Assembly (NCBI RefSeq): GCF_037201915.1
Contig: NZ_CP147505.1
Coordinates: forward strand, 930,001 to 994,000
Reading direction: 5' to 3'
DNA length: 64,000 bases
Source of the DNA: Haloplanus sp. CK5-1
GTDB taxonomy: Archaea > Halobacteriota > Halobacteria > Halobacteriales > Haloferacaceae
Positions 1-64,000 of this stretch are shown here, piece by piece (the first letter of the stretch is position 1; each line of letters starts with the position of its first letter). The position numbers were made by a program, and so were the translations under genes. The notes beneath the pieces are model-generated. The model saw only the letters and a program-made list of their open reading frames with translations, did not search any database and was not told the origin of the DNA.

Positions 1-1322
1 TTCACTGACCGAACCAGTGACCGGAACTCCTCGTAAGCGTCTACCAGCAAGTCAAACGATTTAATCAGGAAACTACCGCTCCCACACGACACGTCCAAGA
101 CAGCAATATCCTCAATAGCGTTGAACTCGTCACGGGCGGCTTCAAAATTCGGCTCGTCACCTTCCAACTCCTCTCGCACCCTTGCCATTATATCGTCAAT
201 CCGGTCACCCAATACGCTCTCAACGATGTATTCAACCACCGGAACTGGCGTATAGTAGATACCTTCTTCTTGACGTTCATCCGGGTTTTCAACCAGTTCC
301 AAGTCCTCGGATTTGTCCTCAATAGCATGACCAAGGTAGTCCTCGTAGATGTTCCCGAGTACGTCGGCGTCGATATACGAGAAGTTGTAGTCGTACAACG
401 AGTCGATAGTATCTAACAGTACTTTGTTTGAAATTTCGTAGTCTTCGCATTGATGTTCCGCGAACAACTCCGAATTGTAGACTGAATCGAAATCTCGGAA
501 CGCGTTTTTTAGGTCACGAACCAGTGTCCGTACGTCGGGATTAATCGTGGTCTGTTTCCAAGACTCGGACATATTCAGCAACGTGTCCGCTGGAATGACC
601 CCACGGTCTTCCGAGACTCTCATAACCACTACCCGGTCTAAAATCCTCTGTACACTGTCTCGAAGGTCTTCCATTGATAGGTCAGAATGGGAGTCATGTA
701 TGTCCTGTGTAAGACGCCGACGTGCTTCAGATAGAACATTCAGAATTTCTTCGGTGACTGTCTCACGCTCTCGCGTTCTTTCCAATCGTCCAAGTGACCC
801 GTCCGCGACAGCGGCTTTAGAGAGATTTGCCAGTCGCTCAAATCCATCTTCAGATGTGTATTCATCCGCTGAAAGAGTGAAGACCAGCCCGCTTTCGAGG
901 TCATCTTTGCTGACGTGCGTAAAGTAGAGTCGGAGTTCCTCGAAGTTGGTCAAGACGGCCCAATCACACCCTTGGTGCCATGCGTAGTCTATCGCCTGTT
1001 CGACGTAAGACTGGGTTTCGCCACTACTGACCCGACGACTCCCGTCAAGGTCTTCCGAGAACGACTTTGCCTCAATGAAGAACTGTTCGCGTCCATTGAG
1101 ACTCAATGCGTAGTCGGCTTCCCCGACAAGTGTCCGCTGTTCAGGTTTCACTTGGTCGGTCGTCGTATCCCACCCGAGCGCTCGAAGAAGGGGATTAATG
1201 AATTGCTGTCGGACGGCGGCTTCCTTCATTTGCTTCCGCTCGTGGGGAGAATGAGATTGGTAGCCGTCTACCAAATCCTGTATGGCGTCCTTGTCAATGT
1301 CTTCAGTTTGTTGAACGCTCAT
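1..1322 (-). CDS. Type IIG-like restriction-modification protein (N-terminal part, cut by window edge)
   Basis: My reading of the reverse strand gives an uninterrupted frame from ATG at 1322 to base 1, about 440 residues, with the C-terminus outside the window. Residues 65-90 hold a PD-(D/E)xK-type nuclease signature (D70, then E84-A-K86). Residues 350-370 contain a YYTP stretch typical of the start of gamma-class N6-adenine methyltransferase domains. Residues 410-420 are the SAM-binding motif I (DVSCGSGSFLI). The catalytic NPPY/F motif would lie further on and is not visible. Nuclease and methylase in one chain is the type IIG (Eco57I/MmeI-like) layout, which would methylate and cut DNA in the cytoplasm without separate subunits. 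BREX PglX-like or related solitary methylases are alternatives, but the N-terminal nuclease motif favours IIG. The gene is moderate in GC like its neighbours and lies in a putative mobile element. Confidence 0.8.
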   Translation of the reverse strand, partial: MSVQQTEDIDKDAIQDLVDGYQSHSPHERKQMKEAAVRQQFINPLLRALGWDTTTDQVKPEQRTLVGEADYALSLNGREQFFIEAKSFSEDLDGSRRVSSGETQSYVEQAIDYAWHQGCDWAVLTNFEELRLYFTHVSKDDLESGLVFTLSADEYTSEDGFERLANLSKAAVADGSLGRLERTRERETVTEEILNVLSEARRRLTQDIHDSHSDLSMEDLRDSVQRILDRVVVMRVSEDRGVIPADTLLNMSESWKQTTINPDVRTLVRDLKNAFRDFDSVYNSELFAEHQCEDYEISNKVLLDTIDSLYDYNFSYIDADVLGNIYEDYLGHAIEDKSEDLELVENPDERQEEGIYYTPVPVVEYIVESVLGDRIDDIMARVREELEGDEPNFEAARDEFNAIEDIAVLDVSCGSGSFLIKSFDLLVDAYEEFRSLVRSV

Positions 1323-1746
1323 ATACGAAGTTATCGTCACTCCGAATCCTCATCTTATCAAACCATCGTAAGCCGACATAGACGAGACGGTCTACACCCA
1401 TTCGACCTGACTGACACCGACGACCGCGAGGTTGTCAAAGAGTTCTTCGCGTATTCTGACTCGGTTGGCCGGTCGCTCTTTCAGTAGCCCTATTAGCGAA
1501 CTCTGTCCGTCATTTTCTGTCAGTACCCCTATTAGAAACATTCCAGAATAGGGAATAGACGGGCTGATAGGCTCGTTAACGACAGATACGGCGTGTCACT
1601 TTTGACCCTCGAAATCGAAGTGTATTGTAACGACAACTTCAGTCGCGCCACTATGGAAGATTGCTCCAAGGGACGGAATAAGAAGGGGAGATTGAGTATT
1701 GGATTGCCCTTCCTGTAGACGACGGTTGTCGTGGACGAGTACGACA
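1323..1746. other. Intergenic region between divergent restriction-modification and Prim-Pol genes
   Basis: This 424-base stretch separates two divergently transcribed genes. It contains two 15-base near-identical direct repeats (1482-1496 and 1521-1535) in the orientation of the leftward gene. On the plus strand an open frame without any start codon ends at the TAG near 1486-1488; its last 30 or so codons (HPFDLTDTDDREVV and onward) look protein-like and may be a truncated gene tail. I see no RNA gene. The region may contain the promoters of both neighbours. Confidence 0.5.
1482..1535 (-). repeat. Two direct copies of motif CTAATAGGGsTACTG upstream of the RM gene
   Basis: Read on the minus strand, 1535-1521 is CTAATAGGGGTACTG and 1496-1482 is CTAATAGGGCTACTG. 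They differ at one base and are spaced 39 bases apart. Related copies occur at 3435-3449 (plus strand, CTAATAGGGATAATG) and 6363-6346 (minus strand, CTGATAGGGATAATATGA). All four lie in non-coding DNA of the left element. They could be operator or iteron sites for an element-encoded DNA-binding protein, or promoter elements. That role is inference. Confidence 0.6.
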
Positions 1747-3339
1747 ATGAACGATAGTAGCCCTGTCCGCAAAAGAGTATCGAACACACAGAAAACGCAC
1801 GGTTCGCGTCCTGTCCCGTACTATCGAGACGGGGTAGTAGAATTTGCTGTTCCCGATAAGCCAATTGAGACTCGCGCTCGGATACGCGAAGAGCAACGAA
1901 ACCGGCGTGGTGATTACGCTCCCCGACTCTCGAACCGTCAGTGCGACCACGACGCGCACCAGAATCCGAAGTGCGTCTGTAACTGCACTGATTCCGAACG
2001 TGCTGAATTGCTCCGTGATTACCTACAGGTTTTGGCACAGTATGGATGGAACTCACCCCGACTCATGCCGGTCGGTTCGGAAGGCAAAGCGCCCTATATT
2101 GCTGAACGCCACATTGGCCTCACACAGCCCAAAATCCGCGACTTGCTCTACACCCCTCAAGAAGCAATAGAAGCCGTTAAAACCGGCGCTATCGGCTTCT
2201 GTCTGTATGCTGACCGACCCGAACACAACACCAAGGAACTGGTCTTTTTCGACCGTGACGAACCTGACAGGTGGCCCAACATTGGTGAGACGGTTCGCGT
2301 AGTCTCCGGTTCGGGAACTGGCGACCATCTGACTTTCTCCGCTAACGGTGAGATTGAAAATGCGAAGGGCAAAGGCAATTTGTCGGGAATCGGTTCGGTG
2401 CGAGGGCCTAACTGGTTCGTAGTTCTTCCCGGCTCGGTACATCCGACCGGTGGTATCTACCACATGGCCGAGAATCCCGGCATGGCCGAACTGTCGCCCG
2501 AGCAACTCCCAAGAGAGTTACAGAAGGGTGCGCTCCCTCAATCCGAACTACCGGACGGTGTAGTATCTGGTGCTACGTCGAATTTTAATCCGAACGCCAG
2601 CCTTCCGTCGGGGTTCTCCGCGAACGACGTAACGAACGATATTGGAATCCCACTCGAAGACGTGCGACAGGTATCTACGTGGCTGAACTACCTACTGACG
2701 TTTATCGAGCCGAACGGCTACGACAGTTTGAGCGAAGCCGACCAAGCGACGGTTCGGTACTTACTGATTTGGCGATTCGAGCCGACCGACATTGCCCGTA
2801 TCCTTCGGGACTGTCGCGACCGTCGCGGTCGGGTAGACCGAGAAGACCACCCACACAAACTATGGCGCGACGGCTATGTCGAGCGAACAATCACGAACAC
2901 AGGAATCCCGTATCAGGTTGACTCGGACTTGGGAAAAGCGCTTGTAGAAGACGCAATGGAAACGAAGGGGCGTAGGCCTTCAGCCGGGTCGAAATCACTT
3001 CGAGAAGTTCGAGACGCATTTCGGAACCTTGGGAACGAACTGACGACCACCGAGATAGTCGAAAGTTCATACGTGGGTTGGCGTGGCTCGAAGAAGGAAT
3101 CCGTCAAAAGGCGCGTCGTTCGGTGCTTCGATATTTTCGATACCGCCGGGTATATTGAGTGGGAGAAAGACGGACGACAGAACATCTACATTGAAGAAGG
3201 ACTCACCAACCTACGGATACCGGGTGACTACGAATGGTGCCAGCGAACGGCGGCACTGATGGGCGAAGAAATCGACTCCGCTGATATGGGTATCGAGAGT
3301 GAGCGAGACGAACGTGCAACGAAGCGGAGCAACACGTAA
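1747..3339 (+). CDS. Bifunctional DNA primase/polymerase (Prim-Pol) family protein
   Basis: A 530-residue protein. The middle carries what looks like a Prim-Pol (AEP superfamily) core: an acidic metal motif FDRDEPD at residues 168-174, a SGSGTGDHLTF motif at 187-197 (the s-G-x-H nucleotide-binding signature), and a GPNWFVVLPGSVHPTGGIY stretch at 220-238. A small Cys/His cluster (C66, C76, C78, C80) precedes the core. The C-terminal third has no obvious helicase Walker motifs and may be a winged-helix-type region. Such proteins start replication in archaeal plasmids and viruses by making primers. I chose ATG 1747; a TTG at 1699 would add 16 residues. The adjacent 950-base gene-free region downstream is a candidate origin. 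Codon use is less GC-rich than in the core genes to the right. Confidence 0.7.
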   Translation: MNDSSPVRKRVSNTQKTHGSRPVPYYRDGVVEFAVPDKPIETRARIREEQRNRRGDYAPRLSNRQCDHDAHQNPKCVCNCTDSERAELLRDYLQVLAQYGWNSPRLMPVGSEGKAPYIAERHIGLTQPKIRDLLYTPQEAIEAVKTGAIGFCLYADRPEHNTKELVFFDRDEPDRWPNIGETVRVVSGSGTGDHLTFSANGEIENAKGKGNLSGIGSVRGPNWFVVLPGSVHPTGGIYHMAENPGMAELSPEQLPRELQKGALPQSELPDGVVSGATSNFNPNASLPSGFSANDVTNDIGIPLEDVRQVSTWLNYLLTFIEPNGYDSLSEADQATVRYLLIWRFEPTDIARILRDCRDRRGRVDREDHPHKLWRDGYVERTITNTGIPYQVDSDLGKALVEDAMETKGRRPSAGSKSLREVRDAFRNLGNELTTTEIVESSYVGWRGSKKESVKRRVVRCFDIFDTAGYIEWEKDGRQNIYIEEGLTNLRIPGDYEWCQRTAALMGEEIDSADMGIESERDERATKRSNT

Positions 3340-3434
3340 CTACACACTATTGTCCTTCCCCCCCTCTCCCCGTCTCTTTTTCCCTATGTGTATCTGTGTC
3401 CGATATTAATCTCGTTGACATTACGTAGAAGGCA

Positions 3435-3449
3435 CTAATAGGGATAATG
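3435..3449 (+). repeat. Third copy of the CTAATAGGG motif
   Basis: CTAATAGGGATAATG lies just downstream of the Prim-Pol gene. It matches the first nine bases of the two copies at 1482-1535 exactly, and shares GATAGGGATAAT-type sequence with the copy at 6346-6363. Confidence 0.55.
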
Positions 3450-3512
3450 AGAGAGCCGCCGAACCCGACCCGCTAAATATTAGGTTGGAATGTGGGACTC
3501 CGACCGTGGCGT

Positions 3513-3543
3513 TCTGAAATCGACACCCGGGGGGTGTTTCAGA
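3513..3543. repeat. Imperfect dyad with perfect ACACCC/GGGTGT core
   Basis: Arms TCTGAAA-tcg-ACACCC and GGGTGT-TTCAGA flank a three-base centre (3529-3531). The inner six base pairs are perfect and the outer arm has a three-base bulge on the left. A further copy of TTCTGAAAT lies at 3599-3607, beyond an AT-rich patch. The pair could be inverted initiator sites. The match to the known haloarchaeal ORB consensus is weak. Confidence 0.5.
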
Positions 3544-3843
3544 GAACCTACTGGGGGCGTCTATAGACTTATCAGATTATAATACAAAAACGGCAATCTT
3601 CTGAAATAGGTGGCGGACTCTGAACGGTGACCCTCACCTGTTTGACCCGGTGCCTGAAAGGGAATTACCTTCGCTCTATGGCTTTCTAAGGCCGTCTAAG
3701 ATGGACACAGAAAACCATAGCGACCCCCTGTAGCCCATACGGATTGTCTCTCTGGTAGGGTGGGTCTGTCATTAGACGCCTGTCAGCCCTGTCATAGAGC
3801 CGAGAGTACCCACCAGTAAGCGTCGTCGGCTCCCTACAGAGAC

Positions 3844-3879
3844 GGGGGTCAGGGGGACACAGGCGTCAGGGGGTCAGGG
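3844..3879 (+). repeat. G-quadruplex-type G-tract cluster
   Basis: Four G-tracts of 5, 5, 5 and 3 bases (3844-3848, 3852-3856, 3869-3873, 3877-3879) are separated by loops of 3, 12 and 3 bases, two of them tca. A GGGGGAgtCCCCC dyad follows just after. Sequence alone allows an intramolecular quadruplex; whether one forms at high salt is unknown. Confidence 0.5.
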
Positions 3880-4291
3880 ATACCCGGAGCGACTGGGGGA
3901 GTCCCCCGGCCAGTCCCGGTGGGGGTCGGGGGTCGTGGGCGTCGAAAAATATCTGAAGCACTCTCCGACTGTCTCGATATTGTATTTTCGCGGGGTGACG
4001 ACCGCGTTCGTGGCCCATACAGGCTGTTCAGGCCGGTCGTGAGGGACACCTTCGACGGCGTGTTCCACTCGTCGGCGTCGGGCTTCGACGGCGACAGGGG
4101 CGGACTGGTGGGCGAGAATAGGCCCTATGACCGTCGTTGGAAGGGTGCGCTCATAGCGGTCGGCGTAGACACGGCTCTTTAGTAGTTAACAGGCGGTTCT
4201 ACGATACTGACTCTCTCCGTTCACGAACTACAAAGCCCCGACCTTCGCTGTGCCTGACCTTTTTTGCGGTGGTCTACGTCGCATTTCATGT

Positions 4292-4561
4292 ATGGCAAAG
4301 CAACTGTCAGAACTTCCCGATGGAACCGGTGTACGGTTTAATTACCTACAAGAAACCGGATTTCAGTTCGTGACCGAGGTTCAAGATGGACAGGTCATAG
4401 ACCCGAACGGTGACAAACGCTCACCAAATGGAGCCGCCCGAGAGGTTGATAAAAGAATCCGCGGTGAAGACTCTCGTCCGTCCGATACTGGTTGGGGTAC
4501 GAGTGAGTATTGGGAGTGTTTCACGAAGAACGGATGGGAAGAGATTCACTCGGACGGATAA
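4292..4561 (+). CDS. Small protein, possibly a RAMA-type (R-M-associated) domain
   Basis: An 89-residue protein starting at ATG 4292; an upstream in-frame start at 4250 would add 14 residues that look like translated leader. The layout is a beta-rich half (GVRFNYLQETGFQFVTEV), a short DGQVIDPNGDKR hairpin, an SPNGAAREV helix, and a closing GWGTSEYWECFTKNGWEEI segment. The order dG-x-i...SP-x-aA...G...W resembles RAMA (restriction enzyme-adenine methylase associated) domains. With a restriction-modification gene in the same element that is attractive but unproven, because the family is short and divergent. It is otherwise a conserved-element hypothetical protein. It converges on the helix-turn-helix gene ending at 4574. 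Confidence 0.6.
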   Translation: MAKQLSELPDGTGVRFNYLQETGFQFVTEVQDGQVIDPNGDKRSPNGAAREVDKRIRGEDSRPSDTGWGTSEYWECFTKNGWEEIHSDG

Positions 4562-4573
4562 CTCGGCGCGACA

Positions 4574-4936
4574 TTACGCACTCAAATTGTCCAGCCGGCC
4601 GTAGGTCACTTCGTCGGCGTTCTCGTCGGTCAGCCCGTACTTGGCGAGGTACTTTCTTACCGTCACGGTCGAACAGTCGAACTCTTCAAGCGCCGCTATC
4701 TCGTCCGCTGACAGTCCTTCATCCTCGAAGAGTCGGCGGAGTGTCGGTTCGTGTCGCCACGGTCGAACTATGCCATGTCGCTCTAAGAACACCGTGACGT
4801 GGCTTTTCGAGACACCGAGTGCGTAAGCGATTGCTTTGGGTGATAGTCCGCCCTCTCGGTAAGTCTGTTCGAGAAACTCTCTGTCAGCCCACGGTTCGTC
4901 GTCGGGAATCTGGTCTTCAGGAATCCGAATTGGCAT
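4574..4936 (-). CDS. Double helix-turn-helix DNA-binding protein
   Basis: A 120-residue protein read from ATG 4936; ATG 4957 would add seven residues but would sit at or just before the start expected from the TATA box at 4976-4988. Two helix-turn-helix units are visible: about residues 31-57 (LSPKAIAYALGVSKSHVTVF, then LERHGI) and about 68-99 (LSADEIAALEEFDCSTVTVR, then KYLAKYGL). Each has the sigma-like pattern of a turn followed by a recognition helix. Tandem HTH proteins of this size in archaeal elements are usually regulators of copy number or of the element's own genes, or adaptor parts of recombinases. It shares its promoter region with the divergent gene at 5026, so autoregulation is plausible. 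The exact family is not recognised. Confidence 0.75.
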   Translation of the reverse strand: MPIRIPEDQIPDDEPWADREFLEQTYREGGLSPKAIAYALGVSKSHVTVFLERHGIVRPWRHEPTLRRLFEDEGLSADEIAALEEFDCSTVTVRKYLAKYGLTDENADEVTYGRLDNLSA

Positions 4937-4975
4937 ATCCGAGCATACGTGTCGCACACAATTAATGCTTCATAG

Positions 4976-4988
4976 TTATATAAATATA
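4976..4988. promoter_or_regulatory. Divergent TATA region between HTH gene and 5026 gene
   Basis: TTATATAAATATA is the most AT-rich stretch nearby and reads as a TATA box in both directions. It lies about 45 bases from ATG 5026 on the right and about 45 from ATG 4936 on the left. It is probably shared by both genes and a natural target for the HTH protein. Confidence 0.6.
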
Positions 4989-5025
4989 GTTCAATAATGC
5001 CCCACAATATTAGAGCAAGAGAAAA

Positions 5026-5259
5026 ATGTCCAAAGTGTTCGCGGGGTCAGACGGTTCGTTCATGTCGGCATGGCAAGCGTGGAAGCGTCGAAATCACGAA
5101 TACGAATCATTCGTTATGGGCCAAGGAGATACGATAGTGTTCCGGACAACCGACGAAGAGGGGAATGAAGAGTTTATCTGGTATCACGGGATTGCGGAAG
5201 ACGACCTACCGGATGGGGTGGAAATCAACGGCGTGACTGTTCAAGATAGGCGGGAGTAG
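5026..5259 (+). CDS. Small hypothetical protein of the left element
   Basis: A 77-residue acidic protein with no family I recognise. It starts MSKVFAGSDGSF, is followed by a basic-aromatic stretch (AWQAWKRRNHEYESF), and has beta-like segments (GDTIVFRTTDEEGNEEFIWY) ending in a DDLPDGVEINGVTV pattern. The ATG lies about 40 bases downstream of the divergent TATA region. It is followed 31 bases later by the zinc-knuckle gene at 5291 on the same strand, so the two may be co-transcribed. No signal peptide or membrane segment is seen; a cytoplasmic role is likely but unknown. Confidence 0.6.
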   Translation: MSKVFAGSDGSFMSAWQAWKRRNHEYESFVMGQGDTIVFRTTDEEGNEEFIWYHGIAEDDLPDGVEINGVTVQDRRE

Positions 5260-5290
5260 AACCAAACCGACCGCCCCCAACAATCAAATC

Positions 5291-5596
5291 ATGGACTGTC
5301 CCATTTGCGGCGCAATCGTTGGCGAGTCTGACTATCCGAATCAGGTGTGCGATGAGTGCGACCGTCAAGCGGTGAATGAGAACGGCGACGAACCGTGGCA
5401 TGGGTGGCCGCCCGGTGAAGAGCCGGAGTCAGAAGACGGGACGATTCGGATGGCTCCCGACCGGGGAGAAAACCCCGTGTTCATTGACGGCGAGAAGTGC
5501 TGGCGGCGGTATCGCTTCGGTGGTTGGATTACGATGGCCGACGACCACGATTGCGAGTCGATTGAAGAGTTCTACGAGGCCCACGACATGATGTAA
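5291..5596 (+). CDS. Small zinc-knuckle protein
   Basis: A 101-residue protein beginning with a zinc ribbon: CPIC at residues 3-6 and CDEC at 20-23. The middle is rich in Pro, Glu and Trp (EPWHGWPPGEEPESEDG). The C-terminal part (GEKCWRRYRFGGWITMADDH) looks like a small beta fold. Such mini zinc proteins are frequent in haloarchaeal plasmids and proviruses, where they are thought to bind nucleic acid or partner proteins; the role here is unknown. It lies 31 bases after the 5026 gene on the same strand. Confidence 0.65.
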   Translation: MDCPICGAIVGESDYPNQVCDECDRQAVNENGDEPWHGWPPGEEPESEDGTIRMAPDRGENPVFIDGEKCWRRYRFGGWITMADDHDCESIEEFYEAHDMM

Positions 5597-5614
5597 TCGC
5601 TCGTCGGTGTCGTC

Positions 5615-5764
5615 CTATTCCGGAGCCACTACGTCTTCACAGGCCGGACATTCAGCCCAAATCCCTGTCTCGCCGTTGGCCTTCGTGTATTCAACCAGAA
5701 GCCACGCTTCGGATATTGACTCACCACAATCCGGACAACAGCCGAGTGGTGAGTCGTTGGTCAT
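5615..5764 (-). CDS. Small zinc-ribbon protein (DUF7837-like)
   Basis: A 49-residue protein from ATG 5764; a longer frame to 5857 exists, but its first 31 residues are basic and unlike haloarchaeal coding. Two CxxC knuckles (C10/C13 and C39/C42) bracket a beta segment (AWLLVEYTKANGETGIWAEC). The layout PLGxCPxCG ... LxEYxx-G...AECPxC matches the small haloarchaeal family I know as DUF7837, a one-domain zinc-binding protein of unknown role. It is encoded opposite to its neighbours and converges with the 5291 gene 18 bases away. Confidence 0.6.
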   Translation of the reverse strand: MTNDSPLGCCPDCGESISEAWLLVEYTKANGETGIWAECPACEDVVAPE

Positions 5765-5924
5765 GCAAAGGGGTGGAAGGCGTGTGACAGTATTCCTTCC
5801 AATCGTTACTTTGGCGTGCTTGAACGTAAGTTTTCGGCGGGAGTGTCCTACCCGCACACCGGGTTTCCACTAAAACGAGTTGTCCGCCACGGTTAACTCA
5901 CCGTCACCTGTAGTCTGAAGGACA

Positions 5925-6080
5925 ATGGGTGTCCGCACGGCCATAACTCGGCTACTTCCCGGCGGTGGGTCGAAAGTGGTAGTTGAGTGTCGCAACTGTG
6001 GGACGAGTTTGTCGCCGGGGATTGAGGAATGTCCGGACTGTGGGAAAACCGAGTTCGTCCGGTACGAGATTCCCGAGTAG
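5925..6080 (+). CDS. 51-residue zinc-ribbon protein
   Basis: Reading the plus strand by eye gives ATG 5925 to TAG 6078-6080, 51 residues. Cysteines C22/C25 and C36/C39 form a classical rubredoxin-type zinc ribbon (VVECRNCGT ... EECPDCGKTEF). The compact CxxC-10-CxxC spacing and the conserved ending (EFVRYEIPE) fit the very small haloarchaeal zinc-ribbon proteins. The first 17 residues may be a wrong N-terminal extension, since GTG starts at the VVVE segment are also possible. Function is unknown; it adds to the group of tiny zinc proteins in this element. Confidence 0.6.
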   Translation: MGVRTAITRLLPGGGSKVVVECRNCGTSLSPGIEECPDCGKTEFVRYEIPE

Positions 6081-6102
6081 ACCACCGACGGTCGGGGGAC
6101 AG

Positions 6103-6303
6103 TCAGTCAATATCGCCAATAAGACGGGCTTGGATTTCCGCTAATGCGTCTCGTTGCTCTTCCGTTACCCCGTCTTCGTCTTCCCCTTCAGACGCGATTT
6201 CAGCGGCACCTTCCTCGTCAACGGGGATTTTCACGTCCGGGTTCCCGTCGCTCATGGCTTCACATCCGAGGGCTGTAACAAAGCCAGTTTCGGCTGGTGT
6301 CAT
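6103..6303 (-). CDS. Small acidic hypothetical protein
   Basis: A 66-residue frame from ATG 6303. Starting at the internal ATG 6255 would give 50 residues (MSDGNPDVKIPVDEEG...). It is very acidic (EGEDEDGVTEEQRDALAEIQ) and ends in a short amphipathic helix. No family is recognised. Upstream, the fourth copy of the CTRATAGGG motif (6346-6363) contains a TATA-like GATAATATGA placed about 45-55 bases before ATG 6303, which would suit transcription of this gene. Confidence 0.45.
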   Translation of the reverse strand: MTPAETGFVTALGCEAMSDGNPDVKIPVDEEGAAEIASEGEDEDGVTEEQRDALAEIQARLIGDID

Positions 6304-6345
6304 TCATACGCTTTCTCGTTGGAAGTATCGTCTACTACCTCGGAC

Positions 6346-6363
6346 TCATATTATCCCTATCAG
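6346..6363 (-). promoter_or_regulatory. Fourth CTRATAGGG motif, TATA-like, upstream of the 6303 gene
   Basis: On the minus strand the sequence is CTGATAGGGATAATATGA. It shares TAGGGATAAT with the copy at 3435-3449. The GATAATAT part could act as a TATA box for the leftward gene starting at 6303. Confidence 0.45.
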
Positions 6364-6567
6364 GGCACCCTACCAGTAGAAATCAGTCAATCGAACCCGA
6401 TTTGCCCTCACGACAAACGAAGTGGGGGTTTTTGAGGGTGGCACTCCTAACTTAGGGTAGACAGCGAAGCCCGTTTGCGAGAGGAAAGAACTGAAAAATC
6501 GCAATACGGCCCGAGGTTAGGGCGAAAGTGAGAACGGCCCGAGAGAGCCACACCCTACGAAATCCGT

Positions 6568-6640
6568 GTCCGGGTTAGGGTAGTGGTTATCCTTCAGCCT
6601 TGTGGAGGCTGAGACGCGGGTTCGATTCTCGCACCCGGAC
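6568..6640 (+). tRNA. tRNA-His (anticodon GTG)
   Basis: A 73-base cloverleaf. With the first G taken as the extra G-1 typical of tRNA-His, the acceptor stem TCCGGGT pairs with ACCCGGA and G-1 pairs with the final C73. The anticodon stem CAGCC/GGCTG encloses the loop TTGTGGA with anticodon GTG at positions 34-36. The T arm GCGGG-TTCGATT-CTCGC has one G-T pair. The D stem is short (GGG/TCC). No intron is seen and CCA is not encoded. The 3' half and its flank recur in degraded form at 14345, 14457 and 14567, marking it as an integration site. Confidence 0.93.
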
Positions 6641-7183
6641 CTTTCTGCCGACGAACGCACGTGAGTAAACGAAAGCTCGTACCGCTGGCGCACGACCTCC
6701 GGCAGAGCCGTGAACGCGGGTACACGACCGACGACGGCGAACGGATCGAGGGCTCCGGTGTGGGGCTGCGCCGGTCGTCAGGAGCAGCGCAACGGCCGAA
6801 ATCATGGCTCCAGAAGGAGGTATTCCGGAACGAACTCTCCCGTCGCGGACAGTCGATCGTCAACGTCATCGAGGTGGATACGACTCACCGCTGACTGGAC
6901 AGTCACGTCACTTCGACGATCGCGTTCGTGAGAAGTCCCGTGCCAACGTCGATGCCGGGCGCTGGGGACCTTTCGACCTACGCGGACACTAACAGGATGC
7001 CGAATGCGGATTTCGTCGGTCGATTCGCGCCGTAGACCTGCCCGGGCCGAGGCCCGTCGGGATGTCGTCGTGGAATCCGCCAGCACCGACCGGAACGAAC
7101 CGGGACCGGGCGGAGCGAGGCGGGCTACACGGGGACCGAGTTCGTTAGCCGAGGATTTCCGGGCAACTGGGCTCAGCTGGCGG
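6641..7183. other. Gene-poor left end of the island after tRNA-His
   Basis: These 543 bases separate tRNA-His from the first permease gene. The first 25 bases (ending cgtgag) are the tRNA flank that is copied near 14400 and 14480. Open frames exist on both strands but none has a convincing start, acidic composition or recognisable motif. An integrase gene would be expected here for a tRNA-targeted element and none is visible, so it may have been lost. Confidence 0.5.
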
Positions 7184-8047
7184 TCACACGGAGATGGTTT
7201 CCCAGTTCCCGTGAAGTAGGTAGAGGAAGAAGATCACCGGGATCATCCCCAGCGTCACTGCGGCCATGATCTGCGGCCAGAGGATCGTCGAGGACTTGAT
7301 GAAGCTCTGGATACCGACCGTGATCGGCCACAGTTCCTGGTCGACGAGGATGATTTTGGGGATGGTGTATGCGTTCCACCCGCCTTGGACGGCCAGAGTC
7401 GCGACGGCGAGGATCCCGGGCTTGGATATCGGGAGTGCGATCTCGTAGAACGCCCGGAATCGGGAGGCTCCGGACATCTGTGCGGATTCCTCCAACGAGT
7501 AGGGGACAGTTTGGAAGAACTGCCACATGATCCAGATACAGAGTGGTAGCCGCGTCGCGCTGATCGCAAGCATCACCCCGAGGTAGGTGTTGTGGAGGCC
7601 GAGGTCCTTCCAGATGACGAACATGGGAATCGAGAGCAGGATCGGCGGGAACATGTAGCCGAACAGGATCATCCGGGCGAAGTTCCGTTTCTGTCGGAAG
7701 TCGAACCGGGTCAGTCCGTAGCCGGCCAGCGTCGACAGCGACGTCACGATGACCAGAACCCCGATCGAGATGATGATGCTGTTGATGTAGAACCGGGGGT
7801 AGCTGGAGGAGAACAGGACGCTCTCGTAGTGAGCGAAGGTGTACTCGAGCGGGAACCACTGCGGCGGGACGCTCCTGAGCAGCGAGAACGGCGACAGCGA
7901 CGAGTTCAGCATCCAGTACGGGGGCGTCACGATCGCGATCACCGCCACCGCGGTCGCCAGTGAGATCCCCGCCCAGATGATCTTGTTCTTGAGTTTGTAG
8001 AACTGTACCTCCGTCATCCCGAGAATGCTCTTGTCTTCGGTACTCAT
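7184..8047 (-). CDS. ABC transporter permease, MalG-type (carbohydrate)
   Basis: A 287-residue inner-membrane permease starting at ATG 8047, overlapping the stop of the upstream permease by four bases (ATGA), so the two are translationally coupled. About six membrane segments are visible, beginning with IIWAGISLATAVAVIAIVTP. The EAA loop that contacts the ATPase is clear (EESAQMSGASRFRAFYEIALP, near two thirds of the chain). The family is the second permease of CUT1 sugar importers (MalG/UgpE-like). With the partner permease, the ATPase at 9202 and the lipoprotein at 10888 it forms a complete importer; the exact sugar cannot be read from the sequence. It is the last gene of the leftward operon. 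Confidence 0.9.
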   Translation of the reverse strand: MSTEDKSILGMTEVQFYKLKNKIIWAGISLATAVAVIAIVTPPYWMLNSSLSPFSLLRSVPPQWFPLEYTFAHYESVLFSSSYPRFYINSIIISIGVLVIVTSLSTLAGYGLTRFDFRQKRNFARMILFGYMFPPILLSIPMFVIWKDLGLHNTYLGVMLAISATRLPLCIWIMWQFFQTVPYSLEESAQMSGASRFRAFYEIALPISKPGILAVATLAVQGGWNAYTIPKIILVDQELWPITVGIQSFIKSSTILWPQIMAAVTLGMIPVIFFLYLLHGNWETISV

Positions 8048-9018
8048 TCTACGCGCACCTCCTGGGACGGTTTGGCCGTCTTGAAGTAGATGATCCCGAC
8101 GATCGAGAGGATTATGAACAGCGTCGTCGCGATCGTGTTGGATAGACCCAGTCGCTGGAACTGGAACCCGATCTTGTAGGCTAACACCGGTAGCGTGACC
8201 AGCGAGTCGATCGGGTTCGCGTTCGTCGCGACCCAGATGAGGTCGAACATGTTGAAGTTCCAGAGCCCACGGAGCAGGACTGTGATGAACAGGACGTTCT
8301 TGATGTACGGCAGCGTGATGTCCCTGAACTGCTGGTACTTCGTCGCGCCGGACATGATCGCCGCCTCGTAGAGGTCGTCCGAAATCCCCTGAAGCTTCGC
8401 GTACACCAGAATGGCGACGAAGATGGAGAACTTCCAGTTGTGGACGGCGACGAGCGTACCCATCGCCGTCCACGGGTCACCGGTGAAAAACGCGATCACG
8501 TTCTCACGCGAGATGATGCCGAACGCGACCAGGAGTTGATTCAGCAGGCCCCACTGCTGGGTGGTCAACCACATCACGATGTATCCGAAGAAGGCCGTCG
8601 GGACTAGGTAGGGGAACAGCATCACGGGCGTCAGTACGCGCTTGAACTTGAAGTTCTGGTTGAGCAACAGCGCTACCGCCGTGCCGAGCACCGTGTTGAG
8701 TACGGAGGTCGATGTCGCCCATATCAAGTTGTTCCCGAGCGACGACCAGAACTGGCTACTGCTGAGGAGTTCGACGTAGTTCGCTATCCCGACGAACTCC
8801 CACGTCGGATTGAGTGCATTGATCGAGTGGAATGAGGCGGCGATCGACCAGACGATCGGCGCTGCGACGATGAGTGCGAACATCGTCGTTGCCGGAACGA
8901 CTGTGATGATTGCCATGATCTTGCGGTCGGAAAGGTAATTCTCTAGCCGTTCTCTCCGACTATGCCCGACCACCTTCGATACTACAGATGTCACCCCATC
9001 CCTGGTGGATGATGCCAT
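8044..9018 (-). CDS. ABC transporter permease, MalF-type (carbohydrate)
   Basis: A 324-residue permease with a basic cytoplasmic N-terminus (HSRRERLENYLSDRKIM) followed by about six membrane helices. The EAA loop is YEAAIMSGATKYQQFRDITLP near residue 225. This matches the first permease (MalF/UgpA type) of CUT1 sugar importers, which forms a heterodimer channel with the downstream MalG-type protein. It starts at ATG 9018. A TTTAAG element on the minus strand at 9047-9052 lies about 30 bases upstream, so this gene pair can be transcribed leaderless on its own, apart from the ATPase gene 183 bases upstream. Confidence 0.9.
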   Translation of the reverse strand: MASSTRDGVTSVVSKVVGHSRRERLENYLSDRKIMAIITVVPATTMFALIVAAPIVWSIAASFHSINALNPTWEFVGIANYVELLSSSQFWSSLGNNLIWATSTSVLNTVLGTAVALLLNQNFKFKRVLTPVMLFPYLVPTAFFGYIVMWLTTQQWGLLNQLLVAFGIISRENVIAFFTGDPWTAMGTLVAVHNWKFSIFVAILVYAKLQGISDDLYEAAIMSGATKYQQFRDITLPYIKNVLFITVLLRGLWNFNMFDLIWVATNANPIDSLVTLPVLAYKIGFQFQRLGLSNTIATTLFIILSIVGIIYFKTAKPSQEVRVE

Positions 9019-9044
9019 GTATCACCGTTATTCCTCAAACATTA

Positions 9045-9054
9045 CACTTAAACT
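9045..9054 (-). promoter_or_regulatory. TATA-like promoter of the permease pair
   Basis: The minus strand reads AGTTTAAGTG here, about 30 bases before ATG 9018, the standard haloarchaeal spacing for a leaderless transcript. Confidence 0.5.
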
Positions 9055-9201
9055 CTTTGACGGCCTCGAATCAGCGCCCTGACTTCCGGTACGAAGGGCG
9101 GCACTCACGGGCGCTCGGAGTGCCAGAAAGACTCGGGTGACGTCGGTCGGTGCCGAGGAGGTATTGCGACCGGGAAGCGAGGTCGCCGTCGTCTCCGTCC
9201 G

Positions 9202-10320
9202 TTACGCCGGATGTTTTTGCCTGCGTTCCGTGTGCGTCAGGATATCGCCGGTGTCCCAGTCGAAGACGTGGGCGTTCCAATCGATCTGTGCCCGTACGTT
9301 CGCGCCCTCGCTCAGGTTCCTGTGCGAGTCGATGACGGCGAACAGCGGTTCTGAGCGATCGATGTCGACCGTCACGACTGCTTCTTCGCCGAAGGATTCG
9401 ATGAGTTCGACGACGCCCGGGATCCCTTCGGTCGCGTCCTCCTCGAGACCCGTGTTCTCCGGTCTGAATCCCAGTTTGACCGGTCCGGTCGGGAGATTCT
9501 CCGGGTTCTCCAGTCGCAGGTCGGGATGGTACTCGTCGACGGACACCGTCACGTCCGAGTCGGTGCCGACCACCTCGGCGTCGACCACGTTCATGCCGTG
9601 CTGGCCGATGAACTGCCCGACGAACATGTTGTTGGGACGATAGAATATGTTGTTCGGAGTGTCGAACTGTTCGATCCTCCCGTCGTTCATGACGGCGATG
9701 TAGTCGCTCATCGTCATCGCCTCCTCCTGATCGTGCGTGACGTACACGACCGGCGTGTTCAGCTTCGCGTGGATCCGCTGGATCTCCTTTCGCGTCTCGC
9801 CTTTCAGTTTCGCGTCAAGGTCGCTGAGTGGTTCGTCCATCAGGAACACGCCGGGGTCCTGAACGACGGTCCGAGCGAGGGCCGCACGCTGCTGTTGTCC
9901 CCCACTCAGGTCGCCAGGCATCTTGTCCAGCATGTCCACGATCTGCATCGTCTCGGCCGCCTCTTCGGCCGGTCCCTTTCGATCCGCTTTGGAGATACCG
10001 TCGACCTTCAGCGGATAGGCGATGTTCTCCCGGACGGTCATGTGCGGGTACAACGCGATGGACTGGAACATGAGCGAGATGTCCCGTTTGTTCGGAGGAA
10101 GCTCCGTGATATCCCTCCCGTCGAGGATGATCTTCCCGCTCGTCGGGGTTTCGAGCCCCGCGATACACCGAAGGGTTGTCGTCTTCCCACACCCGGACGG
10201 GCCGACGAGCGTCACGAACTCGCCGTCTTCAGCCTCGAAGCTGACCCCTTCTACCGCTACTTCTTCGCCGTCCGGTGTGTCGAACACCTTTCGTATATTC
10301 TTGACTTCTAAGTGAGCCAT
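9202..10320 (-). CDS. ABC transporter ATP-binding protein (MsmX/UgpC-type sugar importer ATPase)
   Basis: A 372-residue ATPase. Walker A is GPSGCGKTT (about residue 38), the signature motif is LSGGQQQR and Walker B is VFLMDEPLSDLD; the downstream H-loop is in YVTHDQEEAM. The C-terminal 130 residues form the TOBE/OB regulatory region of the MalK family (LGFRPENTGL and following). It energises the two permeases encoded just downstream. ATG 10320 was chosen because MAHLEVKNIRKVF is the family start; an ATG at 10332 adds four residues. A GTATTTTTTTAC box lies 22-33 bases upstream. It is divergent from the small membrane gene and the binding-protein gene. Confidence 0.93.
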   Translation of the reverse strand: MAHLEVKNIRKVFDTPDGEEVAVEGVSFEAEDGEFVTLVGPSGCGKTTTLRCIAGLETPTSGKIILDGRDITELPPNKRDISLMFQSIALYPHMTVRENIAYPLKVDGISKADRKGPAEEAAETMQIVDMLDKMPGDLSGGQQQRAALARTVVQDPGVFLMDEPLSDLDAKLKGETRKEIQRIHAKLNTPVVYVTHDQEEAMTMSDYIAVMNDGRIEQFDTPNNIFYRPNNMFVGQFIGQHGMNVVDAEVVGTDSDVTVSVDEYHPDLRLENPENLPTGPVKLGFRPENTGLEEDATEGIPGVVELIESFGEEAVVTVDIDRSEPLFAVIDSHRNLSEGANVRAQIDWNAHVFDWDTGDILTHTERRQKHPA

Positions 10321-10341
10321 GATAAGACACATATTACCAAA

Positions 10342-10353
10342 GTAAAAAAATAC
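10342..10353 (-). promoter_or_regulatory. AT-rich promoter box of the ABC ATPase gene
   Basis: The minus strand reads GTATTTTTTTAC, 22-33 bases before ATG 10320. This is the expected TATA position for a leaderless transcript. Confidence 0.5.
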
Positions 10354-10454
10354 CCGGGGCGAATTCCGACCGGATCGCTCCCTGTGAGAACCCCCGATAG
10401 CGGATGTCGGGACGAACGGCCGACTACGGACACCCGCACGTTCTTAACCTTTGC

Positions 10455-10751
10455 ATGATACCGATGGTCATGGCGTTCCTCGACTACGTTCCCGGGATGC
10501 GGACGGGGGCGACAGGCCGAAACGTCGTTCTCGGCGTCGTATACGTGCTGCTGTTACCGGTGTTGAGTACCCTCGCGTTCGTCTGGGTCCCGGTGTACGT
10601 CGGCATCAACTACAACGGCATCGCAAGGGACCTCTCGAGCGTCCCCGGTATCTCTCCCGACGGTGGATGGAGGACCGCCGTGGTTGCGTTCGTGTACGTG
10701 ACCGTCATATCTCTCGGACCGAGAATCGTGGGTTTGCTGCTCGGGATGTGA
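10455..10751 (+). CDS. Small two-helix membrane protein in the sugar-transporter locus
   Basis: A 98-residue protein from ATG 10455; ATGs at 10464 and 10470 are also possible. Two long hydrophobic segments are seen: NVVLGVVYVLLLPVLSTLAF (about 27-46) and the C-terminal TAVVAFVYVTVISLGPRIVG (about 73-92). They are separated by a polar loop (GINYNGIARDLSSVPGISPD). No family is recognised. It lies between the divergently transcribed ATPase and binding-protein genes, so it may be an accessory of the importer, but nothing in the sequence proves this. Confidence 0.55.
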   Translation: MIPMVMAFLDYVPGMRTGATGRNVVLGVVYVLLLPVLSTLAFVWVPVYVGINYNGIARDLSSVPGISPDGGWRTAVVAFVYVTVISLGPRIVGLLLGM

Positions 10752-10856
10752 GTGTCGAGGGTCGGGAGGTGGCCGATCTATCCACGCGAAATCCGGGTGT
10801 CTGCGCCCAATATCTTTACTCAGGATTGGATGTTGAACGGGGTCCCGCCCCAAATC

Positions 10857-10866
10857 TTATATATAC
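10857..10866 (+). promoter_or_regulatory. TATA box of the substrate-binding protein gene
   Basis: TTATATATAC lies 22-31 bases before ATG 10888, preceded by AT-rich/purine bases like a BRE. It is a strong leaderless-type promoter, which fits the high expression expected of a binding protein. Confidence 0.7.
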
Positions 10867-10887
10867 TTAACATAATGATTGTTTCTC

Positions 10888-12426
10888 ATGGCTCCGGATA
10901 ACATCCGTTGTCAAGGCGTAAATCGGAGAAAGGCGCTCAAGACACTTGCGGCCACCGGCACCGTCGGTATAGCGGGCTGTTCCGGTGACGACGGCGGCGA
11001 TGGTGGCGATGGTGGCGATGGTGGCGATGGTGGCGATGGTGGCGGCGGTGGCGGCGGCGGCGGTGGCGGTACCGCCGGGAGTACTGACCAGTCCGACATC
11101 GCCGGAGACACAGTCCAGTTCATCAAGGGCGACACCGGCGACGAACTAATCGAAGTTATCGACCGCGCCGCGGCCGCGTTCGAGGAAGAGACCGGGGCCA
11201 TCGTCGAGCCCCAGTACACCGGAATCGGGGACAGCAAGTACCAGCGGATCGTCTCGCTGATTCAGTCCGGAGACCCCCCGGAAGTGGCGACGATCAACCT
11301 GTCGGTCGGGGGCCAGTTCTACAACGAGGGCGCACTCGCGCCCGTTACCGAGAACATGGAGCGCCTGATCGAACGGCACGGGGAGCCGGTCGTCAGGTGG
11401 CAACAGGATGGCGAGGACTGGATGATCCCCTTCGCACAGGGGACCACGGATTACTGGTTTCGCGACGACCTCCTGGGGGAAGTCGGCCTCGACGAGGAGT
11501 TCGTCCCGGACACGTGGGACAAACTGATGACGTACGCCCAGGCCCACGACGAGAACGCCGATAGCCTCCAGAGCGGCGTGTTCGTCATGTCGGGCCAGGC
11601 GAAGGCCACCGGGAACTTCATGATGGGTTCGTTCCACATGTCCAACGGCGGGAAGATGTGCGAGTGGACCGGCAACAAGTTCGAGGTGGCGTGGGCAGAC
11701 GGGGAGCAGCGCACGAGGATGATCGAGACGCTGACCTACCTCCAGAATCTCCACGAGTACTCCGTGGACGCTGGCGGGGCCGGCGAGAGCGAGAACGAGA
11801 ACGCCATTCCCACGGGTCTCGCCGCGGCGACCTTCGACGCCGGCGCACGGGTAAAGCTCGGTGCGCCCGGACAGAATCGCCCGTACGAGTCCGCGAAGGC
11901 CGTCACCAACGTGGGCCACATCCCGGAGAAGCGGACGCCGCAAAGCCAGGCCCAGGTCGCGCCGCTCTACGCGTTCTCGGGCGCCGAGAACACCGAGGCT
12001 GGCAAGCGGTTCATCGAGTTCCTGATGACCAACCCCGAGTTCGCGGGCGACTTCTGCTGGGCCGACGGTCCGGTCCACGCCCAGCCGCCGTTCCCGGGGC
12101 TCAAGCAGTCCGATCACTTCCAGGACCTCCTCATGAACGACCTGGGCGACCACTGGGAGACGCGGCCCTACGGCGGCTACGACAACTCGAACGGGATCGG
12201 CTCGTCCGCGCAACGACACCTCCAGGAAGCGACGGCGAACGCCGACGCACAGGTCTTCGAGACCGGGCGACCGAACCCGCACCTGGGCTCCATCTGGTCC
12301 ACCGGGATCCTGTCGGAGATGGTTCAGGTGGTCAACATCGACGGACGTGACCCCGAGGCCGCCGTCGACGAGTACGCGCCGCAGGTCCAGGACATCCTCG
12401 ACCGGAGCCAGGGCGGCGGGCTCTAA
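10888..12426 (+). CDS. ABC transporter substrate-binding lipoprotein (carbohydrate)
   Basis: A 512-residue extracellular solute-binding protein (family 1 type). The N-terminus has a twin-arginine signal (NRRKALKTL, about residues 12-20) and a lipobox IAGC with the cysteine at residue 31, so it is exported folded by Tat and anchored by lipid, as is usual in haloarchaea. A Gly/Asp-rich linker (about 33-65) follows, encoded by tandem repeats, then the two-lobed binding domain with typical features (FEEETGAIVEPQYTG; FIEFLMTNPEF). It delivers ligand to the permeases at 7184-9018. ATG 10888 is preferred over an in-frame TTG at 10879 because of the TATA spacing. The substrate is unknown; a plant-polymer sugar or sugar acid is plausible given the dehydratase at 12673. 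Confidence 0.92.
   Translation: MAPDNIRCQGVNRRKALKTLAATGTVGIAGCSGDDGGDGGDGGDGGDGGDGGGGGGGGGGGTAGSTDQSDIAGDTVQFIKGDTGDELIEVIDRAAAAFEEETGAIVEPQYTGIGDSKYQRIVSLIQSGDPPEVATINLSVGGQFYNEGALAPVTENMERLIERHGEPVVRWQQDGEDWMIPFAQGTTDYWFRDDLLGEVGLDEEFVPDTWDKLMTYAQAHDENADSLQSGVFVMSGQAKATGNFMMGSFHMSNGGKMCEWTGNKFEVAWADGEQRTRMIETLTYLQNLHEYSVDAGGAGESENENAIPTGLAAATFDAGARVKLGAPGQNRPYESAKAVTNVGHIPEKRTPQSQAQVAPLYAFSGAENTEAGKRFIEFLMTNPEFAGDFCWADGPVHAQPPFPGLKQSDHFQDLLMNDLGDHWETRPYGGYDNSNGIGSSAQRHLQEATANADAQVFETGRPNPHLGSIWSTGILSEMVQVVNIDGRDPEAAVDEYAPQVQDILDRSQGGGL
10996..11040 (+). repeat. Five tandem copies of GGCGATGGT in the lipoprotein linker
   Basis: Nine-base units in frame encode Gly-Asp-Gly repeats and run on into a GGCGGCGGT-rich tract. 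Copy number is likely to vary by slippage, changing linker length without a frameshift. Confidence 0.85.
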
Positions 12427-12672
12427 AATCCGACCCGTCAGGATAGGACGGCAGTCTCGCCGAACTCCGGCTCTCACCAACCGATTTCGTTTTCCTCGAC
12501 AGTCGACCGTGTAGCCAGACACGTCGCGTCCGCAGGGACGACTCGATCCGTCATAGCCCCCGACCGACGAAGGGGTCGACGGCCGTGGGGCCGCGACAGG
12601 AAGATAGTCCCGTGCTCCCCCCGTCTGCTCGCCGAACGCCGCTCACGAATCTCCGGTAGACCGTCGCGGCGA

Positions 12673-13785
12673 CTACCAGTCGACCTCGGCCGTGGACGTG
12701 ACCTCGTACTCGTCGAGGGCGTCCATATCGGGTTCGAACCCGAGTCCGGGCTCCTCGGGGAGTTCGACCTGGTTTCCGTCGATGTGGGGCGGGTCGTCGA
12801 ACAGCTTCTCCCCGACCCTGTACATGATGTAGTGGTACTCGACGCGCCACCCGTTCTCCATGCCGGCGTGGAGGTGTGCGTTGTGGTGTGGCCATCCTCC
12901 GCCGTTGGCGATGTCGAGGTTGAACCCCTGCGCGAGGTGCGCTATCTTCCGACCCTCGGTGTACCCACCGTTGTAGACGACGTTCGGCTGAACGATGTCG
13001 ACCGCGCCCCGCGTCATCAGTTGGCGGTGGCGGTAGCGACCCCCGTCGTTCTGTCCGGCGGAGATCGGGATCGTCGTCCGTTCCCGGAGCTTCGAAAGAA
13101 GCTCGGGGTCGTTGGCGTAGACCGGCTCCTCGAACCACGTGATGTCGTACTCTTCGAGCCGTTCGCAGAGCTTGATCGCCTGGTTGACGGAGAACTCGTG
13201 GTTGGCGTCGATCATCAGTTCCACGTCGTCGCCGACGGCCTCGCGGACCGCGGCGACCCGGGCTTCGTCCTCCGGAAGATCGTCCGCGCCGTTGATCCCG
13301 ACTTTCATCTTCAGTCGCGTCTCGCCCTGCGAGGCGAAGTCGGCCGCCACTTCCGCCAACTGCTCACGGTTGAAGTTCTTCAGCCCGAAGGTGACGTAGG
13401 CGTCGACCGGGTTCTGTGCGCCCCCGAGGAGCCGCCAGACCGGTTCGCCGTGGTACTTTCCGGCGATGTCCCACAGGGCGATGTCGACGGCGCTCATCGC
13501 GGAGTGCCAGACGCCGGTCTGGTACCGTGGGTTGATCTCCAACTGTGACTGCTTGTAGATACGCTCGGTTTCGAGCGGGTTCATCCCCTCGACTAGCGGG
13601 CCGACCTCTTCGTTGATCAGCGAACGCACCCCGAACCACTGTGGTTTCGCCGCCACCCCGTGTCCGGTAATGCCCTCGTCCGTCTCGACCGCTGCGACGA
13701 CCACCCGACGACGTTTCACTTCGTCCCGAAGTGGAACGTCGACAGGTACGAGATGCGTCGACGCTGTAACATTGGTAACTTCCAT
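12673..13785 (-). CDS. Mandelate racemase/muconate lactonizing family enzyme, probable sugar-acid dehydratase
   Basis: A 370-residue enolase-superfamily enzyme. The N-terminal capping domain is followed by the barrel with a K159-x-K161 catalytic pair (RLKMKVG), metal ligands D193 (MIDANH) and E219 (WFEEP), and a His-rich C-terminal region (WPHHNAHLHAG, 299-309) that can supply the acid. The third metal ligand is normally Glu in a GE motif; here it reads AGQND with Gln at 245. Members dehydrate aldonic or aldaric acids such as gluconate, galactonate or xylonate, feeding Entner-Doudoroff or Weimberg-type routes. It lies convergent with the sugar-binding lipoprotein inside the same island, so it probably acts on the imported sugar after oxidation. 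Substrate is not assigned. Confidence 0.85.
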   Translation of the reverse strand: MEVTNVTASTHLVPVDVPLRDEVKRRRVVVAAVETDEGITGHGVAAKPQWFGVRSLINEEVGPLVEGMNPLETERIYKQSQLEINPRYQTGVWHSAMSAVDIALWDIAGKYHGEPVWRLLGGAQNPVDAYVTFGLKNFNREQLAEVAADFASQGETRLKMKVGINGADDLPEDEARVAAVREAVGDDVELMIDANHEFSVNQAIKLCERLEEYDITWFEEPVYANDPELLSKLRERTTIPISAGQNDGGRYRHRQLMTRGAVDIVQPNVVYNGGYTEGRKIAHLAQGFNLDIANGGGWPHHNAHLHAGMENGWRVEYHYIMYRVGEKLFDDPPHIDGNQVELPEEPGLGFEPDMDALDEYEVTSTAEVDW

Positions 13786-13877
13786 GGTTTACCTCGGCTC
13801 CACGGTCACCCACCATTCATGTAAAACTTCGGCCATAATTGGTGATACTGTTCAGATTAGCGAGCTTCCGCTGAAGA

Positions 13878-14188
13878 CACCTCGAAAGCCCCGACTCGCT
13901 GGAGTCGGGGGCCTCGCTGCGCGCGCTCGCTTCGCTCGCGTGCTTACGTCGGCCGTCTTCCTCCAGCAGCGAGGGAGCGAAGCTCCCTCGGGCAATCGGG
14001 CGGCGAACCCGGAGGCTTCTGGTGACGTTCGTCAGACCTCCGGTCTGACGAGCCAGACAGATCGCAGAGCGACCTGTCGACGACGCAAGCACCGCAACGT
14101 AGTGAGGAGCGTGGTTCAAAAGAGCGCTCCGCGCTCTTTCGACCGACAGCGAGTCCCGAGAGCCGAGACGCCAGGGGCTTTCGAGGTG
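13878..14188. mobile_element. MITE-like element, 311 bases, 15-base perfect terminal inverted repeats
   Basis: The left end CACCTCGAAAGCCCC (13878-13892) is the exact reverse complement of the right end GGGGCTTTCGAGGTG (14174-14188). The inside is a chain of hairpins: CCCCGACTC/GAGTCGGGG with loop gctg (13889-13910), a GAGGGAG/CTCCCTC stem near 13972-13990, a CGTCAGACC/GGTCTGACG stem near 14030-14050, and an AAAGAGCG/CGCTCTTT stem near 14118-14140. No open frame with coding character is present. This is the shape of a non-autonomous transposon mobilised in trans. I could not identify an obvious target-site duplication directly outside the ends. Confidence 0.7.
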
Positions 14189-14344
14189 GTTCCAACTTCG
14201 ACAGCTTATCTGAACACTACCGGGTTAACGTGGCGGGTTTTTATTAGCATAGTCATCATCACTGAGTCCACGACGGCCTGAAAACCGCAAAATCGGAGGC
14301 AAACCGGGGCGTGAGACCGACCCTATCACATGTAAAGCATCCGA

Positions 14345-14386
14345 CTTGTAGAGGCTGAGACACGGGTTCGATTCTCGCACCCGGAC
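14345..14386 (+). repeat. tRNA-His 3'-end copy 1 (attachment-site-like)
   Basis: 42 bases match the 3' part of tRNA-His (from the anticodon loop to the final C) with two differences. The similarity continues into the flank (tttctg...gaacgcacgtgag). This is what tRNA-targeted integration leaves at the far end of an element whose near end is the intact tRNA at 6568-6640. Confidence 0.8.
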
Positions 14387-14456
14387 TTTCTGTCTGCGAA
14401 CGCACGTGAGCAGACGAACGTCTTCCGAGTATCGAATTAGGGAACGGAGTGACCGT

Positions 14457-14478
14457 GGTTCGATTTTCGCACCCGGAC
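14457..14478 (+). repeat. tRNA-His 3'-end copy 2
   Basis: 22 bases from the T loop to the 3' end match tRNA-His with one difference. They are followed by a flank (tttctgccgacgaacg-acgtgag) closer to the intact tRNA flank than copy 1 is. Confidence 0.7.
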
Positions 14479-14566
14479 TTTCTGCCGACGAACGGACGTG
14501 AGGAGGCAAAAGTCAGAACGGAGAGACCGAATCACGCCGGACGAGCGGAGTGAGTCTCACAACCCG

Positions 14567-14590
14567 TGTCGACTCCCGCACTCGGATTTA
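14567..14590 (+). repeat. tRNA-His 3'-end copy 3 (degenerate)
   Basis: TGTCGACTCCCGCACTCGG then attta is a weaker match to the T arm and acceptor 3' strand. It is probably an older decayed copy, and the assignment is tentative. Confidence 0.4.
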
Positions 14591-14623
14591 GGGCCCCGTT
14601 GCGACCGGACGGCCAAGACGGCG

Positions 14624-15376
14624 TCACGGGCCGACGTGTCGGTGACTCGGGTCCATGTACAGGTGGACGTGCCCGCAGTCGGTACACCGCCAGACGTACG
14701 CTCCCAGTTTGATAAACGGTTGTTTGCCGTCGGCTAGTTCCGTCCAGTCGGCGTCGCAACGTACACAGCTGTCGGGACGGTACTTGCCCGACAGCGACTC
14801 CGTCCCGTCCAGTCCGGGGATGTCGCCGACGGAGGTGTCACGGACGACGCTCCGAACATCGTCGCTGGTCATGTCCTTGCGGAGTTCGTTCAGGAATCCC
14901 TGAAACCGGGCCGCTCGTTTTTCGAGCCGGTCGATTCGCTCGTCGGCCGGCGCCGAATCGTCCGCCCCCAACTCGTAGGCTGACAGTGCGACCGTCGTCC
15001 GATAGTACTGCTCGAGCGCGATCCGGTAGTTAGCGCAGTGGAGCAACGTTTCGACGCACTCGGCGAGGTCCTCCTCGAACACCGGTCGCGTGAGGTCGTA
15101 GTCGAAGGCGGTGTGTGCGAGCGATGTCCCCCGCTCGCGCGTCGCCACGATACGACAGTACGGGGCGCTGGCCTCAATCGTTTCGAGCGCCGACCCCAGG
15201 CGGTCGCCGAACGACTGGTTCACGACCGCGACGGCGACCGATCCGATCACCGAGTCCGTTAGTTGTCGTTCGGTCAGCGCCGTTCGGACGTCGTAGTCGT
15301 CGAGCCAGAGGGCGTAGAGATCCGCTCTCGTTTGGTTCTGTTCGCAGACGAGGACGGTGTCGGTCGGGAGTTCCAT
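14624..15376 (-). CDS. HalX-domain protein with degenerate receiver and C-terminal zinc ribbon
   Basis: A 250-residue protein from ATG 15376. Residues 6-110 have the shape of a response-regulator receiver, but the phosphoacceptor position reads N53 (VAVVNQSFGD) and the conserved Lys is Arg (TRPVFEED), so phosphorylation is unlikely. Residues 112-180 match the HalX helical domain (haloarchaeal response-regulator partner domain). The C-terminus adds a CVRC...CTDC zinc ribbon. It lies 56 bases downstream of the PAS sensor gene on the same strand, so the two form an operon and probably a signalling pair. The output is unknown. The zinc ribbon may bind nucleic acid or a partner. An ATG at 15394 was not used. 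Confidence 0.75.
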   Translation of the reverse strand: MELPTDTVLVCEQNQTRADLYALWLDDYDVRTALTERQLTDSVIGSVAVAVVNQSFGDRLGSALETIEASAPYCRIVATRERGTSLAHTAFDYDLTRPVFEEDLAECVETLLHCANYRIALEQYYRTTVALSAYELGADDSAPADERIDRLEKRAARFQGFLNELRKDMTSDDVRSVVRDTSVGDIPGLDGTESLSGKYRPDSCVRCDADWTELADGKQPFIKLGAYVWRCTDCGHVHLYMDPSHRHVGP

Positions 15377-15432
15377 CCGCGGCTCAGGCCCCACTGGACG
15401 GTGCCGCGAGGATCGGCGTCCGGGCGTGATAG

Positions 15433-17538
15433 CTACTCATCGTCGCCGTCGGACACCTCCGATGCTTGCGCTATCGATTCCGACACGGTTCGGGACTTGA
15501 CCGAGAACGAGTGGACCTCCGTGAGGTCCTCGACGAGTGACTCGGCACGCTCGATCGACCGCGTCGCTCCCTCGATGTCGACGCCTTCGTCGCCGTTGGC
15601 GGCCGCCCGAAGCTGGTCCTGTGCGTTCCGAAGCGGGACGCCGAGATCCTCCGCTAGAACGCTCCCGAACTCCGTCAGATGGCGCTCGATCTCCTGTTGG
15701 TGTTCTTTCGTTTCGGTGATGTCCTGGAGGAAGCTGACCGCGTGGGTCGGCGAACTCTCGTTCCCCGAGACGGGGGCGACGTCGACGCGTCCCCAGAACG
15801 GCGTTCCGTCGGCCCGGTAGAGTACTATCTCCGACGAGGCGCCGTCGTCGTGGTCGAGCGCAGACGTGATGGTCTCGAGCCGTTCCGGATCGGTTCCGGA
15901 CCCAGCGAGAACGGAGAACTGCTCGCCGTCGAGGCCCGCTTCGTCGTACCCCGTCAGCGACAGGAACTCATCGTTGGCGTACACGATCGGATCCGTCGCC
16001 GACATCGTGTCGTGAATGGCGATTCCGATCGGAGCGGTTTCGATCGCCCGGTCCTTCAGTTCGAGTTCCTGCTCCCGTTCCTTCCGCTCGGTGATGTCGC
16101 TGGCGACTCCGACGATGCGTTCGAGTTCGCCGTCCTCGTACACGCCCGACGCCCGATCGTGTACCCAGCGAACCGCTCCGTCGGGTCGGACGACGCGGTA
16201 GGTCTCTTCGTACGCATCGGGCGTGTCGCGTTGCTCCGCGAGAGCCGCCTCCACCCTGGACCGGTCGTCGGGGTGGATCGCGTCGACGAACGATGTGGGG
16301 TCCCCGCGGAGTCGCGCCGGAGATCGTCCCCAGACATCCGCGTACGCCTCGGTGATGAAGTCCATCGACTCCTTACCTGGCGTCGACATCCAGATGACTT
16401 CGCCGGCGTTTTCCTGTATCTGATCGAGTAGTTTCGCCCGCTCCTCACGCTCCGTTACGTCGAGGGCGAGTCCGACGACGCGGTCGACGGCCCCGCTCTC
16501 GTCGAGCAACGGTTGGAGCCACAGTTCGACTATCGCGCCGTCGAGGTCGATCAGCCGGTTGACCGCCTCCCCGTCGAGCCCCCGTCGCAGGGCGTCGCGA
16601 ATCGACGGTTGGTCGCCGAACAGGTCGTCGATGTCGTCACCGCTCGCCGACGAGAACTGGACCCGGTCGCTTAGCGTCTTCCCCCGCATGCTCAGCACCG
16701 TCCCCTCGGACCCAACCTCGAACAGTGCAAGCGGAACGTTGTCGGTGATCGTCTCGGTCGCCTGCCGGAGGCGGAGCAGGCGAGCGCTCCGCTCCCGTCG
16801 CTCGGTCACGTCCCGACCGATCCCGACGATACGTCGTGGCGTTCCGTCGGCGTCCACCACGAGCCGGCCGGTGTATTCGATCGGCGTTCGAGTCCCGTCT
16901 TTGGCGACGAGTTCCGCTTCGACGACCGTCGACCCGGAGTCGATGACATCGCCGATGGCCGCCTCGATCCGCGCTCTGTCATCGCCGGTGAAAAACTCGC
17001 GTGCGTGCATCTCCTTCAGTTCCGCGTCGGTGTAGCCGGTGACTTCGCGGAACCGCCTGTTCCACCCACGGAGAATCCCGTCCGTATCGAGGACATAAAA
17101 CGAATCATCGATCGCGTCGATGAGCGCGTCGATCGATCCGGGTCCCGACGCCACGTCCTCGCAGTCGTCGACGAGAGCGTCGATCCGGCGGCCGAGCAGC
17201 GTTTCCTCGTCTATGTCTTCCCTGCGGACGAACACGTCCGCCGCGCCGGCGTCGAGTGCTGCGTCGACGTGCGACGTGTCCGAGACGACGGCCAGACACG
17301 GACGATCGGGCGACGCCCTCCCGATCCGATCGAGGCGGTCGACGCCTGACTCGACTTCACAAACGATCACCGAGATGGGGTGGGAATCGAGGTCCGTAAC
17401 CGCCGACGCGTCATCGCCGACCGACACGACCGACCCCGCGCCTCGCGCCATCGAGCTTCGGTCGACTGCGTTCCGGACGAGAGTTGCGTCGGCGCCGACG
17501 TGTACGATAGACGGGACACGTTTCACCTCGGAATCCAT
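15433..17538 (-). CDS. Multi-PAS sensor protein lacking a functional kinase core
   Basis: A 701-residue soluble protein: a receiver-like N-terminus (10-125, VIVCEVESG at the usual acceptor site), then four PAS domains at about 138-245, 262-365, 375-485 and 495-608. Several end in the PAC signature (VGIGRDVTERRE, VGVASDITERKE, FLQDITETKE). Residues 615-675 resemble a HisKA dimerisation helix, but where kinases have S-H-D-L this reads AEDLGVPL, with Glu replacing the phosphoacceptor His. The protein then ends with no ATPase domain. It may sense redox, light or small molecules and signal by direct contact with the HalX partner encoded next to it, or feed other kinases. No membrane segment is seen. 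The intergenic spacing leaves no room for a split-off kinase domain. Confidence 0.8.
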   Translation of the reverse strand: MDSEVKRVPSIVHVGADATLVRNAVDRSSMARGAGSVVSVGDDASAVTDLDSHPISVIVCEVESGVDRLDRIGRASPDRPCLAVVSDTSHVDAALDAGAADVFVRREDIDEETLLGRRIDALVDDCEDVASGPGSIDALIDAIDDSFYVLDTDGILRGWNRRFREVTGYTDAELKEMHAREFFTGDDRARIEAAIGDVIDSGSTVVEAELVAKDGTRTPIEYTGRLVVDADGTPRRIVGIGRDVTERRERSARLLRLRQATETITDNVPLALFEVGSEGTVLSMRGKTLSDRVQFSSASGDDIDDLFGDQPSIRDALRRGLDGEAVNRLIDLDGAIVELWLQPLLDESGAVDRVVGLALDVTEREERAKLLDQIQENAGEVIWMSTPGKESMDFITEAYADVWGRSPARLRGDPTSFVDAIHPDDRSRVEAALAEQRDTPDAYEETYRVVRPDGAVRWVHDRASGVYEDGELERIVGVASDITERKEREQELELKDRAIETAPIGIAIHDTMSATDPIVYANDEFLSLTGYDEAGLDGEQFSVLAGSGTDPERLETITSALDHDDGASSEIVLYRADGTPFWGRVDVAPVSGNESSPTHAVSFLQDITETKEHQQEIERHLTEFGSVLAEDLGVPLRNAQDQLRAAANGDEGVDIEGATRSIERAESLVEDLTEVHSFSVKSRTVSESIAQASEVSDGDDE

Positions 17539-17702
17539 ACCTCAGCCACGTTGCTCGGGAATTAAAACCTCCGCTCCGAATTATCACTCTCGAAAAACGA
17601 GCGTAATGAGGGGAGGTCCGACCGTCCCGAGACCACTCCACCCGATGGATCGTGTCCCTACGGCAAACTCTTTCACTTCCCCCCGTGCAAACCCGAGTGC
17701 CT

Positions 17703-18779
17703 ATGGACGAACGACGCGCAGTGGTCGCCCTGTTCGGCTTCGCCGTGGCCCTCGCCATCGGATACATCGCGTATCGCTTCGTCGCCGCCCTCACCGTCGC
17801 CGTCTTCCTCTACTACTCGACGCGCCGTTTCTACAAGGCGCTCGGACGGCTTCACCTCCCGGCGCGCGTGCGGGCAGTGACCGTGATCGCCTTCCTCGCC
17901 GTGCCGTTACTCCTCCTCCTCAGTTACACGCTCGTGTTGCTGGTGACCGAGACCCGACGCTTCGTCGAGACGTACCCTGTCATCGAACTCGCCGCGACGA
18001 ACGTAGCGTGGTTGGGCGGCGTGGAAGACATTCCGGAACTCACCGTCGCCAGCTTGGTGGAGGCGTACCACGCCGGCCGGTTCGACCGGATCATCGACTT
18101 CCTCGTCGCGAACGCCGCCGTCCTGACCACCGCGATCACTGGCTTTTTCCTCAACATGTTGATCGTGGTCATCGTCACGTACTACCTCCTGATCGACGGG
18201 TCGAAGGCCCACGACTGGCTCCGCCAGTTCGACGACGGCGCCATCGTCCGCGAGTACCTCGAAGCCGCCGACGAGGAACTCGAAGCCATCCTCTTCGGGA
18301 ACCTCTTGAACGTCATCGCCATCGCACTCATCGCCGTCGGCGCGTTCAGGGGATACAACGCCCTCGTCCCCGCCGCCGTCCAGGTGCCGTACCCCACCCT
18401 GGCGGGTGTCCTGACGGGTGTCGCCAGTCTGATCCCGGTCGTCGGGATGAAAATCGTCTACCTCCCCATCGCCGCCGCGATGTCGATCCCGATAGCCATC
18501 GACGGGAGTTACCCGCTGCTCGGCTACGTCGTCGCCTTCCTCGCCGTGGCGGTCGTCGTCGTCGACACGATTCCGGATCTACTCCTCCGTCCGTATCTGA
18601 GCGGCGAACGGACCCACGTCGGCCTGTTGATGCTCGCGTACATCTTCGGCCCGGTCGTCTTCGGCTTCTACGGTCTCTTCTTCGCGCCGATTCTCCTCGC
18701 CCTCGGCGTCACGTTCGCCCACACGGCGCTCCCGCGACTCCTCGGCGCGGAGGATGGTGCCGCCGACGCCGCTTCCTGA
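17703..18779 (+). CDS. AI-2E family transporter (PerM-like permease)
   Basis: A 358-residue membrane protein with about seven or eight hydrophobic helices. Two closely spaced helices open it (AVVALFGFAVALAIGYIAYR and FVAALTVAVFLYYSTRR), followed by a large hydrophilic region (about 95-130) and a C-terminal bundle (LLMLAYIFGPVVFGFYGLFF) typical of the AI-2E/UPF0118 exporter-like family. Haloarchaeal members have no proven substrate; the family name comes from autoinducer export in bacteria. ATG 17703 was chosen; the frame extends upstream but only with non-hydrophobic low-quality sequence. It lies divergent from the PAS sensor and converges on the site-2 protease gene. Confidence 0.85.
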   Translation: MDERRAVVALFGFAVALAIGYIAYRFVAALTVAVFLYYSTRRFYKALGRLHLPARVRAVTVIAFLAVPLLLLLSYTLVLLVTETRRFVETYPVIELAATNVAWLGGVEDIPELTVASLVEAYHAGRFDRIIDFLVANAAVLTTAITGFFLNMLIVVIVTYYLLIDGSKAHDWLRQFDDGAIVREYLEAADEELEAILFGNLLNVIAIALIAVGAFRGYNALVPAAVQVPYPTLAGVLTGVASLIPVVGMKIVYLPIAAAMSIPIAIDGSYPLLGYVVAFLAVAVVVVDTIPDLLLRPYLSGERTHVGLLMLAYIFGPVVFGFYGLFFAPILLALGVTFAHTALPRLLGAEDGAADAAS

Positions 18780-18871
18780 CTCCACGACTGGCGGACTCCG
18801 AAGGCATCGCAGTCGGGGCGTCGACCTCCATATCGGGTGTTGCTGCGCTCGGCCCTCGGCCGACCGAGCGC

Positions 18872-20059
18872 CTACCGCTGGACGAAGTCCGGATCGCTCG
18901 ACAGGCGATCGAGCGTCGACCGCTCGCCGCCGGTCGGGCCGCCCGTGCGGATGATGTTGAACGCCGTCACCAGATCCGACCGGGAGATCAGCCCGACGAG
19001 TTCCCCCCGTTCGTCGACCACGGGGAGACGACCGACCCCCTCGCGTTGCATCGTTGAGATGGCGTCCATCGCGTCGGCGCCGGGGTGGATCGTCACCAGA
19101 TCGGTCTCCATCACGTCCTCGACGCGGTAGGCGTCGCGTTCGACCTCGCGGACCTCGCGGGTGTCGTCCAGCGTCACCATGCCGACGAGTTGCCCGGCAC
19201 TGAGGACGGGATAGCCCGTGTGACGCTCCCGGAACATCCGGTCGGTGAGCGTCGACAGATCGGTGTCGGCGGTGACGGTGTGGAGGTCCGCGGCGGGCGT
19301 CATGATGTCGCGGACGGTGACGTCTTGGAACGCCGCCTTCATCGCCGTCTGCTGGGCCTCGCTCGACGCGCCGATGTAGATGAAGAAGGCGAGTGCGATC
19401 AGGAACAGGTTGGCGAAGAGGCCGACGACGGCCAAGACGATTGCGAACAGTTTGCCGACCTCGGCGGCGAGTTGTGTTGCGCGGGCGTGGGTCCGGTTCC
19501 GGGCGAGGAGCGCCCGCAGGACGCGGCCGCCGTCCATCGGGAACCCCGGGAGCATGTTGAAGACGGCGAGGGCGACGTTCGTCAGGGCGAGGTACGCGAG
19601 GACGAACTGGACCGCCGGGAGGCCGTCGGGGACGACGAGCAAGCCGAGGAAGGCCAGGACACCCAGACCCACGCTCACCACCGGCCCGGCGACGGCGATG
19701 GTGAGCTCCTGCTTCCAGTCCTCGGGCATCTCGGCGAACCGGGCGACGCCGCCGAACAGCCAGAGGGTGATGGACTCGATCTCGTAGCCGTACTCCATGG
19801 CGACCAGGGAGTGGCCGAACTCGTGAAACAGGATGCAGGCGAACAGCCCGGTGGCCGCCGCCGCCCCCAGCACCCACGGCATCGATCCCGCGGTCAGCGC
19901 CTCGACGGGCATCGCGACGTCGAAGAGGCCGTTCAGGACGTCGACGAGGTTCCCCACGTCCGCCCCGATCAGCCACGCGAACAGCGGAAGCACGACGAGG
20001 AAGGTCAGATCCAGCCTGATCGGAATGCCGAACGCAGTCCCGATGCGGATTCCACGCAT
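18872..20059 (-). CDS. Site-2 protease (M50 family) with C-terminal CBS domains
   Basis: A 395-residue membrane metalloprotease. The zinc motif HEFGH is at residues 79-83 and the second zinc ligand lies in NMLPGFPMDGGR at 168-179; both are intact. About six membrane helices cover residues 15-235. Two CBS modules follow (about 248-300 and 312-370; VRDIMTP and VEDVMETDLVTI mark their starts), which in this subfamily bind adenylates and are thought to tune activity. Such proteases cut transmembrane segments of anti-sigma-like or membrane regulators. The substrate here is unknown. It is divergent from the cupin gene at 20142, with a short 80-base intergenic region. Confidence 0.92.
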   Translation of the reverse strand: MRGIRIGTAFGIPIRLDLTFLVVLPLFAWLIGADVGNLVDVLNGLFDVAMPVEALTAGSMPWVLGAAAATGLFACILFHEFGHSLVAMEYGYEIESITLWLFGGVARFAEMPEDWKQELTIAVAGPVVSVGLGVLAFLGLLVVPDGLPAVQFVLAYLALTNVALAVFNMLPGFPMDGGRVLRALLARNRTHARATQLAAEVGKLFAIVLAVVGLFANLFLIALAFFIYIGASSEAQQTAMKAAFQDVTVRDIMTPAADLHTVTADTDLSTLTDRMFRERHTGYPVLSAGQLVGMVTLDDTREVREVERDAYRVEDVMETDLVTIHPGADAMDAISTMQREGVGRLPVVDERGELVGLISRSDLVTAFNIIRTGGPTGGERSTLDRLSSDPDFVQR

Positions 20060-20141
20060 ACGGGTCGTTGCGCCGGAACGGACTTAACTCTTGTACGGCG
20101 TGTCCGACACGACTTAGTTGGTCTCCGGTCTACCACCGCCC

Positions 20142-20531
20142 ATGAGCCAGGAGTCCACTGCTCCGGTCGTCAGGCGCGCCGTCGACGTCGAGTACGAGTC
20201 CGTCGACGCCGCTCCCGGCCTCTCGAAGGGGGTCTTGATCGACGAGGACGACGGCGCACCCAACTTCGCGATGCGCCGGTTCACGCTCGACCCCGGCGCC
20301 GAGGTGCCCAGACACACCAACGCGGTCGAACACGAACAGTACGTCCTCGAGGGGGAGTACGTCGTCGGCATCGACGGCGAGGAGCACACGGTGTCGGCGG
20401 GCGATTCGCTGCTCGTCCCCGCGGGCGTCGTCCACTGGTACCGCAACGAGAGCGACGGGATGGGCGCGTTCGTCTGTGTCGTCCCCAACGGCGACGACAC
20501 CATCGAACTCGCCGCCGAGTCGAACGGCTGA
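20142..20531 (+). CDS. Small cupin-domain protein
   Basis: A 129-residue single-domain cupin. Motif 1 is PRHTNAVEHEQYVLEGEYVV (about 56-75) with metal-type His and Glu residues. Motif 2 is AGDSLLVPAGVVHWYRN (about 92-108) with the last His. Single cupins of this sort bind a metal and serve as isomerases, dioxygenases or ligand sensors; the sequence does not show which. It starts at ATG 20142; an upstream GTG at 20118 is less likely. It is followed 26 bases later by the helicase gene on the same strand, a pairing that may be an operon. Confidence 0.85.
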   Translation: MSQESTAPVVRRAVDVEYESVDAAPGLSKGVLIDEDDGAPNFAMRRFTLDPGAEVPRHTNAVEHEQYVLEGEYVVGIDGEEHTVSAGDSLLVPAGVVHWYRNESDGMGAFVCVVPNGDDTIELAAESNG

Positions 20532-20557
20532 AATACCCGGTTCCCGTAGCGCTCCCC

Positions 20558-22612
20558 GTGTCACGGCAGGTCGGCCGCGTCGAGACGCTCTTCCTCCACG
20601 GGCGCGACGACGACGTTCTCGTCGCCGTCACCCGCGACGGCGAGCGGGTGTTCCGGGGTGTCCTCGACCTCAAGGAGACGGACGCCGGTCCCCGACCCGG
20701 ACGCTTCCGGATCAAGCGCGGGTCGACGGAGGAGCCACGCGACCCGAGCCAGTTCGTCGAACTCGCGCGCCGGGCCGAGCACATCCGCATCTCCCAGCAG
20801 ACGTCGGCGACCGACCGGGAGCGGATCGGCGACATGCTCGACGGCTACCAACTCGACGCGCTGACGGTCCGGACCTGTCGCTACTGCGCCTCCGAGGGTC
20901 GGTACTCGCCCATCACGGAGGACACCGCGATCAAAGCGGATCGGGATCACATCTGTCCCGACTGTGCGAAACGCGAACTCGACGGCGAACTCGCCTACGC
21001 CGGCGGGTTGACGGGTGCGGCACAGGACCGTCTCGAGGAACTCCTGTTGGAGGTGCAGGACCTGGACCGCATCGTCAACCTCCTGCAGGGCGAACTCGAT
21101 CCGGACCTCACGAAGTTCGACGAGATCGGCGCGACCGTCGACGACGTCGACCCCGTCCCGACGAGCGAGTTGGACCTCCACCCGGACCTGAAAGCACAGG
21201 TCACCGGCCGGTTCGACTCCCTGCTCCCCGTCCAGAGCCTCTCGGTCCGTAACGGCCTCATGGACGGCGACGACCAGCTCGTCGTGAGCGCGACGGCGAC
21301 GGGGAAGACGCTGGTCGGCGAACTCGCTGGCATCGACCGCGCGCTGAAGGGAAACGGAAAACTGCTCTTTCTCGTCCCGCTCGTCGCCCTCGCCAACCAG
21401 AAGGCGGAAAACTTCGAGGAGCGGTACGGCGACCTCGTCGACGTGACGATCCGCGTCGGCGGCAGTCGCGTCACCGACGACGGCACGCGCTTCGACCCCT
21501 CGGCCGACGTGGTCGTCGGCACCTACGAGGGGATCGACCACGCGCTCCGGACCGGCAAGGACCTGGGTGACGTGGGGACCGTCGTCATCGACGAGATTCA
21601 CACGCTGAAGGAGGGCGAACGCGGCCACCGCCTCGACGGGATGATCTCGCGGCTGAAGGGGTACTGCGAACGTCGGGCCGATCGGCGCGGCAACTACACC
21701 GGCGCGCAGTGGATCTACCTCTCGGCGACCGTCGGCAACCCCGAGTGGCTGGCCCGACAACTCCGCGCGACGCTCATCGAGTTCGAGGAGCGACCAATCC
21801 CCATCGAGCGCCACGTCACCTTCGCCGACGCCCACGAGAAGACCCGGATCGAGAACCGCCTCGTCCGCCGGGAGTTCGACAGCAAGTCCTCGAAGGGGTA
21901 TCGCGGCCAGACGATCATATTCACCAACTCCCGGCGGCGGTGTCACGAGATCTCCCGCAAACTGGAGTACGACTCCGCACCCTACCACGCCGGCCTCGAT
22001 TACGGCCGTCGCAAGCGCGTCGAGCGCCAGTTCGGCGATCAGGATCTGGCGGCCGTCGTCACGACCGCCGCCCTGGCCGCCGGCGTCGACTTCCCCGCCT
22101 CGCAGGTCGTCTTCGACACGCTGGCGATGGGGATCGAGTGGCTCTCGGTCCAGGAGTTCGAACAGATGCTCGGCCGGGCCGGTCGCCCCGACTACCACGA
22201 TCAGGGGACCGTCTACCTGCTGGTCGAACCCGACTGTGCCTACCACAACAGCATGGAGATGACCGAAGACGAGGTGGCGTTCAAGCTGTTGAAAGGCGAG
22301 ATGGAGGACGTCCGCACCGAGTACGACCTGTCGGCGGCCGCCGAGGAGACGCTGGCCAACATCGTCGTCGCGGGCACGGGAGCGAAACGCCTCAACGACC
22401 GGATGCTCGGCGACGTACCGACCAAACGCGCCATCGCCAAACTGCTGGAGTGGGAGTTCATCGATGGTCTGGAACCGACGCCGCTGGGGCGGGCAGTGAC
22501 CCGACACTTCCTCGCGCCCGACGACGCCTTCGCCATCCTCGACCGGATCCGGCAGGGACTGGACCCCTACGACATCGTGGCCGAACTCGAACTCCGGGAC
22601 GAGGACCGGTAG
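20558..22612 (+). CDS. DEAD/DEAH-box superfamily 2 helicase with zinc knuckle
   Basis: A 684-residue protein from GTG 20558; a longer frame reaches back to 19085 but lies opposite the protease gene and is a shadow. A zinc knuckle (C107/C110, C133/C136) precedes the helicase core. Motif I is SATATGKT (244-251), motif II is DEIH (345-348) and motif III is SAT in IYLSATVGNP. The C-terminal RecA domain ends in the motif VI QMLGRAGRP, followed by a Hel308/Ski2-like winged helix region. Ski2-like helicases unwind branched DNA or structured RNA; this archaeal group with an N-terminal zinc element has no settled substrate. It ends one base before the convergent thioesterase stop. Confidence 0.9.
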   Translation: MSRQVGRVETLFLHGRDDDVLVAVTRDGERVFRGVLDLKETDAGPRPGRFRIKRGSTEEPRDPSQFVELARRAEHIRISQQTSATDRERIGDMLDGYQLDALTVRTCRYCASEGRYSPITEDTAIKADRDHICPDCAKRELDGELAYAGGLTGAAQDRLEELLLEVQDLDRIVNLLQGELDPDLTKFDEIGATVDDVDPVPTSELDLHPDLKAQVTGRFDSLLPVQSLSVRNGLMDGDDQLVVSATATGKTLVGELAGIDRALKGNGKLLFLVPLVALANQKAENFEERYGDLVDVTIRVGGSRVTDDGTRFDPSADVVVGTYEGIDHALRTGKDLGDVGTVVIDEIHTLKEGERGHRLDGMISRLKGYCERRADRRGNYTGAQWIYLSATVGNPEWLARQLRATLIEFEERPIPIERHVTFADAHEKTRIENRLVRREFDSKSSKGYRGQTIIFTNSRRRCHEISRKLEYDSAPYHAGLDYGRRKRVERQFGDQDLAAVVTTAALAAGVDFPASQVVFDTLAMGIEWLSVQEFEQMLGRAGRPDYHDQGTVYLLVEPDCAYHNSMEMTEDEVAFKLLKGEMEDVRTEYDLSAAAEETLANIVVAGTGAKRLNDRMLGDVPTKRAIAKLLEWEFIDGLEPTPLGRAVTRHFLAPDDAFAILDRIRQGLDPYDIVAELELRDEDR

Positions 22613-23014
22613 TCATTCACGATAGGACTCCATGCGGTCGACCCACGACTCGGGGAGCGGCCGCGATCCGCCCTCCTCGGGGTCGACGTACACCTGCACC
22701 GTCTCGGCGGTCGCGGCGACTCGCTCCCCGACCCGGACCTCGTACGCGGCGGTGACGCTCGACTCGCCGATCTCCCGGACGCCCATCGCGACCGTCACCG
22801 CCCCGTCCTCCAGTGCGACCTCGCTGCGGTAGTCGATCTCTAAGTTCACGAGGACGGTGTCGATGTCGTCGAGGCCGACGCCCAACACGTCGGCGTAGTA
22901 GTCGACGCGCGCCTGTTCCAGATACGTCGCGTAGACGGCGTTGTTGACGTGGCCCATGGCGTCCACGTCGCGGAAGCGAACGCCGAGTTCCGTCTCGTAC
23001 TCGAAGTCGGACAT
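22613..23014 (-). CDS. Acyl-CoA thioesterase, 4HBT hotdog family
   Basis: A 133-residue hotdog-fold protein. The signature VRFRDVDAMGHVNNAVYATY (about 12-31) holds the catalytic Asp of the 4-hydroxybenzoyl-CoA thioesterase family and the HVNN motif. It releases CoA from an acyl thioester in the cytoplasm. The chosen start (ATG 23014) gives the family N-terminus MSDFEYETELGVRFRD; a frame to 23107 is non-coding leader. It is divergent from a 3-hydroxyacyl-CoA dehydrogenase gene 82 bases away, so the two probably share promoter DNA and act on related CoA esters. Confidence 0.9.
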   Translation of the reverse strand: MSDFEYETELGVRFRDVDAMGHVNNAVYATYLEQARVDYYADVLGVGLDDIDTVLVNLEIDYRSEVALEDGAVTVAMGVREIGESSVTAAYEVRVGERVAATAETVQVYVDPEEGGSRPLPESWVDRMESYRE

Positions 23015-23096
23015 ACACGCCGTGTGGACGACCGGGCAGTTGTGCCTACCGGACTGCGGCGGGGATTTATACGCTCGACCGCCCACGCTGGGACCG

Positions 23097-24053
23097 ATGT
23101 CCACCACACCTCCGTCGCCGCCCGCAGCGGTGACCGTCGTCGGCGCGGGGACGATGGGCCACGGTCTCGCCCTCCAGTTCGCCCGTCACGGTGCGACCGT
23201 CGTGCTCGTCGACCACCGACGGTCGAACCTCGACGACGCCCGAGACGGCGTCGACGACACACTCGACTTCCTCGGTTCGGCGGGGTTGCTCGACGCCGAT
23301 ACGGATCCCGACGCCGTTCGGGACCGCATCGGCTATACGCTCGACCTCCCGACCGCCGCGGGCGACGCCCCGCTCGTCGTCGAGACGGTGGCCGAGGACC
23401 TCGACGTGAAGGAGTCGGTGTTCGAGGAACTGGCCGCCCACGCGCCCGACGAGGCCGTCCTCGCCACCAACACCTCGGGCATCCAGATAACCGACGTCGC
23501 CGCGGCGGTGCCCGACGCCGCCGACCGGGTCGTCGGCTGTCACTGGTGGAACCCGCCGTACCTCCTGCCCACCGTCGAGGTGGTTCGGGGCGCGGAGACG
23601 AGCGACGACACCGTCGACCGGACGGCGGCGTTCGTCGAGGCCGTCGGCCGCGACCCCATCGTCGTCGAACGCGACGTGCCGGGATTCGTCTGGAACCGGA
23701 TCCAGTTCGCCGTCCTCCGGGAGTGTGTCCACCTCGTGACCGAGGGGGTCGCCTCCCTTCCGGACGTCGAACGGGCGGTCCGGGACGGCTACGCGCTGCG
23801 GACCGCCGCTATCGGTCCCTTCGAGACGGCCGACCTCGCTGGTCTCGACCTGTTCCGGACCATCGCGTCGAACCTCTACCCGCACCTGAGCGACGCGGAC
23901 GAACCCGGACCGTTGTTCGACGACCGGATCGACGCCGGGCGCGGCGGCGTCGACGACGGTGCCGGCTTCCACGAGTACGACGACCCGCCCGCGGACGTGA
24001 TCCGCCGGCGAAACCGCCGAGTGGCGGCGATCAGGCGGGCGGTGGAGGATTAG
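23097..24053 (+). CDS. 3-hydroxyacyl-CoA dehydrogenase family protein
   Basis: A 318-residue NAD-dependent dehydrogenase. The Rossmann motif is VVGAGTMGHGLALQF (about 12-26). The catalytic His lies in GCHWWNPPYLLPTVEVV (about 140-155), and the C-terminal helical dimer domain (VPGFVWNRIQFAVLRECVHL onward) is present. It oxidises 3-hydroxyacyl-CoA in beta-oxidation or related routes; lack of a crotonase domain means it works alone. A TTTATACG box about 25-30 bases before ATG 23097 suggests a leaderless transcript. The stop overlaps by four bases the stop of the convergent small gene at 24050. Confidence 0.9.
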   Translation: MSTTPPSPPAAVTVVGAGTMGHGLALQFARHGATVVLVDHRRSNLDDARDGVDDTLDFLGSAGLLDADTDPDAVRDRIGYTLDLPTAAGDAPLVVETVAEDLDVKESVFEELAAHAPDEAVLATNTSGIQITDVAAAVPDAADRVVGCHWWNPPYLLPTVEVVRGAETSDDTVDRTAAFVEAVGRDPIVVERDVPGFVWNRIQFAVLRECVHLVTEGVASLPDVERAVRDGYALRTAAIGPFETADLAGLDLFRTIASNLYPHLSDADEPGPLFDDRIDAGRGGVDDGAGFHEYDDPPADVIRRRNRRVAAIRRAVED

Positions 24054-24256
24054 CGTGACGATTCGAGGGGGACGAAGGCGTCGGCGTCTGCGGTCAACCA
24101 GTGGGTGAGCCGTTCGGTCTCCGTCGCCTCCGGCGGGTAGAGCGTGCGTCGGTCCGCCGCGCCGTCGTACGTGACCACGACGGCACACAGGCGACCGGTG
24201 TCCGCGTCGTGGTCGCCGTCCGGGGCGGCGGGACCGGGCGTGGAGGTGTTCGACAT
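24050..24256 (-). CDS. DUF7511-like small haloarchaeal protein
   Basis: A 68-residue protein with a disordered acidic start and a compact C-terminal domain (LCAVVVTYDGAADRRTLYPP, then ATETERLTHWLTADADAFVP). The YDG...TLYPP...T-x-WL-A---FV pattern is the small haloarchaeal domain that I know as DUF7511, of unknown function. It is a soluble protein. It converges on the dehydrogenase gene with a four-base overlap of stops. Confidence 0.7.
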   Translation of the reverse strand: MSNTSTPGPAAPDGDHDADTGRLCAVVVTYDGAADRRTLYPPEATETERLTHWLTADADAFVPLESSR

Positions 24257-24438
24257 GTCGCGTCCGGTGATAGGTCGTCGTCACCTTTAGTCACTGCTAT
24301 GTCGGGTTCGTCTCCGTCGGTACCGCTCGTAGCGCTCCGTACCGCCTACGTCCGCTCCGGAGGACTCCCAAGCGTTTCGATTGGAGATCACGGCCCGACC
24401 GCCGTCTCCGCGGGCGACGACGATCGGTCGCTCGAATG

Positions 24439-24447
24439 TTTAAATAC
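24439..24447 (+). promoter_or_regulatory. TATA box of the pentapeptide-repeat gene
   Basis: TTTAAATAC lies 27-35 bases before the GTG start at 24474, the leaderless arrangement, and supports the choice of GTG. Confidence 0.65.
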
Positions 24448-24473
24448 GGTCGAACACAACCGACGGACGACTC

Positions 24474-26312
24474 GTGACCTCGAGCGACCCGATCCGATCC
24501 GAGGATCTCGAACCGGGCGCCGACCTCTCGGGAGTGGACCTGTCCGGCGCGTCGCTTCGGAACGTCTCCCTGTCCGAGGCCGACCTCTCGAACGCGAACC
24601 TGCGTGGGGCGAACCTGCCGAGCGCCAAGTTGGATGGGTGTGACCTCTCGGGGGCCGACCTGACGGGGACCGATCTCCGGTCGGCCACCCTCGACGGTGC
24701 CAACCTGGACGGTGCGACGCTCGCGAACGCGGAGCTGCTGGAGGCCGACCTGACGGCGACGACGTTAGTGGAGGCGGATCTCTCGTCCGCGGAGTTACGG
24801 CACGTCGACGCGTCGGGTGCCGACCTGACACGCGTGACCGCCGTGGAGACGGATCTGTCGAACGCGACTTTCGAGGAGGTGACCCTCGCGTTCGCCAACC
24901 TGTTCGGGTCGACCCTCTCCCGAACCACGTTCGTCGGTTCGGACCTCACGAACGCAAACCTCGCTACCGTCACCTATTCGAGCGCGAACTTCTCCGAGCG
25001 CGACCTCTCGGACACCGACCCGAGCGGTGCGACGACGTCGCGCTCCGACCGGACCGACGCCCCCCGATTCGTCGGGGTCGACCTCTCGAACGCGGAGTTC
25101 GCCGACGCGGACCTCGTCGGAGCCGACTTCTACTGGTGTGTCCTCTCGGGAACGGACTTCGACGGTGCGGATCTCGACGCCGCGAACTTCGTCGAGACGG
25201 CTACCGACGACGCCGTCGGTCTCGACGAGACCGTGGGTCTCTCCCGATCGGATCTCACTTCGGGTACCGTACTCGATTCCATCTCACTCCCGGGGATCGA
25301 TCTCTCCGGTGTGGACCTCTCCGAGGCCTCGCTGGCCGGTGCAGACCTCTCCGACGCATCGTTGGACGGCACCGACCTCTCCGGTGTGGACCTCTCCGAG
25401 GCCGACCTTCGGGCGGCCTCCCTCGGGTCGGCGACGCTCGATGGGGCGAACCTTCGGAACGCCGTTCTGGTCGGCGCGAACCTTGGCGGCGCCGATCTCT
25501 CGGACGCCGACCTCCGCGGTGCGTCGGTGCGGGGTGCCGATCTGTCGGGCGCTCGCCTCCGTCGAACCGATCTCGGGAGTTCGGACCTCGGCGATGCGAT
25601 CCTCGCCGACGCCGATCTCACGGATGCGTGTCTCTTCGAAGCCGACCTCTCGAATACCATCCTCGACGACGCCGACTTCACCCGTGCCAACCTACTGAAC
25701 GTCGATCGGCGACCGCCGTTGCCGGACGGGGAACGCGAACACGCGGTCACCGAGGCCGACATCCAGCCGAAAGTCGACCTCGGCGGGAAGCGACTCGCGG
25801 GGATGGATCTCGCCGGCAGCGTTCTGTGGGGTGCGGACCTCTCCGAGGCGGACCTCTCCCACGCGACCCTGGCGGACGCGGACCTCACGAAGGCGACCCT
25901 CTCCGGGACCGATCTCTCACGGGCGGACCTGTCTTCGGCTGACCTCGCACGGGCGGACCTGTCCGGTGCCCGGATCGAAGGGGCCGACTTCTCGAACGCC
26001 GATCTCGAGGCGGCTGATCTCACCGGCGTCTTCGGAGGCGAGCTCTACTCCACCTCGTTCGACGAGGCCGGGCTACACGCCGCGACGTTCGTGGATGCCG
26101 ATATCCCGGACACGACGTTCACGGATGCCGATCTCAGCGATGCCGATCTCAGCGATGCCGATCTCAGCGAGTCGGTGTTCGGCGGTGCGGATCTCGACGG
26201 CGCGACGTTCTCGAACGCGTCGCTGCGCGGAAGCACGGTGTCGAACGCGGACTACGGGAACGCGGAATTCGACCCGCTGGTTCGGCTCAAACTGTCGCTG
26301 AACGTTCTCTGA
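24474..26312 (+). CDS. Large pentapeptide-repeat protein
   Basis: A 612-residue acidic protein built almost entirely of A(D/N)LXX-type pentapeptides (ADLSGVDLSGASL, ADLSNANLRGANL and so on), expected to fold into long right-handed four-sided beta helices. Breaks in the repeat occur around residues 180-200 (TDPSGATTSRSDRTDAPRF), about 235-265, and 415-445 (NVDRRPPLPDGEREHAVTEA), giving perhaps three or four separate helices. No signal peptide or membrane segment is present. Known members mimic DNA (MfpA/Qnr) or act as scaffolds; no function can be assigned here. The DNA is internally repetitive. The GTG start at 24474 is supported by TTTAAATAC at 24439. It ends seven bases before the stop of the convergent MFS gene. 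Confidence 0.9.
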   Translation: MTSSDPIRSEDLEPGADLSGVDLSGASLRNVSLSEADLSNANLRGANLPSAKLDGCDLSGADLTGTDLRSATLDGANLDGATLANAELLEADLTATTLVEADLSSAELRHVDASGADLTRVTAVETDLSNATFEEVTLAFANLFGSTLSRTTFVGSDLTNANLATVTYSSANFSERDLSDTDPSGATTSRSDRTDAPRFVGVDLSNAEFADADLVGADFYWCVLSGTDFDGADLDAANFVETATDDAVGLDETVGLSRSDLTSGTVLDSISLPGIDLSGVDLSEASLAGADLSDASLDGTDLSGVDLSEADLRAASLGSATLDGANLRNAVLVGANLGGADLSDADLRGASVRGADLSGARLRRTDLGSSDLGDAILADADLTDACLFEADLSNTILDDADFTRANLLNVDRRPPLPDGEREHAVTEADIQPKVDLGGKRLAGMDLAGSVLWGADLSEADLSHATLADADLTKATLSGTDLSRADLSSADLARADLSGARIEGADFSNADLEAADLTGVFGGELYSTSFDEAGLHAATFVDADIPDTTFTDADLSDADLSDADLSESVFGGADLDGATFSNASLRGSTVSNADYGNAEFDPLVRLKLSLNVL

Positions 26313-26319
26313 CCGCCGA

Positions 26320-27510
26320 TCAGGTGTCGGCGACGACCCTGGCACCGACGCCGACGAGTCCGCCGGCGACACCCACTGCGGCGACTGCGAAGACGGCCCG
26401 GACGCCGACGGCGTCGGCCACCGGTCCGAACACCACCGGCGCGAGGAACTGGCCGAGGTAGCCGACCATCGCGACGTACGAACTGAACTGGCCCTGTCGC
26501 CCGGGGGGGACCAGTTCCTCGACCCACAGTAACACCGTCGGGAACACGACTCCCTGACCGAGGCCGAACAGGACGACGGGAACGAGGGCGGCCGTCGCCG
26601 TCGTCACGACCGTCGCGACGGCTAACCCGACCGTCCACGCGCCCAGCGCGCCCAGCGTGAGCCGCCGGTGGTCGAACCGGCGCGTGAGCCGGTCGTAGAC
26701 GTAGGCACTGGCACCGCCGGCGATCCCGAGCGCCGAGAGGTAGAGGCTGATGCCGAGCGACGACGCCACGCCGAACGTCTCGAGGACGCGCGGGTAGTAG
26801 ACGACGATGGCGTAGAGCAACAAGTTCGCGGCGAAAAAGAGACCGTAGACGAGGCCGAGCAACGGTGTCGACCGGGTGACACGGGCGAGCGCCCGGACGC
26901 CGCTCTCGTCGTCTTCCCGCGGGGCGACTGCCGGTTCCGGCACGGTCAGGACGGCGACGGCCCCCAGCGGAAGCGCGAGGAGGTAGACTCCGAACGGGCT
27001 GTGCCACGAGAGGGTTCCGAGGACACCGCCGACTAGCGGCCAGACCGCCGCGCCGAGGCTGTTTGCGCTGCCGCGCAACCCCATCGCTCGGTCCTTCGCT
27101 GCCCCCTCGTAGAGGTTGTAGATCAGTACCGTGATCGACGTGTAGACGAACGTGACGGCGACGCCGAGGACCGCCCGCGAGACGAGCAACGTGGGGAACG
27201 ACTCGACGACGAGGCCGGCGCCGCCAGCGATCCCGTAGAGCGCCAGTCCGAGGACGTACGGTCGTCTGGGGCCGAACCGGTCGATCAGCCCACCGGCGAC
27301 CGGGCCCGCGAGAACGATGAAGAGGCCGTGGGTCGTGATGACGAGGCCCGCGAGCGACTGGGAGACACCCAGACTCTCCCCAACTTGGTTGACGACCGGA
27401 CCGAGAATCGCCCCGGCCATCACGGTGAGCGTCCCCGAGGCGACGACGACCCAGAGGGCGTTCGACGGCGAACGCCAAGACGACACACGGGCGGCCGCCT
27501 CTTCGCTCAT
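26320..27510 (-). CDS. MFS transporter
   Basis: A 396-residue major facilitator protein with about twelve helices. The loop 2-3 signature is GGLIDRFGPRRPYVLG (about 70-85), and a cytoplasmic acidic loop (PAVAPREDDESGVRA) divides the two six-helix halves. ATG 27510 gives the short polar N-terminus MSEEAAARVSSW before the first helix; the longer frame to 27603 is leader. The substrate is unknown; the closest appearance is drug or metabolite efflux of the DHA1 kind. It is divergent from a second MFS gene at 27644. Confidence 0.88.
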   Translation of the reverse strand: MSEEAAARVSSWRSPSNALWVVVASGTLTVMAGAILGPVVNQVGESLGVSQSLAGLVITTHGLFIVLAGPVAGGLIDRFGPRRPYVLGLALYGIAGGAGLVVESFPTLLVSRAVLGVAVTFVYTSITVLIYNLYEGAAKDRAMGLRGSANSLGAAVWPLVGGVLGTLSWHSPFGVYLLALPLGAVAVLTVPEPAVAPREDDESGVRALARVTRSTPLLGLVYGLFFAANLLLYAIVVYYPRVLETFGVASSLGISLYLSALGIAGGASAYVYDRLTRRFDHRRLTLGALGAWTVGLAVATVVTTATAALVPVVLFGLGQGVVFPTVLLWVEELVPPGRQGQFSSYVAMVGYLGQFLAPVVFGPVADAVGVRAVFAVAAVGVAGGLVGVGARVVADT

Positions 27511-27643
27511 ATGGGACGTCCCGACCTTCGGATCGTGCCGGCAAGAGCGTGCCGTCCCCGGAAGCCCGTTCCCGGTCTCCGCCGCGGTCCCAGCCGTCGG
27601 CACGAGCGAACCCTATTTGTCGGTTCCTGTGGTGTGTTCGCCC

Positions 27644-28837
27644 GTGTACTCCGACGACGAGGAGGTCGCGGTCTTCACCGCACTCGCACACGCGACCTTC
27701 CACGTGTACGAGCTCTCGATCCCGCTGTTCATCCCCGTCTGGCTCGACGTCTTCTCGGCGTCGACGGCGACGCTCGGTATCGTCGTCGGTGCGGGGTACG
27801 CGTTGATCGGGGTCGGTGCGCTCCCGAGCGGCGTCCTCTCGGATCGGTTCGGCTCCAAGACGCTCGTCGTCGTCGCCGTCGGCGGCATGGGCGGTGGCTT
27901 CCTCGTCCTCGCGGCCGCTCGGGGTGTCGCCGGTCTCGCGGCCGTGCTCCTGTTGTGGGGGGCCGCGGCCAGCATCTACCACCCCGCCGGGCTGTCGCTC
28001 ATCAGTCGCGTCGCGGAGAACCGAGGGGCCGTCTTCGCGTACCACGGCGTCGGCGGCAGTCTCGGCACCGTCGTCGGTCCGGCGGCGACGGCGGTGCTTC
28101 TGGCCGTCGTCGACTGGCGACTCGCCGCCGTCGGCCTCGCCATCCCCGCCGCGGCGGTGGTCGTCTCGGGCTCGCTCTCGGGCGTCGAGGACGCACGGGG
28201 GAGCGACGGCGGCGTGACCGACCTCCCCGAACTCGTCGCCGACACCCGCGCGCTGTTCACCGCCGGGTTCGCGCTCACGCTGGTCGTCGTCATGCTGTAC
28301 GGGACCTACTACCGCGGTCTGCTGACCTTCCTGCCCGAGTCGCTGTCCGGACTGGCCGTCTTCGACGCCGTCGTCCTCGCCGGGTGGACCGTCGACCCAA
28401 CGCAGTACGTCTACGCCGGCCTCCTCGCCGTCGGAGCGGTCGGGCAGTACGCCGGCGGTCGACTCACGGACCACGTCCGCCCGGAACTGGCACTCGTCGG
28501 TGCCCTTGGAACCCTCGCCGTCGCCGCCGTCGCGTTCGTCCCGGCGTCTACGGTCGGCCCAGCCCCGTTCCTCCTCGTCTGTGGCGTCCTCGGACTCGTC
28601 CTGTACGCCGTCGCGCCGATCTACCAGGTGGCGATCGCCGTCCGGGCACCGGAGGACAGCCACGGCCTCTCCTATGGCTACACGTACCTCGGGATGTTCG
28701 GCGTCGGTGCCCTCGGGGCCGCCATGGCCGGGACGGTCCTCACTCGCGCCGGGACGGGGGCGCTGTTCTCGACGCTCGCGCTCCTCGCGGCCCTCGCGGC
28801 GGCCGTCGCGGTCCTCCTCGTGCGCCGTCGCGTGTGA
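27644..28837 (+). CDS. MFS transporter
   Basis: A 397-residue major facilitator protein read from GTG 27644 (VYSDDEEVAVFTALAHATFH). The GVLSDRFGSKTLVVVA motif (about 60-75) is the MFS loop 2-3 signature. About twelve helices follow, with KIHPAGL-like ASIYHPAGLSLISR after helix 4, a feature of the fosmidomycin-resistance/FsrR-type group. Alternative GTG starts at 27629 and 27632 would add four or five residues. It sits back to back with the other MFS gene but the two are not close copies. The cupin gene at 28884 follows 46 bases later on the same strand. Confidence 0.88.
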   Translation: MYSDDEEVAVFTALAHATFHVYELSIPLFIPVWLDVFSASTATLGIVVGAGYALIGVGALPSGVLSDRFGSKTLVVVAVGGMGGGFLVLAAARGVAGLAAVLLLWGAAASIYHPAGLSLISRVAENRGAVFAYHGVGGSLGTVVGPAATAVLLAVVDWRLAAVGLAIPAAAVVVSGSLSGVEDARGSDGGVTDLPELVADTRALFTAGFALTLVVVMLYGTYYRGLLTFLPESLSGLAVFDAVVLAGWTVDPTQYVYAGLLAVGAVGQYAGGRLTDHVRPELALVGALGTLAVAAVAFVPASTVGPAPFLLVCGVLGLVLYAVAPIYQVAIAVRAPEDSHGLSYGYTYLGMFGVGALGAAMAGTVLTRAGTGALFSTLALLAALAAAVAVLLVRRRV

Positions 28838-28883
28838 TCCCCGCGACCGACCGTGTTTTATCCGTTCCCGTCCACCTCCGGGT

Positions 28884-29324
28884 ATGTCCAAGGGCTGGAC
28901 CCACGTCGACCTCGCGGACGTCGCCCCGAACCCCGAGAAGCCCGGCACCCGCATGGCGCTCTCGCCGCCCCTCGGTATCGAGGCGTTCAACCTCAACGTC
29001 GCGGTACTGGGGACGGGCGAACGCCTCTCGGAGAACCACTACCACTACCACGAGAACCAGCAGGAACTGTTCCTCGTCGTCGCCGGACGCTGTCGCGTCG
29101 AGACCGAGCGCGAGGGGTTCGAGATGGGGACCGACGAGGCCGTCGCCTTCGACGACGGCGAGGCGGGCGCACACGTCGTCCACAACCCGTTCGACGAGCC
29201 GTGCCGACTCGTCGCGGTCGGGTGGCCCCAGGACGGTCGGTATCCCGTCCACCAACTGCTGACGACCGAGGAGCTCCGCGAGTCACGGGACGATGATTCG
29301 GGCGACGCCGCCGACGCCGAGTGA
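28884..29324 (+). CDS. Cupin-domain protein
   Basis: A 146-residue cupin. Motif 1 is ENHYHYHENQQELFLVVAGR (about 50-69) with the metal-type His-x-His and Glu. The second motif has a His in AGAHVVHNPFD (about 94-104). It differs from the cupin at 20142 in having a longer N-terminus and an acidic tail (ESRDDDSGDAADAE). It is a cytoplasmic metal-binding protein of unknown reaction. It may be co-transcribed with the MFS gene just upstream. A longer upstream frame is a shadow of that gene. Confidence 0.85.
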   Translation: MSKGWTHVDLADVAPNPEKPGTRMALSPPLGIEAFNLNVAVLGTGERLSENHYHYHENQQELFLVVAGRCRVETEREGFEMGTDEAVAFDDGEAGAHVVHNPFDEPCRLVAVGWPQDGRYPVHQLLTTEELRESRDDDSGDAADAE

Positions 29325-29633
29325 GGCCGGTCCGCGGCGTCTCTCGCCCAGGTTGGAACGCCACGCCTCGGCCCGGCCAGCGGTATCCTGTTCCAGCCCC
29401 ATACTGAGAACCCGTTTTTCGCCACCCCCCACGATATCGGCGTCTTCGTCTTCTATGACGGATTCTTCCTTGCAGTCATCGCCGTCATCGCAAGTGCCTA
29501 CCTAACGGCACGGCACCACCTTGATCTGGGCCTCCCCGCTGACGCTCGTGGCCAGTTGGATACGGTCGCAACGATCGGCCTCTCCGGATCCTCCCTGCTG
29601 TATCTCCTCGGGATCCTGCTTTCACTCACGTAA
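29325..29633 (+). pseudogene. Remnant of a membrane protein gene
   Basis: Directly after the cupin stop, the same frame stays open for about 100 codons without any start codon. It reads as protein near its end: two hydrophobic segments (IGVFVFYDGFFLAVIAVIAS and VATIGLSGSSLLYLLGILLS) joined by a polar loop (LTARHHLDLGLPADARGQ), then TAA at 29631-29633. That looks like the C-terminal part of an integral membrane protein whose 5' end is gone. The family is not recognised. Chance openness cannot be ruled out, but two well-formed helices argue against it. Confidence 0.4.
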
Positions 29634-29862
29634 CTCACTCGGTGGACCACCCACAACGACCGACGTAACTCGTCAGTACACCGAGATCGTACAGGGAACC
29701 CACGAAATGGAATCACCTCGGGGGCTCAGTGAAGCCGAACTTCGGGGACTCAGATCTCAGTCGGAGTGACTTTCACTCATTCTATTCGGCTGATTGATAT
29801 CGGGCGGTGTGGACATATGCGACCGTTGTGCTGACTACACGCTCCACTTCTCACTTCCCTCC

Positions 29863-30045
29863 ATGATCACACGTATATCAACACTTCACGCGACACGCCA
29901 GATATCGAAGCCGACACCACGGCGAGAGCGCGGTTCCGGTACGCGCCCCGGACGCCCCCGATTCCTGCGGGCGGTCGGCGCGACGTTTGCCGCTGCCCTC
30001 ACCGGTCGTGCGGTAGCCCACGGCCCCGGCCGGCACGTCCGGTAG
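29863..30045 (+). pseudogene. Remnant with Tat-type signal peptide, truncated
   Basis: A 60-codon frame whose end (RPRFLRAVGATFAAALTGRA, then VAHGPGRH) looks like a haloarchaeal Tat signal peptide of the RR-x-FLRAVGA kind, such as those of halocyanins and other exported proteins. The mature protein is missing: a stop comes right after the cleavage region, 31 bases before the next gene. The N-terminal part is basic and not typical. I read this as the leftover 5' end of an exported-protein gene whose body was deleted. Confidence 0.35.
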
Positions 30046-30053
30046 TATTTAAG
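30046..30053 (+). promoter_or_regulatory. TATA box of the universal stress gene
   Basis: TATTTAAG lies 24-31 bases before ATG 30077, a leaderless-type promoter. It directly follows the remnant frame's stop. Confidence 0.6.
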
Positions 30054-30076
30054 TTCCTCCGGCTTCTCGTCCGCGT

Positions 30077-30508
30077 ATGACTATCGTCGCCTGCGTCGAC
30101 AGAAGCGAGCACGCCACGGAGATCATCGCGGAAGCGGTTCGGCTCGGCGAGGCGTTCGACGACCGGATTCACGCCGTCCACGTCCTCTCGAAGGACGAGT
30201 TCGTCGACCTCCAGCAGACGAGCGTCAAAGACACCGGTGCGGAGGTATCCGCCGGTCGGATCGAGTCGCTCGCGGCCGAAATCGCCGCCGACGCCCTCGC
30301 CGACGCCGGTGCGAGCGGCGAGGCCGTCGGCCTCGTCGGGGACCCCGCAAGCGAGATCGTCGGCTACGCCGCGGACCTCGACGCGAGGTACGTCGTGCTC
30401 GGCGGGCGAAACCAGTCGCGAGTCGGGAAGGCCCTCTTCGGGAGCGTCGCTCAGTCGGTCCTCCTCGACTCGGCGCTTCCGGCCGTCCTCGTCCGCAGCA
30501 CCGAGTGA
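30077..30508 (+). CDS. Universal stress protein (UspA family)
   Basis: A 143-residue single-domain USP. It starts MTIVACVDRSEHATEIIAEA and ends with the nucleotide-binding loop (VLGGRNQSRVGKALFGSVAQ, about 110-129) followed by ALPAVLVRS, the pattern of ATP-binding USPs. It is a cytoplasmic dimer thought to respond to stress, and haloarchaea carry many. A TATTTAAG box precedes it. It is followed 54 bases later by gatB on the same strand but probably has its own promoter. Confidence 0.92.
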   Translation: MTIVACVDRSEHATEIIAEAVRLGEAFDDRIHAVHVLSKDEFVDLQQTSVKDTGAEVSAGRIESLAAEIAADALADAGASGEAVGLVGDPASEIVGYAADLDARYVVLGGRNQSRVGKALFGSVAQSVLLDSALPAVLVRSTE

Positions 30509-30562
30509 CCCGTCACCCCCCGTTCCGTTAGCCTTTAGCCACCGGCCGTGCAAGCCCGCGCA

Positions 30563-32062
30563 ATGACTACGCAGGCCCTCGAGCAGCGTGACCTCGCCGT
30601 CGTCATCGGCCTCGAGGTCCACGTCCAGCTCGAAACCGACACGAAGGTCTTCTGTGGCTGTTCGACCGAGGCGGGAGACGACGAGGAGCCAAACACCCGG
30701 ACCTGTCCGGTCTGTCTGGGGCTCCCCGGTGCGCTCCCCGTCCTCAACGAGGCGGCCGTCGAGGCCGCGGTGAAGGTCGGACAGGCGCTGGACGCCGACG
30801 TCGCCGAGGAGACCCGGTTCCACCGGAAGAACTACTACTACCCCGACCTGCCGAAGAACTTCCAGATCACGCAGTACGACGCGCCGATCTGTGCCGACGG
30901 TTCGCTCGAAGTCGCCGTCGAGGACGACCGCCGGGAGATCGGCATCGGCCGCGCACACCTCGAGGAGGACCCCGGAAGCCTCCAGCACGAGGGTGGCAAC
31001 ATCGAGACGGCCGACCACACCCTCGTCGACTACAACCGCGCCGGCACGCCGCTGATGGAGATCGTCACCGATCCCGACTTCCGGGGCCCGGAGGAGGTGC
31101 GGGCCTTCCTCGCGAAACTCGAGGAGGTGCTCGAGTACCTGGGCGTCTTCGACGCCTCCCGCGACGGGAGTCTCCGGATCGACGCCAACATCTCGCTGGT
31201 GCCGGCCGACGAGATGGCCGACGACGGCAGCGTCGACGACGCGGTCCTCGCCGACGCCAACCGGACGGAGGTGAAGAACATCTCCAGTCACAAGGGCGCG
31301 GAGAAGGCGCTGGCCTACGAGGTGACCCGGCAGAAGAACGCCGTCGAGCGGGGGCGCGGGGTCGAACAGGAGACCCGCCACTGGGACGAGAGCCGCGGCA
31401 TCACCGTCTCGATGCGCTCGAAGGAGGAGGAGAAGGACTACCGCTACTTCCGCGAGGCGGACCTCCCGCCCTTGCGGGTCTCGGACTGGACGGAGCGGCT
31501 ATCGATCCCGGAACTGCCCGACGCCCGCCGCGACCGCTTCCGCGAGGCGTACGGTCTCGACGCGGAGGCGGCGTCGAAACTCACCTCGACCAAGGAAGTC
31601 GCGGACTTCTTCGAGGACGTGGCCGATCGGTTCGACCCCGACCTCGCGGCGACGTGGGTCGCCGACGACCTGCTGGGCGAACTCAACTACCGCGACATGC
31701 AGGTGACGGACGTCGAGGGGCGCCTCGACGAGTTCGCTCGGCTGATCGAACTCGTCGACGCCGACGAGATCACGGAGAAGAACGCCCGCGAGGTGGTGTT
31801 GCGGACGATGCTCGACGAGGGGATCGGTCCGGACGCAGTCGTCGAACGCGAAGGGCTCGGGAAGGCCGACGACGACGCCGTCGCGACGGCCGTCGTCGAG
31901 GCCATCGAGGAGAATCCCGACGCGGTCGAGGACTACCACGCCGGCGAGGGGGGTGCGCTCAACTTCCTCGTCGGACAGGTGATGAGCAAGACGGGGGGGA
32001 GCGCCGACCCCGGTACCGTCAACGGCCTCCTCCGAGAGCGACTGGACGACGCCGGCGACTGA
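30563..32062 (+). CDS. gatB: Asp-tRNA(Asn)/Glu-tRNA(Gln) amidotransferase subunit B
   Basis: A 499-residue GatB. The start region VVIGLEVHVQLETDTKVFCG and the zinc cysteines (FCGCST ... TCPVCLG) are family hallmarks. YYPDLPKNFQITQYD and HLEEDPGSLQHE are signature stretches of the kinase site, and the C-terminal YqeY-like tail (EGGALNFLVGQVMSKTGG) binds tRNA. With GatA and GatC, encoded elsewhere, it phosphorylates and amidates misacylated tRNA to give Asn-tRNA or Gln-tRNA. It starts at ATG 30563; a GTG at 30548 is possible. The length fits the family. Confidence 0.97.
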   Translation: MTTQALEQRDLAVVIGLEVHVQLETDTKVFCGCSTEAGDDEEPNTRTCPVCLGLPGALPVLNEAAVEAAVKVGQALDADVAEETRFHRKNYYYPDLPKNFQITQYDAPICADGSLEVAVEDDRREIGIGRAHLEEDPGSLQHEGGNIETADHTLVDYNRAGTPLMEIVTDPDFRGPEEVRAFLAKLEEVLEYLGVFDASRDGSLRIDANISLVPADEMADDGSVDDAVLADANRTEVKNISSHKGAEKALAYEVTRQKNAVERGRGVEQETRHWDESRGITVSMRSKEEEKDYRYFREADLPPLRVSDWTERLSIPELPDARRDRFREAYGLDAEAASKLTSTKEVADFFEDVADRFDPDLAATWVADDLLGELNYRDMQVTDVEGRLDEFARLIELVDADEITEKNAREVVLRTMLDEGIGPDAVVEREGLGKADDDAVATAVVEAIEENPDAVEDYHAGEGGALNFLVGQVMSKTGGSADPGTVNGLLRERLDDAGD

Positions 32063-32195
32063 TTCGCGCCACGGGGCACGCGTCACACGCCGCGAGGCGC
32101 GGCCGGCCACCGCCCCGCGTGCGCGTTCGCCCCCGCGCTGTCTGTCGATCACGGGCACGAAAGGTTTAGACGGGTGGTCGGCGTACGACTCGCCG

Positions 32196-34709
32196 ATGAA
32201 CCGCGGCCCCGAGTTGATAATCACCGAGAAGGACAACGCCGCCCGTCGCATCGCGGAGATTCTGAGCGACGGGAGCGCGGAGAGCGACCGCGTCAACGGT
32301 GTCAACGTCTACAAGTGGGGTGGCAAGCGCTGTATCGGTCTGTCGGGTCACGTCGTCGGTGTCGACTTCCCGCCGGAGTACGACGGCTGGCGGGACGTGG
32401 AACCGGTCGAACTCGTCGACGCGGAGATGGAGAAACGCCCGACACAGGAGAACATCGTCGCCGCGCTCCGCCGTCTGGCGCGAAACGCCTCCCGGGTCGT
32501 CATCGCGACGGACTACGACCGCGAAGGGGAGTTGATCGGGAAGGAGGCGTACGAACTCGTCCGCGAGGTCAACGACGACTCGCCGGTCGACCGGGTCCGT
32601 TTCTCCTCGATCACCGACCGCGAGGTGACCGAGGCGTTCGCCGACCCCGACGACCTCGATTTCGACCTCGCCGCCGCGGGCGAGGCCCGACAGATCGTCG
32701 ACCTGATGTGGGGGGCGTCGCTGACGCGCTACCTCTCGCTGTCGGCCGGCCAACTCGGCGACGACTTCATCTCCGTCGGCCGGGTGCAAGGACCGACGCT
32801 GAAACTGATCGTCGACCGCGAGCGCGAAATCGACGCCTTCGATCCCGAGGACTACTGGGAACTGTTCGCCGCCCTCTCGAAGGACGACGAGTCCTTCGAG
32901 GCGCAGTACTTCTACCTCGACGACGACGACAACGAGGCCGAACGCGTCTGGGACGAGGCCGACGCGGACGCGGTCGACGCCGACCTCTTGGGGGCGTCGG
33001 CGGCGACCGTCGAGGAGGTGCGCAGGCGCACCCGGACCGACGACCCGCCCGCACCGTTCAACACGACGCAGTTCATCCGCGCCGCGAGCGGGATCGGCCA
33101 CTCCGCCCAGCGCGCGATGAGCATCGCCGAGGACCTCTACACCGCGGGTTACATCACCTACCCCCGGACGGACAACACGGTGTACCCCGAGGATCTGGAC
33201 CCCCGCGAGTTGCTCGACGCCCTCTCTTCGGGCCGGCGCTTCGGCGACGACGCCGCTTCCCTGCTGGACGCCGATGACCTCACGCCGACCGAGGGCGACG
33301 AGGAGACCACCGACCACCCGCCGATCCACCCGACGGACGAACTCCCCGATGCGAGCGACCTCTCGGAGGACGAGTGGGAGGTGTACGAACTCGTCGTCCG
33401 GCGCTTCCTCGCGACCGTCGCCGACGCGGCGACGTGGGAGCACCTGCGCGTGGTGGCGACCGTGGCGGGCGAGACGGAGCGCTCGCTGAAGGCCAACGGC
33501 AAGCGACTGGTCGACTCCGGCTACCACGCCGTCTACCCCTACCGGTCGACGAGCGAGAACTACGTCCCCGACGTGACCGAAGGCGAGGAACTCGCGGTGA
33601 CCGAGTCGCGCCTGGAGGAAAAGCAGACCCAACCCCCCCGTCGATACGGCCAGTCCCGCCTCATCGAGACGATGGAGGACATGGGAATCGGGACGAAGGC
33701 GACCCGCCACGACGTGATCCAGAAGCTCTACGACCGGGGGTACATCGAGGGCGACCCGCCGCGGCCGACCCGTCTCGCACGCGGCGTCGTCGAGGCCTCC
33801 GAGGAGTTCGCCGACCTCATCGTCAGCGAGGAGATGACCGCCCAACTGGAGGAAGACATGCAGGCCATCGCCCGTGGCGAGGCGACCTTAGAGGACGTGA
33901 CCGACGAGTCCCGCGAGATGCTCGGGCGCGTCTTCGACCGCCTGATGGACTCCCGCGAGGCGCTTGGCGATCACCTCCGCGAGTCGCTGAAGGCCGACAA
34001 GACCGTCGGCCCGTGTCCGGAGTGTGGCGACGACCTCGTGATTCGGCGGAGCCGGCAGGGGTCGTACTTCGTGGGCTGTGACGCCTACCCCGACTGTGAG
34101 AACACCCTCCCGCTCCCCTCGACGGGCAAGCCGATCCTGCTGGACGACGTCTGTGGCGAACACGGCCTCCACGACGTGAAGATGCTCGCCGGCCGCAAGA
34201 CGTTCGTCCACGGCTGTCCGCTCTGTGCCGCCGAGGCCGCCGAGGAGGAACCCGATCTGATCGTCGGCCCGTGCCCGGAGTGTGGCGACGACCACGGGGG
34301 CGAACTCGCGGTCAAGCGCCTCCGATCGGGTGGACGACTGGTCGGCTGTACGCGCTACCCCGACTGTGACTACTCCCTTCCGATGCCCCGCCGCGGCGAG
34401 GCCGAACTCGTCGACGAGACCTGCGAGGAACACGGCCTCCCGGGGATCCGAATCTCCTACGAGGACGAGGACCGCGAGCCCTGGGATCTGGGTTGTCCGA
34501 TCTGCAACTACCGCGAGTATCGGGCCCGGCAGGAGGGGACGGAACTGGAGAGTATCGACGGCATCGGCGAGAAGACCGCCGAGAAACTGAACGACGCGGG
34601 CATCGAGGACGTGGCCGGACTGAAGGCGGCCGAACCCGACGCGTTGGCCGACGAACTCGACGGTGTCGGCGAGGAGACGCTCCGGGACTGGCAGGCCGAC
34701 GCGGACTGA
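32196..34709 (+). CDS. topA: DNA topoisomerase I (type IA)
   Basis: An 837-residue enzyme. The Toprim domain holds [15 protein letters not shown] (about 109-123) with the DxD-type metal site. The active-site Tyr lies in [12 protein letters not shown] (about 315-326). Zinc fingers follow in the C-terminal third (CPECG...CDAYPDC, CPECG...CTRYPDC, CPIC). The last 60 residues are a helix-hairpin-helix module ([17 protein letters not shown]). It relaxes negative supercoils by single-strand passage. Fused HhH tails are common in haloarchaeal TopA and may help DNA binding. A GGTTTAGAC box lies about 30 bases upstream. Confidence 0.96.
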
Positions 34710-34762
34710 CACCGTCGGCGAGTCGGGCCCTTTTTATCGGCTCCACGGAGTACACTTCGGCA

Positions 34763-35470
34763 ATGAGTACGCCGTGGGACGAGTGGGACCACGTCCTCAA
34801 GGTCGACCCCGACAAGGACCTCGTCGCGGGCGAGACGTTCGAGGACGTCTGTGCCACCGGAACTGATGCCATCGAAATCGGGGGGACGACCGGGATGACC
34901 AAAGAGAAGATGACGGCAGTCGTCGACGCCTGCGCGAAGTACGGCGTCCCGCTGTACCAGGAGCCATCCAACCCGGCGGTCGTCATCGACGACGACGCGT
35001 TGGACGGCTACCTGATCCCGACGGTGTTCAACGCCGGCGACAGTTTCTGGGTCACCGGTGCGCACAAGGAGTGGGTGCGCATCGAGAACGGCCTCGACTG
35101 GAGTCGGACCTACACCGAGGCGTACATCGTCCTCAACCCGGACTCGTCGGTCGCGGAGTACACGGAGGCCGACTGCGACCAGTCGGCCGACGACGTGGCC
35201 GCCTACGCCGCGGTCGCGGAGAAACTGTTCGGCCAGGAAATCGTCTACATCGAGTACTCCGGGACGCTCGGCGACCCCGAGGTCGTGAGAGCGGCCGCGG
35301 ACGCGCTCGACGAGGCGACCCTCTTTTACGGCGGCGGTATCGGCGACTACGAGTCGGCCCACGAGATGGGTCGGTACGCCGACGTGGTCGTCGTCGGTGA
35401 TCTGCTCCACGAAGAAGGCTGTGACGCCGTCCGTGAGACGGTCGAGGGCGTCTCCGACGCCCACGAGTAG
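34763..35470 (+). CDS. Geranylgeranylglyceryl phosphate synthase
   Basis: A 235-residue TIM-barrel prenyltransferase of the PcrB/GGGPS family. The sequence contains KVDPDKDL near the N-terminus, [14 protein letters not shown] (about 33-46), the [12 protein letters not shown] segment (about 167-178) and the phosphate-binding [12 protein letters not shown] (about 193-204). It joins geranylgeranyl diphosphate to sn-glycerol-1-phosphate, the first committed step of archaeal ether lipid synthesis. ATG 34763 lies about 30 bases after a CCTTTTTATCG box. The upstream frame overlapping topA is a shadow. Confidence 0.93.
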
Positions 35471-35479
35471 CCCCCACGA

Positions 35480-36232
35480 TCACGTCGGTTCGGCCCCCGG
35501 TTCGGTCGTCTGCATCCCGCTTTCGTTTCGGTTCTCGGTCCCCTCGACCGGTAGCGTCTCGCTCCAGACCACCAGGGCGACGACGCCGCCGTAGAACCGC
35601 ACGGCTCCGGCGAGGAGATGCCCGACACCAGGGATCGCTGTGGTGGCCGCCGCGAGCACGATCGCACAGACCCCCGTGACGACGGTGACGAGCGAGCCGA
35701 GTAGCCACGCCCGCAGGGTGGCAATCGAGAGCGCCCGTCTGCGGATCCGGCCGACCGCGAACGCCTCGGCCACGTCATCGGTCGTGGCGTACGCCGTCAG
35801 CCCGACGGTCGCGAGGTAACCACAGACGGGAAGCACGACCGCCCCGGCGAGGGCGAGGGCCCCCGAGAGCGGTCCCGACGTGAGCGATGCCACGACCGCC
35901 GCGGGCCGGAGTGTCGCCGGCGCTCGCCACCGGAGGGACGCCGACGCCGCGCCGACGCCGGCCGTCAGGAGGACCGCGGCCGGGAGGTGGTACGCGACGA
36001 CGACGCCGGCGGCCCGCGTCCCAGTCCCCACGAGCGACCGTGGGTCGTCGAAGGCCGGGAGCGAGCCGTCGTCGAAGTCGGTCCGGAGGAGGCGGACCGC
36101 GTATCCCGCGAGGAGGACGGACGGGAGTACCAGCGGGGCGGTCGCGACGAGCAGTGCGCCGACGAGGACGGTCCGTGGCCACTCGTCCGTGCGGAGCGGC
36201 CACCGAACCAGCGAATCGAAATCGTCTGTCAT
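35480..36232 (-). CDS. DUF4013 family membrane protein
   Basis: A 250-residue integral membrane protein with about six helices and short cytoplasmic tails. The pattern of a polar N-terminus (DDFDSLVRWPLRTDEWPRTV), a GYAVRLLRTDFDDGSLPAFDD segment after helix 1, and paired long helices matches DUF4013, a widespread family of unknown function in haloarchaea. The C-terminal 20 residues are polar. It converges on the GGGP synthase gene with nine bases between stops and is divergent from the enolase-superfamily gene at 36315. Confidence 0.8.
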   Translation of the reverse strand: MTDDFDSLVRWPLRTDEWPRTVLVGALLVATAPLVLPSVLLAGYAVRLLRTDFDDGSLPAFDDPRSLVGTGTRAAGVVVAYHLPAAVLLTAGVGAASASLRWRAPATLRPAAVVASLTSGPLSGALALAGAVVLPVCGYLATVGLTAYATTDDVAEAFAVGRIRRRALSIATLRAWLLGSLVTVVTGVCAIVLAAATTAIPGVGHLLAGAVRFYGGVVALVVWSETLPVEGTENRNESGMQTTEPGAEPT

Positions 36233-36314
36233 CGGTCCGGGGCGGGGTGGCCGCGTGATCGAGCATAAACCCTCGCCACCGGGTTTTTACTCGGCACCGC
36301 GCCAAGGGCCGCCG

Positions 36315-37418
36315 ATGGAGATCACCGACGTACGCGTCGAACGGATCGAGGTGCCGCTGGAGCGACCGCTGGGCGTCTCGCGGGACCGCTCGCTCGACGC
36401 GCGCGGCGCGGCGTTCGTCGTCGTGGAGACGGACGCCGGAATCACGGGCATCGGTGAGGGCGTTGGGCCGGAGCCCTATATCGTCGAGCGCATCGTCGAG
36501 GAGAAGTATGCGCCCCGCCTGATCGGCGAGGATCCCCTCGATATCGAGCGCCACTGGGCGGCGATGGTGACCGACGACGTGTACAAGGATCGGAAGGGAC
36601 AGGGTCTCTCGGCGGCCAGCGGCGTCGACATCGCGCTGTGGGACCTCGCGGGCAAACACCACGGCGTCCCCGTCTACCGACTGCTGGGTGGTCCCGTCGA
36701 CGGCGACCTCAAACCGTACGCGAGCGACCTGTTCTGGCAGGATCCCGAGACGATGGCCGACCGCGCCGAATCCTACGTCGACCGCGGGTTCGCGGGCGTC
36801 AAGACCCACCTCGGCCGCGGCATCGACGCCGACGAAAAGCGGGTCGCGGCGCTGCGAGGGGCGATCGGTCCCGACACGGCATTGATGGTCGACATGAACT
36901 GCGGGTACGACCGACCGGACGCCCGCCGGGTCGGTCGGATGCTGGAGGAGTACGACGTCTACTGGTACGAGGAGCCCCTGTCGCCGTACGACGTCGAGGG
37001 GCTGGCCGCCCTGCGGGAGGAACTCTCCGTCCCCATCGCCGCCGGCGAGAACGAGTACACGAAGTGGGGTTTTCACGACCTGTTCGAGGCCGACGCCGTC
37101 GACTACGCCATGCCGGACGTGATGCGCTGTGGCGGCATCACGGAGGCGAAGAAAGTCTGTGCGCTCGCCGAGACGTACGGCACGGTCGTCACTCCCCACT
37201 GTTTCACCACCGGTGTCGGTCTCGCGGCGTCGATGCACGTCATGGCCGCGTCGCCGGCCTGCGAGTGGTTGGAGTTCGACCCAACCGACTTCCCGGTGTA
37301 CGAGGCGCTGTTCGAGACGCCGCCGACGCTTTCGGACGGTCGGATCGCCCTCCCGGAGGAACCGGGGTTGGGCGTCGCCCTCGATCCGGACGTGATCGGC
37401 GAGTACCGCGTCGACTGA
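36315..37418 (+). CDS. Mandelate racemase/muconate lactonizing family enzyme
   Basis: A 367-residue enolase-superfamily enzyme with a full active site: K163-T-H165 (GVKTHLG), metal ligands D193 (MVDMN), E219 (WYEEP) and E245 (AAGEN), and H294 (VTPHCF) as the opposite acid-base. The KxH in place of KxK occurs in several acid-sugar dehydratase groups. The likely reaction is dehydration or racemisation of a sugar acid; the substrate is unknown. It is distinct from the island copy at 12673, which has Gln where this one keeps the third Glu. A GGGTTTTTACTCGG box lies about 30 bases before ATG 36315. Confidence 0.87.
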
Positions 37419-37470
37419 GTCGTCACGCGGTGTGGGGCGTCGCTACCGAGCGCGAGCGAAAACGGGCGCG

Positions 37471-37477
37471 TTTAAGG
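37471..37477 (+). promoter_or_regulatory. TATA-like box of aspS
   Basis: TTTAAGG lies 24-30 bases before ATG 37501, the leaderless spacing. Confidence 0.5.
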
Positions 37478-37500
37478 CACGTGATCCGATACGGATAGGT

Positions 37501-38802
37501 ATGGAAAACCGAACGCACGCGGCCGACGCCGTCGCCGGCGAGACGGCCACGGTCGCCGGCTGGGTCCACGAGATCCGGGACCTCGGCGGCATCGCCTTCC
37601 TGATCCTCCGGGACCGCACCGGCAAACTCCAGATCAAGTTCGAGAAAGACGAGATGGACGATGGACTGGTCGAGACGGGGCTCGGCGTCCACCGCGAGAG
37701 CGTCGTCGCCGTCACGGGCGCGGTCGAAGAGGAGCCACGCGCGCCGACCGGTCTCGAACTCGTCCCCGAGTCCGTCGAGGTGCTCGCGGACGCCGACCCC
37801 GAACTCCCGCTGGACCCTTCGGGGAAGGTCGACGCCGAACTCCCGACCCGGCTGGACAACCGCACCCTCGACCTCCGCAAGCCCGAGGTGAAGGCCATCT
37901 TCGAGATCCGGAGCGAGATCCTGCGATCCGTCCGGGAGTACTTCCGATCCGTGGGGAGCACGGAGATCAACACGCCGAAGATCGTCGCCACCGGCACGGA
38001 GGGCGGCACCGAACTGTTCCCGATCACCTACTTCGGGCAGGAGGCGTTCATGAACCAGTCGCCACAGCTGTTCAAGCAGTTGATGGTCGGGAGCGGACTG
38101 GAGCGGATCTTCGAGATCGGCCCGATCTTCCGCGCCGAGGAGCACAACACCCCCCGCCACCTCAACGAGGCGACGATGATCGACTTCGAGTCGGCGTTCG
38201 TCGACCACCACGAGGCGATGGACGTCTGTGAGGGGACGCTCAAAGCCGCCTACGAGGGCGTCGCCGAGAACTGCGCCGACGAACTCGACCTACTCGGCTA
38301 CGACGACTTCGCCGTCCCCGAGGCCGACTTCCCGCGGCTCACCTACGAGGAGGCCATCGAGCGGATCAACGCCACGGGCGAACTCGACGAGCAACTCGTC
38401 TGGGGCGACGACCTGCCCACCGAGGCCGAGAAGGCGCTCGGCTCGGACGTTGGCGGTCACTACTTCATCACCGACTGGCCCTCCGAGATCAAGCCCTTCT
38501 ACATCCAGGACTACGACGACGACCCGCAACTGTCGAAGGGCTTTGACCTGATGCACCCGCGGATGGAACTGGTCTCGGGCGGACAGCGTGAGCACCGCTA
38601 CGACGAACTCGTCGCCGGCTTCGAACAGCAGGGACTCGACCCCGAGCAGTTCGACTACTACACGAGGATGTTCAAGTACGGGATGCCGCCCCACGCCGGG
38701 TGGGCCTACGGCGTCGAGCGACTCGTGATGACGATGCTCGGGTTGGAGAACATCCGCGAGGCCGTGCTGTTCCCGCGAGACAGGCAGCGTCTGAGTCCGT
38801 AG
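37501..38802 (+). CDS. aspS: Aspartyl-tRNA synthetase (archaeal type)
   Basis: A 433-residue class II synthetase. The N-terminal OB-fold anticodon-binding domain ([20 protein letters not shown], about 17-36) is followed by the catalytic domain with motif 2 ([20 protein letters not shown], about 210-229) and motif 3 ([15 protein letters not shown], about 400-414). It ends in the conserved C-terminus ([10 protein letters not shown]). In archaea without AsnRS it is often non-discriminating and works with GatCAB, which fits gatB nearby. It starts at ATG 37501. A divergent copy of the last ten codons lies 60 bases after the stop. Confidence 0.96.
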
Positions 38803-38888
38803 GACGAAGACGATCCTGTCGAGCGGGTGCAGGGAACGAGCGGAGCGACGTGAGCGTGTTCACACGGGATCGACAGAGACTGAGTCCG
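38770..38888 (+). repeat. Direct repeat of the aspS 3' end flanking 59 bases
   Basis: 38770-38799 encodes the AspS tail [10 protein letters not shown]; 38859-38888 encodes [10 protein letters not shown] in the same register but with mostly synonymous codon changes (22 of 30 bases identical, the last nine perfectly). The 59 bases between contain the stop and a low-complexity gagcggagcgacgtgag string. This is what integration by homologous or site-specific recombination into the 3' end of a protein gene, using an aspS copy from another organism, would leave. Confidence 0.65.
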
Positions 38889-38938
38889 TCGGAGCATCCG
38901 TGTCGGTCGGGCGAGGTCGGTGGGACCTGCGAGTCCCG

Positions 38939-39253
38939 TCAGCCTCCGTCCGATTCGGACCCGAGGAGGTCGTCCGCCACGTCGTCGATCCGGTTCGACG
39001 CTTCCTCGGCACGATCGCGGACCTCGGCGGTCCGCTCCTCGAAGTCCACCCGTCGCCGTTCGCCGAGATCTTCGTCGTACTCCAGCACCGTCGACGCGCG
39101 GGCGAGGTGGACGTACAGTTCTTCGATGTGAGCCTTGAGCGCCGCCGGGTCGTCCGGGAGTTCCTCGGTCGGCGTGAAGAACGACTCGTCCTCGAGGACA
39201 TCGCTGGCCTCGACCATCGTCTCCGGTAGGTCGGATCCCTCGTCGTCGCGCAT
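38939..39253 (-). CDS. Small acidic coiled-coil protein
   Basis: A 104-residue protein, mostly helical: DPAALKAHIEELYVHLARAS and RRRVDFEERTAEVRDRAEEA, then SNRIDDVADDLL, suggest two coiled-coil helices. It is very acidic (about 30 Asp/Glu) with no cysteine and no membrane segment. Similar small proteins of unknown role are common in haloarchaea; I do not assign a family. It lies opposite the 39398 gene with a 144-base intergenic stretch that probably holds both promoters. Confidence 0.7.
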   Translation of the reverse strand: MRDDEGSDLPETMVEASDVLEDESFFTPTEELPDDPAALKAHIEELYVHLARASTVLEYDEDLGERRRVDFEERTAEVRDRAEEASNRIDDVADDLLGSESDGG

Positions 39254-39397
39254 GTCGTGGAATCACGCTTACGACGGCACTTGACTCCACCGCCGCGCCG
39301 GTGGTCGGCGGCCGTGGTTCGACGGCCCGTTGTGCGTTCGTGTCCGCTCCGGCGGCGAGGAAACGTTGATGGTGACGACGTACGGTCCGTGGGGACG

Positions 39398-39976
39398 ATG
39401 AGCGACGGGAGCCACACGAGGCTACCGCCGAGGATCGACCTCCGACCCGCCGAACCGGTGGACCGCAGCGAGATGACCGACCTCTGGGAGCGGCGCACCG
39501 GCTTCGAGATAACGAAGGTCCTCGACGCGGTCTTCGACGACGAGAAGCCGGCCCACGGGGTCGTCGCCACCGAGGTCGAACGGGTCGTCGGGTTCGGGGT
39601 CGTCATCCGTTTTCCCCGTGACGCGGCGGTCGACTGGGTCGACGTGGCGCTCGAGGGACGCGATCTGGGCGAGTCGGTGGCGGTCTTTCACGCCGGCGTC
39701 GTCGCGCCGGAGTGGGAGGGCAACGGCATCGGAACGGCGCTGATGCGGGCGCGTCTCGACTTCGTCCGGGACGCGTACGACGTCGACGCGGCGGTCGGGA
39801 TCGCCTGGCTCCGTCCACACACGCGGGACGCCTCGGCGCTGTTCGAGCGGACGGGGTTCGAGCGCCACGGGACCGACGAGACGTACTATCGGCGCGTGGA
39901 CCGCCCGGTCTGTCCCGACTGTGGCGACGTCTGTGAGTGTCGCGCGGCGGTGTACGTGTGGACGCCCGACGGGTAG
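39398..39976 (+). CDS. GNAT acetyltransferase with C-terminal Cys cluster
   Basis: A 192-residue protein. The GNAT acetyl-CoA loop is VVAPEWEGNGIGTALMRARL (about 105-124), where EGNGIGTAL is the Q/R-x-x-G-x-G/A equivalent. FERTGFERHG (about 149-158) is the family's terminal segment. The last 25 residues add CPDCGDVCECRAAVYVW, a short cysteine cluster that may bind zinc. It probably N-acetylates a protein or small molecule; the substrate is unknown. ATG 39398 was chosen; the upstream frame is arginine-rich leader. Confidence 0.85.
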   Translation: MSDGSHTRLPPRIDLRPAEPVDRSEMTDLWERRTGFEITKVLDAVFDDEKPAHGVVATEVERVVGFGVVIRFPRDAAVDWVDVALEGRDLGESVAVFHAGVVAPEWEGNGIGTALMRARLDFVRDAYDVDAAVGIAWLRPHTRDASALFERTGFERHGTDETYYRRVDRPVCPDCGDVCECRAAVYVWTPDG

Positions 39977-40053
39977 AGCGGCGTGAACGGGCGTCAGTGA
40001 CGTGGGCGGCCGGTTCCGACACGCCTTAATCCTCGCCGCCGCCTCGTCACCGT

Positions 40054-40920
40054 ATGGACGACGAGTGGGCGGACCACGCCACCGTGTTCGTCCCCGGACA
40101 CGTCACCGGCTTCTTCAGCCCCTGTAGCGCCGACGATCCGGTTCGTGCCGGGTCGCGCGGTGCCGGGGTGACGCTCTCGGACGGCGTCCGGGTGACCGTC
40201 CGGGTCGACGACGCCGCGCCGGAGCCGCGACTCACCCTCGACGGCGACCCGCTGTCGATGCCGCCGGTCGAGACGGTGTTGGCCTCCCTCGACGCCGACG
40301 GCGTGTGCGTCTCGGCGGAGAGCGACCTCCCCCTCGGAACGGGCTTTGGCGTCTCGGGGGCGATCACCCTCGGGGCGGCGCTCGCGGCGAACCACGCCCT
40401 CGACCGCGGTCGGTCGGAGAACGACCTCGTCGCGCTTGCCCACCGCGCCGAGGTGCTGGCGGGGACCGGGCTGGGCGACGTGGTGGCACAGGCTCGGGGC
40501 GGGGTTCCGATCCGCCTCGATCCCGGCGCGCCGCCTCACGGCCGTCTCGACGGCGTACCCGCGACCCGGCGCGTCGAGTACGTCACGTTCGGCGACCTCT
40601 CGACGGCCGACGTGCTCGCCGGCGACACCGATCCGCTCGTCGACGCCGGGGACCGCGCGCTGTCGCGCCTGGTCGATCACCCGACGCTCCCCGAACTGCT
40701 CGCGGCCGCCCGACGGTTCGCCCGGGAGACGGATCTGCCGACCGACCGGGTGCGTGGCGTCGTCGACGACGTGGTCGACGCGGGCGGCGAGGCGTCGATG
40801 GCGATGCTGGGCGAGACGGTGTTCGCGCTCGGGACCGGCCTCTCCGATGCGGGCGTCGACGCCGACGCGTGTCGAACCTGCGAGGCTGGCGCACACCTCG
40901 TCGCGCCGGACCGGTCCTGA
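40054..40920 (+). CDS. Pantoate kinase (GHMP family)
   Basis: A 288-residue GHMP-type kinase. VFVPGHVTGFFSPC at the start, the ATP loop PLGTGFGVSGAITLGAALA (about 93-111), and a C-terminal GHMP motif (MAMLGETVFALGTGL) identify archaeal pantoate kinase (PoK). It phosphorylates pantoate to 4-phosphopantoate, the first step of the archaeal variant of CoA synthesis. The next enzyme, phosphopantothenate synthetase, is encoded immediately downstream with a promoter-like GCGTTTTTATTCGG between them. Confidence 0.92.
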   Translation: MDDEWADHATVFVPGHVTGFFSPCSADDPVRAGSRGAGVTLSDGVRVTVRVDDAAPEPRLTLDGDPLSMPPVETVLASLDADGVCVSAESDLPLGTGFGVSGAITLGAALAANHALDRGRSENDLVALAHRAEVLAGTGLGDVVAQARGGVPIRLDPGAPPHGRLDGVPATRRVEYVTFGDLSTADVLAGDTDPLVDAGDRALSRLVDHPTLPELLAAARRFARETDLPTDRVRGVVDDVVDAGGEASMAMLGETVFALGTGLSDAGVDADACRTCEAGAHLVAPDRS

Positions 40921-40958
40921 TCGCGGCGTTTTTATTCGGTGCGGGACTTCGAGCGAGC

Positions 40959-41714
40959 ATGGCCGAGGCCGAGATTCCGGACGACCACCCCCGCCACGAC
41001 TCGCTGGTGACGCGCCACCGCATCGAGGACGGCGTCGACGAGGGTATCACCAGCAGACAGGGGCTGATCGCACAGGGGCGCGGCGAGGCCTTCGACTACC
41101 TGCTCGGCGAGCGGACGCTCCCCTCGGCGGACGACGCAGCGCGGGCGGCCGCCGCCCACCTCCTGCTCGCCGAGCACCCCGTCGTCTCGGTGAACGGCAA
41201 CGCGGCGGCGCTCGTGCCGACCGAACTCGTCGCCCTCGCGGCGGCCGTCGACGCGGACTTGGAGGTGAACCTGTTCAACCGCACCGAGGATCGGGTGACC
41301 GCCATCGCCGAGTACCTCCGCGACCACGGCGCGACCGACGTGAAGGGGCTCCGGGCCGACGCCCGCCTCCCGAACCTCGACCACGAACGCGCCAAGGTCG
41401 ACGCCGACGGCATCGCCGACGCCGACGTGGTCCTCGTCCCTCTGGAGGACGGCGACCGTGCGTCGGCGCTCGCCGCCCTCGGCAAGGTGGAGATCGTGAT
41501 CGATCTGAACCCGCTGTCGCGATCGGCACGGGTCGCGGACGTGCCCGTGGTCGACAACATCCTGCGGGCGGTCCCCGCGATCACCGCCCACGCCCGTGAT
41601 CTGGCGGACGCCGACCGCGAGACGCTGACGCGGATCGTCGACGACTTCGACGCCGAAGCCACCCTCGCCGCCGCCGAGCGGGTGATCCGGAGTGGCGATC
41701 TGGAGTCCGACTGA
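40959..41714 (+). CDS. 4-phosphopantoate-beta-alanine ligase (phosphopantothenate synthetase)
   Basis: A 251-residue protein of the archaeal PPS family (formerly DUF137). Features are HPRHDSLVTRHRIEDGV near the N-terminus, VSNG-type VSVNGNAAALVP (about 76-87), NLFNRTEDR, and the C-terminal VIDLNPLSRSARVADVPVVD motif (about 184-203). It joins 4-phosphopantoate and beta-alanine using ATP to give 4'-phosphopantothenate. Together with the pantoate kinase just upstream it forms the archaeal route to CoA. ATG 40959 gives the family start; the longer upstream frame is a shadow of the kinase. Confidence 0.93.
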   Translation: MAEAEIPDDHPRHDSLVTRHRIEDGVDEGITSRQGLIAQGRGEAFDYLLGERTLPSADDAARAAAAHLLLAEHPVVSVNGNAAALVPTELVALAAAVDADLEVNLFNRTEDRVTAIAEYLRDHGATDVKGLRADARLPNLDHERAKVDADGIADADVVLVPLEDGDRASALAALGKVEIVIDLNPLSRSARVADVPVVDNILRAVPAITAHARDLADADRETLTRIVDDFDAEATLAAAERVIRSGDLESD

Positions 41715-41871
41715 GCCGTTCGGAACCTCCCGTAGACGACGGCGACCCACCGGACCGGGTCGAGTCGTCGGCGCACCGTCACCCGGTCGACCCCACGTGC
41801 CGTGGTATCGTTCCTCGACCGACGAATCCATCGCCCGGTAGCTACATGTCGGCTCCGGACGACGTGTCGGT

Positions 41872-42636
41872 GTGACTCTCACTCGTCCGTGGCCGCCGTA
41901 CTTCTTCGGCGTCTACCACTGGCGCGAGCGACTCCGTCGGATCGCCCGCTCGGTTCTCGTCCTCGTCGCGTCGGTCGTGGCGTTTCGCCGTGGCGGGCGG
42001 GTGGTCCGCGCCGCCGCGGCGGTCCTCGGGATCGGTGCGTTCGTCCGAGGGGCCGATACGACTCGTCGTCTCTGTTCGCCACCGCCGTGGACGCTCGACC
42101 GACCGAAGTACGACGCTCTCGGTACGGTCCTCGCTCTCGACGACGCCGACCGTGTCCTCGACGTGGGGTGTGGCTCCGGCCGGTCGCTGGTCGGTCTCGC
42201 CCCACACCTGCCCGACGGCTGCCGGGTCGTCGGCCTCGACGTGTTCGACGACCGGATCATCCTGGGCAACGGGCCGCAGTTGGCGCGGCGGAACGGCGCT
42301 CGCGCTGGCCTCGACGTCGCGCCGGTCGCGGGCGACGCCGCGCGCCTCCCCGTCGCGGACGGGGCGTTCGACGCCGTCACCGCCTGCCGGGTGACCCACG
42401 ACCTCCCCGCAGCCAAGCGGGACGCGGCGTTCGCGGAACTCCGGCGGGTGTGTGCCGACGACGGGACGGTCGGCCTGCTGGAACTGCCGATCACGCCCGA
42501 CGGCGTCGACGACCACGAGACGTACTGGCGGCGCTGTCTCGAGGACGCCGGCCTCGCGGTCCGACGGGTCGTGACCGTCGACCGGCCGGCGCGCGAGGGG
42601 TCCTACGTCGCCATCGCCGCGACGCCGAAGGCGTGA
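41872..42636 (+). CDS. SAM-dependent methyltransferase with N-terminal membrane segment
   Basis: A 254-residue protein from GTG 41872. A hydrophobic stretch (SVLVLVASVVAFRR, then AAAAVLGIGAF, about 27-58) suggests membrane attachment. The class I methyltransferase fold follows: motif I VLDVGCGSGRSLVG (about 94-107), GLDVFDDRI, and AFDAVTACRVTHDLP. The closing EGSYVAIAATPKA is a typical last strand. The substrate could be a lipid, quinone or small molecule given the membrane tie. It lies between the CoA gene pair and metG, 41 bases before the latter. Confidence 0.82.
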   Translation: MTLTRPWPPYFFGVYHWRERLRRIARSVLVLVASVVAFRRGGRVVRAAAAVLGIGAFVRGADTTRRLCSPPPWTLDRPKYDALGTVLALDDADRVLDVGCGSGRSLVGLAPHLPDGCRVVGLDVFDDRIILGNGPQLARRNGARAGLDVAPVAGDAARLPVADGAFDAVTACRVTHDLPAAKRDAAFAELRRVCADDGTVGLLELPITPDGVDDHETYWRRCLEDAGLAVRRVVTVDRPAREGSYVAIAATPKA

Positions 42637-42677
42637 GAATCGGCGGGCTTTAGGGTGCCATCCTCCTGTGAACGGGT

Positions 42678-44795
42678 ATGAGTCACGAAGAGTTCCCCAC
42701 GGACCGGCCAGCGGTGGTGACCTGCGGGTTGCCGTACGCCAACGGCGACCTCCACATCGGGCACCTGCGGACGTACGTCGGCGGCGACGTCTACGCGCGC
42801 GCCCTGCGCAAACTCGGCCAGGAGACGGCCTTCGTCTCGGGGTCGGACATGCACGGCACGCCCGTCGCGGTCAACGCCGAGGAGGCGGGCGTCTCCCCCG
42901 AGTCGTTCGCGCTGGACTGGCACGAGACCTACGAGGAGACGTTCCCGAAGTTCCGCGTCGACTTCGACAACTACGGCCACACCCACGACGAGACGAACGT
43001 CGAACTGACGACCCAAATCGTCCGTGCGCTGGCGGAGAACGACCACCTCTACGAGAAGGAGATCATGGTGGCCTACGATCCGGCCGAGGACCAGTCGCTC
43101 CCGGACCGCTACGTCGAGGGGACCTGTCCCTACTGCGGGGAGCGCGCCCGCGGCGACGAGTGCGACGAGGGGTGTGGCCGCCACCTCGAACCCGGCGAGA
43201 TCGAGGACCCACGGAGCACGATCACCGGGAACCCGGCGGAGTACCGCGAGCAGACCCACGAGTTCTTCCGTGTCTCCGCGTTCCAGGAGTATCTCGGGGA
43301 GTTCATCGACCGTCTCGAGGGTACCCCGAACGCCCGCAACCAGCCCCGGGAGTGGATCGAGGGCGAACTCCGCGACTGGTGTATCACCCGCGACATGGAC
43401 TGGGGGATCGACTATCCCGACGGCGAGGAGCCACGCTCCTCGGAGAACCGACCGGAGGACGGTGACGGCGAGAGCGATCTGGTCCTCTACGTCTGGGTCG
43501 ACGCCCCCATCGAGTACGTCTCCTCGACGAAGCAGTACACGGAGCGCGTCGGGGCCGATGTCTTCGACTGGGAGGAGGCGTGGAAGGGCGAGGGCGGCGA
43601 GATCGTCCACGTCATCGGTCGGGACATCATCCAGCACCACACGGTGTTCTGGCCCGCGATGCTCTACGGGGCCGACTACGCCGAACCCCGGGCCGTGATG
43701 GCCAGCGGGTTCATCACGCTCAACGGGCAGGGGTTCTCCACCTCGCGCAACCGCGCGGTGTGGGCCGACGAGTATCTCGACGAGGGGTTCGATCCCGACC
43801 TCGTCCGGTACTACCTCGCCACCAACGGCGGCTTCCAGCAGGACGTCGACTTCTCGTGGGAGCGGTTCCGCGAACGCGTCAACAACGAACTCGTCGGCAC
43901 GGTCGGCAACTTCGCCTACCGGGCGCTCCTCTTTGCCCACCGGGAGTTCGGCGGGACGCCCGACCCGGAGGCCGGCATCTCCGAGGAGGTGCGCGAGCGC
44001 ATCGAGGCGGCCATCGACGAGTTCCGAGCCGCCGTCAACGACTACTCGGTGCGGAAGGCGGGCGACGCCGCCGTCTCGCTGGCCGCCTTCGGCAACGAGT
44101 ACATCCAGCGCAACGAGCCGTGGAACCTCGTCGACGAGGACCCCGACCGCGCGGCGCAGGTCATCCGTGACTGCGTGCAGGTCGCGAAGGCCGTCTCCGT
44201 CCTCTTCGCCCCGGTCGCGCCCGGCTCCTGCGAGCGCCTCTGGTCGCAGGTCGGCGGCGAGGGTTCGGTCACCGACGCCGAGGTCGGAGCGGCGCTGGAG
44301 CCGCCGGCCGCCGACCTCGACGAACCGACGGAACTGTACGAGAAGATCCCCGAGGAACGCGTCGAGGAACTCAACGCGAAACTGGCCGAACGCGTCGAGG
44401 CGGCCGACGGTGAGAGCGACGACGGGGACGGCGCTCCCGACTCCGACTCCGACTCCGACCTCGACCCCGTCATCGACGACCGGATCGACTTCGACACCTT
44501 CGAATCGCTCGATATCCGCGTCGGCGAGATCATCGAGGCCGAGGGGATCGAGGGTGCGGACGACCTCGCCCGACTCGTCGTCGACATCGGCGTCGAGGAG
44601 CGACAGATCGTCGCCGGCATCAAACGGCTCCACGACCTCGATTCGCTGCCGGGGACGCGCGTGATCGTGTTGGCGAACCTGGAACGTGCCGAACTGTTCG
44701 GCGTCGAGTCGGACGGGATGATCCTCGCGGCCGGCGAGGAGGCCGACCTGCTGACGACGGTCGGGGACGCGGTCCCCGGCGAGCGGGTTCGCTGA
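42678..44795 (+). CDS. metG: Methionyl-tRNA synthetase with C-terminal tRNA-binding domain
   Basis: A 705-residue class I synthetase. The HIGH motif is at residues 26-29 (NGDLHIGHLRTY). The zinc knuckle is CPYCGERARGDECDEGC (about 145-161). The KMSKS loop reads GQGFSTSRNRAVW (about 350). The last 110 residues are an EMAPII/Arc1p-like tRNA-binding OB fold (FESLDIRVGEIIEAEGIEGA onward), joined by an acidic linker (APDSDSDSDLDPVIDD). It loads Met on tRNA for initiation and elongation. The fused OB fold is common in archaea and bacteria. Confidence 0.96.
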   Translation: MSHEEFPTDRPAVVTCGLPYANGDLHIGHLRTYVGGDVYARALRKLGQETAFVSGSDMHGTPVAVNAEEAGVSPESFALDWHETYEETFPKFRVDFDNYGHTHDETNVELTTQIVRALAENDHLYEKEIMVAYDPAEDQSLPDRYVEGTCPYCGERARGDECDEGCGRHLEPGEIEDPRSTITGNPAEYREQTHEFFRVSAFQEYLGEFIDRLEGTPNARNQPREWIEGELRDWCITRDMDWGIDYPDGEEPRSSENRPEDGDGESDLVLYVWVDAPIEYVSSTKQYTERVGADVFDWEEAWKGEGGEIVHVIGRDIIQHHTVFWPAMLYGADYAEPRAVMASGFITLNGQGFSTSRNRAVWADEYLDEGFDPDLVRYYLATNGGFQQDVDFSWERFRERVNNELVGTVGNFAYRALLFAHREFGGTPDPEAGISEEVRERIEAAIDEFRAAVNDYSVRKAGDAAVSLAAFGNEYIQRNEPWNLVDEDPDRAAQVIRDCVQVAKAVSVLFAPVAPGSCERLWSQVGGEGSVTDAEVGAALEPPAADLDEPTELYEKIPEERVEELNAKLAERVEAADGESDDGDGAPDSDSDSDLDPVIDDRIDFDTFESLDIRVGEIIEAEGIEGADDLARLVVDIGVEERQIVAGIKRLHDLDSLPGTRVIVLANLERAELFGVESDGMILAAGEEADLLTTVGDAVPGERVR

Positions 44796-44842
44796 TCCCC
44801 GTCGCAACCGGCTTTTTGACCCACCCCGTCGAAGGACGCGGT

Positions 44843-46591
44843 ATGAGACGAGCGAAGATCGTCTGCACGCTGGGTCCCGCCTCGGACGACCGGGCGACGA
44901 TCCGCGAACTCGCAGACGCAGGCATGGCCGTAGCCCGCCTCAACGCGAGCCACGGCTCACACGACGAACGCGCCGAACTCGTCCGACGCATCCACGCCGT
45001 CGACGAGGCCATCGACGATCCACTCGCGTCGATGCTCGATCTGCAGGGGCCGGAGGTCCGGACTGCTCTCCTCGACGAGCCGATCGATCTGGCGGCGGAC
45101 TCGACGGTCCGGTTCGTCGAGGGTGACGCCGCGACGCCCGAAGAGGTCGGCCTCTCCTACGCCATCGGTGCGGTGGACCCGGGCGATACGGTCCTCCTCG
45201 ACGACGGCAGGATCGAGACGCGGGTCGAGTCGGTCGACGGCGAGACCGTGACCGCGAGCGTCGTCTCCGGCGGCGAACTCGGGAGTCGGAAGGGCGTGAA
45301 CGTCCCCGGAGTCGACCTCGACCTCGACGTGATCACGGCGTCGGACCGCCGCGACCTCGAGGTCGCCGTCGAGGAGGACGCCGACTTCGTCGCGGCGAGT
45401 TTCGTCCGCGACGCCGACGACGTCTACGCCGTCAGTTCCGCCATCGAGGACCTCGGGGGCGACATCCCCGTCGTCGCCAAGATCGAACGCGCGGACGCGG
45501 TCGACCACGTCGAGGGCATCGTCGACGCCGCCTACGCCGTGATGGTCGCCCGGGGTGACCTCGGCGTCGAGTGTCCCCTCGAACACGTCCCGATGGTCCA
45601 AAAGCGGATCATCCAGAGCGCACAGGACGCGGGCGTCCCCGTCATCACGGCCACGGAGATGCTGGACTCGATGGTCTCCTCGCGCCGGCCGACGCGGGCG
45701 GAGGCCTCCGACGTGGCCAACGCCGTCCTCGACGGGACGGACGCGGTGATGCTGTCGGGCGAGACGGCCATCGGCGAGCATCCCGTTCGCGTCGTCGAGA
45801 CGATGAACCGGATCGTCCAGGAGGTTGAGGGGAGCGACGCGTACACCGAGTCGACCGAGCGGCGAGTGCCGAAGGCGGCCGAGGGCTCCCAGACCGAGGC
45901 GCTGGCGCGGGCGGCCCGGTATCTCGCGCGCGACCTCGGGGCCGCGGCCGTCGTCGCCGTCTCGGAGTCGGGGTACACGGCCCGCGCGACGGCGAAGTTC
46001 CGCCCCGAAGTCCCGGTGGTGGCGACGACACCCCGCGACCCCGTCCGCCGCCAACTCGCGCTCTCGTGGGGGATCGACGCCCAGTACGCCCCCTACCGCG
46101 ACGACATCGACGACATGATCGACGCCGCCGTCGACACGGCCATCGACGCCGGGGTCGCTGAGAGCGGTGACACCGTGGTCGTCCTCTCGGGGATGATGAC
46201 CGAACTGGAGGGGACCAACACCACGAACATGCTGAAGGTCCACGTCGCCTCCGAAGCGGTCGCCACGGGCCGGAACGTCGTCGGCGGGCGGGTCACCGGG
46301 CCGGTGTTTCGCTGTGCGGACGGCGACTTGTCGGGTGTGCCGGCCGGGGGCATCGTCGTCCTCCCCGCGACGTTCGACGGGGAGTTCTCCGGCGACACCG
46401 ACCGCATCGGCGGGGTCGTCGACGCCCGTCCCGGTATGACGAGCTACGCGGCACTGGTCGCGCGCGAACACGCCGTCCCGATGATCAGCGGTGCGCCCCT
46501 CCCCGACGAGGTGGCCGACGGCGCGACGGTCACGCTCCACGCCGACCGGGGCGTCGTCTACGACGGCGACGTACGGCCACACGAACACTGA
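44843..46591 (+). CDS. pyk: Pyruvate kinase with C-terminal PEP-utiliser-like domain
   Basis: A 582-residue enzyme. MRRAKIVCTLGPASDD, RLNASHGSHDE (about 36-46), and the catalytic VARGDLGVECPLEHVP and VITATEMLDSMVSSRRPTRA segments (about 236-290) are pyruvate kinase hallmarks. After the usual C-domain (to about 470) comes an extra swivelling phosphohistidine-like domain (GGIVVLPATFDG ... GGVVDARPGMTSYAALVARE). Its would-be phospho-His is Tyr: the usual TSHAA reads TSYAA. It makes ATP and pyruvate at the end of glycolysis. Start ATG 44843 is preferred over the in-frame upstream GTG/ACG region because a CGGCTTTTTGACC box lies about 30 bases before it. Confidence 0.96.
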   Translation: MRRAKIVCTLGPASDDRATIRELADAGMAVARLNASHGSHDERAELVRRIHAVDEAIDDPLASMLDLQGPEVRTALLDEPIDLAADSTVRFVEGDAATPEEVGLSYAIGAVDPGDTVLLDDGRIETRVESVDGETVTASVVSGGELGSRKGVNVPGVDLDLDVITASDRRDLEVAVEEDADFVAASFVRDADDVYAVSSAIEDLGGDIPVVAKIERADAVDHVEGIVDAAYAVMVARGDLGVECPLEHVPMVQKRIIQSAQDAGVPVITATEMLDSMVSSRRPTRAEASDVANAVLDGTDAVMLSGETAIGEHPVRVVETMNRIVQEVEGSDAYTESTERRVPKAAEGSQTEALARAARYLARDLGAAAVVAVSESGYTARATAKFRPEVPVVATTPRDPVRRQLALSWGIDAQYAPYRDDIDDMIDAAVDTAIDAGVAESGDTVVVLSGMMTELEGTNTTNMLKVHVASEAVATGRNVVGGRVTGPVFRCADGDLSGVPAGGIVVLPATFDGEFSGDTDRIGGVVDARPGMTSYAALVAREHAVPMISGAPLPDEVADGATVTLHADRGVVYDGDVRPHEH

Positions 46592-46634
46592 CGCGGTCGG
46601 TACCCCTTTCACTCGGCGGCCGTTATCGGGCGCT

Positions 46635-46841
46635 ATGAGCCAGCGACCCGACGACGCCACGGACGCCGAGGGCGAGAACGGTGAGTCCCAGTGGCGGTTC
46701 GCCGTCGACGACGTCGGCGAGGACGCCCCCGAACCGGACACTATCGACCCCGAGACGCCCGTCTTGGAGAACGTCGTGTTCGTCCTCCTCGGCGTCGCGC
46801 TCTCGGTGTTCGTCTTCTACGCGGCCGTCGGAAGCCTTTGA
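46635..46841 (+). CDS. Small single-helix membrane protein (DUF7312-like)
   Basis: A 68-residue protein: an acidic disordered start (SQRPDDATDAEGENG), a WRFAVDDVGEDAPEPDTIDP segment, and one C-terminal membrane helix (VVFVLLGVALSVFVFYAAVG). The W-RFAVDDV...IDPE-x-P-x-LENxxFVxLG order resembles the small haloarchaeal family DUF7312. The function is unknown. It lies 43 bases after pyk on the same strand. Confidence 0.7.
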   Translation: MSQRPDDATDAEGENGESQWRFAVDDVGEDAPEPDTIDPETPVLENVVFVLLGVALSVFVFYAAVGSL

Positions 46842-46891
46842 TTCCGGCAGATCGTCAATAGTCTTTTGTTCGTACTGACGAAACCACAGGT

Positions 46892-47197
46892 ATGATATCT
46901 CTCGATTCACAGAACCGGATCATCCTTCTGGTTCTCGGGCTTCTGGTGCTTCTCGCTCCGGTGGTCCTCCTCGTGTTGACCCTCGGCTTTCTCGTCATCA
47001 CGGGCGACCTGATTCTCGGACGGGTCACACCCCTCGAGTTCCTCGAACTCTATGTCATCGACTTGGCGGTGTTGCTGGCCGTCGGCTACGGCGTCTACCG
47101 GCTGACCCTGTGGCTGGTCGCCCACCGCATCCCCGAGTCCCTCGACGATCTGGAGGCGGCTGCCGCCGCCGAGGACGACGACGAGGACGTCGACTGA
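46892..47197 (+). CDS. Small two-helix membrane protein
   Basis: A 101-residue protein. Two hydrophobic helices are clear: IILLVLGLLVLLAPVVLLVL (about 10-29, running on to about 37) and IDLAVLLAVGYGVYRLTLWL (about 56-75). An acidic cytoplasmic tail (AAAAAEDDDEDVD) follows. The first ATG is used. No family is recognised with confidence. It follows the 46635 gene by 50 bases, so a three-gene unit with pyk is possible. Confidence 0.75.
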   Translation: MISLDSQNRIILLVLGLLVLLAPVVLLVLTLGFLVITGDLILGRVTPLEFLELYVIDLAVLLAVGYGVYRLTLWLVAHRIPESLDDLEAAAAAEDDDEDVD

Positions 47198-47452
47198 GTA
47201 CCGGCGGTCACCTCGGTACGCCGGATGTCCGTCGATCCGAGTCGCCGCCGTGACGACCGATGAGGAGACAGGTACGTTATATACGGTTCTTTCATTGACG
47301 AACCGTCATTCAAACCGGCTAGTTTATGCTGTTCCGTCGAATAAGTACGGGCACTACGGAAGCATGGACCCACACAGGGACGTCCGATCATATCGGTACA
47401 CGCGCGGACGATCGACCAGCGTCGTGACCGACGACGTGGACGAGGCCGAGCG

Positions 47453-49630
47453 ATGAAGGAACTCGAACGCGACCTCGGACTCCCGTCGGTTCTCGCGATC
47501 AGTATCGGCGCGATGATCGGCAGTGGCATCTTCATTCTGCCGGCGCTCGCCCTCGAAATCGCCGGTCCTGCGGTGATTCTCGCGTACCTCCTCGCCGGGT
47601 TGCTCGTGGTGCCGGCCGCCCTCTCGAAGTCGGAGATGGCCACCGCGATGCCCGAAGCGGGGGGGACGTACATCTACATCGAACGCGGGATGGGTCCACT
47701 GCTCGGAACGGTCGCCGGCGTCGGGACGTGGTTCTCCCTCTCGTTCAAGGGGGCACTCGCCCTCGTCGGCGGCGTGCCGTACCTCCTCCTCCTCTTCGAC
47801 CTGCCGCTGAAACCCGTCGCCCTCGGGTTGGCGGGAGTCCTGATTCTGGTGAACCTGATCGGCGCGAAACAGACCGGGCGGCTCCAGGTCGCTATCGTCG
47901 TCGTCATGCTGGCGGCGCTGGGGTGGTTCGCCGCCGGGAGCGCGCCGGGCGTGCAGTCGGCCAACTACGCCGACTTCTTCGCCGACGGGATCGGCGGCCT
48001 CCTCGCCGCGACCGGACTCGTGTTCGTCTCCTACGCCGGGGTCACGAAGGTCGCGAGCGTCGCCGAGGAGGTCGAGGATCCGAGTCGGAACATCCCGCTC
48101 GGCATCCTCGGCTCGCTCGCGTTCACGACCGTCCTGTACGTCGCCATCGTCGCCGTGCTGGTCGGCATCACCGATCCGGGAACCGTCGCCGGATCGCTGA
48201 CGCCGGTCGCCGACGCCGCGGCGGTGACACTCGGGGAGGTCGGTGTCGTCGCGGTGATCCTCGCGGCCATCCTCGCACTCGTCTCGACGGCCAACGCGGG
48301 CATCCTCTCCTCGTCGCGCTACCCGTTCGCGATGAGTCGGGACGGTCTCGCCCCGCCGTCGCTGTCGGGCGTCAGCGACCGATTCGGCACGCCGGTCACC
48401 TCGATCACGCTCACGGGTGCCGTGTTGTTGGTGCTCATCGCCTTCGTCCCGATCCTCGACATCGCGAAACTGGCCAGCGCGTTCCAGATCATGGTGTTCG
48501 CGCTGATCAACGTCGCCGTCGTCGCGTTCCGCGAGGGGAACGCCGAGTACGATCCGCCGTTCAGATCGCCGCTCTACCCGTGGATGCAAGGCTTCGGCGC
48601 GGTCACGGGTGTCCTCCTGTTGACACAGATGGGGCCGATCGCGCTCCTCGGCGCCCTCGTCATCGTCGTCGGGAGCGTCCTTTGGTACGCCGCCTACGTC
48701 CGACCGCGGGTCCGCCGGGAGGGCGTCGCGACGGACGCGATCCGCCGACAGGTCGGCCGGGACGCACTCACGGACGTCGCGGACGCGACCGAGGACGGCA
48801 CCCACGAGGTGCTCGTCGCGCTCCCGAAGGAGATCGGCCACGACCGCGAACGCGCCCTCGTCGCCCTGGCCGCCGACGTCGTGCGTCCCGACGACGGGCG
48901 CGTGATCGTCGTCCGGTTCGAGGAGATTCCGGACCAGGCACCACTCACCGAGGACGCCACCGTCCAGTCCTCGGCGGACGTCTCCTTCGAGACGCGGATC
49001 GAGGCGCTCGCCGACGAGGTCGGCGTCGCGGTCGAGGCCGACGAGGTCGTCAGCCACGACACGAAACACGCCATCGTCAACTTCGCAGAGGGGCACGGCA
49101 TCGACGCGATCCTCGCCGAACACGAACCGCTCCGCCTCCGCTCGCGACTGCTCGGCGACCCCGTCGACTGGGTCGTCCGACACGCACCCTGCGACGTGCT
49201 CCTCGTCGACAACCTCGGCTACGACGACCCCGAACACGTCGTCCTCGCGGGCGACGGAACCCCGTTCTCGCCGCCGACCGTGACCGTCGCGGGTGCCGTC
49301 GCGGACGCCAACGGCGGCCACATCTCGCTGTGGTACCCCGACGACACCGACACCACGGAGCAACACCGAACCACCATGGACGACTACCGGACGGACCTCT
49401 CGGAGACGCTGTCGGTGCCGATCCGTGCCGGTTCCGCCTGGCCCGACGGCGGGACACGGTCACCGCCCGACCTCCTCGTCCGAAGCGGCGACGATCACCG
49501 GCTTCGGAGCGCCCTCTTCGACGACGACTCGTTCGTCCCGAATCCCGGCTGTACGACCGTCACCGTCTACCCGCGGGCCGATCGTCGACCACCCCTCGGG
49601 CGTCGGTTGCTCGAACGGTTCGTCTTCTGA
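47453..49630 (+). CDS. APC family amino-acid transporter fused to universal stress domain
   Basis: A 725-residue protein. The first 425 residues form a 12-helix APC permease: AISIGAMIGSGIFILPALAL (about 15-34) is the substrate-binding GxG helix 1, and FVSYAGVTKVASVAEEVEDP is helix 6. From about 435 two UspA-like modules follow (VGRDALTDVADATEDGTHEV and DVLLVDNLGYDDPEHVVLAG mark their starts or ends). The fusion is typical of haloarchaea, and the USP part probably senses ATP/ADP to regulate uptake. A TTATATAC box lies far upstream at 47277-47284. The start ATG overlaps the end of a short upstream frame. Confidence 0.92.
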   Translation: MKELERDLGLPSVLAISIGAMIGSGIFILPALALEIAGPAVILAYLLAGLLVVPAALSKSEMATAMPEAGGTYIYIERGMGPLLGTVAGVGTWFSLSFKGALALVGGVPYLLLLFDLPLKPVALGLAGVLILVNLIGAKQTGRLQVAIVVVMLAALGWFAAGSAPGVQSANYADFFADGIGGLLAATGLVFVSYAGVTKVASVAEEVEDPSRNIPLGILGSLAFTTVLYVAIVAVLVGITDPGTVAGSLTPVADAAAVTLGEVGVVAVILAAILALVSTANAGILSSSRYPFAMSRDGLAPPSLSGVSDRFGTPVTSITLTGAVLLVLIAFVPILDIAKLASAFQIMVFALINVAVVAFREGNAEYDPPFRSPLYPWMQGFGAVTGVLLLTQMGPIALLGALVIVVGSVLWYAAYVRPRVRREGVATDAIRRQVGRDALTDVADATEDGTHEVLVALPKEIGHDRERALVALAADVVRPDDGRVIVVRFEEIPDQAPLTEDATVQSSADVSFETRIEALADEVGVAVEADEVVSHDTKHAIVNFAEGHGIDAILAEHEPLRLRSRLLGDPVDWVVRHAPCDVLLVDNLGYDDPEHVVLAGDGTPFSPPTVTVAGAVADANGGHISLWYPDDTDTTEQHRTTMDDYRTDLSETLSVPIRAGSAWPDGGTRSPPDLLVRSGDDHRLRSALFDDDSFVPNPGCTTVTVYPRADRRPPLGRRLLERFVF

Positions 49631-49660
49631 CGACCGCGTCGGTCGCCCCCGATATCGCCG

Positions 49661-51073
49661 TCAGCGCGCCGTCTCGATCCCCGTTCGCACGCCGTGGCGA
49701 AGCCTGTCCGCGACGTCCGAGAGCGCCCGCGCCGCCCCGACGCCGACCCGGGTGGCCGCCCCGCGTAAGCGACCTCCTCCGGCCCGAACCGCGCCCGCGA
49801 ACCGTCGGCCCGAACGGGCGGTTCGCCCGCGGACGAAGACAGAGCCGACGAGCAGTGCGACGACCGACGCGGCCGCGTACCGGCGACACCCCGACGCGGT
49901 CGCCCGTACCCGCGAGGTGACCTCGGTCGCGAGGGTTCGTCCGGCGGCGACACTCCGCTCGACCCCTCGGCGGAGCCCGCCGATGGCAACCGACGCGGCG
50001 TCGCGCCCGGCCGCCCCGACCCGTGCCAACCCCTCGGTCGCCGTCGCCGCGGCCGCCCGAACCCTGCCCGTCTCGGGGTCGGCGTCACCCTCTGTCTCGT
50101 CGGGGGCCTCCGTCTCCACGTCCCTCAGGACGCTCCTCGCGATGCGGTCGGCACCGTTCTCGTAGTTCGGTGCCCCCGGCGGCGCGGTGACCGCCTCCAC
50201 GACGTCGAACGGTGTCTCGGCGACGGCGAACCCGTCGAGGTCGAACCGCTCGATCCGGTCGGCCACCGCCCGCTGTTCGTCGGTCGCGGGGTGGACGATA
50301 CACGGGGTTTCGGCGACGGCCGCGTCCATCACCGTCGAGTAGCCCGAACAGATCACGAGGTCGGCCGCCCGGAGGTAGGGGAGCAGCGACGGGGTCGTCT
50401 CCCAGTCGTCGTCGGCGACGTTGGTGACGTCGTAGTCGGGGGCGTCCAGCGTCCCGGCGATCCGGTCGAGTTCCGAGTAGTGGCTCGGCACGACGAAGAC
50501 GTCGGCGACGTCCCGGGGCTCCGGCTCGGCCGCCCCGGTCAGCGCGACCGGCGGGACTCGGGTCACGCCGTCGGGTTCCGACTCGGTGCGGGGCCACACC
50601 GCCGGATAGAACAGGCGTTCGGCGGCAGTGCGCTGGACGTCGGTGTGGAACGCGGCCCCGGCGCGTTCGATCCGGTCGTCGTACAGCGCCGGGAGGTCGT
50701 GTTTCAGGGCGTACAACCGCGTGTCGGTCCTGACGGCCGCCATCGCCGCGAACATGTCGTCGGTGACGACGGCGTCCGGATCCGTCTCCCGGAGCCAGCG
50801 GACGAGTTCGGTCACGCGTGCCGTCGTCGCGGGGAGGCTCCGGGCGAGGACCCCCCGCAACGACCCCCCTTGGTACGTGTCGATGTAGTCGACTGCCGTC
50901 GGTTCGAACGCGTCGTAGCCGTTGAGCGCGACGAACGCCTGGCCGGCACCGCCGCCGGCGACGGACACCTCGGCGCCCGCGTCGGCGAGGGCGTTCGCGA
51001 CGGCCAGCATCCGGGTCGCATGGCCCGCCCCCTCCGGGTAGTGGACGACCGCGATGCTCGGGGATGTGGTCAT
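49661..51073 (-). CDS. MurG-like (GT28-type) glycosyltransferase, with long basic C-terminal tail
   Basis: A 470-residue protein from ATG 51073. The N-terminal two thirds look like a GT-B glycosyltransferase of the UDP-GlcNAc transferase kind: VVHYPEGAGHATRMLAVANA (about 8-27, nucleotide or acceptor site), PDAVVTDDMFAAMAAV, and the C-terminal GT motif AADLVICSGYSTVMDAAVAE (about 257-276) with TPCIVHP. After about 350, an Ala/Arg-rich segment (about 120 residues) resembles low-complexity helices with one hydrophobic stretch (YAAASVVALLVGSVFVRG). It might anchor to the membrane. The substrate is unknown. It is divergent from the Lrp regulator at 51156 with 82 bases between. Confidence 0.75.
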   Translation of the reverse strand: MTTSPSIAVVHYPEGAGHATRMLAVANALADAGAEVSVAGGGAGQAFVALNGYDAFEPTAVDYIDTYQGGSLRGVLARSLPATTARVTELVRWLRETDPDAVVTDDMFAAMAAVRTDTRLYALKHDLPALYDDRIERAGAAFHTDVQRTAAERLFYPAVWPRTESEPDGVTRVPPVALTGAAEPEPRDVADVFVVPSHYSELDRIAGTLDAPDYDVTNVADDDWETTPSLLPYLRAADLVICSGYSTVMDAAVAETPCIVHPATDEQRAVADRIERFDLDGFAVAETPFDVVEAVTAPPGAPNYENGADRIARSVLRDVETEAPDETEGDADPETGRVRAAAATATEGLARVGAAGRDAASVAIGGLRRGVERSVAAGRTLATEVTSRVRATASGCRRYAAASVVALLVGSVFVRGRTARSGRRFAGAVRAGGGRLRGAATRVGVGAARALSDVADRLRHGVRTGIETAR

Positions 51074-51155
51074 ACCGGAGGGGACGTGCGTCCAGTTATC
51101 AGCCTTGTGGCCCGACCAGAATAGTAATGTTCGTCGTGTCGAAACCGTTGGCACG

Positions 51156-51668
51156 ATGAAGGACGGCGAACTGGACTCCGTCGACAGGTCGATCCTCTAC
51201 TACCTCCAGCAGGACGCCCGGCGGACGTCGTCGAGCGACATCGCGAAGCAACTCGATCTGTCGTCGAGCACCGTTCGGACGCGGCTCAACAAACTCGAGG
51301 AGAGCGGCATCATCCGGGGCTACCACATCGACATCGACTACGATCTGGCGGGCTACCCGCTGTACACCAAGATCATCTGCACGGCACCGGTCACCGAGCG
51401 TGACAGCCTCGCGAACGAGGCCCGGAAGATCCACGGCGTCACGGCCGTCCGCGAGATCATGACCGGCAAGCGCAACGTGTACGTCAACGCCATCGGCGAG
51501 GATCACGACGACCTCAACCGCATCGCCGAGGAGCTCGACGACATCGGCCTCGAGATCGTGGACGAACAGCTCATCCGGGACGAGTACGTCTGTCCGTACC
51601 ACGGCTTTCTCGACGCCGGTGACGGCTCCCCACCCGTCGACGCCGACGACGACGTGACCGAGCACTGA
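51156..51668 (+). CDS. Lrp/AsnC family transcriptional regulator
   Basis: A 170-residue regulator. The AsnC-type HTH (VDRSILYYLQQDARRTSSSD, then IAKQLDLSSSTVRTRLNKLE, about 8-48) is followed by a linker strand and the RAM ligand-binding domain (CTAPVTERDSLANEARKI onward). The tail (YVCPYHGFLDAGDGSPPVDA) is longer than in bacterial Lrp. It probably binds an amino acid or acts as a multimeric DNA bender. It may regulate the divergent glycosyltransferase, with which it shares a short promoter region. ATG 51156 starts at MKDGELDSVDRSIL. Confidence 0.92.
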   Translation: MKDGELDSVDRSILYYLQQDARRTSSSDIAKQLDLSSSTVRTRLNKLEESGIIRGYHIDIDYDLAGYPLYTKIICTAPVTERDSLANEARKIHGVTAVREIMTGKRNVYVNAIGEDHDDLNRIAEELDDIGLEIVDEQLIRDEYVCPYHGFLDAGDGSPPVDADDDVTEH

Positions 51669-51700
51669 CCTGCGATCGGGGTCGATCCGGCGGCCGGTAG

Positions 51701-51707
51701 TATAAAC
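51701..51707 (+). promoter_or_regulatory. TATA-like box upstream of NfeD-like gene
   Basis: TATAAAC lies 24-30 bases before ATG 51731, fitting a leaderless transcript. Confidence 0.55.
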
Positions 51708-51730
51708 GCACGCGGCCCAAACCGTCGGGT

Positions 51731-52342
51731 ATGGTCGTCCCCATGGACCTCCTGCAGACGGGGATCGAACTCGGGCCACAGACGCTCCCGCTGTTGCTGG
51801 TGGCGGCGGGGCTCGTCCTCTCCATCGCGGAGGCGATGGCTCCGGGAGCCCACTTCGCCGTGCTGGGGGTCGCGCTGCTCGCCGCCGGTCTCGTCGGGAT
51901 GGTGCTCGGCCCGCTCGCCGGTCCGGCCGTACTCGGCGTGCTCGTCTTCGTCTTCGGCGCACTCGCGCTGGTCGGCTACCGTCGGTTCAACTTCTACGGC
52001 GACGCGGCCGCCGGCAGGACGAGCGACTCGGACTCGCTCCGTGGTCGGACTGGGCGCGTGACCGAGCGTGTCACCGAACAGTCCGGCGTGGTGAAACTCG
52101 ACAGAGGTGGGTTCGACCCCAACTACGCCGCCCGCTCGTTGGACGGCGAGATCCCCGTCGGGGCGGAGATACTGGTCGTCGATCCCGGTGGCGGAAACGT
52201 GCTCACCGTGGCCTCGCTCGACGACGTCGAGGACGACATCGACGCCGAACTCGCCCGCGGGCGGGAGGAGGGGGACGGGACTGCGGAATCGGGATCCGAG
52301 AGCGACGACGAGGACCCCGAGGACGAACCCGAACGGGCCTGA
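51731..52342 (+). CDS. NfeD-like membrane protein
   Basis: A 203-residue protein with about four helices in the first 90 residues (LLLVAAGLVLSIAEAMAPGA, GVALLAAGLVGMVLGPLAGP, VLGVLVFVFGALALVGYRRF). A soluble OB-fold-like domain follows (GRTGRVTERV ... YAARSLDGEIPVGAEILVVD), which is the NfeD C-terminal module. NfeD proteins sit in the membrane beside SPFH/stomatin proteins and help organise or protect membranes; no SPFH gene is adjacent here. The acidic tail (SESDDEDPEDEPER) is haloarchaeal. Confidence 0.83.
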   Translation: MVVPMDLLQTGIELGPQTLPLLLVAAGLVLSIAEAMAPGAHFAVLGVALLAAGLVGMVLGPLAGPAVLGVLVFVFGALALVGYRRFNFYGDAAAGRTSDSDSLRGRTGRVTERVTEQSGVVKLDRGGFDPNYAARSLDGEIPVGAEILVVDPGGGNVLTVASLDDVEDDIDAELARGREEGDGTAESGSESDDEDPEDEPERA

Positions 52343-52387
52343 CGGGGTTCGAACGCCACCCGACGGGTGGCCGGTGTCACCGTGGCG

Positions 52388-52394
52388 TTTAAAT
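52388..52394 (+). promoter_or_regulatory. TATA box of the tfe operon
   Basis: TTTAAAT lies 25-31 bases before ATG 52419. The next two genes follow without gaps, so this is likely the promoter of a three- or four-gene operon. Confidence 0.6.
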
Positions 52395-52418
52395 CGCCGC
52401 CGCTCCGAACGACACACA

Positions 52419-52943
52419 ATGGCTTTTGAGGAGTTGCTGAGCGATCCGGTGATTCAGAAGTACCTCCACGAGCTCGTCGGGCCGACGGGGATGCCGGTCG
52501 CCGCCGCGCCGCCGGACGGCGAGGTGACGGACGAGGAACTCGCGGAGGAACTCGAATTGGAGTTGAACGACGTGCGTCGCGCCCTCTTTATCCTCTACGA
52601 GAACGACCTCGCCAAGTACCGTCGCGTCCGCGACGAGGACTCCGGGTGGCTCACGTACCTCTGGACGTTCGAGTACGAGAACATCCCGGAGAACCTCGAA
52701 GAGGAGATGCACCGCCTGCTCGACGCGCTGGAGGAGCGCCTGGAGTACGAGCGAACCCACGAGTTCTACCTGTCGGAACCGGCGGGCATCCGCTTCGAGT
52801 TCAGCGAGGCGATGGAGTTCGATTTCCAGTGTCCGGAGACGGGCGCGCCGCTCGAACCGATGGAGAACGACGAACTCGTCGAGGCGACCGAACGGCGTAT
52901 CGAGGAGCTCCGAAACGAACTCAACGTGGACGTCACCCGCTGA
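52419..52943 (+). CDS. tfe: Transcription initiation factor E, alpha subunit (zinc ribbon degenerate)
   Basis: A 174-residue TFE-alpha. The extended winged-helix domain (EVTDEELAEELELELNDVRR, then ALFILYENDLAKYRR, about 36-70) is followed by the linker helix and the C-terminal domain. TFE helps open promoter DNA and stabilises RNA polymerase with TBP and TFB. In most archaea the C-terminal domain has four zinc cysteines in two CxxC pairs. Here the positions read FYLSEPAGIRF and FQCPETGAPLE: only one Cys remains, with Ser, Ala and Thr in the other places. The zinc is almost certainly lost while the fold is probably kept. It overlaps the DUF2110 start by one base-triplet junction (TGATG). Confidence 0.93.
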   Translation: MAFEELLSDPVIQKYLHELVGPTGMPVAAAPPDGEVTDEELAEELELELNDVRRALFILYENDLAKYRRVRDEDSGWLTYLWTFEYENIPENLEEEMHRLLDALEERLEYERTHEFYLSEPAGIRFEFSEAMEFDFQCPETGAPLEPMENDELVEATERRIEELRNELNVDVTR

Positions 52944-53614
52944 TGGTCGTCCTCGCAACCAAGTGTTACGTCGAGGGCGACGCCCGCGAGCGGGCACTCG
53001 ACGGGATGGACGCGCTGGTCGACAACGCCATCGGTGACCTCGACGTCGAGTGGGAGGTCGGCGTCCGCCACGACGACTTCGTCTCGGTGACCATCACCGG
53101 CGACGACGCCGTGGCCGCGCGCAACGCCCTCGGCGAGGAGTGGGGGACGATCGGCACCGGCTTCGAGGACGGCGAGACGTACGTCGGGACGCTGATGTCG
53201 TGGGACGAGGGGGGGATCGTCCTCGACGCCGGCGAGCGGATCCGGATCCCGGCCGACGAACTCGGACTGGGGCCGGGGTCGCCGTCACAGATCCGGGACC
53301 GCTTCGGGTTGGTCCAGCACCTCCCCCTGCGCTTCACCGCGGGCGACCCGCCGCGTCTGGCCGACGTCGAGCGCGACCGGCTGTTCGGGTGGGCTCGCGG
53401 CGACACCGGCCGGCTGAACGTCAACAGCGCCACTCGTGGTGAGGTGCGGGCGACGGTCAACCGCGCGGGCCACGCCCGCGACATCGTCACTGTCGAGCGA
53501 TTGGGGCTACTCGAACAGAGCGTCGTCTGTGCCGAGGGGACCGACCCGCCGGGACTGCTCGCCAGCGTCGGCGAGTACCTCCCCGCGGAGCTGAAATGCG
53601 TCATTCCCGGATAG
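52943..53614 (+). CDS. DUF2110 family protein (tfe-linked)
   Basis: A 223-residue soluble protein. It starts MVVLATKCYVEGDARERALD and has repeated alpha-beta units (DVEWEVGVRHDDFVSVTITG; GTLMSWDEGGIVLDAGERIR; IRIPADELGLGPGSPSQIRD), ending in PAELKCVIPG. This is DUF2110, an archaeal family regularly found next to tfe; the middle has an OB or KOW-like beta pattern, suggesting nucleic-acid or transcription work, but its role is not established. Its ATG overlaps the tfe stop (TGATG), so the two are translationally coupled. Confidence 0.88.
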   Translation: MVVLATKCYVEGDARERALDGMDALVDNAIGDLDVEWEVGVRHDDFVSVTITGDDAVAARNALGEEWGTIGTGFEDGETYVGTLMSWDEGGIVLDAGERIRIPADELGLGPGSPSQIRDRFGLVQHLPLRFTAGDPPRLADVERDRLFGWARGDTGRLNVNSATRGEVRATVNRAGHARDIVTVERLGLLEQSVVCAEGTDPPGLLASVGEYLPAELKCVIPG

Positions 53615-54412
53615 ATGAACCGGCGTCACCTGCTCCCGCTCGCGCTCGCCGCGTTACTCCTCACGTCGGGATGTGCCGGCTTCTTCGGCGGGGGGTCGGT
53701 CTCCGCCGAGCAACTCGACGAGGACCCGCCGTCGCCGTACGTCTGGAGCAGCGACGTCGACGCCCACATCACGATCACCGAGGACGCCCAGTTCCAGGCC
53801 GTGTACGCACTCGACGACTCCTCGATGGAGTTGTTCCGTCGCGACGGCTTCGGCGGCCGAAACGCCATCCCCGTCTCGGCGGTCCGCTATCGCTATCCCA
53901 ACGGAACGGTGATCTCGGGGACGGAACTCGTCGCCCGCGGCGGCTCGGTGAACCGGTCTCGCGAGCGTGTGTCGGTGACGCTGCCCGACGACGCGCCGGC
54001 CGACGGCGGCGGCCAACTCGCCTTCACCTCCTCCAGTACACCCAAGCGGTTCAGCCTCCCGACGTTCGTCAACGGGTCGTACGCTGTCGTCCTGCCGCCG
54101 AACCGTCGTATCGCGGTGTTCCCGTTCGGGCAGGCCAGCCCCGGCGGGTACGAGGTCGAAGCCGAGGGTGACCGCCGGATCGTCCGCTGGGAGAGCGTCG
54201 AGACCGACGCCATCTCGGTGCAGTTCTACCTCCAGCGCGACCTGCTGATCTTCGGTGCCGCGGCGGCGGTGCTGGTCGCGGTGGGCATCGGTGGCGGGTT
54301 CTACTACAAGCGCCGCATCGAGGCGCTCCGGCGGCGACGCGAGGAACTTGGTCTGGACGTGGAGACCGGCGACGACGAGTTCGGCGACGACCCGCCACCC
54401 GGGATGGGGTAG
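53615..54412 (+). CDS. DUF5803 family lipoprotein
   Basis: A 265-residue exported protein that begins immediately after the DUF2110 stop. A short hydrophobic signal (RRHLLPLALAALLLTSGCAG) ends in a lipobox with the Cys at residue 20. A beta-rich extracellular domain follows, and near the C-terminus one membrane helix (LLIFGAAAAVLVAVGIGGGF, about 209-228) precedes a basic cytoplasmic tail (YYKRRIEALRRRREELGL). The combination matches DUF5803, a haloarchaeal family of unknown role encoded in the tfe operon. Being anchored at both ends is unusual. Confidence 0.83.
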   Translation: MNRRHLLPLALAALLLTSGCAGFFGGGSVSAEQLDEDPPSPYVWSSDVDAHITITEDAQFQAVYALDDSSMELFRRDGFGGRNAIPVSAVRYRYPNGTVISGTELVARGGSVNRSRERVSVTLPDDAPADGGGQLAFTSSSTPKRFSLPTFVNGSYAVVLPPNRRIAVFPFGQASPGGYEVEAEGDRRIVRWESVETDAISVQFYLQRDLLIFGAAAAVLVAVGIGGGFYYKRRIEALRRRREELGLDVETGDDEFGDDPPPGMG

Positions 54413-54479
54413 CCGGACACCGAGCCCACGCCCGATCGGTGTCACGGTAGTTTTCAACCTCGGCCACCTACGTCGGCGT

Positions 54480-55166
54480 ATGCGAGTCGCGGTCGTCACC
54501 GTCGGCGACGAACTACTCTCCGGGGATACGGTCGACACGAACGCGTCGTGGCTCTGTGACCGCCTCGACGAGCGTGGGGTGTCGGTCGAGCGTATCACTA
54601 CGGTTCCGGACCGCGTCGCCGACATCGCGCGCGTCGTCAACGAGTACCGCGCGGAGTACGACGCCGTCGTCGTCACCGGCGGCGTGGGTCCGACCCACGA
54701 CGACGTGACGATGGAGGGTGTCGCCACGGCGTTCGGCCGCGAGGTGGTCCACAGCGAGGCGGCCGAGGAGTGGTTGACCGACCACGGCGACTACGCCGCC
54801 GCCGACCTCACCGAGGGGACAACACACCTCCCCACCGGGGCGCGGCTGCTCCCCAACCCCGAGGGTGTCGCGCCGGGGGCCGCCCTCGACCGGGTCTACG
54901 TCCTGCCGGGCGTCCCCGACGAGATGAAGGCGATGTTCGAGGGTATCATCGAGGAGTTCGAGGGCGACCGCACCCACGTCGAGGTGGTGCGGACGGCCGA
55001 ACCCGAGAGCGCACTCATCGACCGTATCGAGGCCGTCCGCGAGGAGTTCGACGTGACCGTCGGAAGCTACCCCGGCGACGACGTTCGCCTGAAACTGACC
55101 GCGGCCGACCCGGAGACGGCGTCGGCCGCGGCCGCGTGGCTCCGACAGCGGGTCGACCCCGCCTGA
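54480..55166 (+). CDS. CinA-like molybdopterin-binding domain protein
   Basis: A 228-residue protein with the MoCF_biosynth/CinA N-terminal fold: VAVVTVGDELLSGDTVDTNA (about 3-22), VVVTGGVGPTHDDVTMEGVA (about 62-81) and YVLPGVPDEMKAMFEGIIEE (about 140-159) are the family marks. Bacterial CinA homologues handle NMN or nucleotide pyrophosphates; short archaeal forms without the deamidase domain may do likewise or bind a molybdopterin-like ligand. It follows the DUF5803 gene on the same strand, 67 bases away. ATG 54480 is used. Confidence 0.87.
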   Translation: MRVAVVTVGDELLSGDTVDTNASWLCDRLDERGVSVERITTVPDRVADIARVVNEYRAEYDAVVVTGGVGPTHDDVTMEGVATAFGREVVHSEAAEEWLTDHGDYAAADLTEGTTHLPTGARLLPNPEGVAPGAALDRVYVLPGVPDEMKAMFEGIIEEFEGDRTHVEVVRTAEPESALIDRIEAVREEFDVTVGSYPGDDVRLKLTAADPETASAAAAWLRQRVDPA

Positions 55167-55170
55167 CCGC

Positions 55171-55290
55171 CTATCGCCCGAGATACAGCAACCAGAGGAC
55201 CGTCAGTGCGAGACTGGCGAGCAGTACGGCCAGACCGGTCTCCGCGATGGGGAGGGGTTCCCCGTTCTGTAGCGGAAAGAGTGGGTTCAT
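55171..55290 (-). CDS. 39-residue small membrane protein
   Basis: Reading the minus strand gives ATG 55290 to TAG 55173-55171, 39 residues. It is a polar start (MNPLFPLQNGEPLPIAETG) followed by one membrane helix (LAVLLASLALTVLWLLYLGR). No other gene occupies these 200 bases between the CinA-like gene and the NAD kinase gene. The clean hydrophobic helix and the start-stop fit suggest a real microprotein rather than chance. The function is unknown. Confidence 0.5.
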   Translation of the reverse strand: MNPLFPLQNGEPLPIAETGLAVLLASLALTVLWLLYLGR

Positions 55291-55371
55291 ACCCGTCCCT
55301 ATCAGTGGCAGTCGCTTAAGTTTTCGTCACCAGTCGCGTCGCTTTTTCCCCGCCGGCCCCTAGCCCTCAGT

Positions 55372-56430
55372 ATGCGAATCGGCTTCGTGGTCAACCCCAT
55401 CGCCGGCATGGGCGGGCGGGTCGGCCTGAAGGGGACGGACGGGAAGGTCGAGGAGGCCCGCGCCAAGGGGGCCGACCCCCGGGCACCGGACCGGGCGAGC
55501 CGTGCGCTCGCGGCCATCGCCGATCGTGTGGGCGACGCGACGCTGGTTACGTGGGACGATCCGATGGGTGCGGCGCTCGCCCGCGAGGCGGGCTACGACC
55601 CCGACGTGGTGGGCGAACCATCGGACACGGAGACGGACGCCGACGACACGCGAGCGGCGGTCGAGGCGTTCCTCGAGGCGGGCGTCGACTTGGTCTGTTT
55701 CGTCGGCGGGGACGGCACCGCGGCGGACGTGGCCGACGCCCTCTCCGGGACCGACGTGCCGATGCTCGGCGTGCCCGCGGGCGTGAAGGTGTACTCCTCG
55801 GTCTTCGCCGTCTCGCCCGAAGACGCGGCGGACGTAATCGCAACCTTCGAGCGAATCGAGCGCCGGGAGGTGATCGACATCGACGAGGACGCCTACCGCG
55901 AGGGGTCGGTCGACCCGGAGCTCCGGGCGGTGGCGCGAGTGCCGGTCGGCGAGGACCTCCAGTCGTCGAAACAGACGGGCAGCGGCAACGTCGAGTCGCT
56001 GGCGGAAGGGTTCGCCGCCGAGGTCGACCCCGAGGTGACGTACGTCCTCGGGCCGGGGAGCACCGTCGGTGCGATCAAGGCGGCGCTGGGGTTCGAGGGC
56101 TCGCCGCTCGGGGTCGACGTGTGGCGCGACGGCGAGGTGCTCGCGGCCGACGCGAGCGAGTCGGCGATCCTCGACTGTCTGGGCGAGCGCAACGTGATCG
56201 TCGTCTCGCCCATCGGCGGGCAGGGGTTCGTCTTCGGCCGGGGGAACCCACAGCTCTCACCGGCGGTCATCCGTCGGTGCGAGGTCGAAATCGTCGCCTC
56301 GCGGACGAAACTCGACGATATCGGGCGGCTCCACGTCGACACCGACGATCCGGACCTCGACGCCGAACTTCGGGGGTGGGCCCGCGTTCGCGTCGGTCGC
56401 TTCGAGTCCCGACTGCTGGAAGTCGCCTGA
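55372..56430 (+). CDS. ATP-NAD kinase family protein (AcoX/COG3199 type)
   Basis: A 352-residue protein. GFVVNPIAGMGGRVGLKGTD at the start and VCFVGGDGTAADVADAL (about 108-124, GGDGT nucleotide motif) identify the NAD kinase/diacylglycerol-kinase superfamily. GVPAGVKVYSSVFAVSPEDA and VSPIGGQGFVFGRGNPQLSP (about 282-301) mark the COG3199 subgroup that differs from standard NAD kinase. It probably phosphorylates NAD or a similar nucleotide in the cytoplasm. No partner gene is adjacent. ATG 55372 starts at MRIGFVV. Confidence 0.88.
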   Translation: MRIGFVVNPIAGMGGRVGLKGTDGKVEEARAKGADPRAPDRASRALAAIADRVGDATLVTWDDPMGAALAREAGYDPDVVGEPSDTETDADDTRAAVEAFLEAGVDLVCFVGGDGTAADVADALSGTDVPMLGVPAGVKVYSSVFAVSPEDAADVIATFERIERREVIDIDEDAYREGSVDPELRAVARVPVGEDLQSSKQTGSGNVESLAEGFAAEVDPEVTYVLGPGSTVGAIKAALGFEGSPLGVDVWRDGEVLAADASESAILDCLGERNVIVVSPIGGQGFVFGRGNPQLSPAVIRRCEVEIVASRTKLDDIGRLHVDTDDPDLDAELRGWARVRVGRFESRLLEVA

Positions 56431-56509
56431 ATCGCCGGACATCAACAGCATTTATGATGTATTATGGCGAATGGTGAAGATTAAGGTCTCTGGATGGGAT
56501 ACGTGTCGT

Positions 56510-57541
56510 ATGGAGACACGGAAAGTCCAACGGCTGGGACCGTCGACGCTGGCGATGACGCTCCCGGCGGAGTGGGCCAAGGAACACGACGTCGAGAAAG
56601 GCGACGAGGTGTCGCTTCGGATGGGCGGAAAGGGGACGCTGACCGTCCTCCCGGAGTCGGCGAGCACCGAGGGGTCGACCGCGACGATCAACGCCGACAA
56701 CCTCGACGCTGGCGCCCTCGAACGAGCCATCGTCGCCCAGTACGTCCTCGGGCGGCGCGTCATCCACATCACGAAGTCAGAGGGCGCACTCGACAGCGAA
56801 CATATCAACGCCGTCTACCGGGCCGAGACCCAACTGATGGGCCTCGGCGTCATCGAGGAGACGCCAGAACGGATCGCCATCCGGTGTTCGGTCGACCCCG
56901 AGGACTTCACGCTCGACAACCTCCTCGAACGCCTCGAGAACACCGGCGGGACGATGCGCAACGAGTCGGTGAAGGCCATCGCCCACGGCAACGCGGACTT
57001 GGCCGAACGGGCGCTGAACCGCGAGCGACAGGCGAACAAGATATTCGTCCTCCTGCTTCGTCTGATCTTCATGGCCTACCAGAACCCGAACCTGGCGCGG
57101 GCGGTCGGTCTCGAGTCCGGGTTCCCACTGATCGGCTACCGCTCGGTGGCGAAGAACCTCGAACTCACCGCGGACAACGCCGAGGACATCGGCAACATCG
57201 CCCTCGACGCGACGAACAACACCCTCGACGTCGACGGGTCGACGATGCGGCGCATCCGTGACTACACCGAGCAGGTCGACGAGATCACGGCGACCGCCGT
57301 CGAAGCCGTCGTCGAACGCGACTACGACAAGGCCATCGCAGTCGGGCGGATGTTCGAGGAGATCAGCGACCGCGAACTCGAGATCATCAAGGACCTTCCC
57401 GACATGACGAAGGTCGAACTCCTGCGGACCCGCGAGGTACTCGTCAGCCTCCAGCAGACCGCACAGTACGCCATGCGAAACGCGGAAATCGCCGCCAACC
57501 TCGCGCTCAACGAGGAGTCGGAACACGTCGCGATCGAGTAG
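56510..57541 (+). CDS. PhoU-like phosphate regulator with N-terminal AbrB DNA-binding domain
   Basis: A 343-residue protein. Residues 1-45 form an AbrB/SpoVT swapped-hairpin domain (METRKVQRLGPSTLAMTLPA, then EWAKEHDVEKGDEV). Two PhoU-like three-helix bundles follow (about 105-215 and 225-335), with ExxxD-type metal positions in the helices. Such archaeal PhoU-AbrB fusions probably link phosphate sensing to transcription. I use ATG 56510, which gives the usual AbrB start; ATG 56471 adds 13 residues and is closer to a TATA-like CATTTATGATG. No phosphate transporter is adjacent. Confidence 0.85.
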   Translation: METRKVQRLGPSTLAMTLPAEWAKEHDVEKGDEVSLRMGGKGTLTVLPESASTEGSTATINADNLDAGALERAIVAQYVLGRRVIHITKSEGALDSEHINAVYRAETQLMGLGVIEETPERIAIRCSVDPEDFTLDNLLERLENTGGTMRNESVKAIAHGNADLAERALNRERQANKIFVLLLRLIFMAYQNPNLARAVGLESGFPLIGYRSVAKNLELTADNAEDIGNIALDATNNTLDVDGSTMRRIRDYTEQVDEITATAVEAVVERDYDKAIAVGRMFEEISDRELEIIKDLPDMTKVELLRTREVLVSLQQTAQYAMRNAEIAANLALNEESEHVAIE

Positions 57542-57547
57542 CGGCGC

Positions 57548-58816
57548 CTACCTGACCGGTTCCGTCACGTCGCCCGGCGAGCGCACACCCAGGAGGCCGC
57601 CGTCGTCGGTGGGGACGGGTGTCGGCGTCGCGGTCGGTTCGGCGGTCGGCGTCGCCGTCTCTCCGTCGTCGAGGAGGCCACCGTCGTCGGTGGAGGCGGG
57701 TGTCGGCGTCGCGGTTGGGGTGGAAGTCGTCGTTCCGCCGTCGCCGTCTGTCGGCGTCGCGGTTGGGGTGGAAGTCGTCGTTCCGCCGTCGCCGTCTGTC
57801 GGCGTCGCTGTCTCACTCCCGTCCCCGTCGTCGGCCGGCGTCGGCGTCGCCGTTCCGTCGTCACCCTCGGCCCCGTTCGACCCCTCTTTGTTGCCGAAGA
57901 TGTCCGTCTCGATGGTCTCCGTGTAGGTCAGGGGATCCATCGGTATCTCGACCGTGCCCGTCGGGAGCTCGACCCGCGCGGCGAAGTCGATGCGGGGTTC
58001 GGTCACCTGGTCGTCGTTCAGGTGGGTCACCCACCACTCGTCGATGTTCTCGTTGTTCAACACCGTCGTCGCGCGGATCGTTCGGGTCTCGCCCGGCGGG
58101 ATCACGCCGTGGCCCTCGGTCGCTCCCGACCCCATCTCGACGCCGTTCATCGTCGCCTCGTAACCGAGTTCGGAGACGGGGACTGGGTACGGGTTCGGGT
58201 TGGAGACGACGAAGCGCATGTCGATCCGGGTCGCCGACTCGTCGACCGACCCCCACTGGGCGCTCGTCTCCTCGATGTAGAGGATCGGTTCGCCGTTCGC
58301 TCCCTCCTCGCCGACCGGTCGGCGCTCGGTGGAGTTGAACGCCGAGATGATGTCGGTCTCGATGGTCCGCGTCACCTTCGGCGCGCCGAAGGACGCCCCG
58401 AGTACCGAGGAGTGGACGTCGGCGTTGACCGCCAGTTCGGTCCGCTCGCCGTTTCGGATGTGGCTCACCCACCACGGCGGGATGCGCTCGTTGGCGAGGC
58501 TCGTCGTCATCGGCACCGTCGACTCGCCACGGGGGATCGAGACCCCGTCCTTGACACCGGTCGCCATCCGGATGCCGTTCATGTCGACGGCGTAATCCAC
58601 CGTGAGGCCGCCGAGATTTGCCCCGATCGGGTTCGGGTTGGAGACCCGGAGGTCGCTCTCAATCACCGTCGCCGTCTCGTTGACCTCGCCGAACCGGTTG
58701 TCGACGCCGTCGACCGACGGTTGACTGAAGACGAGAACGGCGACGGCGGCGAGGAGGATCACACCGACGACGAGCAGTCGCCGGACCGAGAGGTGTGAGC
58801 GGAGCCGAGAGAGCAT
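57548..58816 (-). CDS. LEA type 2 family protein with Thr/Pro-rich repeats
   Basis: A 422-residue surface protein. One N-terminal helix (LLVVGVILLAAVAVLVFSQP, about 14-33) anchors it. Two LEA_2/WHy-type beta domains follow, each marked by VSNPNP (about 58-63 and 204-209). The last 120 residues are a low-complexity stalk of Ala-Thr-Pro-Thr and Asp-Gly units (DGDGGTTTSTPTATPT), partly made by 48-base tandem repeats. LEA2 domains are linked to desiccation and osmotic stress; the Thr-rich tail is a likely O-glycosylation region. It converges on the PhoU gene with six bases between stops. Confidence 0.83.
   Translation of the reverse strand: MLSRLRSHLSVRRLLVVGVILLAAVAVLVFSQPSVDGVDNRFGEVNETATVIESDLRVSNPNPIGANLGGLTVDYAVDMNGIRMATGVKDGVSIPRGESTVPMTTSLANERIPPWWVSHIRNGERTELAVNADVHSSVLGASFGAPKVTRTIETDIISAFNSTERRPVGEEGANGEPILYIEETSAQWGSVDESATRIDMRFVVSNPNPYPVPVSELGYEATMNGVEMGSGATEGHGVIPPGETRTIRATTVLNNENIDEWWVTHLNDDQVTEPRIDFAARVELPTGTVEIPMDPLTYTETIETDIFGNKEGSNGAEGDDGTATPTPADDGDGSETATPTDGDGGTTTSTPTATPTDGDGGTTTSTPTATPTPASTDDGGLLDDGETATPTAEPTATPTPVPTDDGGLLGVRSPGDVTEPVR
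57701..57796. repeat. 48-base in-frame tandem repeat, two copies plus a partial
   Basis: 57701-57748 and 57749-57796 are near-identical 48-base units (tgtcggcgtcgcggttgggg and onward), and the next 12 or so bases begin a third. They encode the 16-residue GDGGTTTSTPTATPTD-type units of the LEA2 protein tail. Copy number can change without loss of frame. Confidence 0.85.
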
Positions 58817-58913
58817 ACCGCCCCCACGAACGGGCCGGTGATACGAGTTGTGGCTCCGGCGGCGAGCCTACGAGACTTTTTAACCCTCCGGTCGTAACGC
58901 GCAACCGCTCCGA

Positions 58914-59990
58914 ATGTCTCGACACGCAGCCAGACCTCCCGGTGACCGGGCCGACCTCGACTGGTGTCACGAGGCGGTGCAGGGTGTCTCTCGAACGTTC
59001 GCGTTGACCGTCGACGTACTCGACGAACCGATGGCGTCGTACATCTGTATCGGCTACCTGCTCTGTCGCGTCCCCGACACGGTCGAGGACGCCGACCACA
59101 TCCCGCCTGCGGCGCAGGCACGACTCCTCCGCGAATACGACGCGGTCCTCGACCCCGACGACGACACCGACCCCGAGGCGTTCCGGACGTCGGCCGACGA
59201 GTGGCTCCCGGCGCCCGACGAACGGACCGACGACTGGGAGGTCGTCGCCAGCACCCCACGGATCGTCCGAACCTTTCGGGCTCTCCCCGACGACGTGCGC
59301 GAGGCGGTCACGCCGCCCGCCCGCGAACTCGTCCAAGGGATGGCGATGTTCGTCGAGCGCTACGCCGACGAGGGCGGACTCCGCATCCAGTCCCGCGAGG
59401 AACTGGAGGAGTACTGCTACTACGCCGCCGGCACCGTCGGCACCCTCGTCACCAACCTCCTGGCGCGTGGCGATCTCAGCGAGGGTCGTCGCGCCCGCCT
59501 CTACGACACCGCCGAGGAGTTCGGCCTCCTGCTCCAACTGGTCAACGTCGCCAAGGACGTGTACGACGACTTCACCGAGGAGGACAACGTCTACCTGCCG
59601 GCCGAGTGGCTGGCGGTCGAGGGGGTCCCACAGGAGGCCGTCGTCGACCCGGCCCACGAGTCCGGTGCAGCGGCGGTCGTCCGTCGCACCGCCCGCCACG
59701 CCCGCTCCTACCTCGACGACGCCCAGACGTATCTGGAGACCGTCCCGACGACCGACGGCAACACCGTCGCTGCGTGGGCGATTCCGTTTCTGCTCGCCGT
59801 CGGAACGCTTCGTGAACTCCTCGCCCGCCCGGAGGACGCCCTCTCCGAGACCGGCGTGAAGATCTCGCGCCAGGAGGTGTTCGCCGTCGTCACCGAGATG
59901 ACGACCGCCGACTCCCGTGCACCCCTCGGCGACCTTCGCGAGGACATCGCCGGCCAACCCTTCCACCGGGCGAGCGGGCAGGCCGACTAA
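58914..59990 (+). CDS. Phytoene/squalene synthase family protein, squalene-type
   Basis: A 358-residue class I head-to-head prenyl synthase. The first aspartate-rich motif is DTVEDA at 55-60 (LCRVPDTVEDADHIP) and the second is NVAKDVYDDF at 211-220. The RTFAL segment (about 27-31) is also family-typical. The DTVED and LQLVNVAKDV forms fit squalene synthase better than phytoene synthase. It condenses two isoprenoid diphosphates to make squalene (or phytoene), precursors of membrane lipids or carotenoids. A GACTTTTTAACCC box lies 35-40 bases before ATG 58914. The stop overlaps the stop of the convergent gene by three bases. Confidence 0.88.
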   Translation: MSRHAARPPGDRADLDWCHEAVQGVSRTFALTVDVLDEPMASYICIGYLLCRVPDTVEDADHIPPAAQARLLREYDAVLDPDDDTDPEAFRTSADEWLPAPDERTDDWEVVASTPRIVRTFRALPDDVREAVTPPARELVQGMAMFVERYADEGGLRIQSREELEEYCYYAAGTVGTLVTNLLARGDLSEGRRARLYDTAEEFGLLLQLVNVAKDVYDDFTEEDNVYLPAEWLAVEGVPQEAVVDPAHESGAAAVVRRTARHARSYLDDAQTYLETVPTTDGNTVAAWAIPFLLAVGTLRELLARPEDALSETGVKISRQEVFAVVTEMTTADSRAPLGDLREDIAGQPFHRASGQAD

Positions 59991-60274
59991 GTGACGACGG
60001 CGTAGGTCATCAGGAACCCGAAGTACAGCGCCACGAGCGCCGCCAGTGCGAGCAGTCTGAACCGCTGGAGGTCGGCCACCTCGGACTCGTGGGCGGCCTC
60101 GAAGGCCTCGCGCTCGGCCGCCGACAGATCGGCCGCGTGGTCGAGGCCGCGGTGGAGGGATAGATACTCCTCGTCAGCGAACGGCCGTCCGCACCGCTCA
60201 CAGACGTGTGCGGACGCGCCGGGCGGGACGTGTGTGTCGTCGGTCGGGTCGATAGTGTCGTCGGTCGTAGTCAT
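59987..60274 (-). CDS. Small C2H2-type zinc-finger protein with membrane helix
   Basis: A 95-residue protein from ATG 60274. A C2H2-like finger (HVCERCGRPFADEEYLSLHR, then GLDH, about 24-47) is followed by a helix (AEREAFEAAHESEVADLQRF) and a C-terminal membrane segment (LLALAALVALYFGFLMTYAV). This resembles a haloarchaeal DUF7410-like protein. It is placed 8 bases downstream of the 60283 membrane gene and is probably co-transcribed with it. The role is unknown, but the location next to cytochrome oxidase genes suggests a link to the respiratory chain or its assembly. Confidence 0.75.
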   Translation of the reverse strand: MTTTDDTIDPTDDTHVPPGASAHVCERCGRPFADEEYLSLHRGLDHAADLSAAEREAFEAAHESEVADLQRFRLLALAALVALYFGFLMTYAVVT

Positions 60275-60282
60275 GGGCTCGG

Positions 60283-61674
60283 TCACGAGGCGATGAAGGG
60301 CGGCGGGACGTACGGTTCCGCGACGATCCAGAGGCTGAGCATGGTGTAACAGACCATCACGGCGGTCACGCCGTACTGACTCCGGACGGCCTGCAGGCGC
60401 GAGGGGAACATGTCGTACGCGGTGGCGTGGGCGACCCAGACTGCGAGGAGGTGTCCGAGCAGGACACAGGCGAGTTCGACTCCGCCGAACCACGAGGGGA
60501 GGGCGGCCAACTGTGGCGGCGTCGCCGGCGGAGAGAGGGGCGCGGCGGCGACGGCCGACAGCGTCGGCCCGAGCACCAGCACCGACCCGACGTTGTGCGC
60601 GAGGTGGTAGCCGGCGGCGATAGGAAGTAAGGAGGGGGCGAACCGGCGCGCGAGATACGTCGTCGAGAGGTACGTCTCCGCCCGTCGCCGGCCGAGTCGC
60701 GCCGCCGCGCGGTAGGCCAGGTAGAACAGGGCCACCCCCGCGAGATACGCGCCGACGTAGACGGCGAGCGCCGGGACGCCGACACCGGCGACTGCGCGCG
60801 CGCCGGCCGCCCACGCCCCGGTCGCGACGAACCCGTCGTACGTGGTGACGAAGAGGAGGGTGACGACGAAGGCCACGTCGTCGCGGCCGTCGAGGGTCAC
60901 GTGGGGGAGCGCGCCGCCGGGGAGGCGCAGATGGAGGCGGCCGTCGTTGACGCCGACCGGGGCGAGCCACCCGTAGAACCGGAAGGCACGCGCCAGGGGG
61001 TCGACGCTCTCGAACCACCGGTCCGCGCCGACGACGGCGCTCCCGGCGACGGTCGCGGCGGTGTACGCCACGAGGACGGTCGCGAGCAGACGTGGGTCGT
61101 CCGCCAGCGGTGTCGCGACTTCGATCCACACGAGAGCGAGGAGGCCCGCGACGCTCGGCCACGACCCCAACCGGTCGGAATACGACCGGTCGAGCGAGGG
61201 GACACGCGCCGCCAGGGCGCGAAAGGGATTGAGCGTCGGCCACGAGTTCCCCAGCAGGTAGGTCGAGGCGACGTACCCGCCCCACCAGCCGACCCAGACG
61301 ACGAGGACCGCGAGGTTGCGGACGCCGGTCGACGGCCCGACGTAGCCGACTGCGACCGTGACTCCGAGGAGGAGGACGGCACCGCCGCCCGCGAGCGACC
61401 GGACGATCCGGCCGGGTGTCGGTAGCGGGCGTCCCCAGTCGTGGACGGCGTCGACCAGTCGTCGGTCGGTGACGAAACTCGCGAGCAGGAACGAGACGCC
61501 GACCACGCCGCCCCCGGTGAGCAAGAAGAGCCACGTCGGGACGGTGATCGGGTCGCGCCCGGTACCGCGGAGGCCACCGCTGTGGGCGGCCGCGACGCCG
61601 GCACAGCAGAGCAGGAGTGCGATGCTGACGCTGACACCGACCCCGAGTGCGACGCGACGCTGACGCTCGATCAT
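60283..61674 (-). CDS. Large integral membrane protein near cytochrome oxidase genes
   Basis: A 463-residue protein from ATG 61674, with about eleven membrane helices. The first (VALGVGVSVSIALLLCCAGV) could also be a signal anchor. Helices have few polar residues apart from scattered His (AAGYHLAHNVGSVL near residue 355, and VAHATAYDMF), which could bind heme or copper. No standard family name comes to mind, though proteins of this type are conserved beside coxC-like genes in haloarchaea. It is divergent from the CoxC gene at 61774, 99 bases away, and followed closely by the zinc-finger gene. Confidence 0.72.
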   Translation of the reverse strand: MIERQRRVALGVGVSVSIALLLCCAGVAAAHSGGLRGTGRDPITVPTWLFLLTGGGVVGVSFLLASFVTDRRLVDAVHDWGRPLPTPGRIVRSLAGGGAVLLLGVTVAVGYVGPSTGVRNLAVLVVWVGWWGGYVASTYLLGNSWPTLNPFRALAARVPSLDRSYSDRLGSWPSVAGLLALVWIEVATPLADDPRLLATVLVAYTAATVAGSAVVGADRWFESVDPLARAFRFYGWLAPVGVNDGRLHLRLPGGALPHVTLDGRDDVAFVVTLLFVTTYDGFVATGAWAAGARAVAGVGVPALAVYVGAYLAGVALFYLAYRAAARLGRRRAETYLSTTYLARRFAPSLLPIAAGYHLAHNVGSVLVLGPTLSAVAAAPLSPPATPPQLAALPSWFGGVELACVLLGHLLAVWVAHATAYDMFPSRLQAVRSQYGVTAVMVCYTMLSLWIVAEPYVPPPFIAS

Positions 61675-61773
61675 CGACAGGTGATTTGGCCGTCGTCGCC
61701 GTGTAGTTTCCGGAACCGATCGGGTCGCCGGCGGTTGGGAGGATTTTTGGTAATCGAATCTCAACGGGAGCGT

Positions 61774-62628
61774 ATGAGTACCGATCACGGCGGGGACGAC
61801 CACGAACATCACCTCCCGGCGGTGGAGGACTGGCCGAGGGGGTTCGGCGAGGCGAGTTGGTGGCCGTTCATCACCGCGTTGAGTGCCGGTGGCATCTACC
61901 TCGGTGCCGCCCTGTTCATCGTCGCAGGCGGTTCCGACTCGACGATCAACCCGATGTACGCGCCGCTGCTCACGGCCTCGAGCGTCGGCGGCTTCCTCTT
62001 CGGGCTGTACGGGTGGGTCTACCACGCGTTTGTCTCCGAATTCTGGTCGAGCGACGCCGACGAGACGAGTTCGTCCGCACTCCGTTGGGGAATGATCGCC
62101 TTCCTCGGCTCCGAACTCGCGACGTTCGGTGCGGTGTTCACGTACTACTTCTTCATCCGTGCGGGGACGTGGCCGCCGGGCGAACTCCCCCACCTGACGG
62201 GATCGCTCGTCATCATCAACACGGTGATCTTGGTCGCGTCGAGTCTCACCCTCCACTGGGCGCACGTCGCCATCCGGAACAACGACCGCCGCAAGTTCCT
62301 GATCGGACTGCTCGCGACGCTCCTGCTCGGTGTCGTCTTCATTGGGGGTCAGGTATACGAGTACTACGAGTTCATCGTCCACTCGCAGTTCACGGTCACC
62401 TCGGGCTTTTTCGGCTCGGCGTTCTTCGGGTTGACCGGGCTGCACGGTCTCCACGTCTCGCTCGGCGGCGTCCTCCTCGCCATCGTCACGGTCAGGGCGC
62501 TCGCGGGGCAGTACTCCGCCGACCGACACGTCTCGGTCAGCACCGTCTCGATGTACTGGCACTTCGTCGACGTGGTGTGGATCTTCCTCGTCGTCATCCT
62601 CTACCTCGGTGCCTCGCTCGGGGCGTAA
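61774..62628 (+). CDS. Cytochrome c oxidase subunit III family protein
   Basis: A 284-residue heme-copper oxidase subunit III with about seven helices. TGLHGLHVSLGGVLLAIVTV (about 224-243) and the final MYWHFVDVVWIFLVVILYLG (about 261-280) are the classical subunit III signatures, together with GMIAFLGSELATFGAVFTYY (about 107-126). It sits in the membrane with subunits I and II, which are not in the window. A GGATTTTTGGTA box lies about 30 bases before ATG 61774. The adjacent divergent membrane protein at 60283 may be an assembly or accessory factor. Confidence 0.92.
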   Translation: MSTDHGGDDHEHHLPAVEDWPRGFGEASWWPFITALSAGGIYLGAALFIVAGGSDSTINPMYAPLLTASSVGGFLFGLYGWVYHAFVSEFWSSDADETSSSALRWGMIAFLGSELATFGAVFTYYFFIRAGTWPPGELPHLTGSLVIINTVILVASSLTLHWAHVAIRNNDRRKFLIGLLATLLLGVVFIGGQVYEYYEFIVHSQFTVTSGFFGSAFFGLTGLHGLHVSLGGVLLAIVTVRALAGQYSADRHVSVSTVSMYWHFVDVVWIFLVVILYLGASLGA

Positions 62629-62681
62629 CCGTCCCCCGGCGTCGCCGTAGATTTATGTAGGTTCACGCGGCAGACGTGGAC

Positions 62682-62909
62682 ATGGAGGATTTCGAGCAGC
62701 TCGTATCGTCGCTCACGCCCAGAGAAGAGAACGACGAGATCAAACTCTACCAGAACACCGTCTCCGTCGCCTGTCCCGTCTGTGAGGACCCGTTCGACGA
62801 CCTCGTGGTCTGCAAGAACGAGGCGACCAGCCTCGAACAGATCGAACCGCTGGACATCTGCGTCACCATCCACGACGGCAGTCCGCTCCTGTTCACGCAC
62901 AAGCACTGA
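62682..62909 (+). CDS. Small CxxC zinc protein (DUF7385-like)
   Basis: A 75-residue protein from ATG 62682; a GTG at 62676 adds two residues. One CPVC knuckle at residues 31-34 lies in VSVACPVCEDPFDDLVVCKN, with two more potential ligands (C44 and later C60, or the terminal HKH). The order LYQN-x-VSVACPVC...FDDLVVCK...CVTIHDGSPLLFTHKH resembles the haloarchaeal DUF7385 family, sometimes annotated as flagellar-cluster-associated. No archaellum gene is nearby. A GATTTATGTAGG box lies about 30 bases upstream, fitting a leaderless transcript. Confidence 0.7.
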   Translation: MEDFEQLVSSLTPREENDEIKLYQNTVSVACPVCEDPFDDLVVCKNEATSLEQIEPLDICVTIHDGSPLLFTHKH

Positions 62910-62980
62910 GCCCCACACCGCAGTCCTGCGGATTCGGCCCCTCCACAGCACGTAAGCCGCTCGGCCACCGACCGCGTGGT

Positions 62981-63211
62981 ATGCCACGCGAAGTCACCCA
63001 CACCGCGACCGGGCCGAAGATCATCACCCCCGACGACATCGACGACGACAAAGGCGACGTCGCCGTCTGTCTGTGTGGACTGAGTGCGGCGTACCCGTTC
63101 TGTGACGGCTCGCATCGACGGGCCGAGGGTGAGGACCCGGACGAACGGTACAAGTACGTCGACGGGGAGCGCCGACGGGTGACCGTGGCCTTCGCCGACG
63201 AGGAGGAGTGA
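62981..63211 (+). CDS. CDGSH iron-sulfur domain protein
   Basis: A 76-residue protein with the CDGSH signature at 31-45 (CLCGLSAAYPFCDGSH). Cysteines at 30/32 and 41 plus His 45 bind a labile 2Fe-2S cluster. It is the single-domain, soluble form found widely in archaea. It may take part in redox sensing or cluster transfer. ATG 62981 gives MPREVTHTATGPKIITPDDI. It is preceded 71 bases earlier by the DUF7385-like gene on the same strand. Confidence 0.92.
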   Translation: MPREVTHTATGPKIITPDDIDDDKGDVAVCLCGLSAAYPFCDGSHRRAEGEDPDERYKYVDGERRRVTVAFADEEE

Positions 63212-63258
63212 GTCCGCCGCCGGAAAGTATTTGCGTCGCTTTCCTCCATATTCACGCG

Positions 63259-64000
63259 ATGGACGGCGAGATTCTCGACGCGGTGACCGAGTGGGGAACC
63301 CGTTCCGTCGGGGACGGCGTCAGTGGGTTGTACACTCTCGCCGACGCGGACTTCTCCGGGGCCGTGACCGACGGGACCGCGTGGGCCTTCTTCCTCAACG
63401 GTCGGGTCGTCGGCGTCTTCGACGGCGACGTCGACGACTTCGAGGACGCCTCGTTGACTGCGTACACGGCCCCCGACATCTCGCTGCCGCTGTTGTACAC
63501 CATGCAGGTGGGTGGTGGCGAAACGCGGGGCCAGTACTACTCGAACGAGACACCGCTGTCCGAGATCGACGACACGCTCTCTACCGGCAACTTCGTCGGC
63601 TACGTCGAACTCTCGGAGAACGTGCTCTCGGGGGACTACTACGTCGTCTACTACGGCGGGCGGTCGCTCCCGGTCGCCTTCGTCGGCAACGAACCCCGGC
63701 TCCTCACCGGCGACGAGGCGTTCGACCGCGCGGCCGACGAGGTCGGTATCTACTCCGTCGTCGACGCGGACGTGACGGTCGTCGACCTGCCCGACCGTCC
63801 CGATCCGGTCGACGAGGGGACTGGAACGGCGGTCGCGGCGGGAGCGGTAGACTCCGAAGATAGCGACGGGACGGTCGTCGAGGGCGCGGCGGGAGACGAC
63901 GAGGAGACGGTCGAGGAGGGGACGACCGATCGGTCGCCGTCGAACGCCGGCACTGGTGACGACGCCGGCGGTGGAGTGAGCACCGATACGGTCGCGGACG
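63259..64000 (+). CDS. DUF7527-like large protein, N-terminal part (cut by window end)
   Basis: The frame from ATG 63259 is open to the end of the window, giving at least 247 residues. The first 175 residues form a globular domain (MDGEILDAVTEWGTRSVGDG; DADFSGAVTDGTAWAFFLNG, then RVVGVFDGDVDDFE). That pattern fits the haloarchaeal DUF7527 domain of unknown role. From about residue 175 the chain turns into an acidic low-complexity region (VDEGTGTAVAAGAVDSEDSD), probably a linker to a C-terminal part outside the window. No signal or membrane helix is seen. Confidence 0.72.
   Translation, partial: MDGEILDAVTEWGTRSVGDGVSGLYTLADADFSGAVTDGTAWAFFLNGRVVGVFDGDVDDFEDASLTAYTAPDISLPLLYTMQVGGGETRGQYYSNETPLSEIDDTLSTGNFVGYVELSENVLSGDYYVVYYGGRSLPVAFVGNEPRLLTGDEAFDRAADEVGIYSVVDADVTVVDLPDRPDPVDEGTGTAVAAGAVDSEDSDGTVVEGAAGDDEETVEEGTTDRSPSNAGTGDDAGGGVSTDTVAD

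Follow-up and report, generated by a model that had tools for sequence, protein, structure and literature searches.

A probable IS6-type MITE carrying twin-hairpin modules in Haloplanus sp. CK5-1

In a window of 64,000 nucleotides from the genome of Haloplanus sp. CK5-1 (NZ_CP147505.1, positions 930,001 to 994,000), we find a 378-bp element that is, with high confidence, a non-autonomous transposable element (MITE) of the archaeal clade of the IS6 family. We assign it to this class because it belongs to a repeated family with target duplications and an empty site, and because a 698-bp IS6 element has matching ends. Consistent with a MITE, it is short and free of any transposase gene, it shares its terminal inverted repeats with an autonomous element, and its copies lie at different sites. 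The main finding is a new family in a known class; the new part is its modular make-up.

Extent, ends and dispersal of the element

Comparison of copies places the tips of the element (GATACTGTTCAGATTAGC...GCTTATCTGAACACTACC) at positions 13844 and 14221 of the window (Table 1). The initial annotation had instead delimited 311 bases, 13878-14188, with perfect 15-base terminal inverted repeats. These arms are indeed exact, but given the true tips they are subterminal, and the outer repeat, an 18-base terminal inverted repeat in the window element, had been missed. The arms form the ends of a 42-nt pair that is 71% complementary, and they are flanked by an outer inverted repeat (13846-13861 and 14204-14219, 88%). 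The open reading frames that overlap the element have no Pfam family match.

The left end is identical in 16 of 18 bases to the left end, GGTACTGTTCAGATTAGT, of an IS6 element that this genome also carries, and the right end in 17 of 18 bases to the right end of an IS6 element of a congener (L096), GGTAGTGTTCAGATAAGG, as well as in 14 of 18 to the own-genome IS6 copy. The GG tip and TGTT motif of IS6 ends are found on the right as GGTAGTGTT and on the left as GATACTGTT, where most copies have GG.

Table 1. Features of the MITE in the window
Feature	Position	Strand	Remarks
Whole MITE	13844..14221	+	Boundaries set by comparing 25 copies with both ends and by their target duplications
Left terminal inverted repeat GATACTGTTCAGATTAGC	13844..13861	+	L-type end of the IS6-family partner
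Left subterminal arm CACCTCGAAAGCCCC	13878..13892	+	Long-range helix, 13 pairs invariant in 19 copies
Hairpin CCCCGACTCGCTGGAGTCGGGG	13889..13910	+	Kept in many copies
Type B module, truncated; first hairpin CGAGGGAGC-GAA-GCTCCCTCG	13970..13990	+	Second hairpin cut short rightward
Type A twin-hairpin module, complete	14024..14082	+	Hairpins 14027-14053 and 14056-14078; right-end GACG 14079-14082
Type C remnant, single hairpin AAAGAGCGC-TCC-GCGCTCTTT	14119..14139	+	Flanks GAGCGTGGTTC and CGACAGCGAG
Right subterminal arm GGGGCTTTCGAGGTG	14174..14188	+	Partner strand of the invariant long-range helix
Right terminal inverted repeat GGTAGTGTTCAGATAAGC (read on - strand)	14204..14221	-	R-type end

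A DNA search with the element returned 13 matched pieces in its own genome (3.24 Mb). Of 60 related genomes, 29 gave matches, with up to 28 pieces in one congener; all of these copy counts are BLAST pieces. Copies that could be followed from end to end range from 227 to 493 bp. Perfect target duplications of 8-10 bp enclose 13 of the 25, and three further copies have weaker ones (7 bp or one mismatch); one copy in the own genome has a perfect 10-bp duplication. These lengths agree with the 8 bp of the archaeal IS6 clade, most members of which generate 8-9 bp. In five congeners, the joined flanks of a 433-bp copy in genome G005 give an unbroken alignment of about 798-800 bases, while in G005 itself they are split at the insertion; this identifies an uninterrupted site for this copy. 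The initial annotation had proposed a non-autonomous transposon and had looked to multiple copies with variable flanks as confirmation; such copies exist in the own genome and in congeners, and together with the duplications, the uninterrupted site and the IS6 ends they bear the proposal out.

Between the left (L) and right (R) ends, the core is found either way round. Because perfect inverted arms bound the interior, it may become flipped between its ends, and copies of L-L and R-R form may result; recombination at the subterminal arms or between copies would explain both the inverted cores and these forms. Two copies in genome G003, L066 (L-L) and L067 (R-R), share a flanking octamer, CTCGCGAC, crosswise, which looks like the trace of recombination between copies. 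Scans of named genomes gave no match to a pattern of left end plus arm and 11 stretches with a shorter core pattern, one of which, in a gammaproteobacterial MAG, is apparently a chance match. Viral contigs scanned with the core pattern gave no match, nor did phage records scanned with core and module.

The window copy lies 58 bases upstream of a mandelate-racemase-type gene (12673-13785, - strand). Conservation of the neighbouring operon in a congener (G002) ends at 13835, eight bases short of the element; beyond that point G002 has other sequence and no element. The location is therefore not conserved, a point on which the initial annotation had made its choice between a transposon and an RNA gene depend. 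To the right of the element, at 14345-14391 and 14457-14579, are repeats of the tRNA-His 3' region that in G002 lie beside the tRNA and that look like remnants of integration sites. The tRNA-His gene itself is 7.7 kb to the left, 6569-6641 belongs to the same set of positions, and another repeat copy lies at genome position 919854-919897. From the break at 13835 and the tRNA-His repeats on the right we conclude that the window copy marks a rearrangement breakpoint. It has no target duplication at its flanks, which counts against the MITE reading, as does the comparison with G002, where the left flank is kept no further than 13835 and the right side differs. It is probably an old copy, and would have stayed behind at the junction of a rearrangement, just within a tRNA-His-linked region. 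A GA-cis match at 14438-14517 fell below the gathering score of that family.

An IS6-family partner in the same genome

IS6-family transposases are abundant in the own genome, and among them we found what the initial annotation had sought, an IS with matching ends. This partner (G000:C1:2027733-2028430) is 698 bp long, with inverted ends, GGTACTGTTCAGATTAGT and GGCGATGTTCAGATAAGG, and an 8-bp duplication; the copies of the congener end in GGTGCTGTTCAGATTAGC and GGTAGTGTTCAGATAAGG. Its transposase (G000:C1:2027750-2028319; open frame, 212 aa) scores above the curated cut-off of NF033587 (IS6 transposase), contains the Pfam DDE domain PF13610 (DDE_Tnp_IS240) and carries the archaeal signature E--F---K-R and W---F as described (PMC6807381). 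The MITE keeps the differences between the left and right ends of the IS, with CTGTTCAGATTAG at one end and GTGTTCAGATAAG at the other, and this pair of unlike ends is stronger evidence than a generic inverted repeat. The ends are also all that the MITE and the partner have in common, which counts against the MITE reading. About 20 other IS6 matches occur at many sites in the genome, with ends GGTCGCGTTAAGTTAG where read; most of them appear to belong to a different element.

We propose that the DDE transposase of the 698-bp IS would recognise the two unlike 18-base ends in trans and so move the MITE, whose gene-free interior would be tolerated as cargo, consisting of palindromes and of optional twin-hairpin modules that are gained and lost between copies. 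Since a specific and apparently intact IS is present in the same cell, mobilisation in trans is directly testable.

Archaeal IS6 elements such as ISHarch12-14, ISH29 and ISH15 are about 698 bp long (PMC6807381 Table 5), and the partner resembles them in its length, in ends of 15-17 bp that mostly start with GG and in duplications of 8-9 bp; they carry a transposase, whereas the window element has no gene. The two IS6-family MITEs in ISfinder, MITEHarch3 and MITEBth2 (227 and 336 bp; PMC6807381, PMC7986276), likewise have IS6-type ends without a transposase. MITEHarch3 is haloarchaeal by its name (DL31, like the ISHarch elements), and the 378-bp window element, compared with both by description rather than by sequence, may be its relative. 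To a class with these two listed IS6 examples, the MITE adds a large and widespread family.

Hairpin interior and alternative readings

The unusually dense chain of hairpins pointed out in the initial annotation is real. It comprises four perfect hairpins, each with a stem of 9-10 bp, and their summed stem length of 37 is the highest among 378-base stretches sampled along the window; 500 dinucleotide shuffles averaged 1.7 and reached at most 21. Another spot rich in hairpins, near 31400-31600, looks like ordinary protein-coding sequence. The chain derives from twin-hairpin modules, which are themselves repeats. These optional modules of about 51-62 bp are made of two perfect hairpins with a short linker and mostly three-base loops, sit at fixed sites of the core and differ between copies. 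The window copy has one complete type A module together with type B and type C remnants; the type B module is intact in L014, L015, L066, L077 and L078, and the type C twin in L086, L087 and L036. In columns 247-312 of alignment A1, most sister copies have a long conserved stem, CGCCCCTTTCAGTCCCRCCC / GGGYGGGACTGAAAGGGGC, which is missing from the window copy at that place.

Structure of this kind could also mean a conserved RNA gene or gene family in which the hairpins are the function and the inverted repeats are incidental. The single-strand fold of the whole element has a z-score of -7.6, equalled by none of 100 shuffles, the long-range arms are invariant, and 18 pairs of the interior show two-sided changes, with 0 of 500 shuffles as high and slid controls far lower. 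This strong covariation exceeds what passive cargo needs and is to be counted against the MITE reading. We nevertheless consider an RNA gene quite unlikely, as the locus is not conserved, the copies have target duplications and uninterrupted sites, modules of the interior are gained and lost, the interior can face either way between the ends, and an Rfam search of the element gave no match at the gathering score; template-switch DNA repair, moreover, can also keep perfect palindromes and so mimic covariation.

Nor do the other alternatives agree well with the copies. The 311-bp core could be an independent element nested in IS6-type ends, given that pieces of the core are also found in distant haloarchaea (e.g., L133 and L135), in which the outer ends are difficult to make out, but in every copy with a duplication it abuts the outer tips and not the core arms CACCTCGAAAG, and in Halonotius, Halobellus, Halegenticoccus and QS_9_67_17 the core still lies about 30-40 bases inside IS6-end-like sequences, making this reading very unlikely. 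The sharing of ends with the IS would also fit an internal-deletion derivative of this autonomous IS that retains parts of the transposase gene. Such an origin is extremely improbable: no transposase remnant was found, the open reading frames in the element lack a family match, and the palindromic interior has a different origin. The MITEs of Haloquadratum have likewise been described as lacking internal similarity (PMC3119063).

The type A module as a repeat of its own

The twin-hairpin modules matter more than the MITE that carries them, as the 59-base type A unit shows strong compensatory evolution and occurs in 85 of 99 haloarchaeal genomes. Besides the window module, instances include L222-L261 and L282-L309, and the type A module also occurs outside MITEs. 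The genome count comes from a covariance model, R1, that finds up to 52 modules per genome at E <= 1e-4; it was built from 18 copies, among them the window module, which itself scores 71.7 bits. In alignment A3 (84 distinct rows), which was fitted to R1 and leans towards it, 19 of 22 pairs change on both sides; none of 500 shuffles reaches any observed measure, and slid controls are far lower. The 98% paired cells of the 59-nt alignment A2 are biased because A2 was chosen partly for intact hairpins. A weaker picture than that of A2 emerges from 78 ungapped instances gathered by sequence similarity alone, in which 159 two-sided changes keep the pair, 121 break it and 219 one-sided changes are breaks. 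The compensatory changes may reflect RNA function, DNA hairpin function or template-switch repair.

Conservation of the module ends at its edges, with GNCG on the left and GACG on the right in 74 of 89 instances. It has no Rfam match at the gathering score, and we found no description of it in the literature searched. A BLAST search of 72,556 plasmids, which constitutes the whole specificity check of the model, found the module in 28 records, all from halophilic archaea. In plasmids of Haloterrigena, Natrinema and Halobellus it interrupts IS6 transposase-like genes at one site (L304, L307 and L309, at about 1201-1260), whereas Haloferax homologues have no interruption at this site, where the sequences are 75-91% alike. 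In a survey of 30 tnpB loci, the module matched next to or within a few tnpB genes. An origin from fused IS605 ends (a terminal-only PATE) found no support in these tnpB flanks, the palindromes that recur at tnpB ends being of the GCCCACGGC..GCCGTGGG types.

We lean slightly towards regarding the type A module as an undescribed micro-element of about 52-59 bp, GNCG / TTnACGAGAGCnnnGCTCTCGTnnGCCAACCAGAAnnCnnnGnnTTCTGGT-GACG, that is spread across nearly all haloarchaea and mobilised in trans by a hairpin-reading enzyme, perhaps of the single-strand IS200/REP type. Such an element would insert between genes and into further mobile elements, namely MITEs and IS6 and tnpB genes, leaving GACG at its right, and its stems would evolve by paired changes. 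If this is true, IS6 MITEs are second-order carriers of the module. Gene-free micro-elements in bacteria, the REPINs, are moved by transposition that reads hairpins, and the modules raise the question of whether this happens in archaea too. REPINs and mitochondrial double-hairpin elements both consist of two adjacent hairpins that are dispersed without a gene, a layout that the twin-hairpin modules appear to share in different hosts. Both names are used in the literature (PMC2670323, PMC3116915).

The gene-free repeats described in Haloquadratum comprise MITEs, PATEs and short mobile repeats, the last of which have other mobile elements as their targets and no known mobiliser (PMC3119063). The twin-hairpin modules are like the short mobile repeats in being gene-free and found in other mobile elements, but those are 80-110 bp long with terminal inverted repeats, whereas the modules measure about 59 bp and have two separate hairpins. 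PATEs, for their part, carry IS605-end palindromes, while the palindromes of the tnpB elements surveyed here differ from those of the modules.
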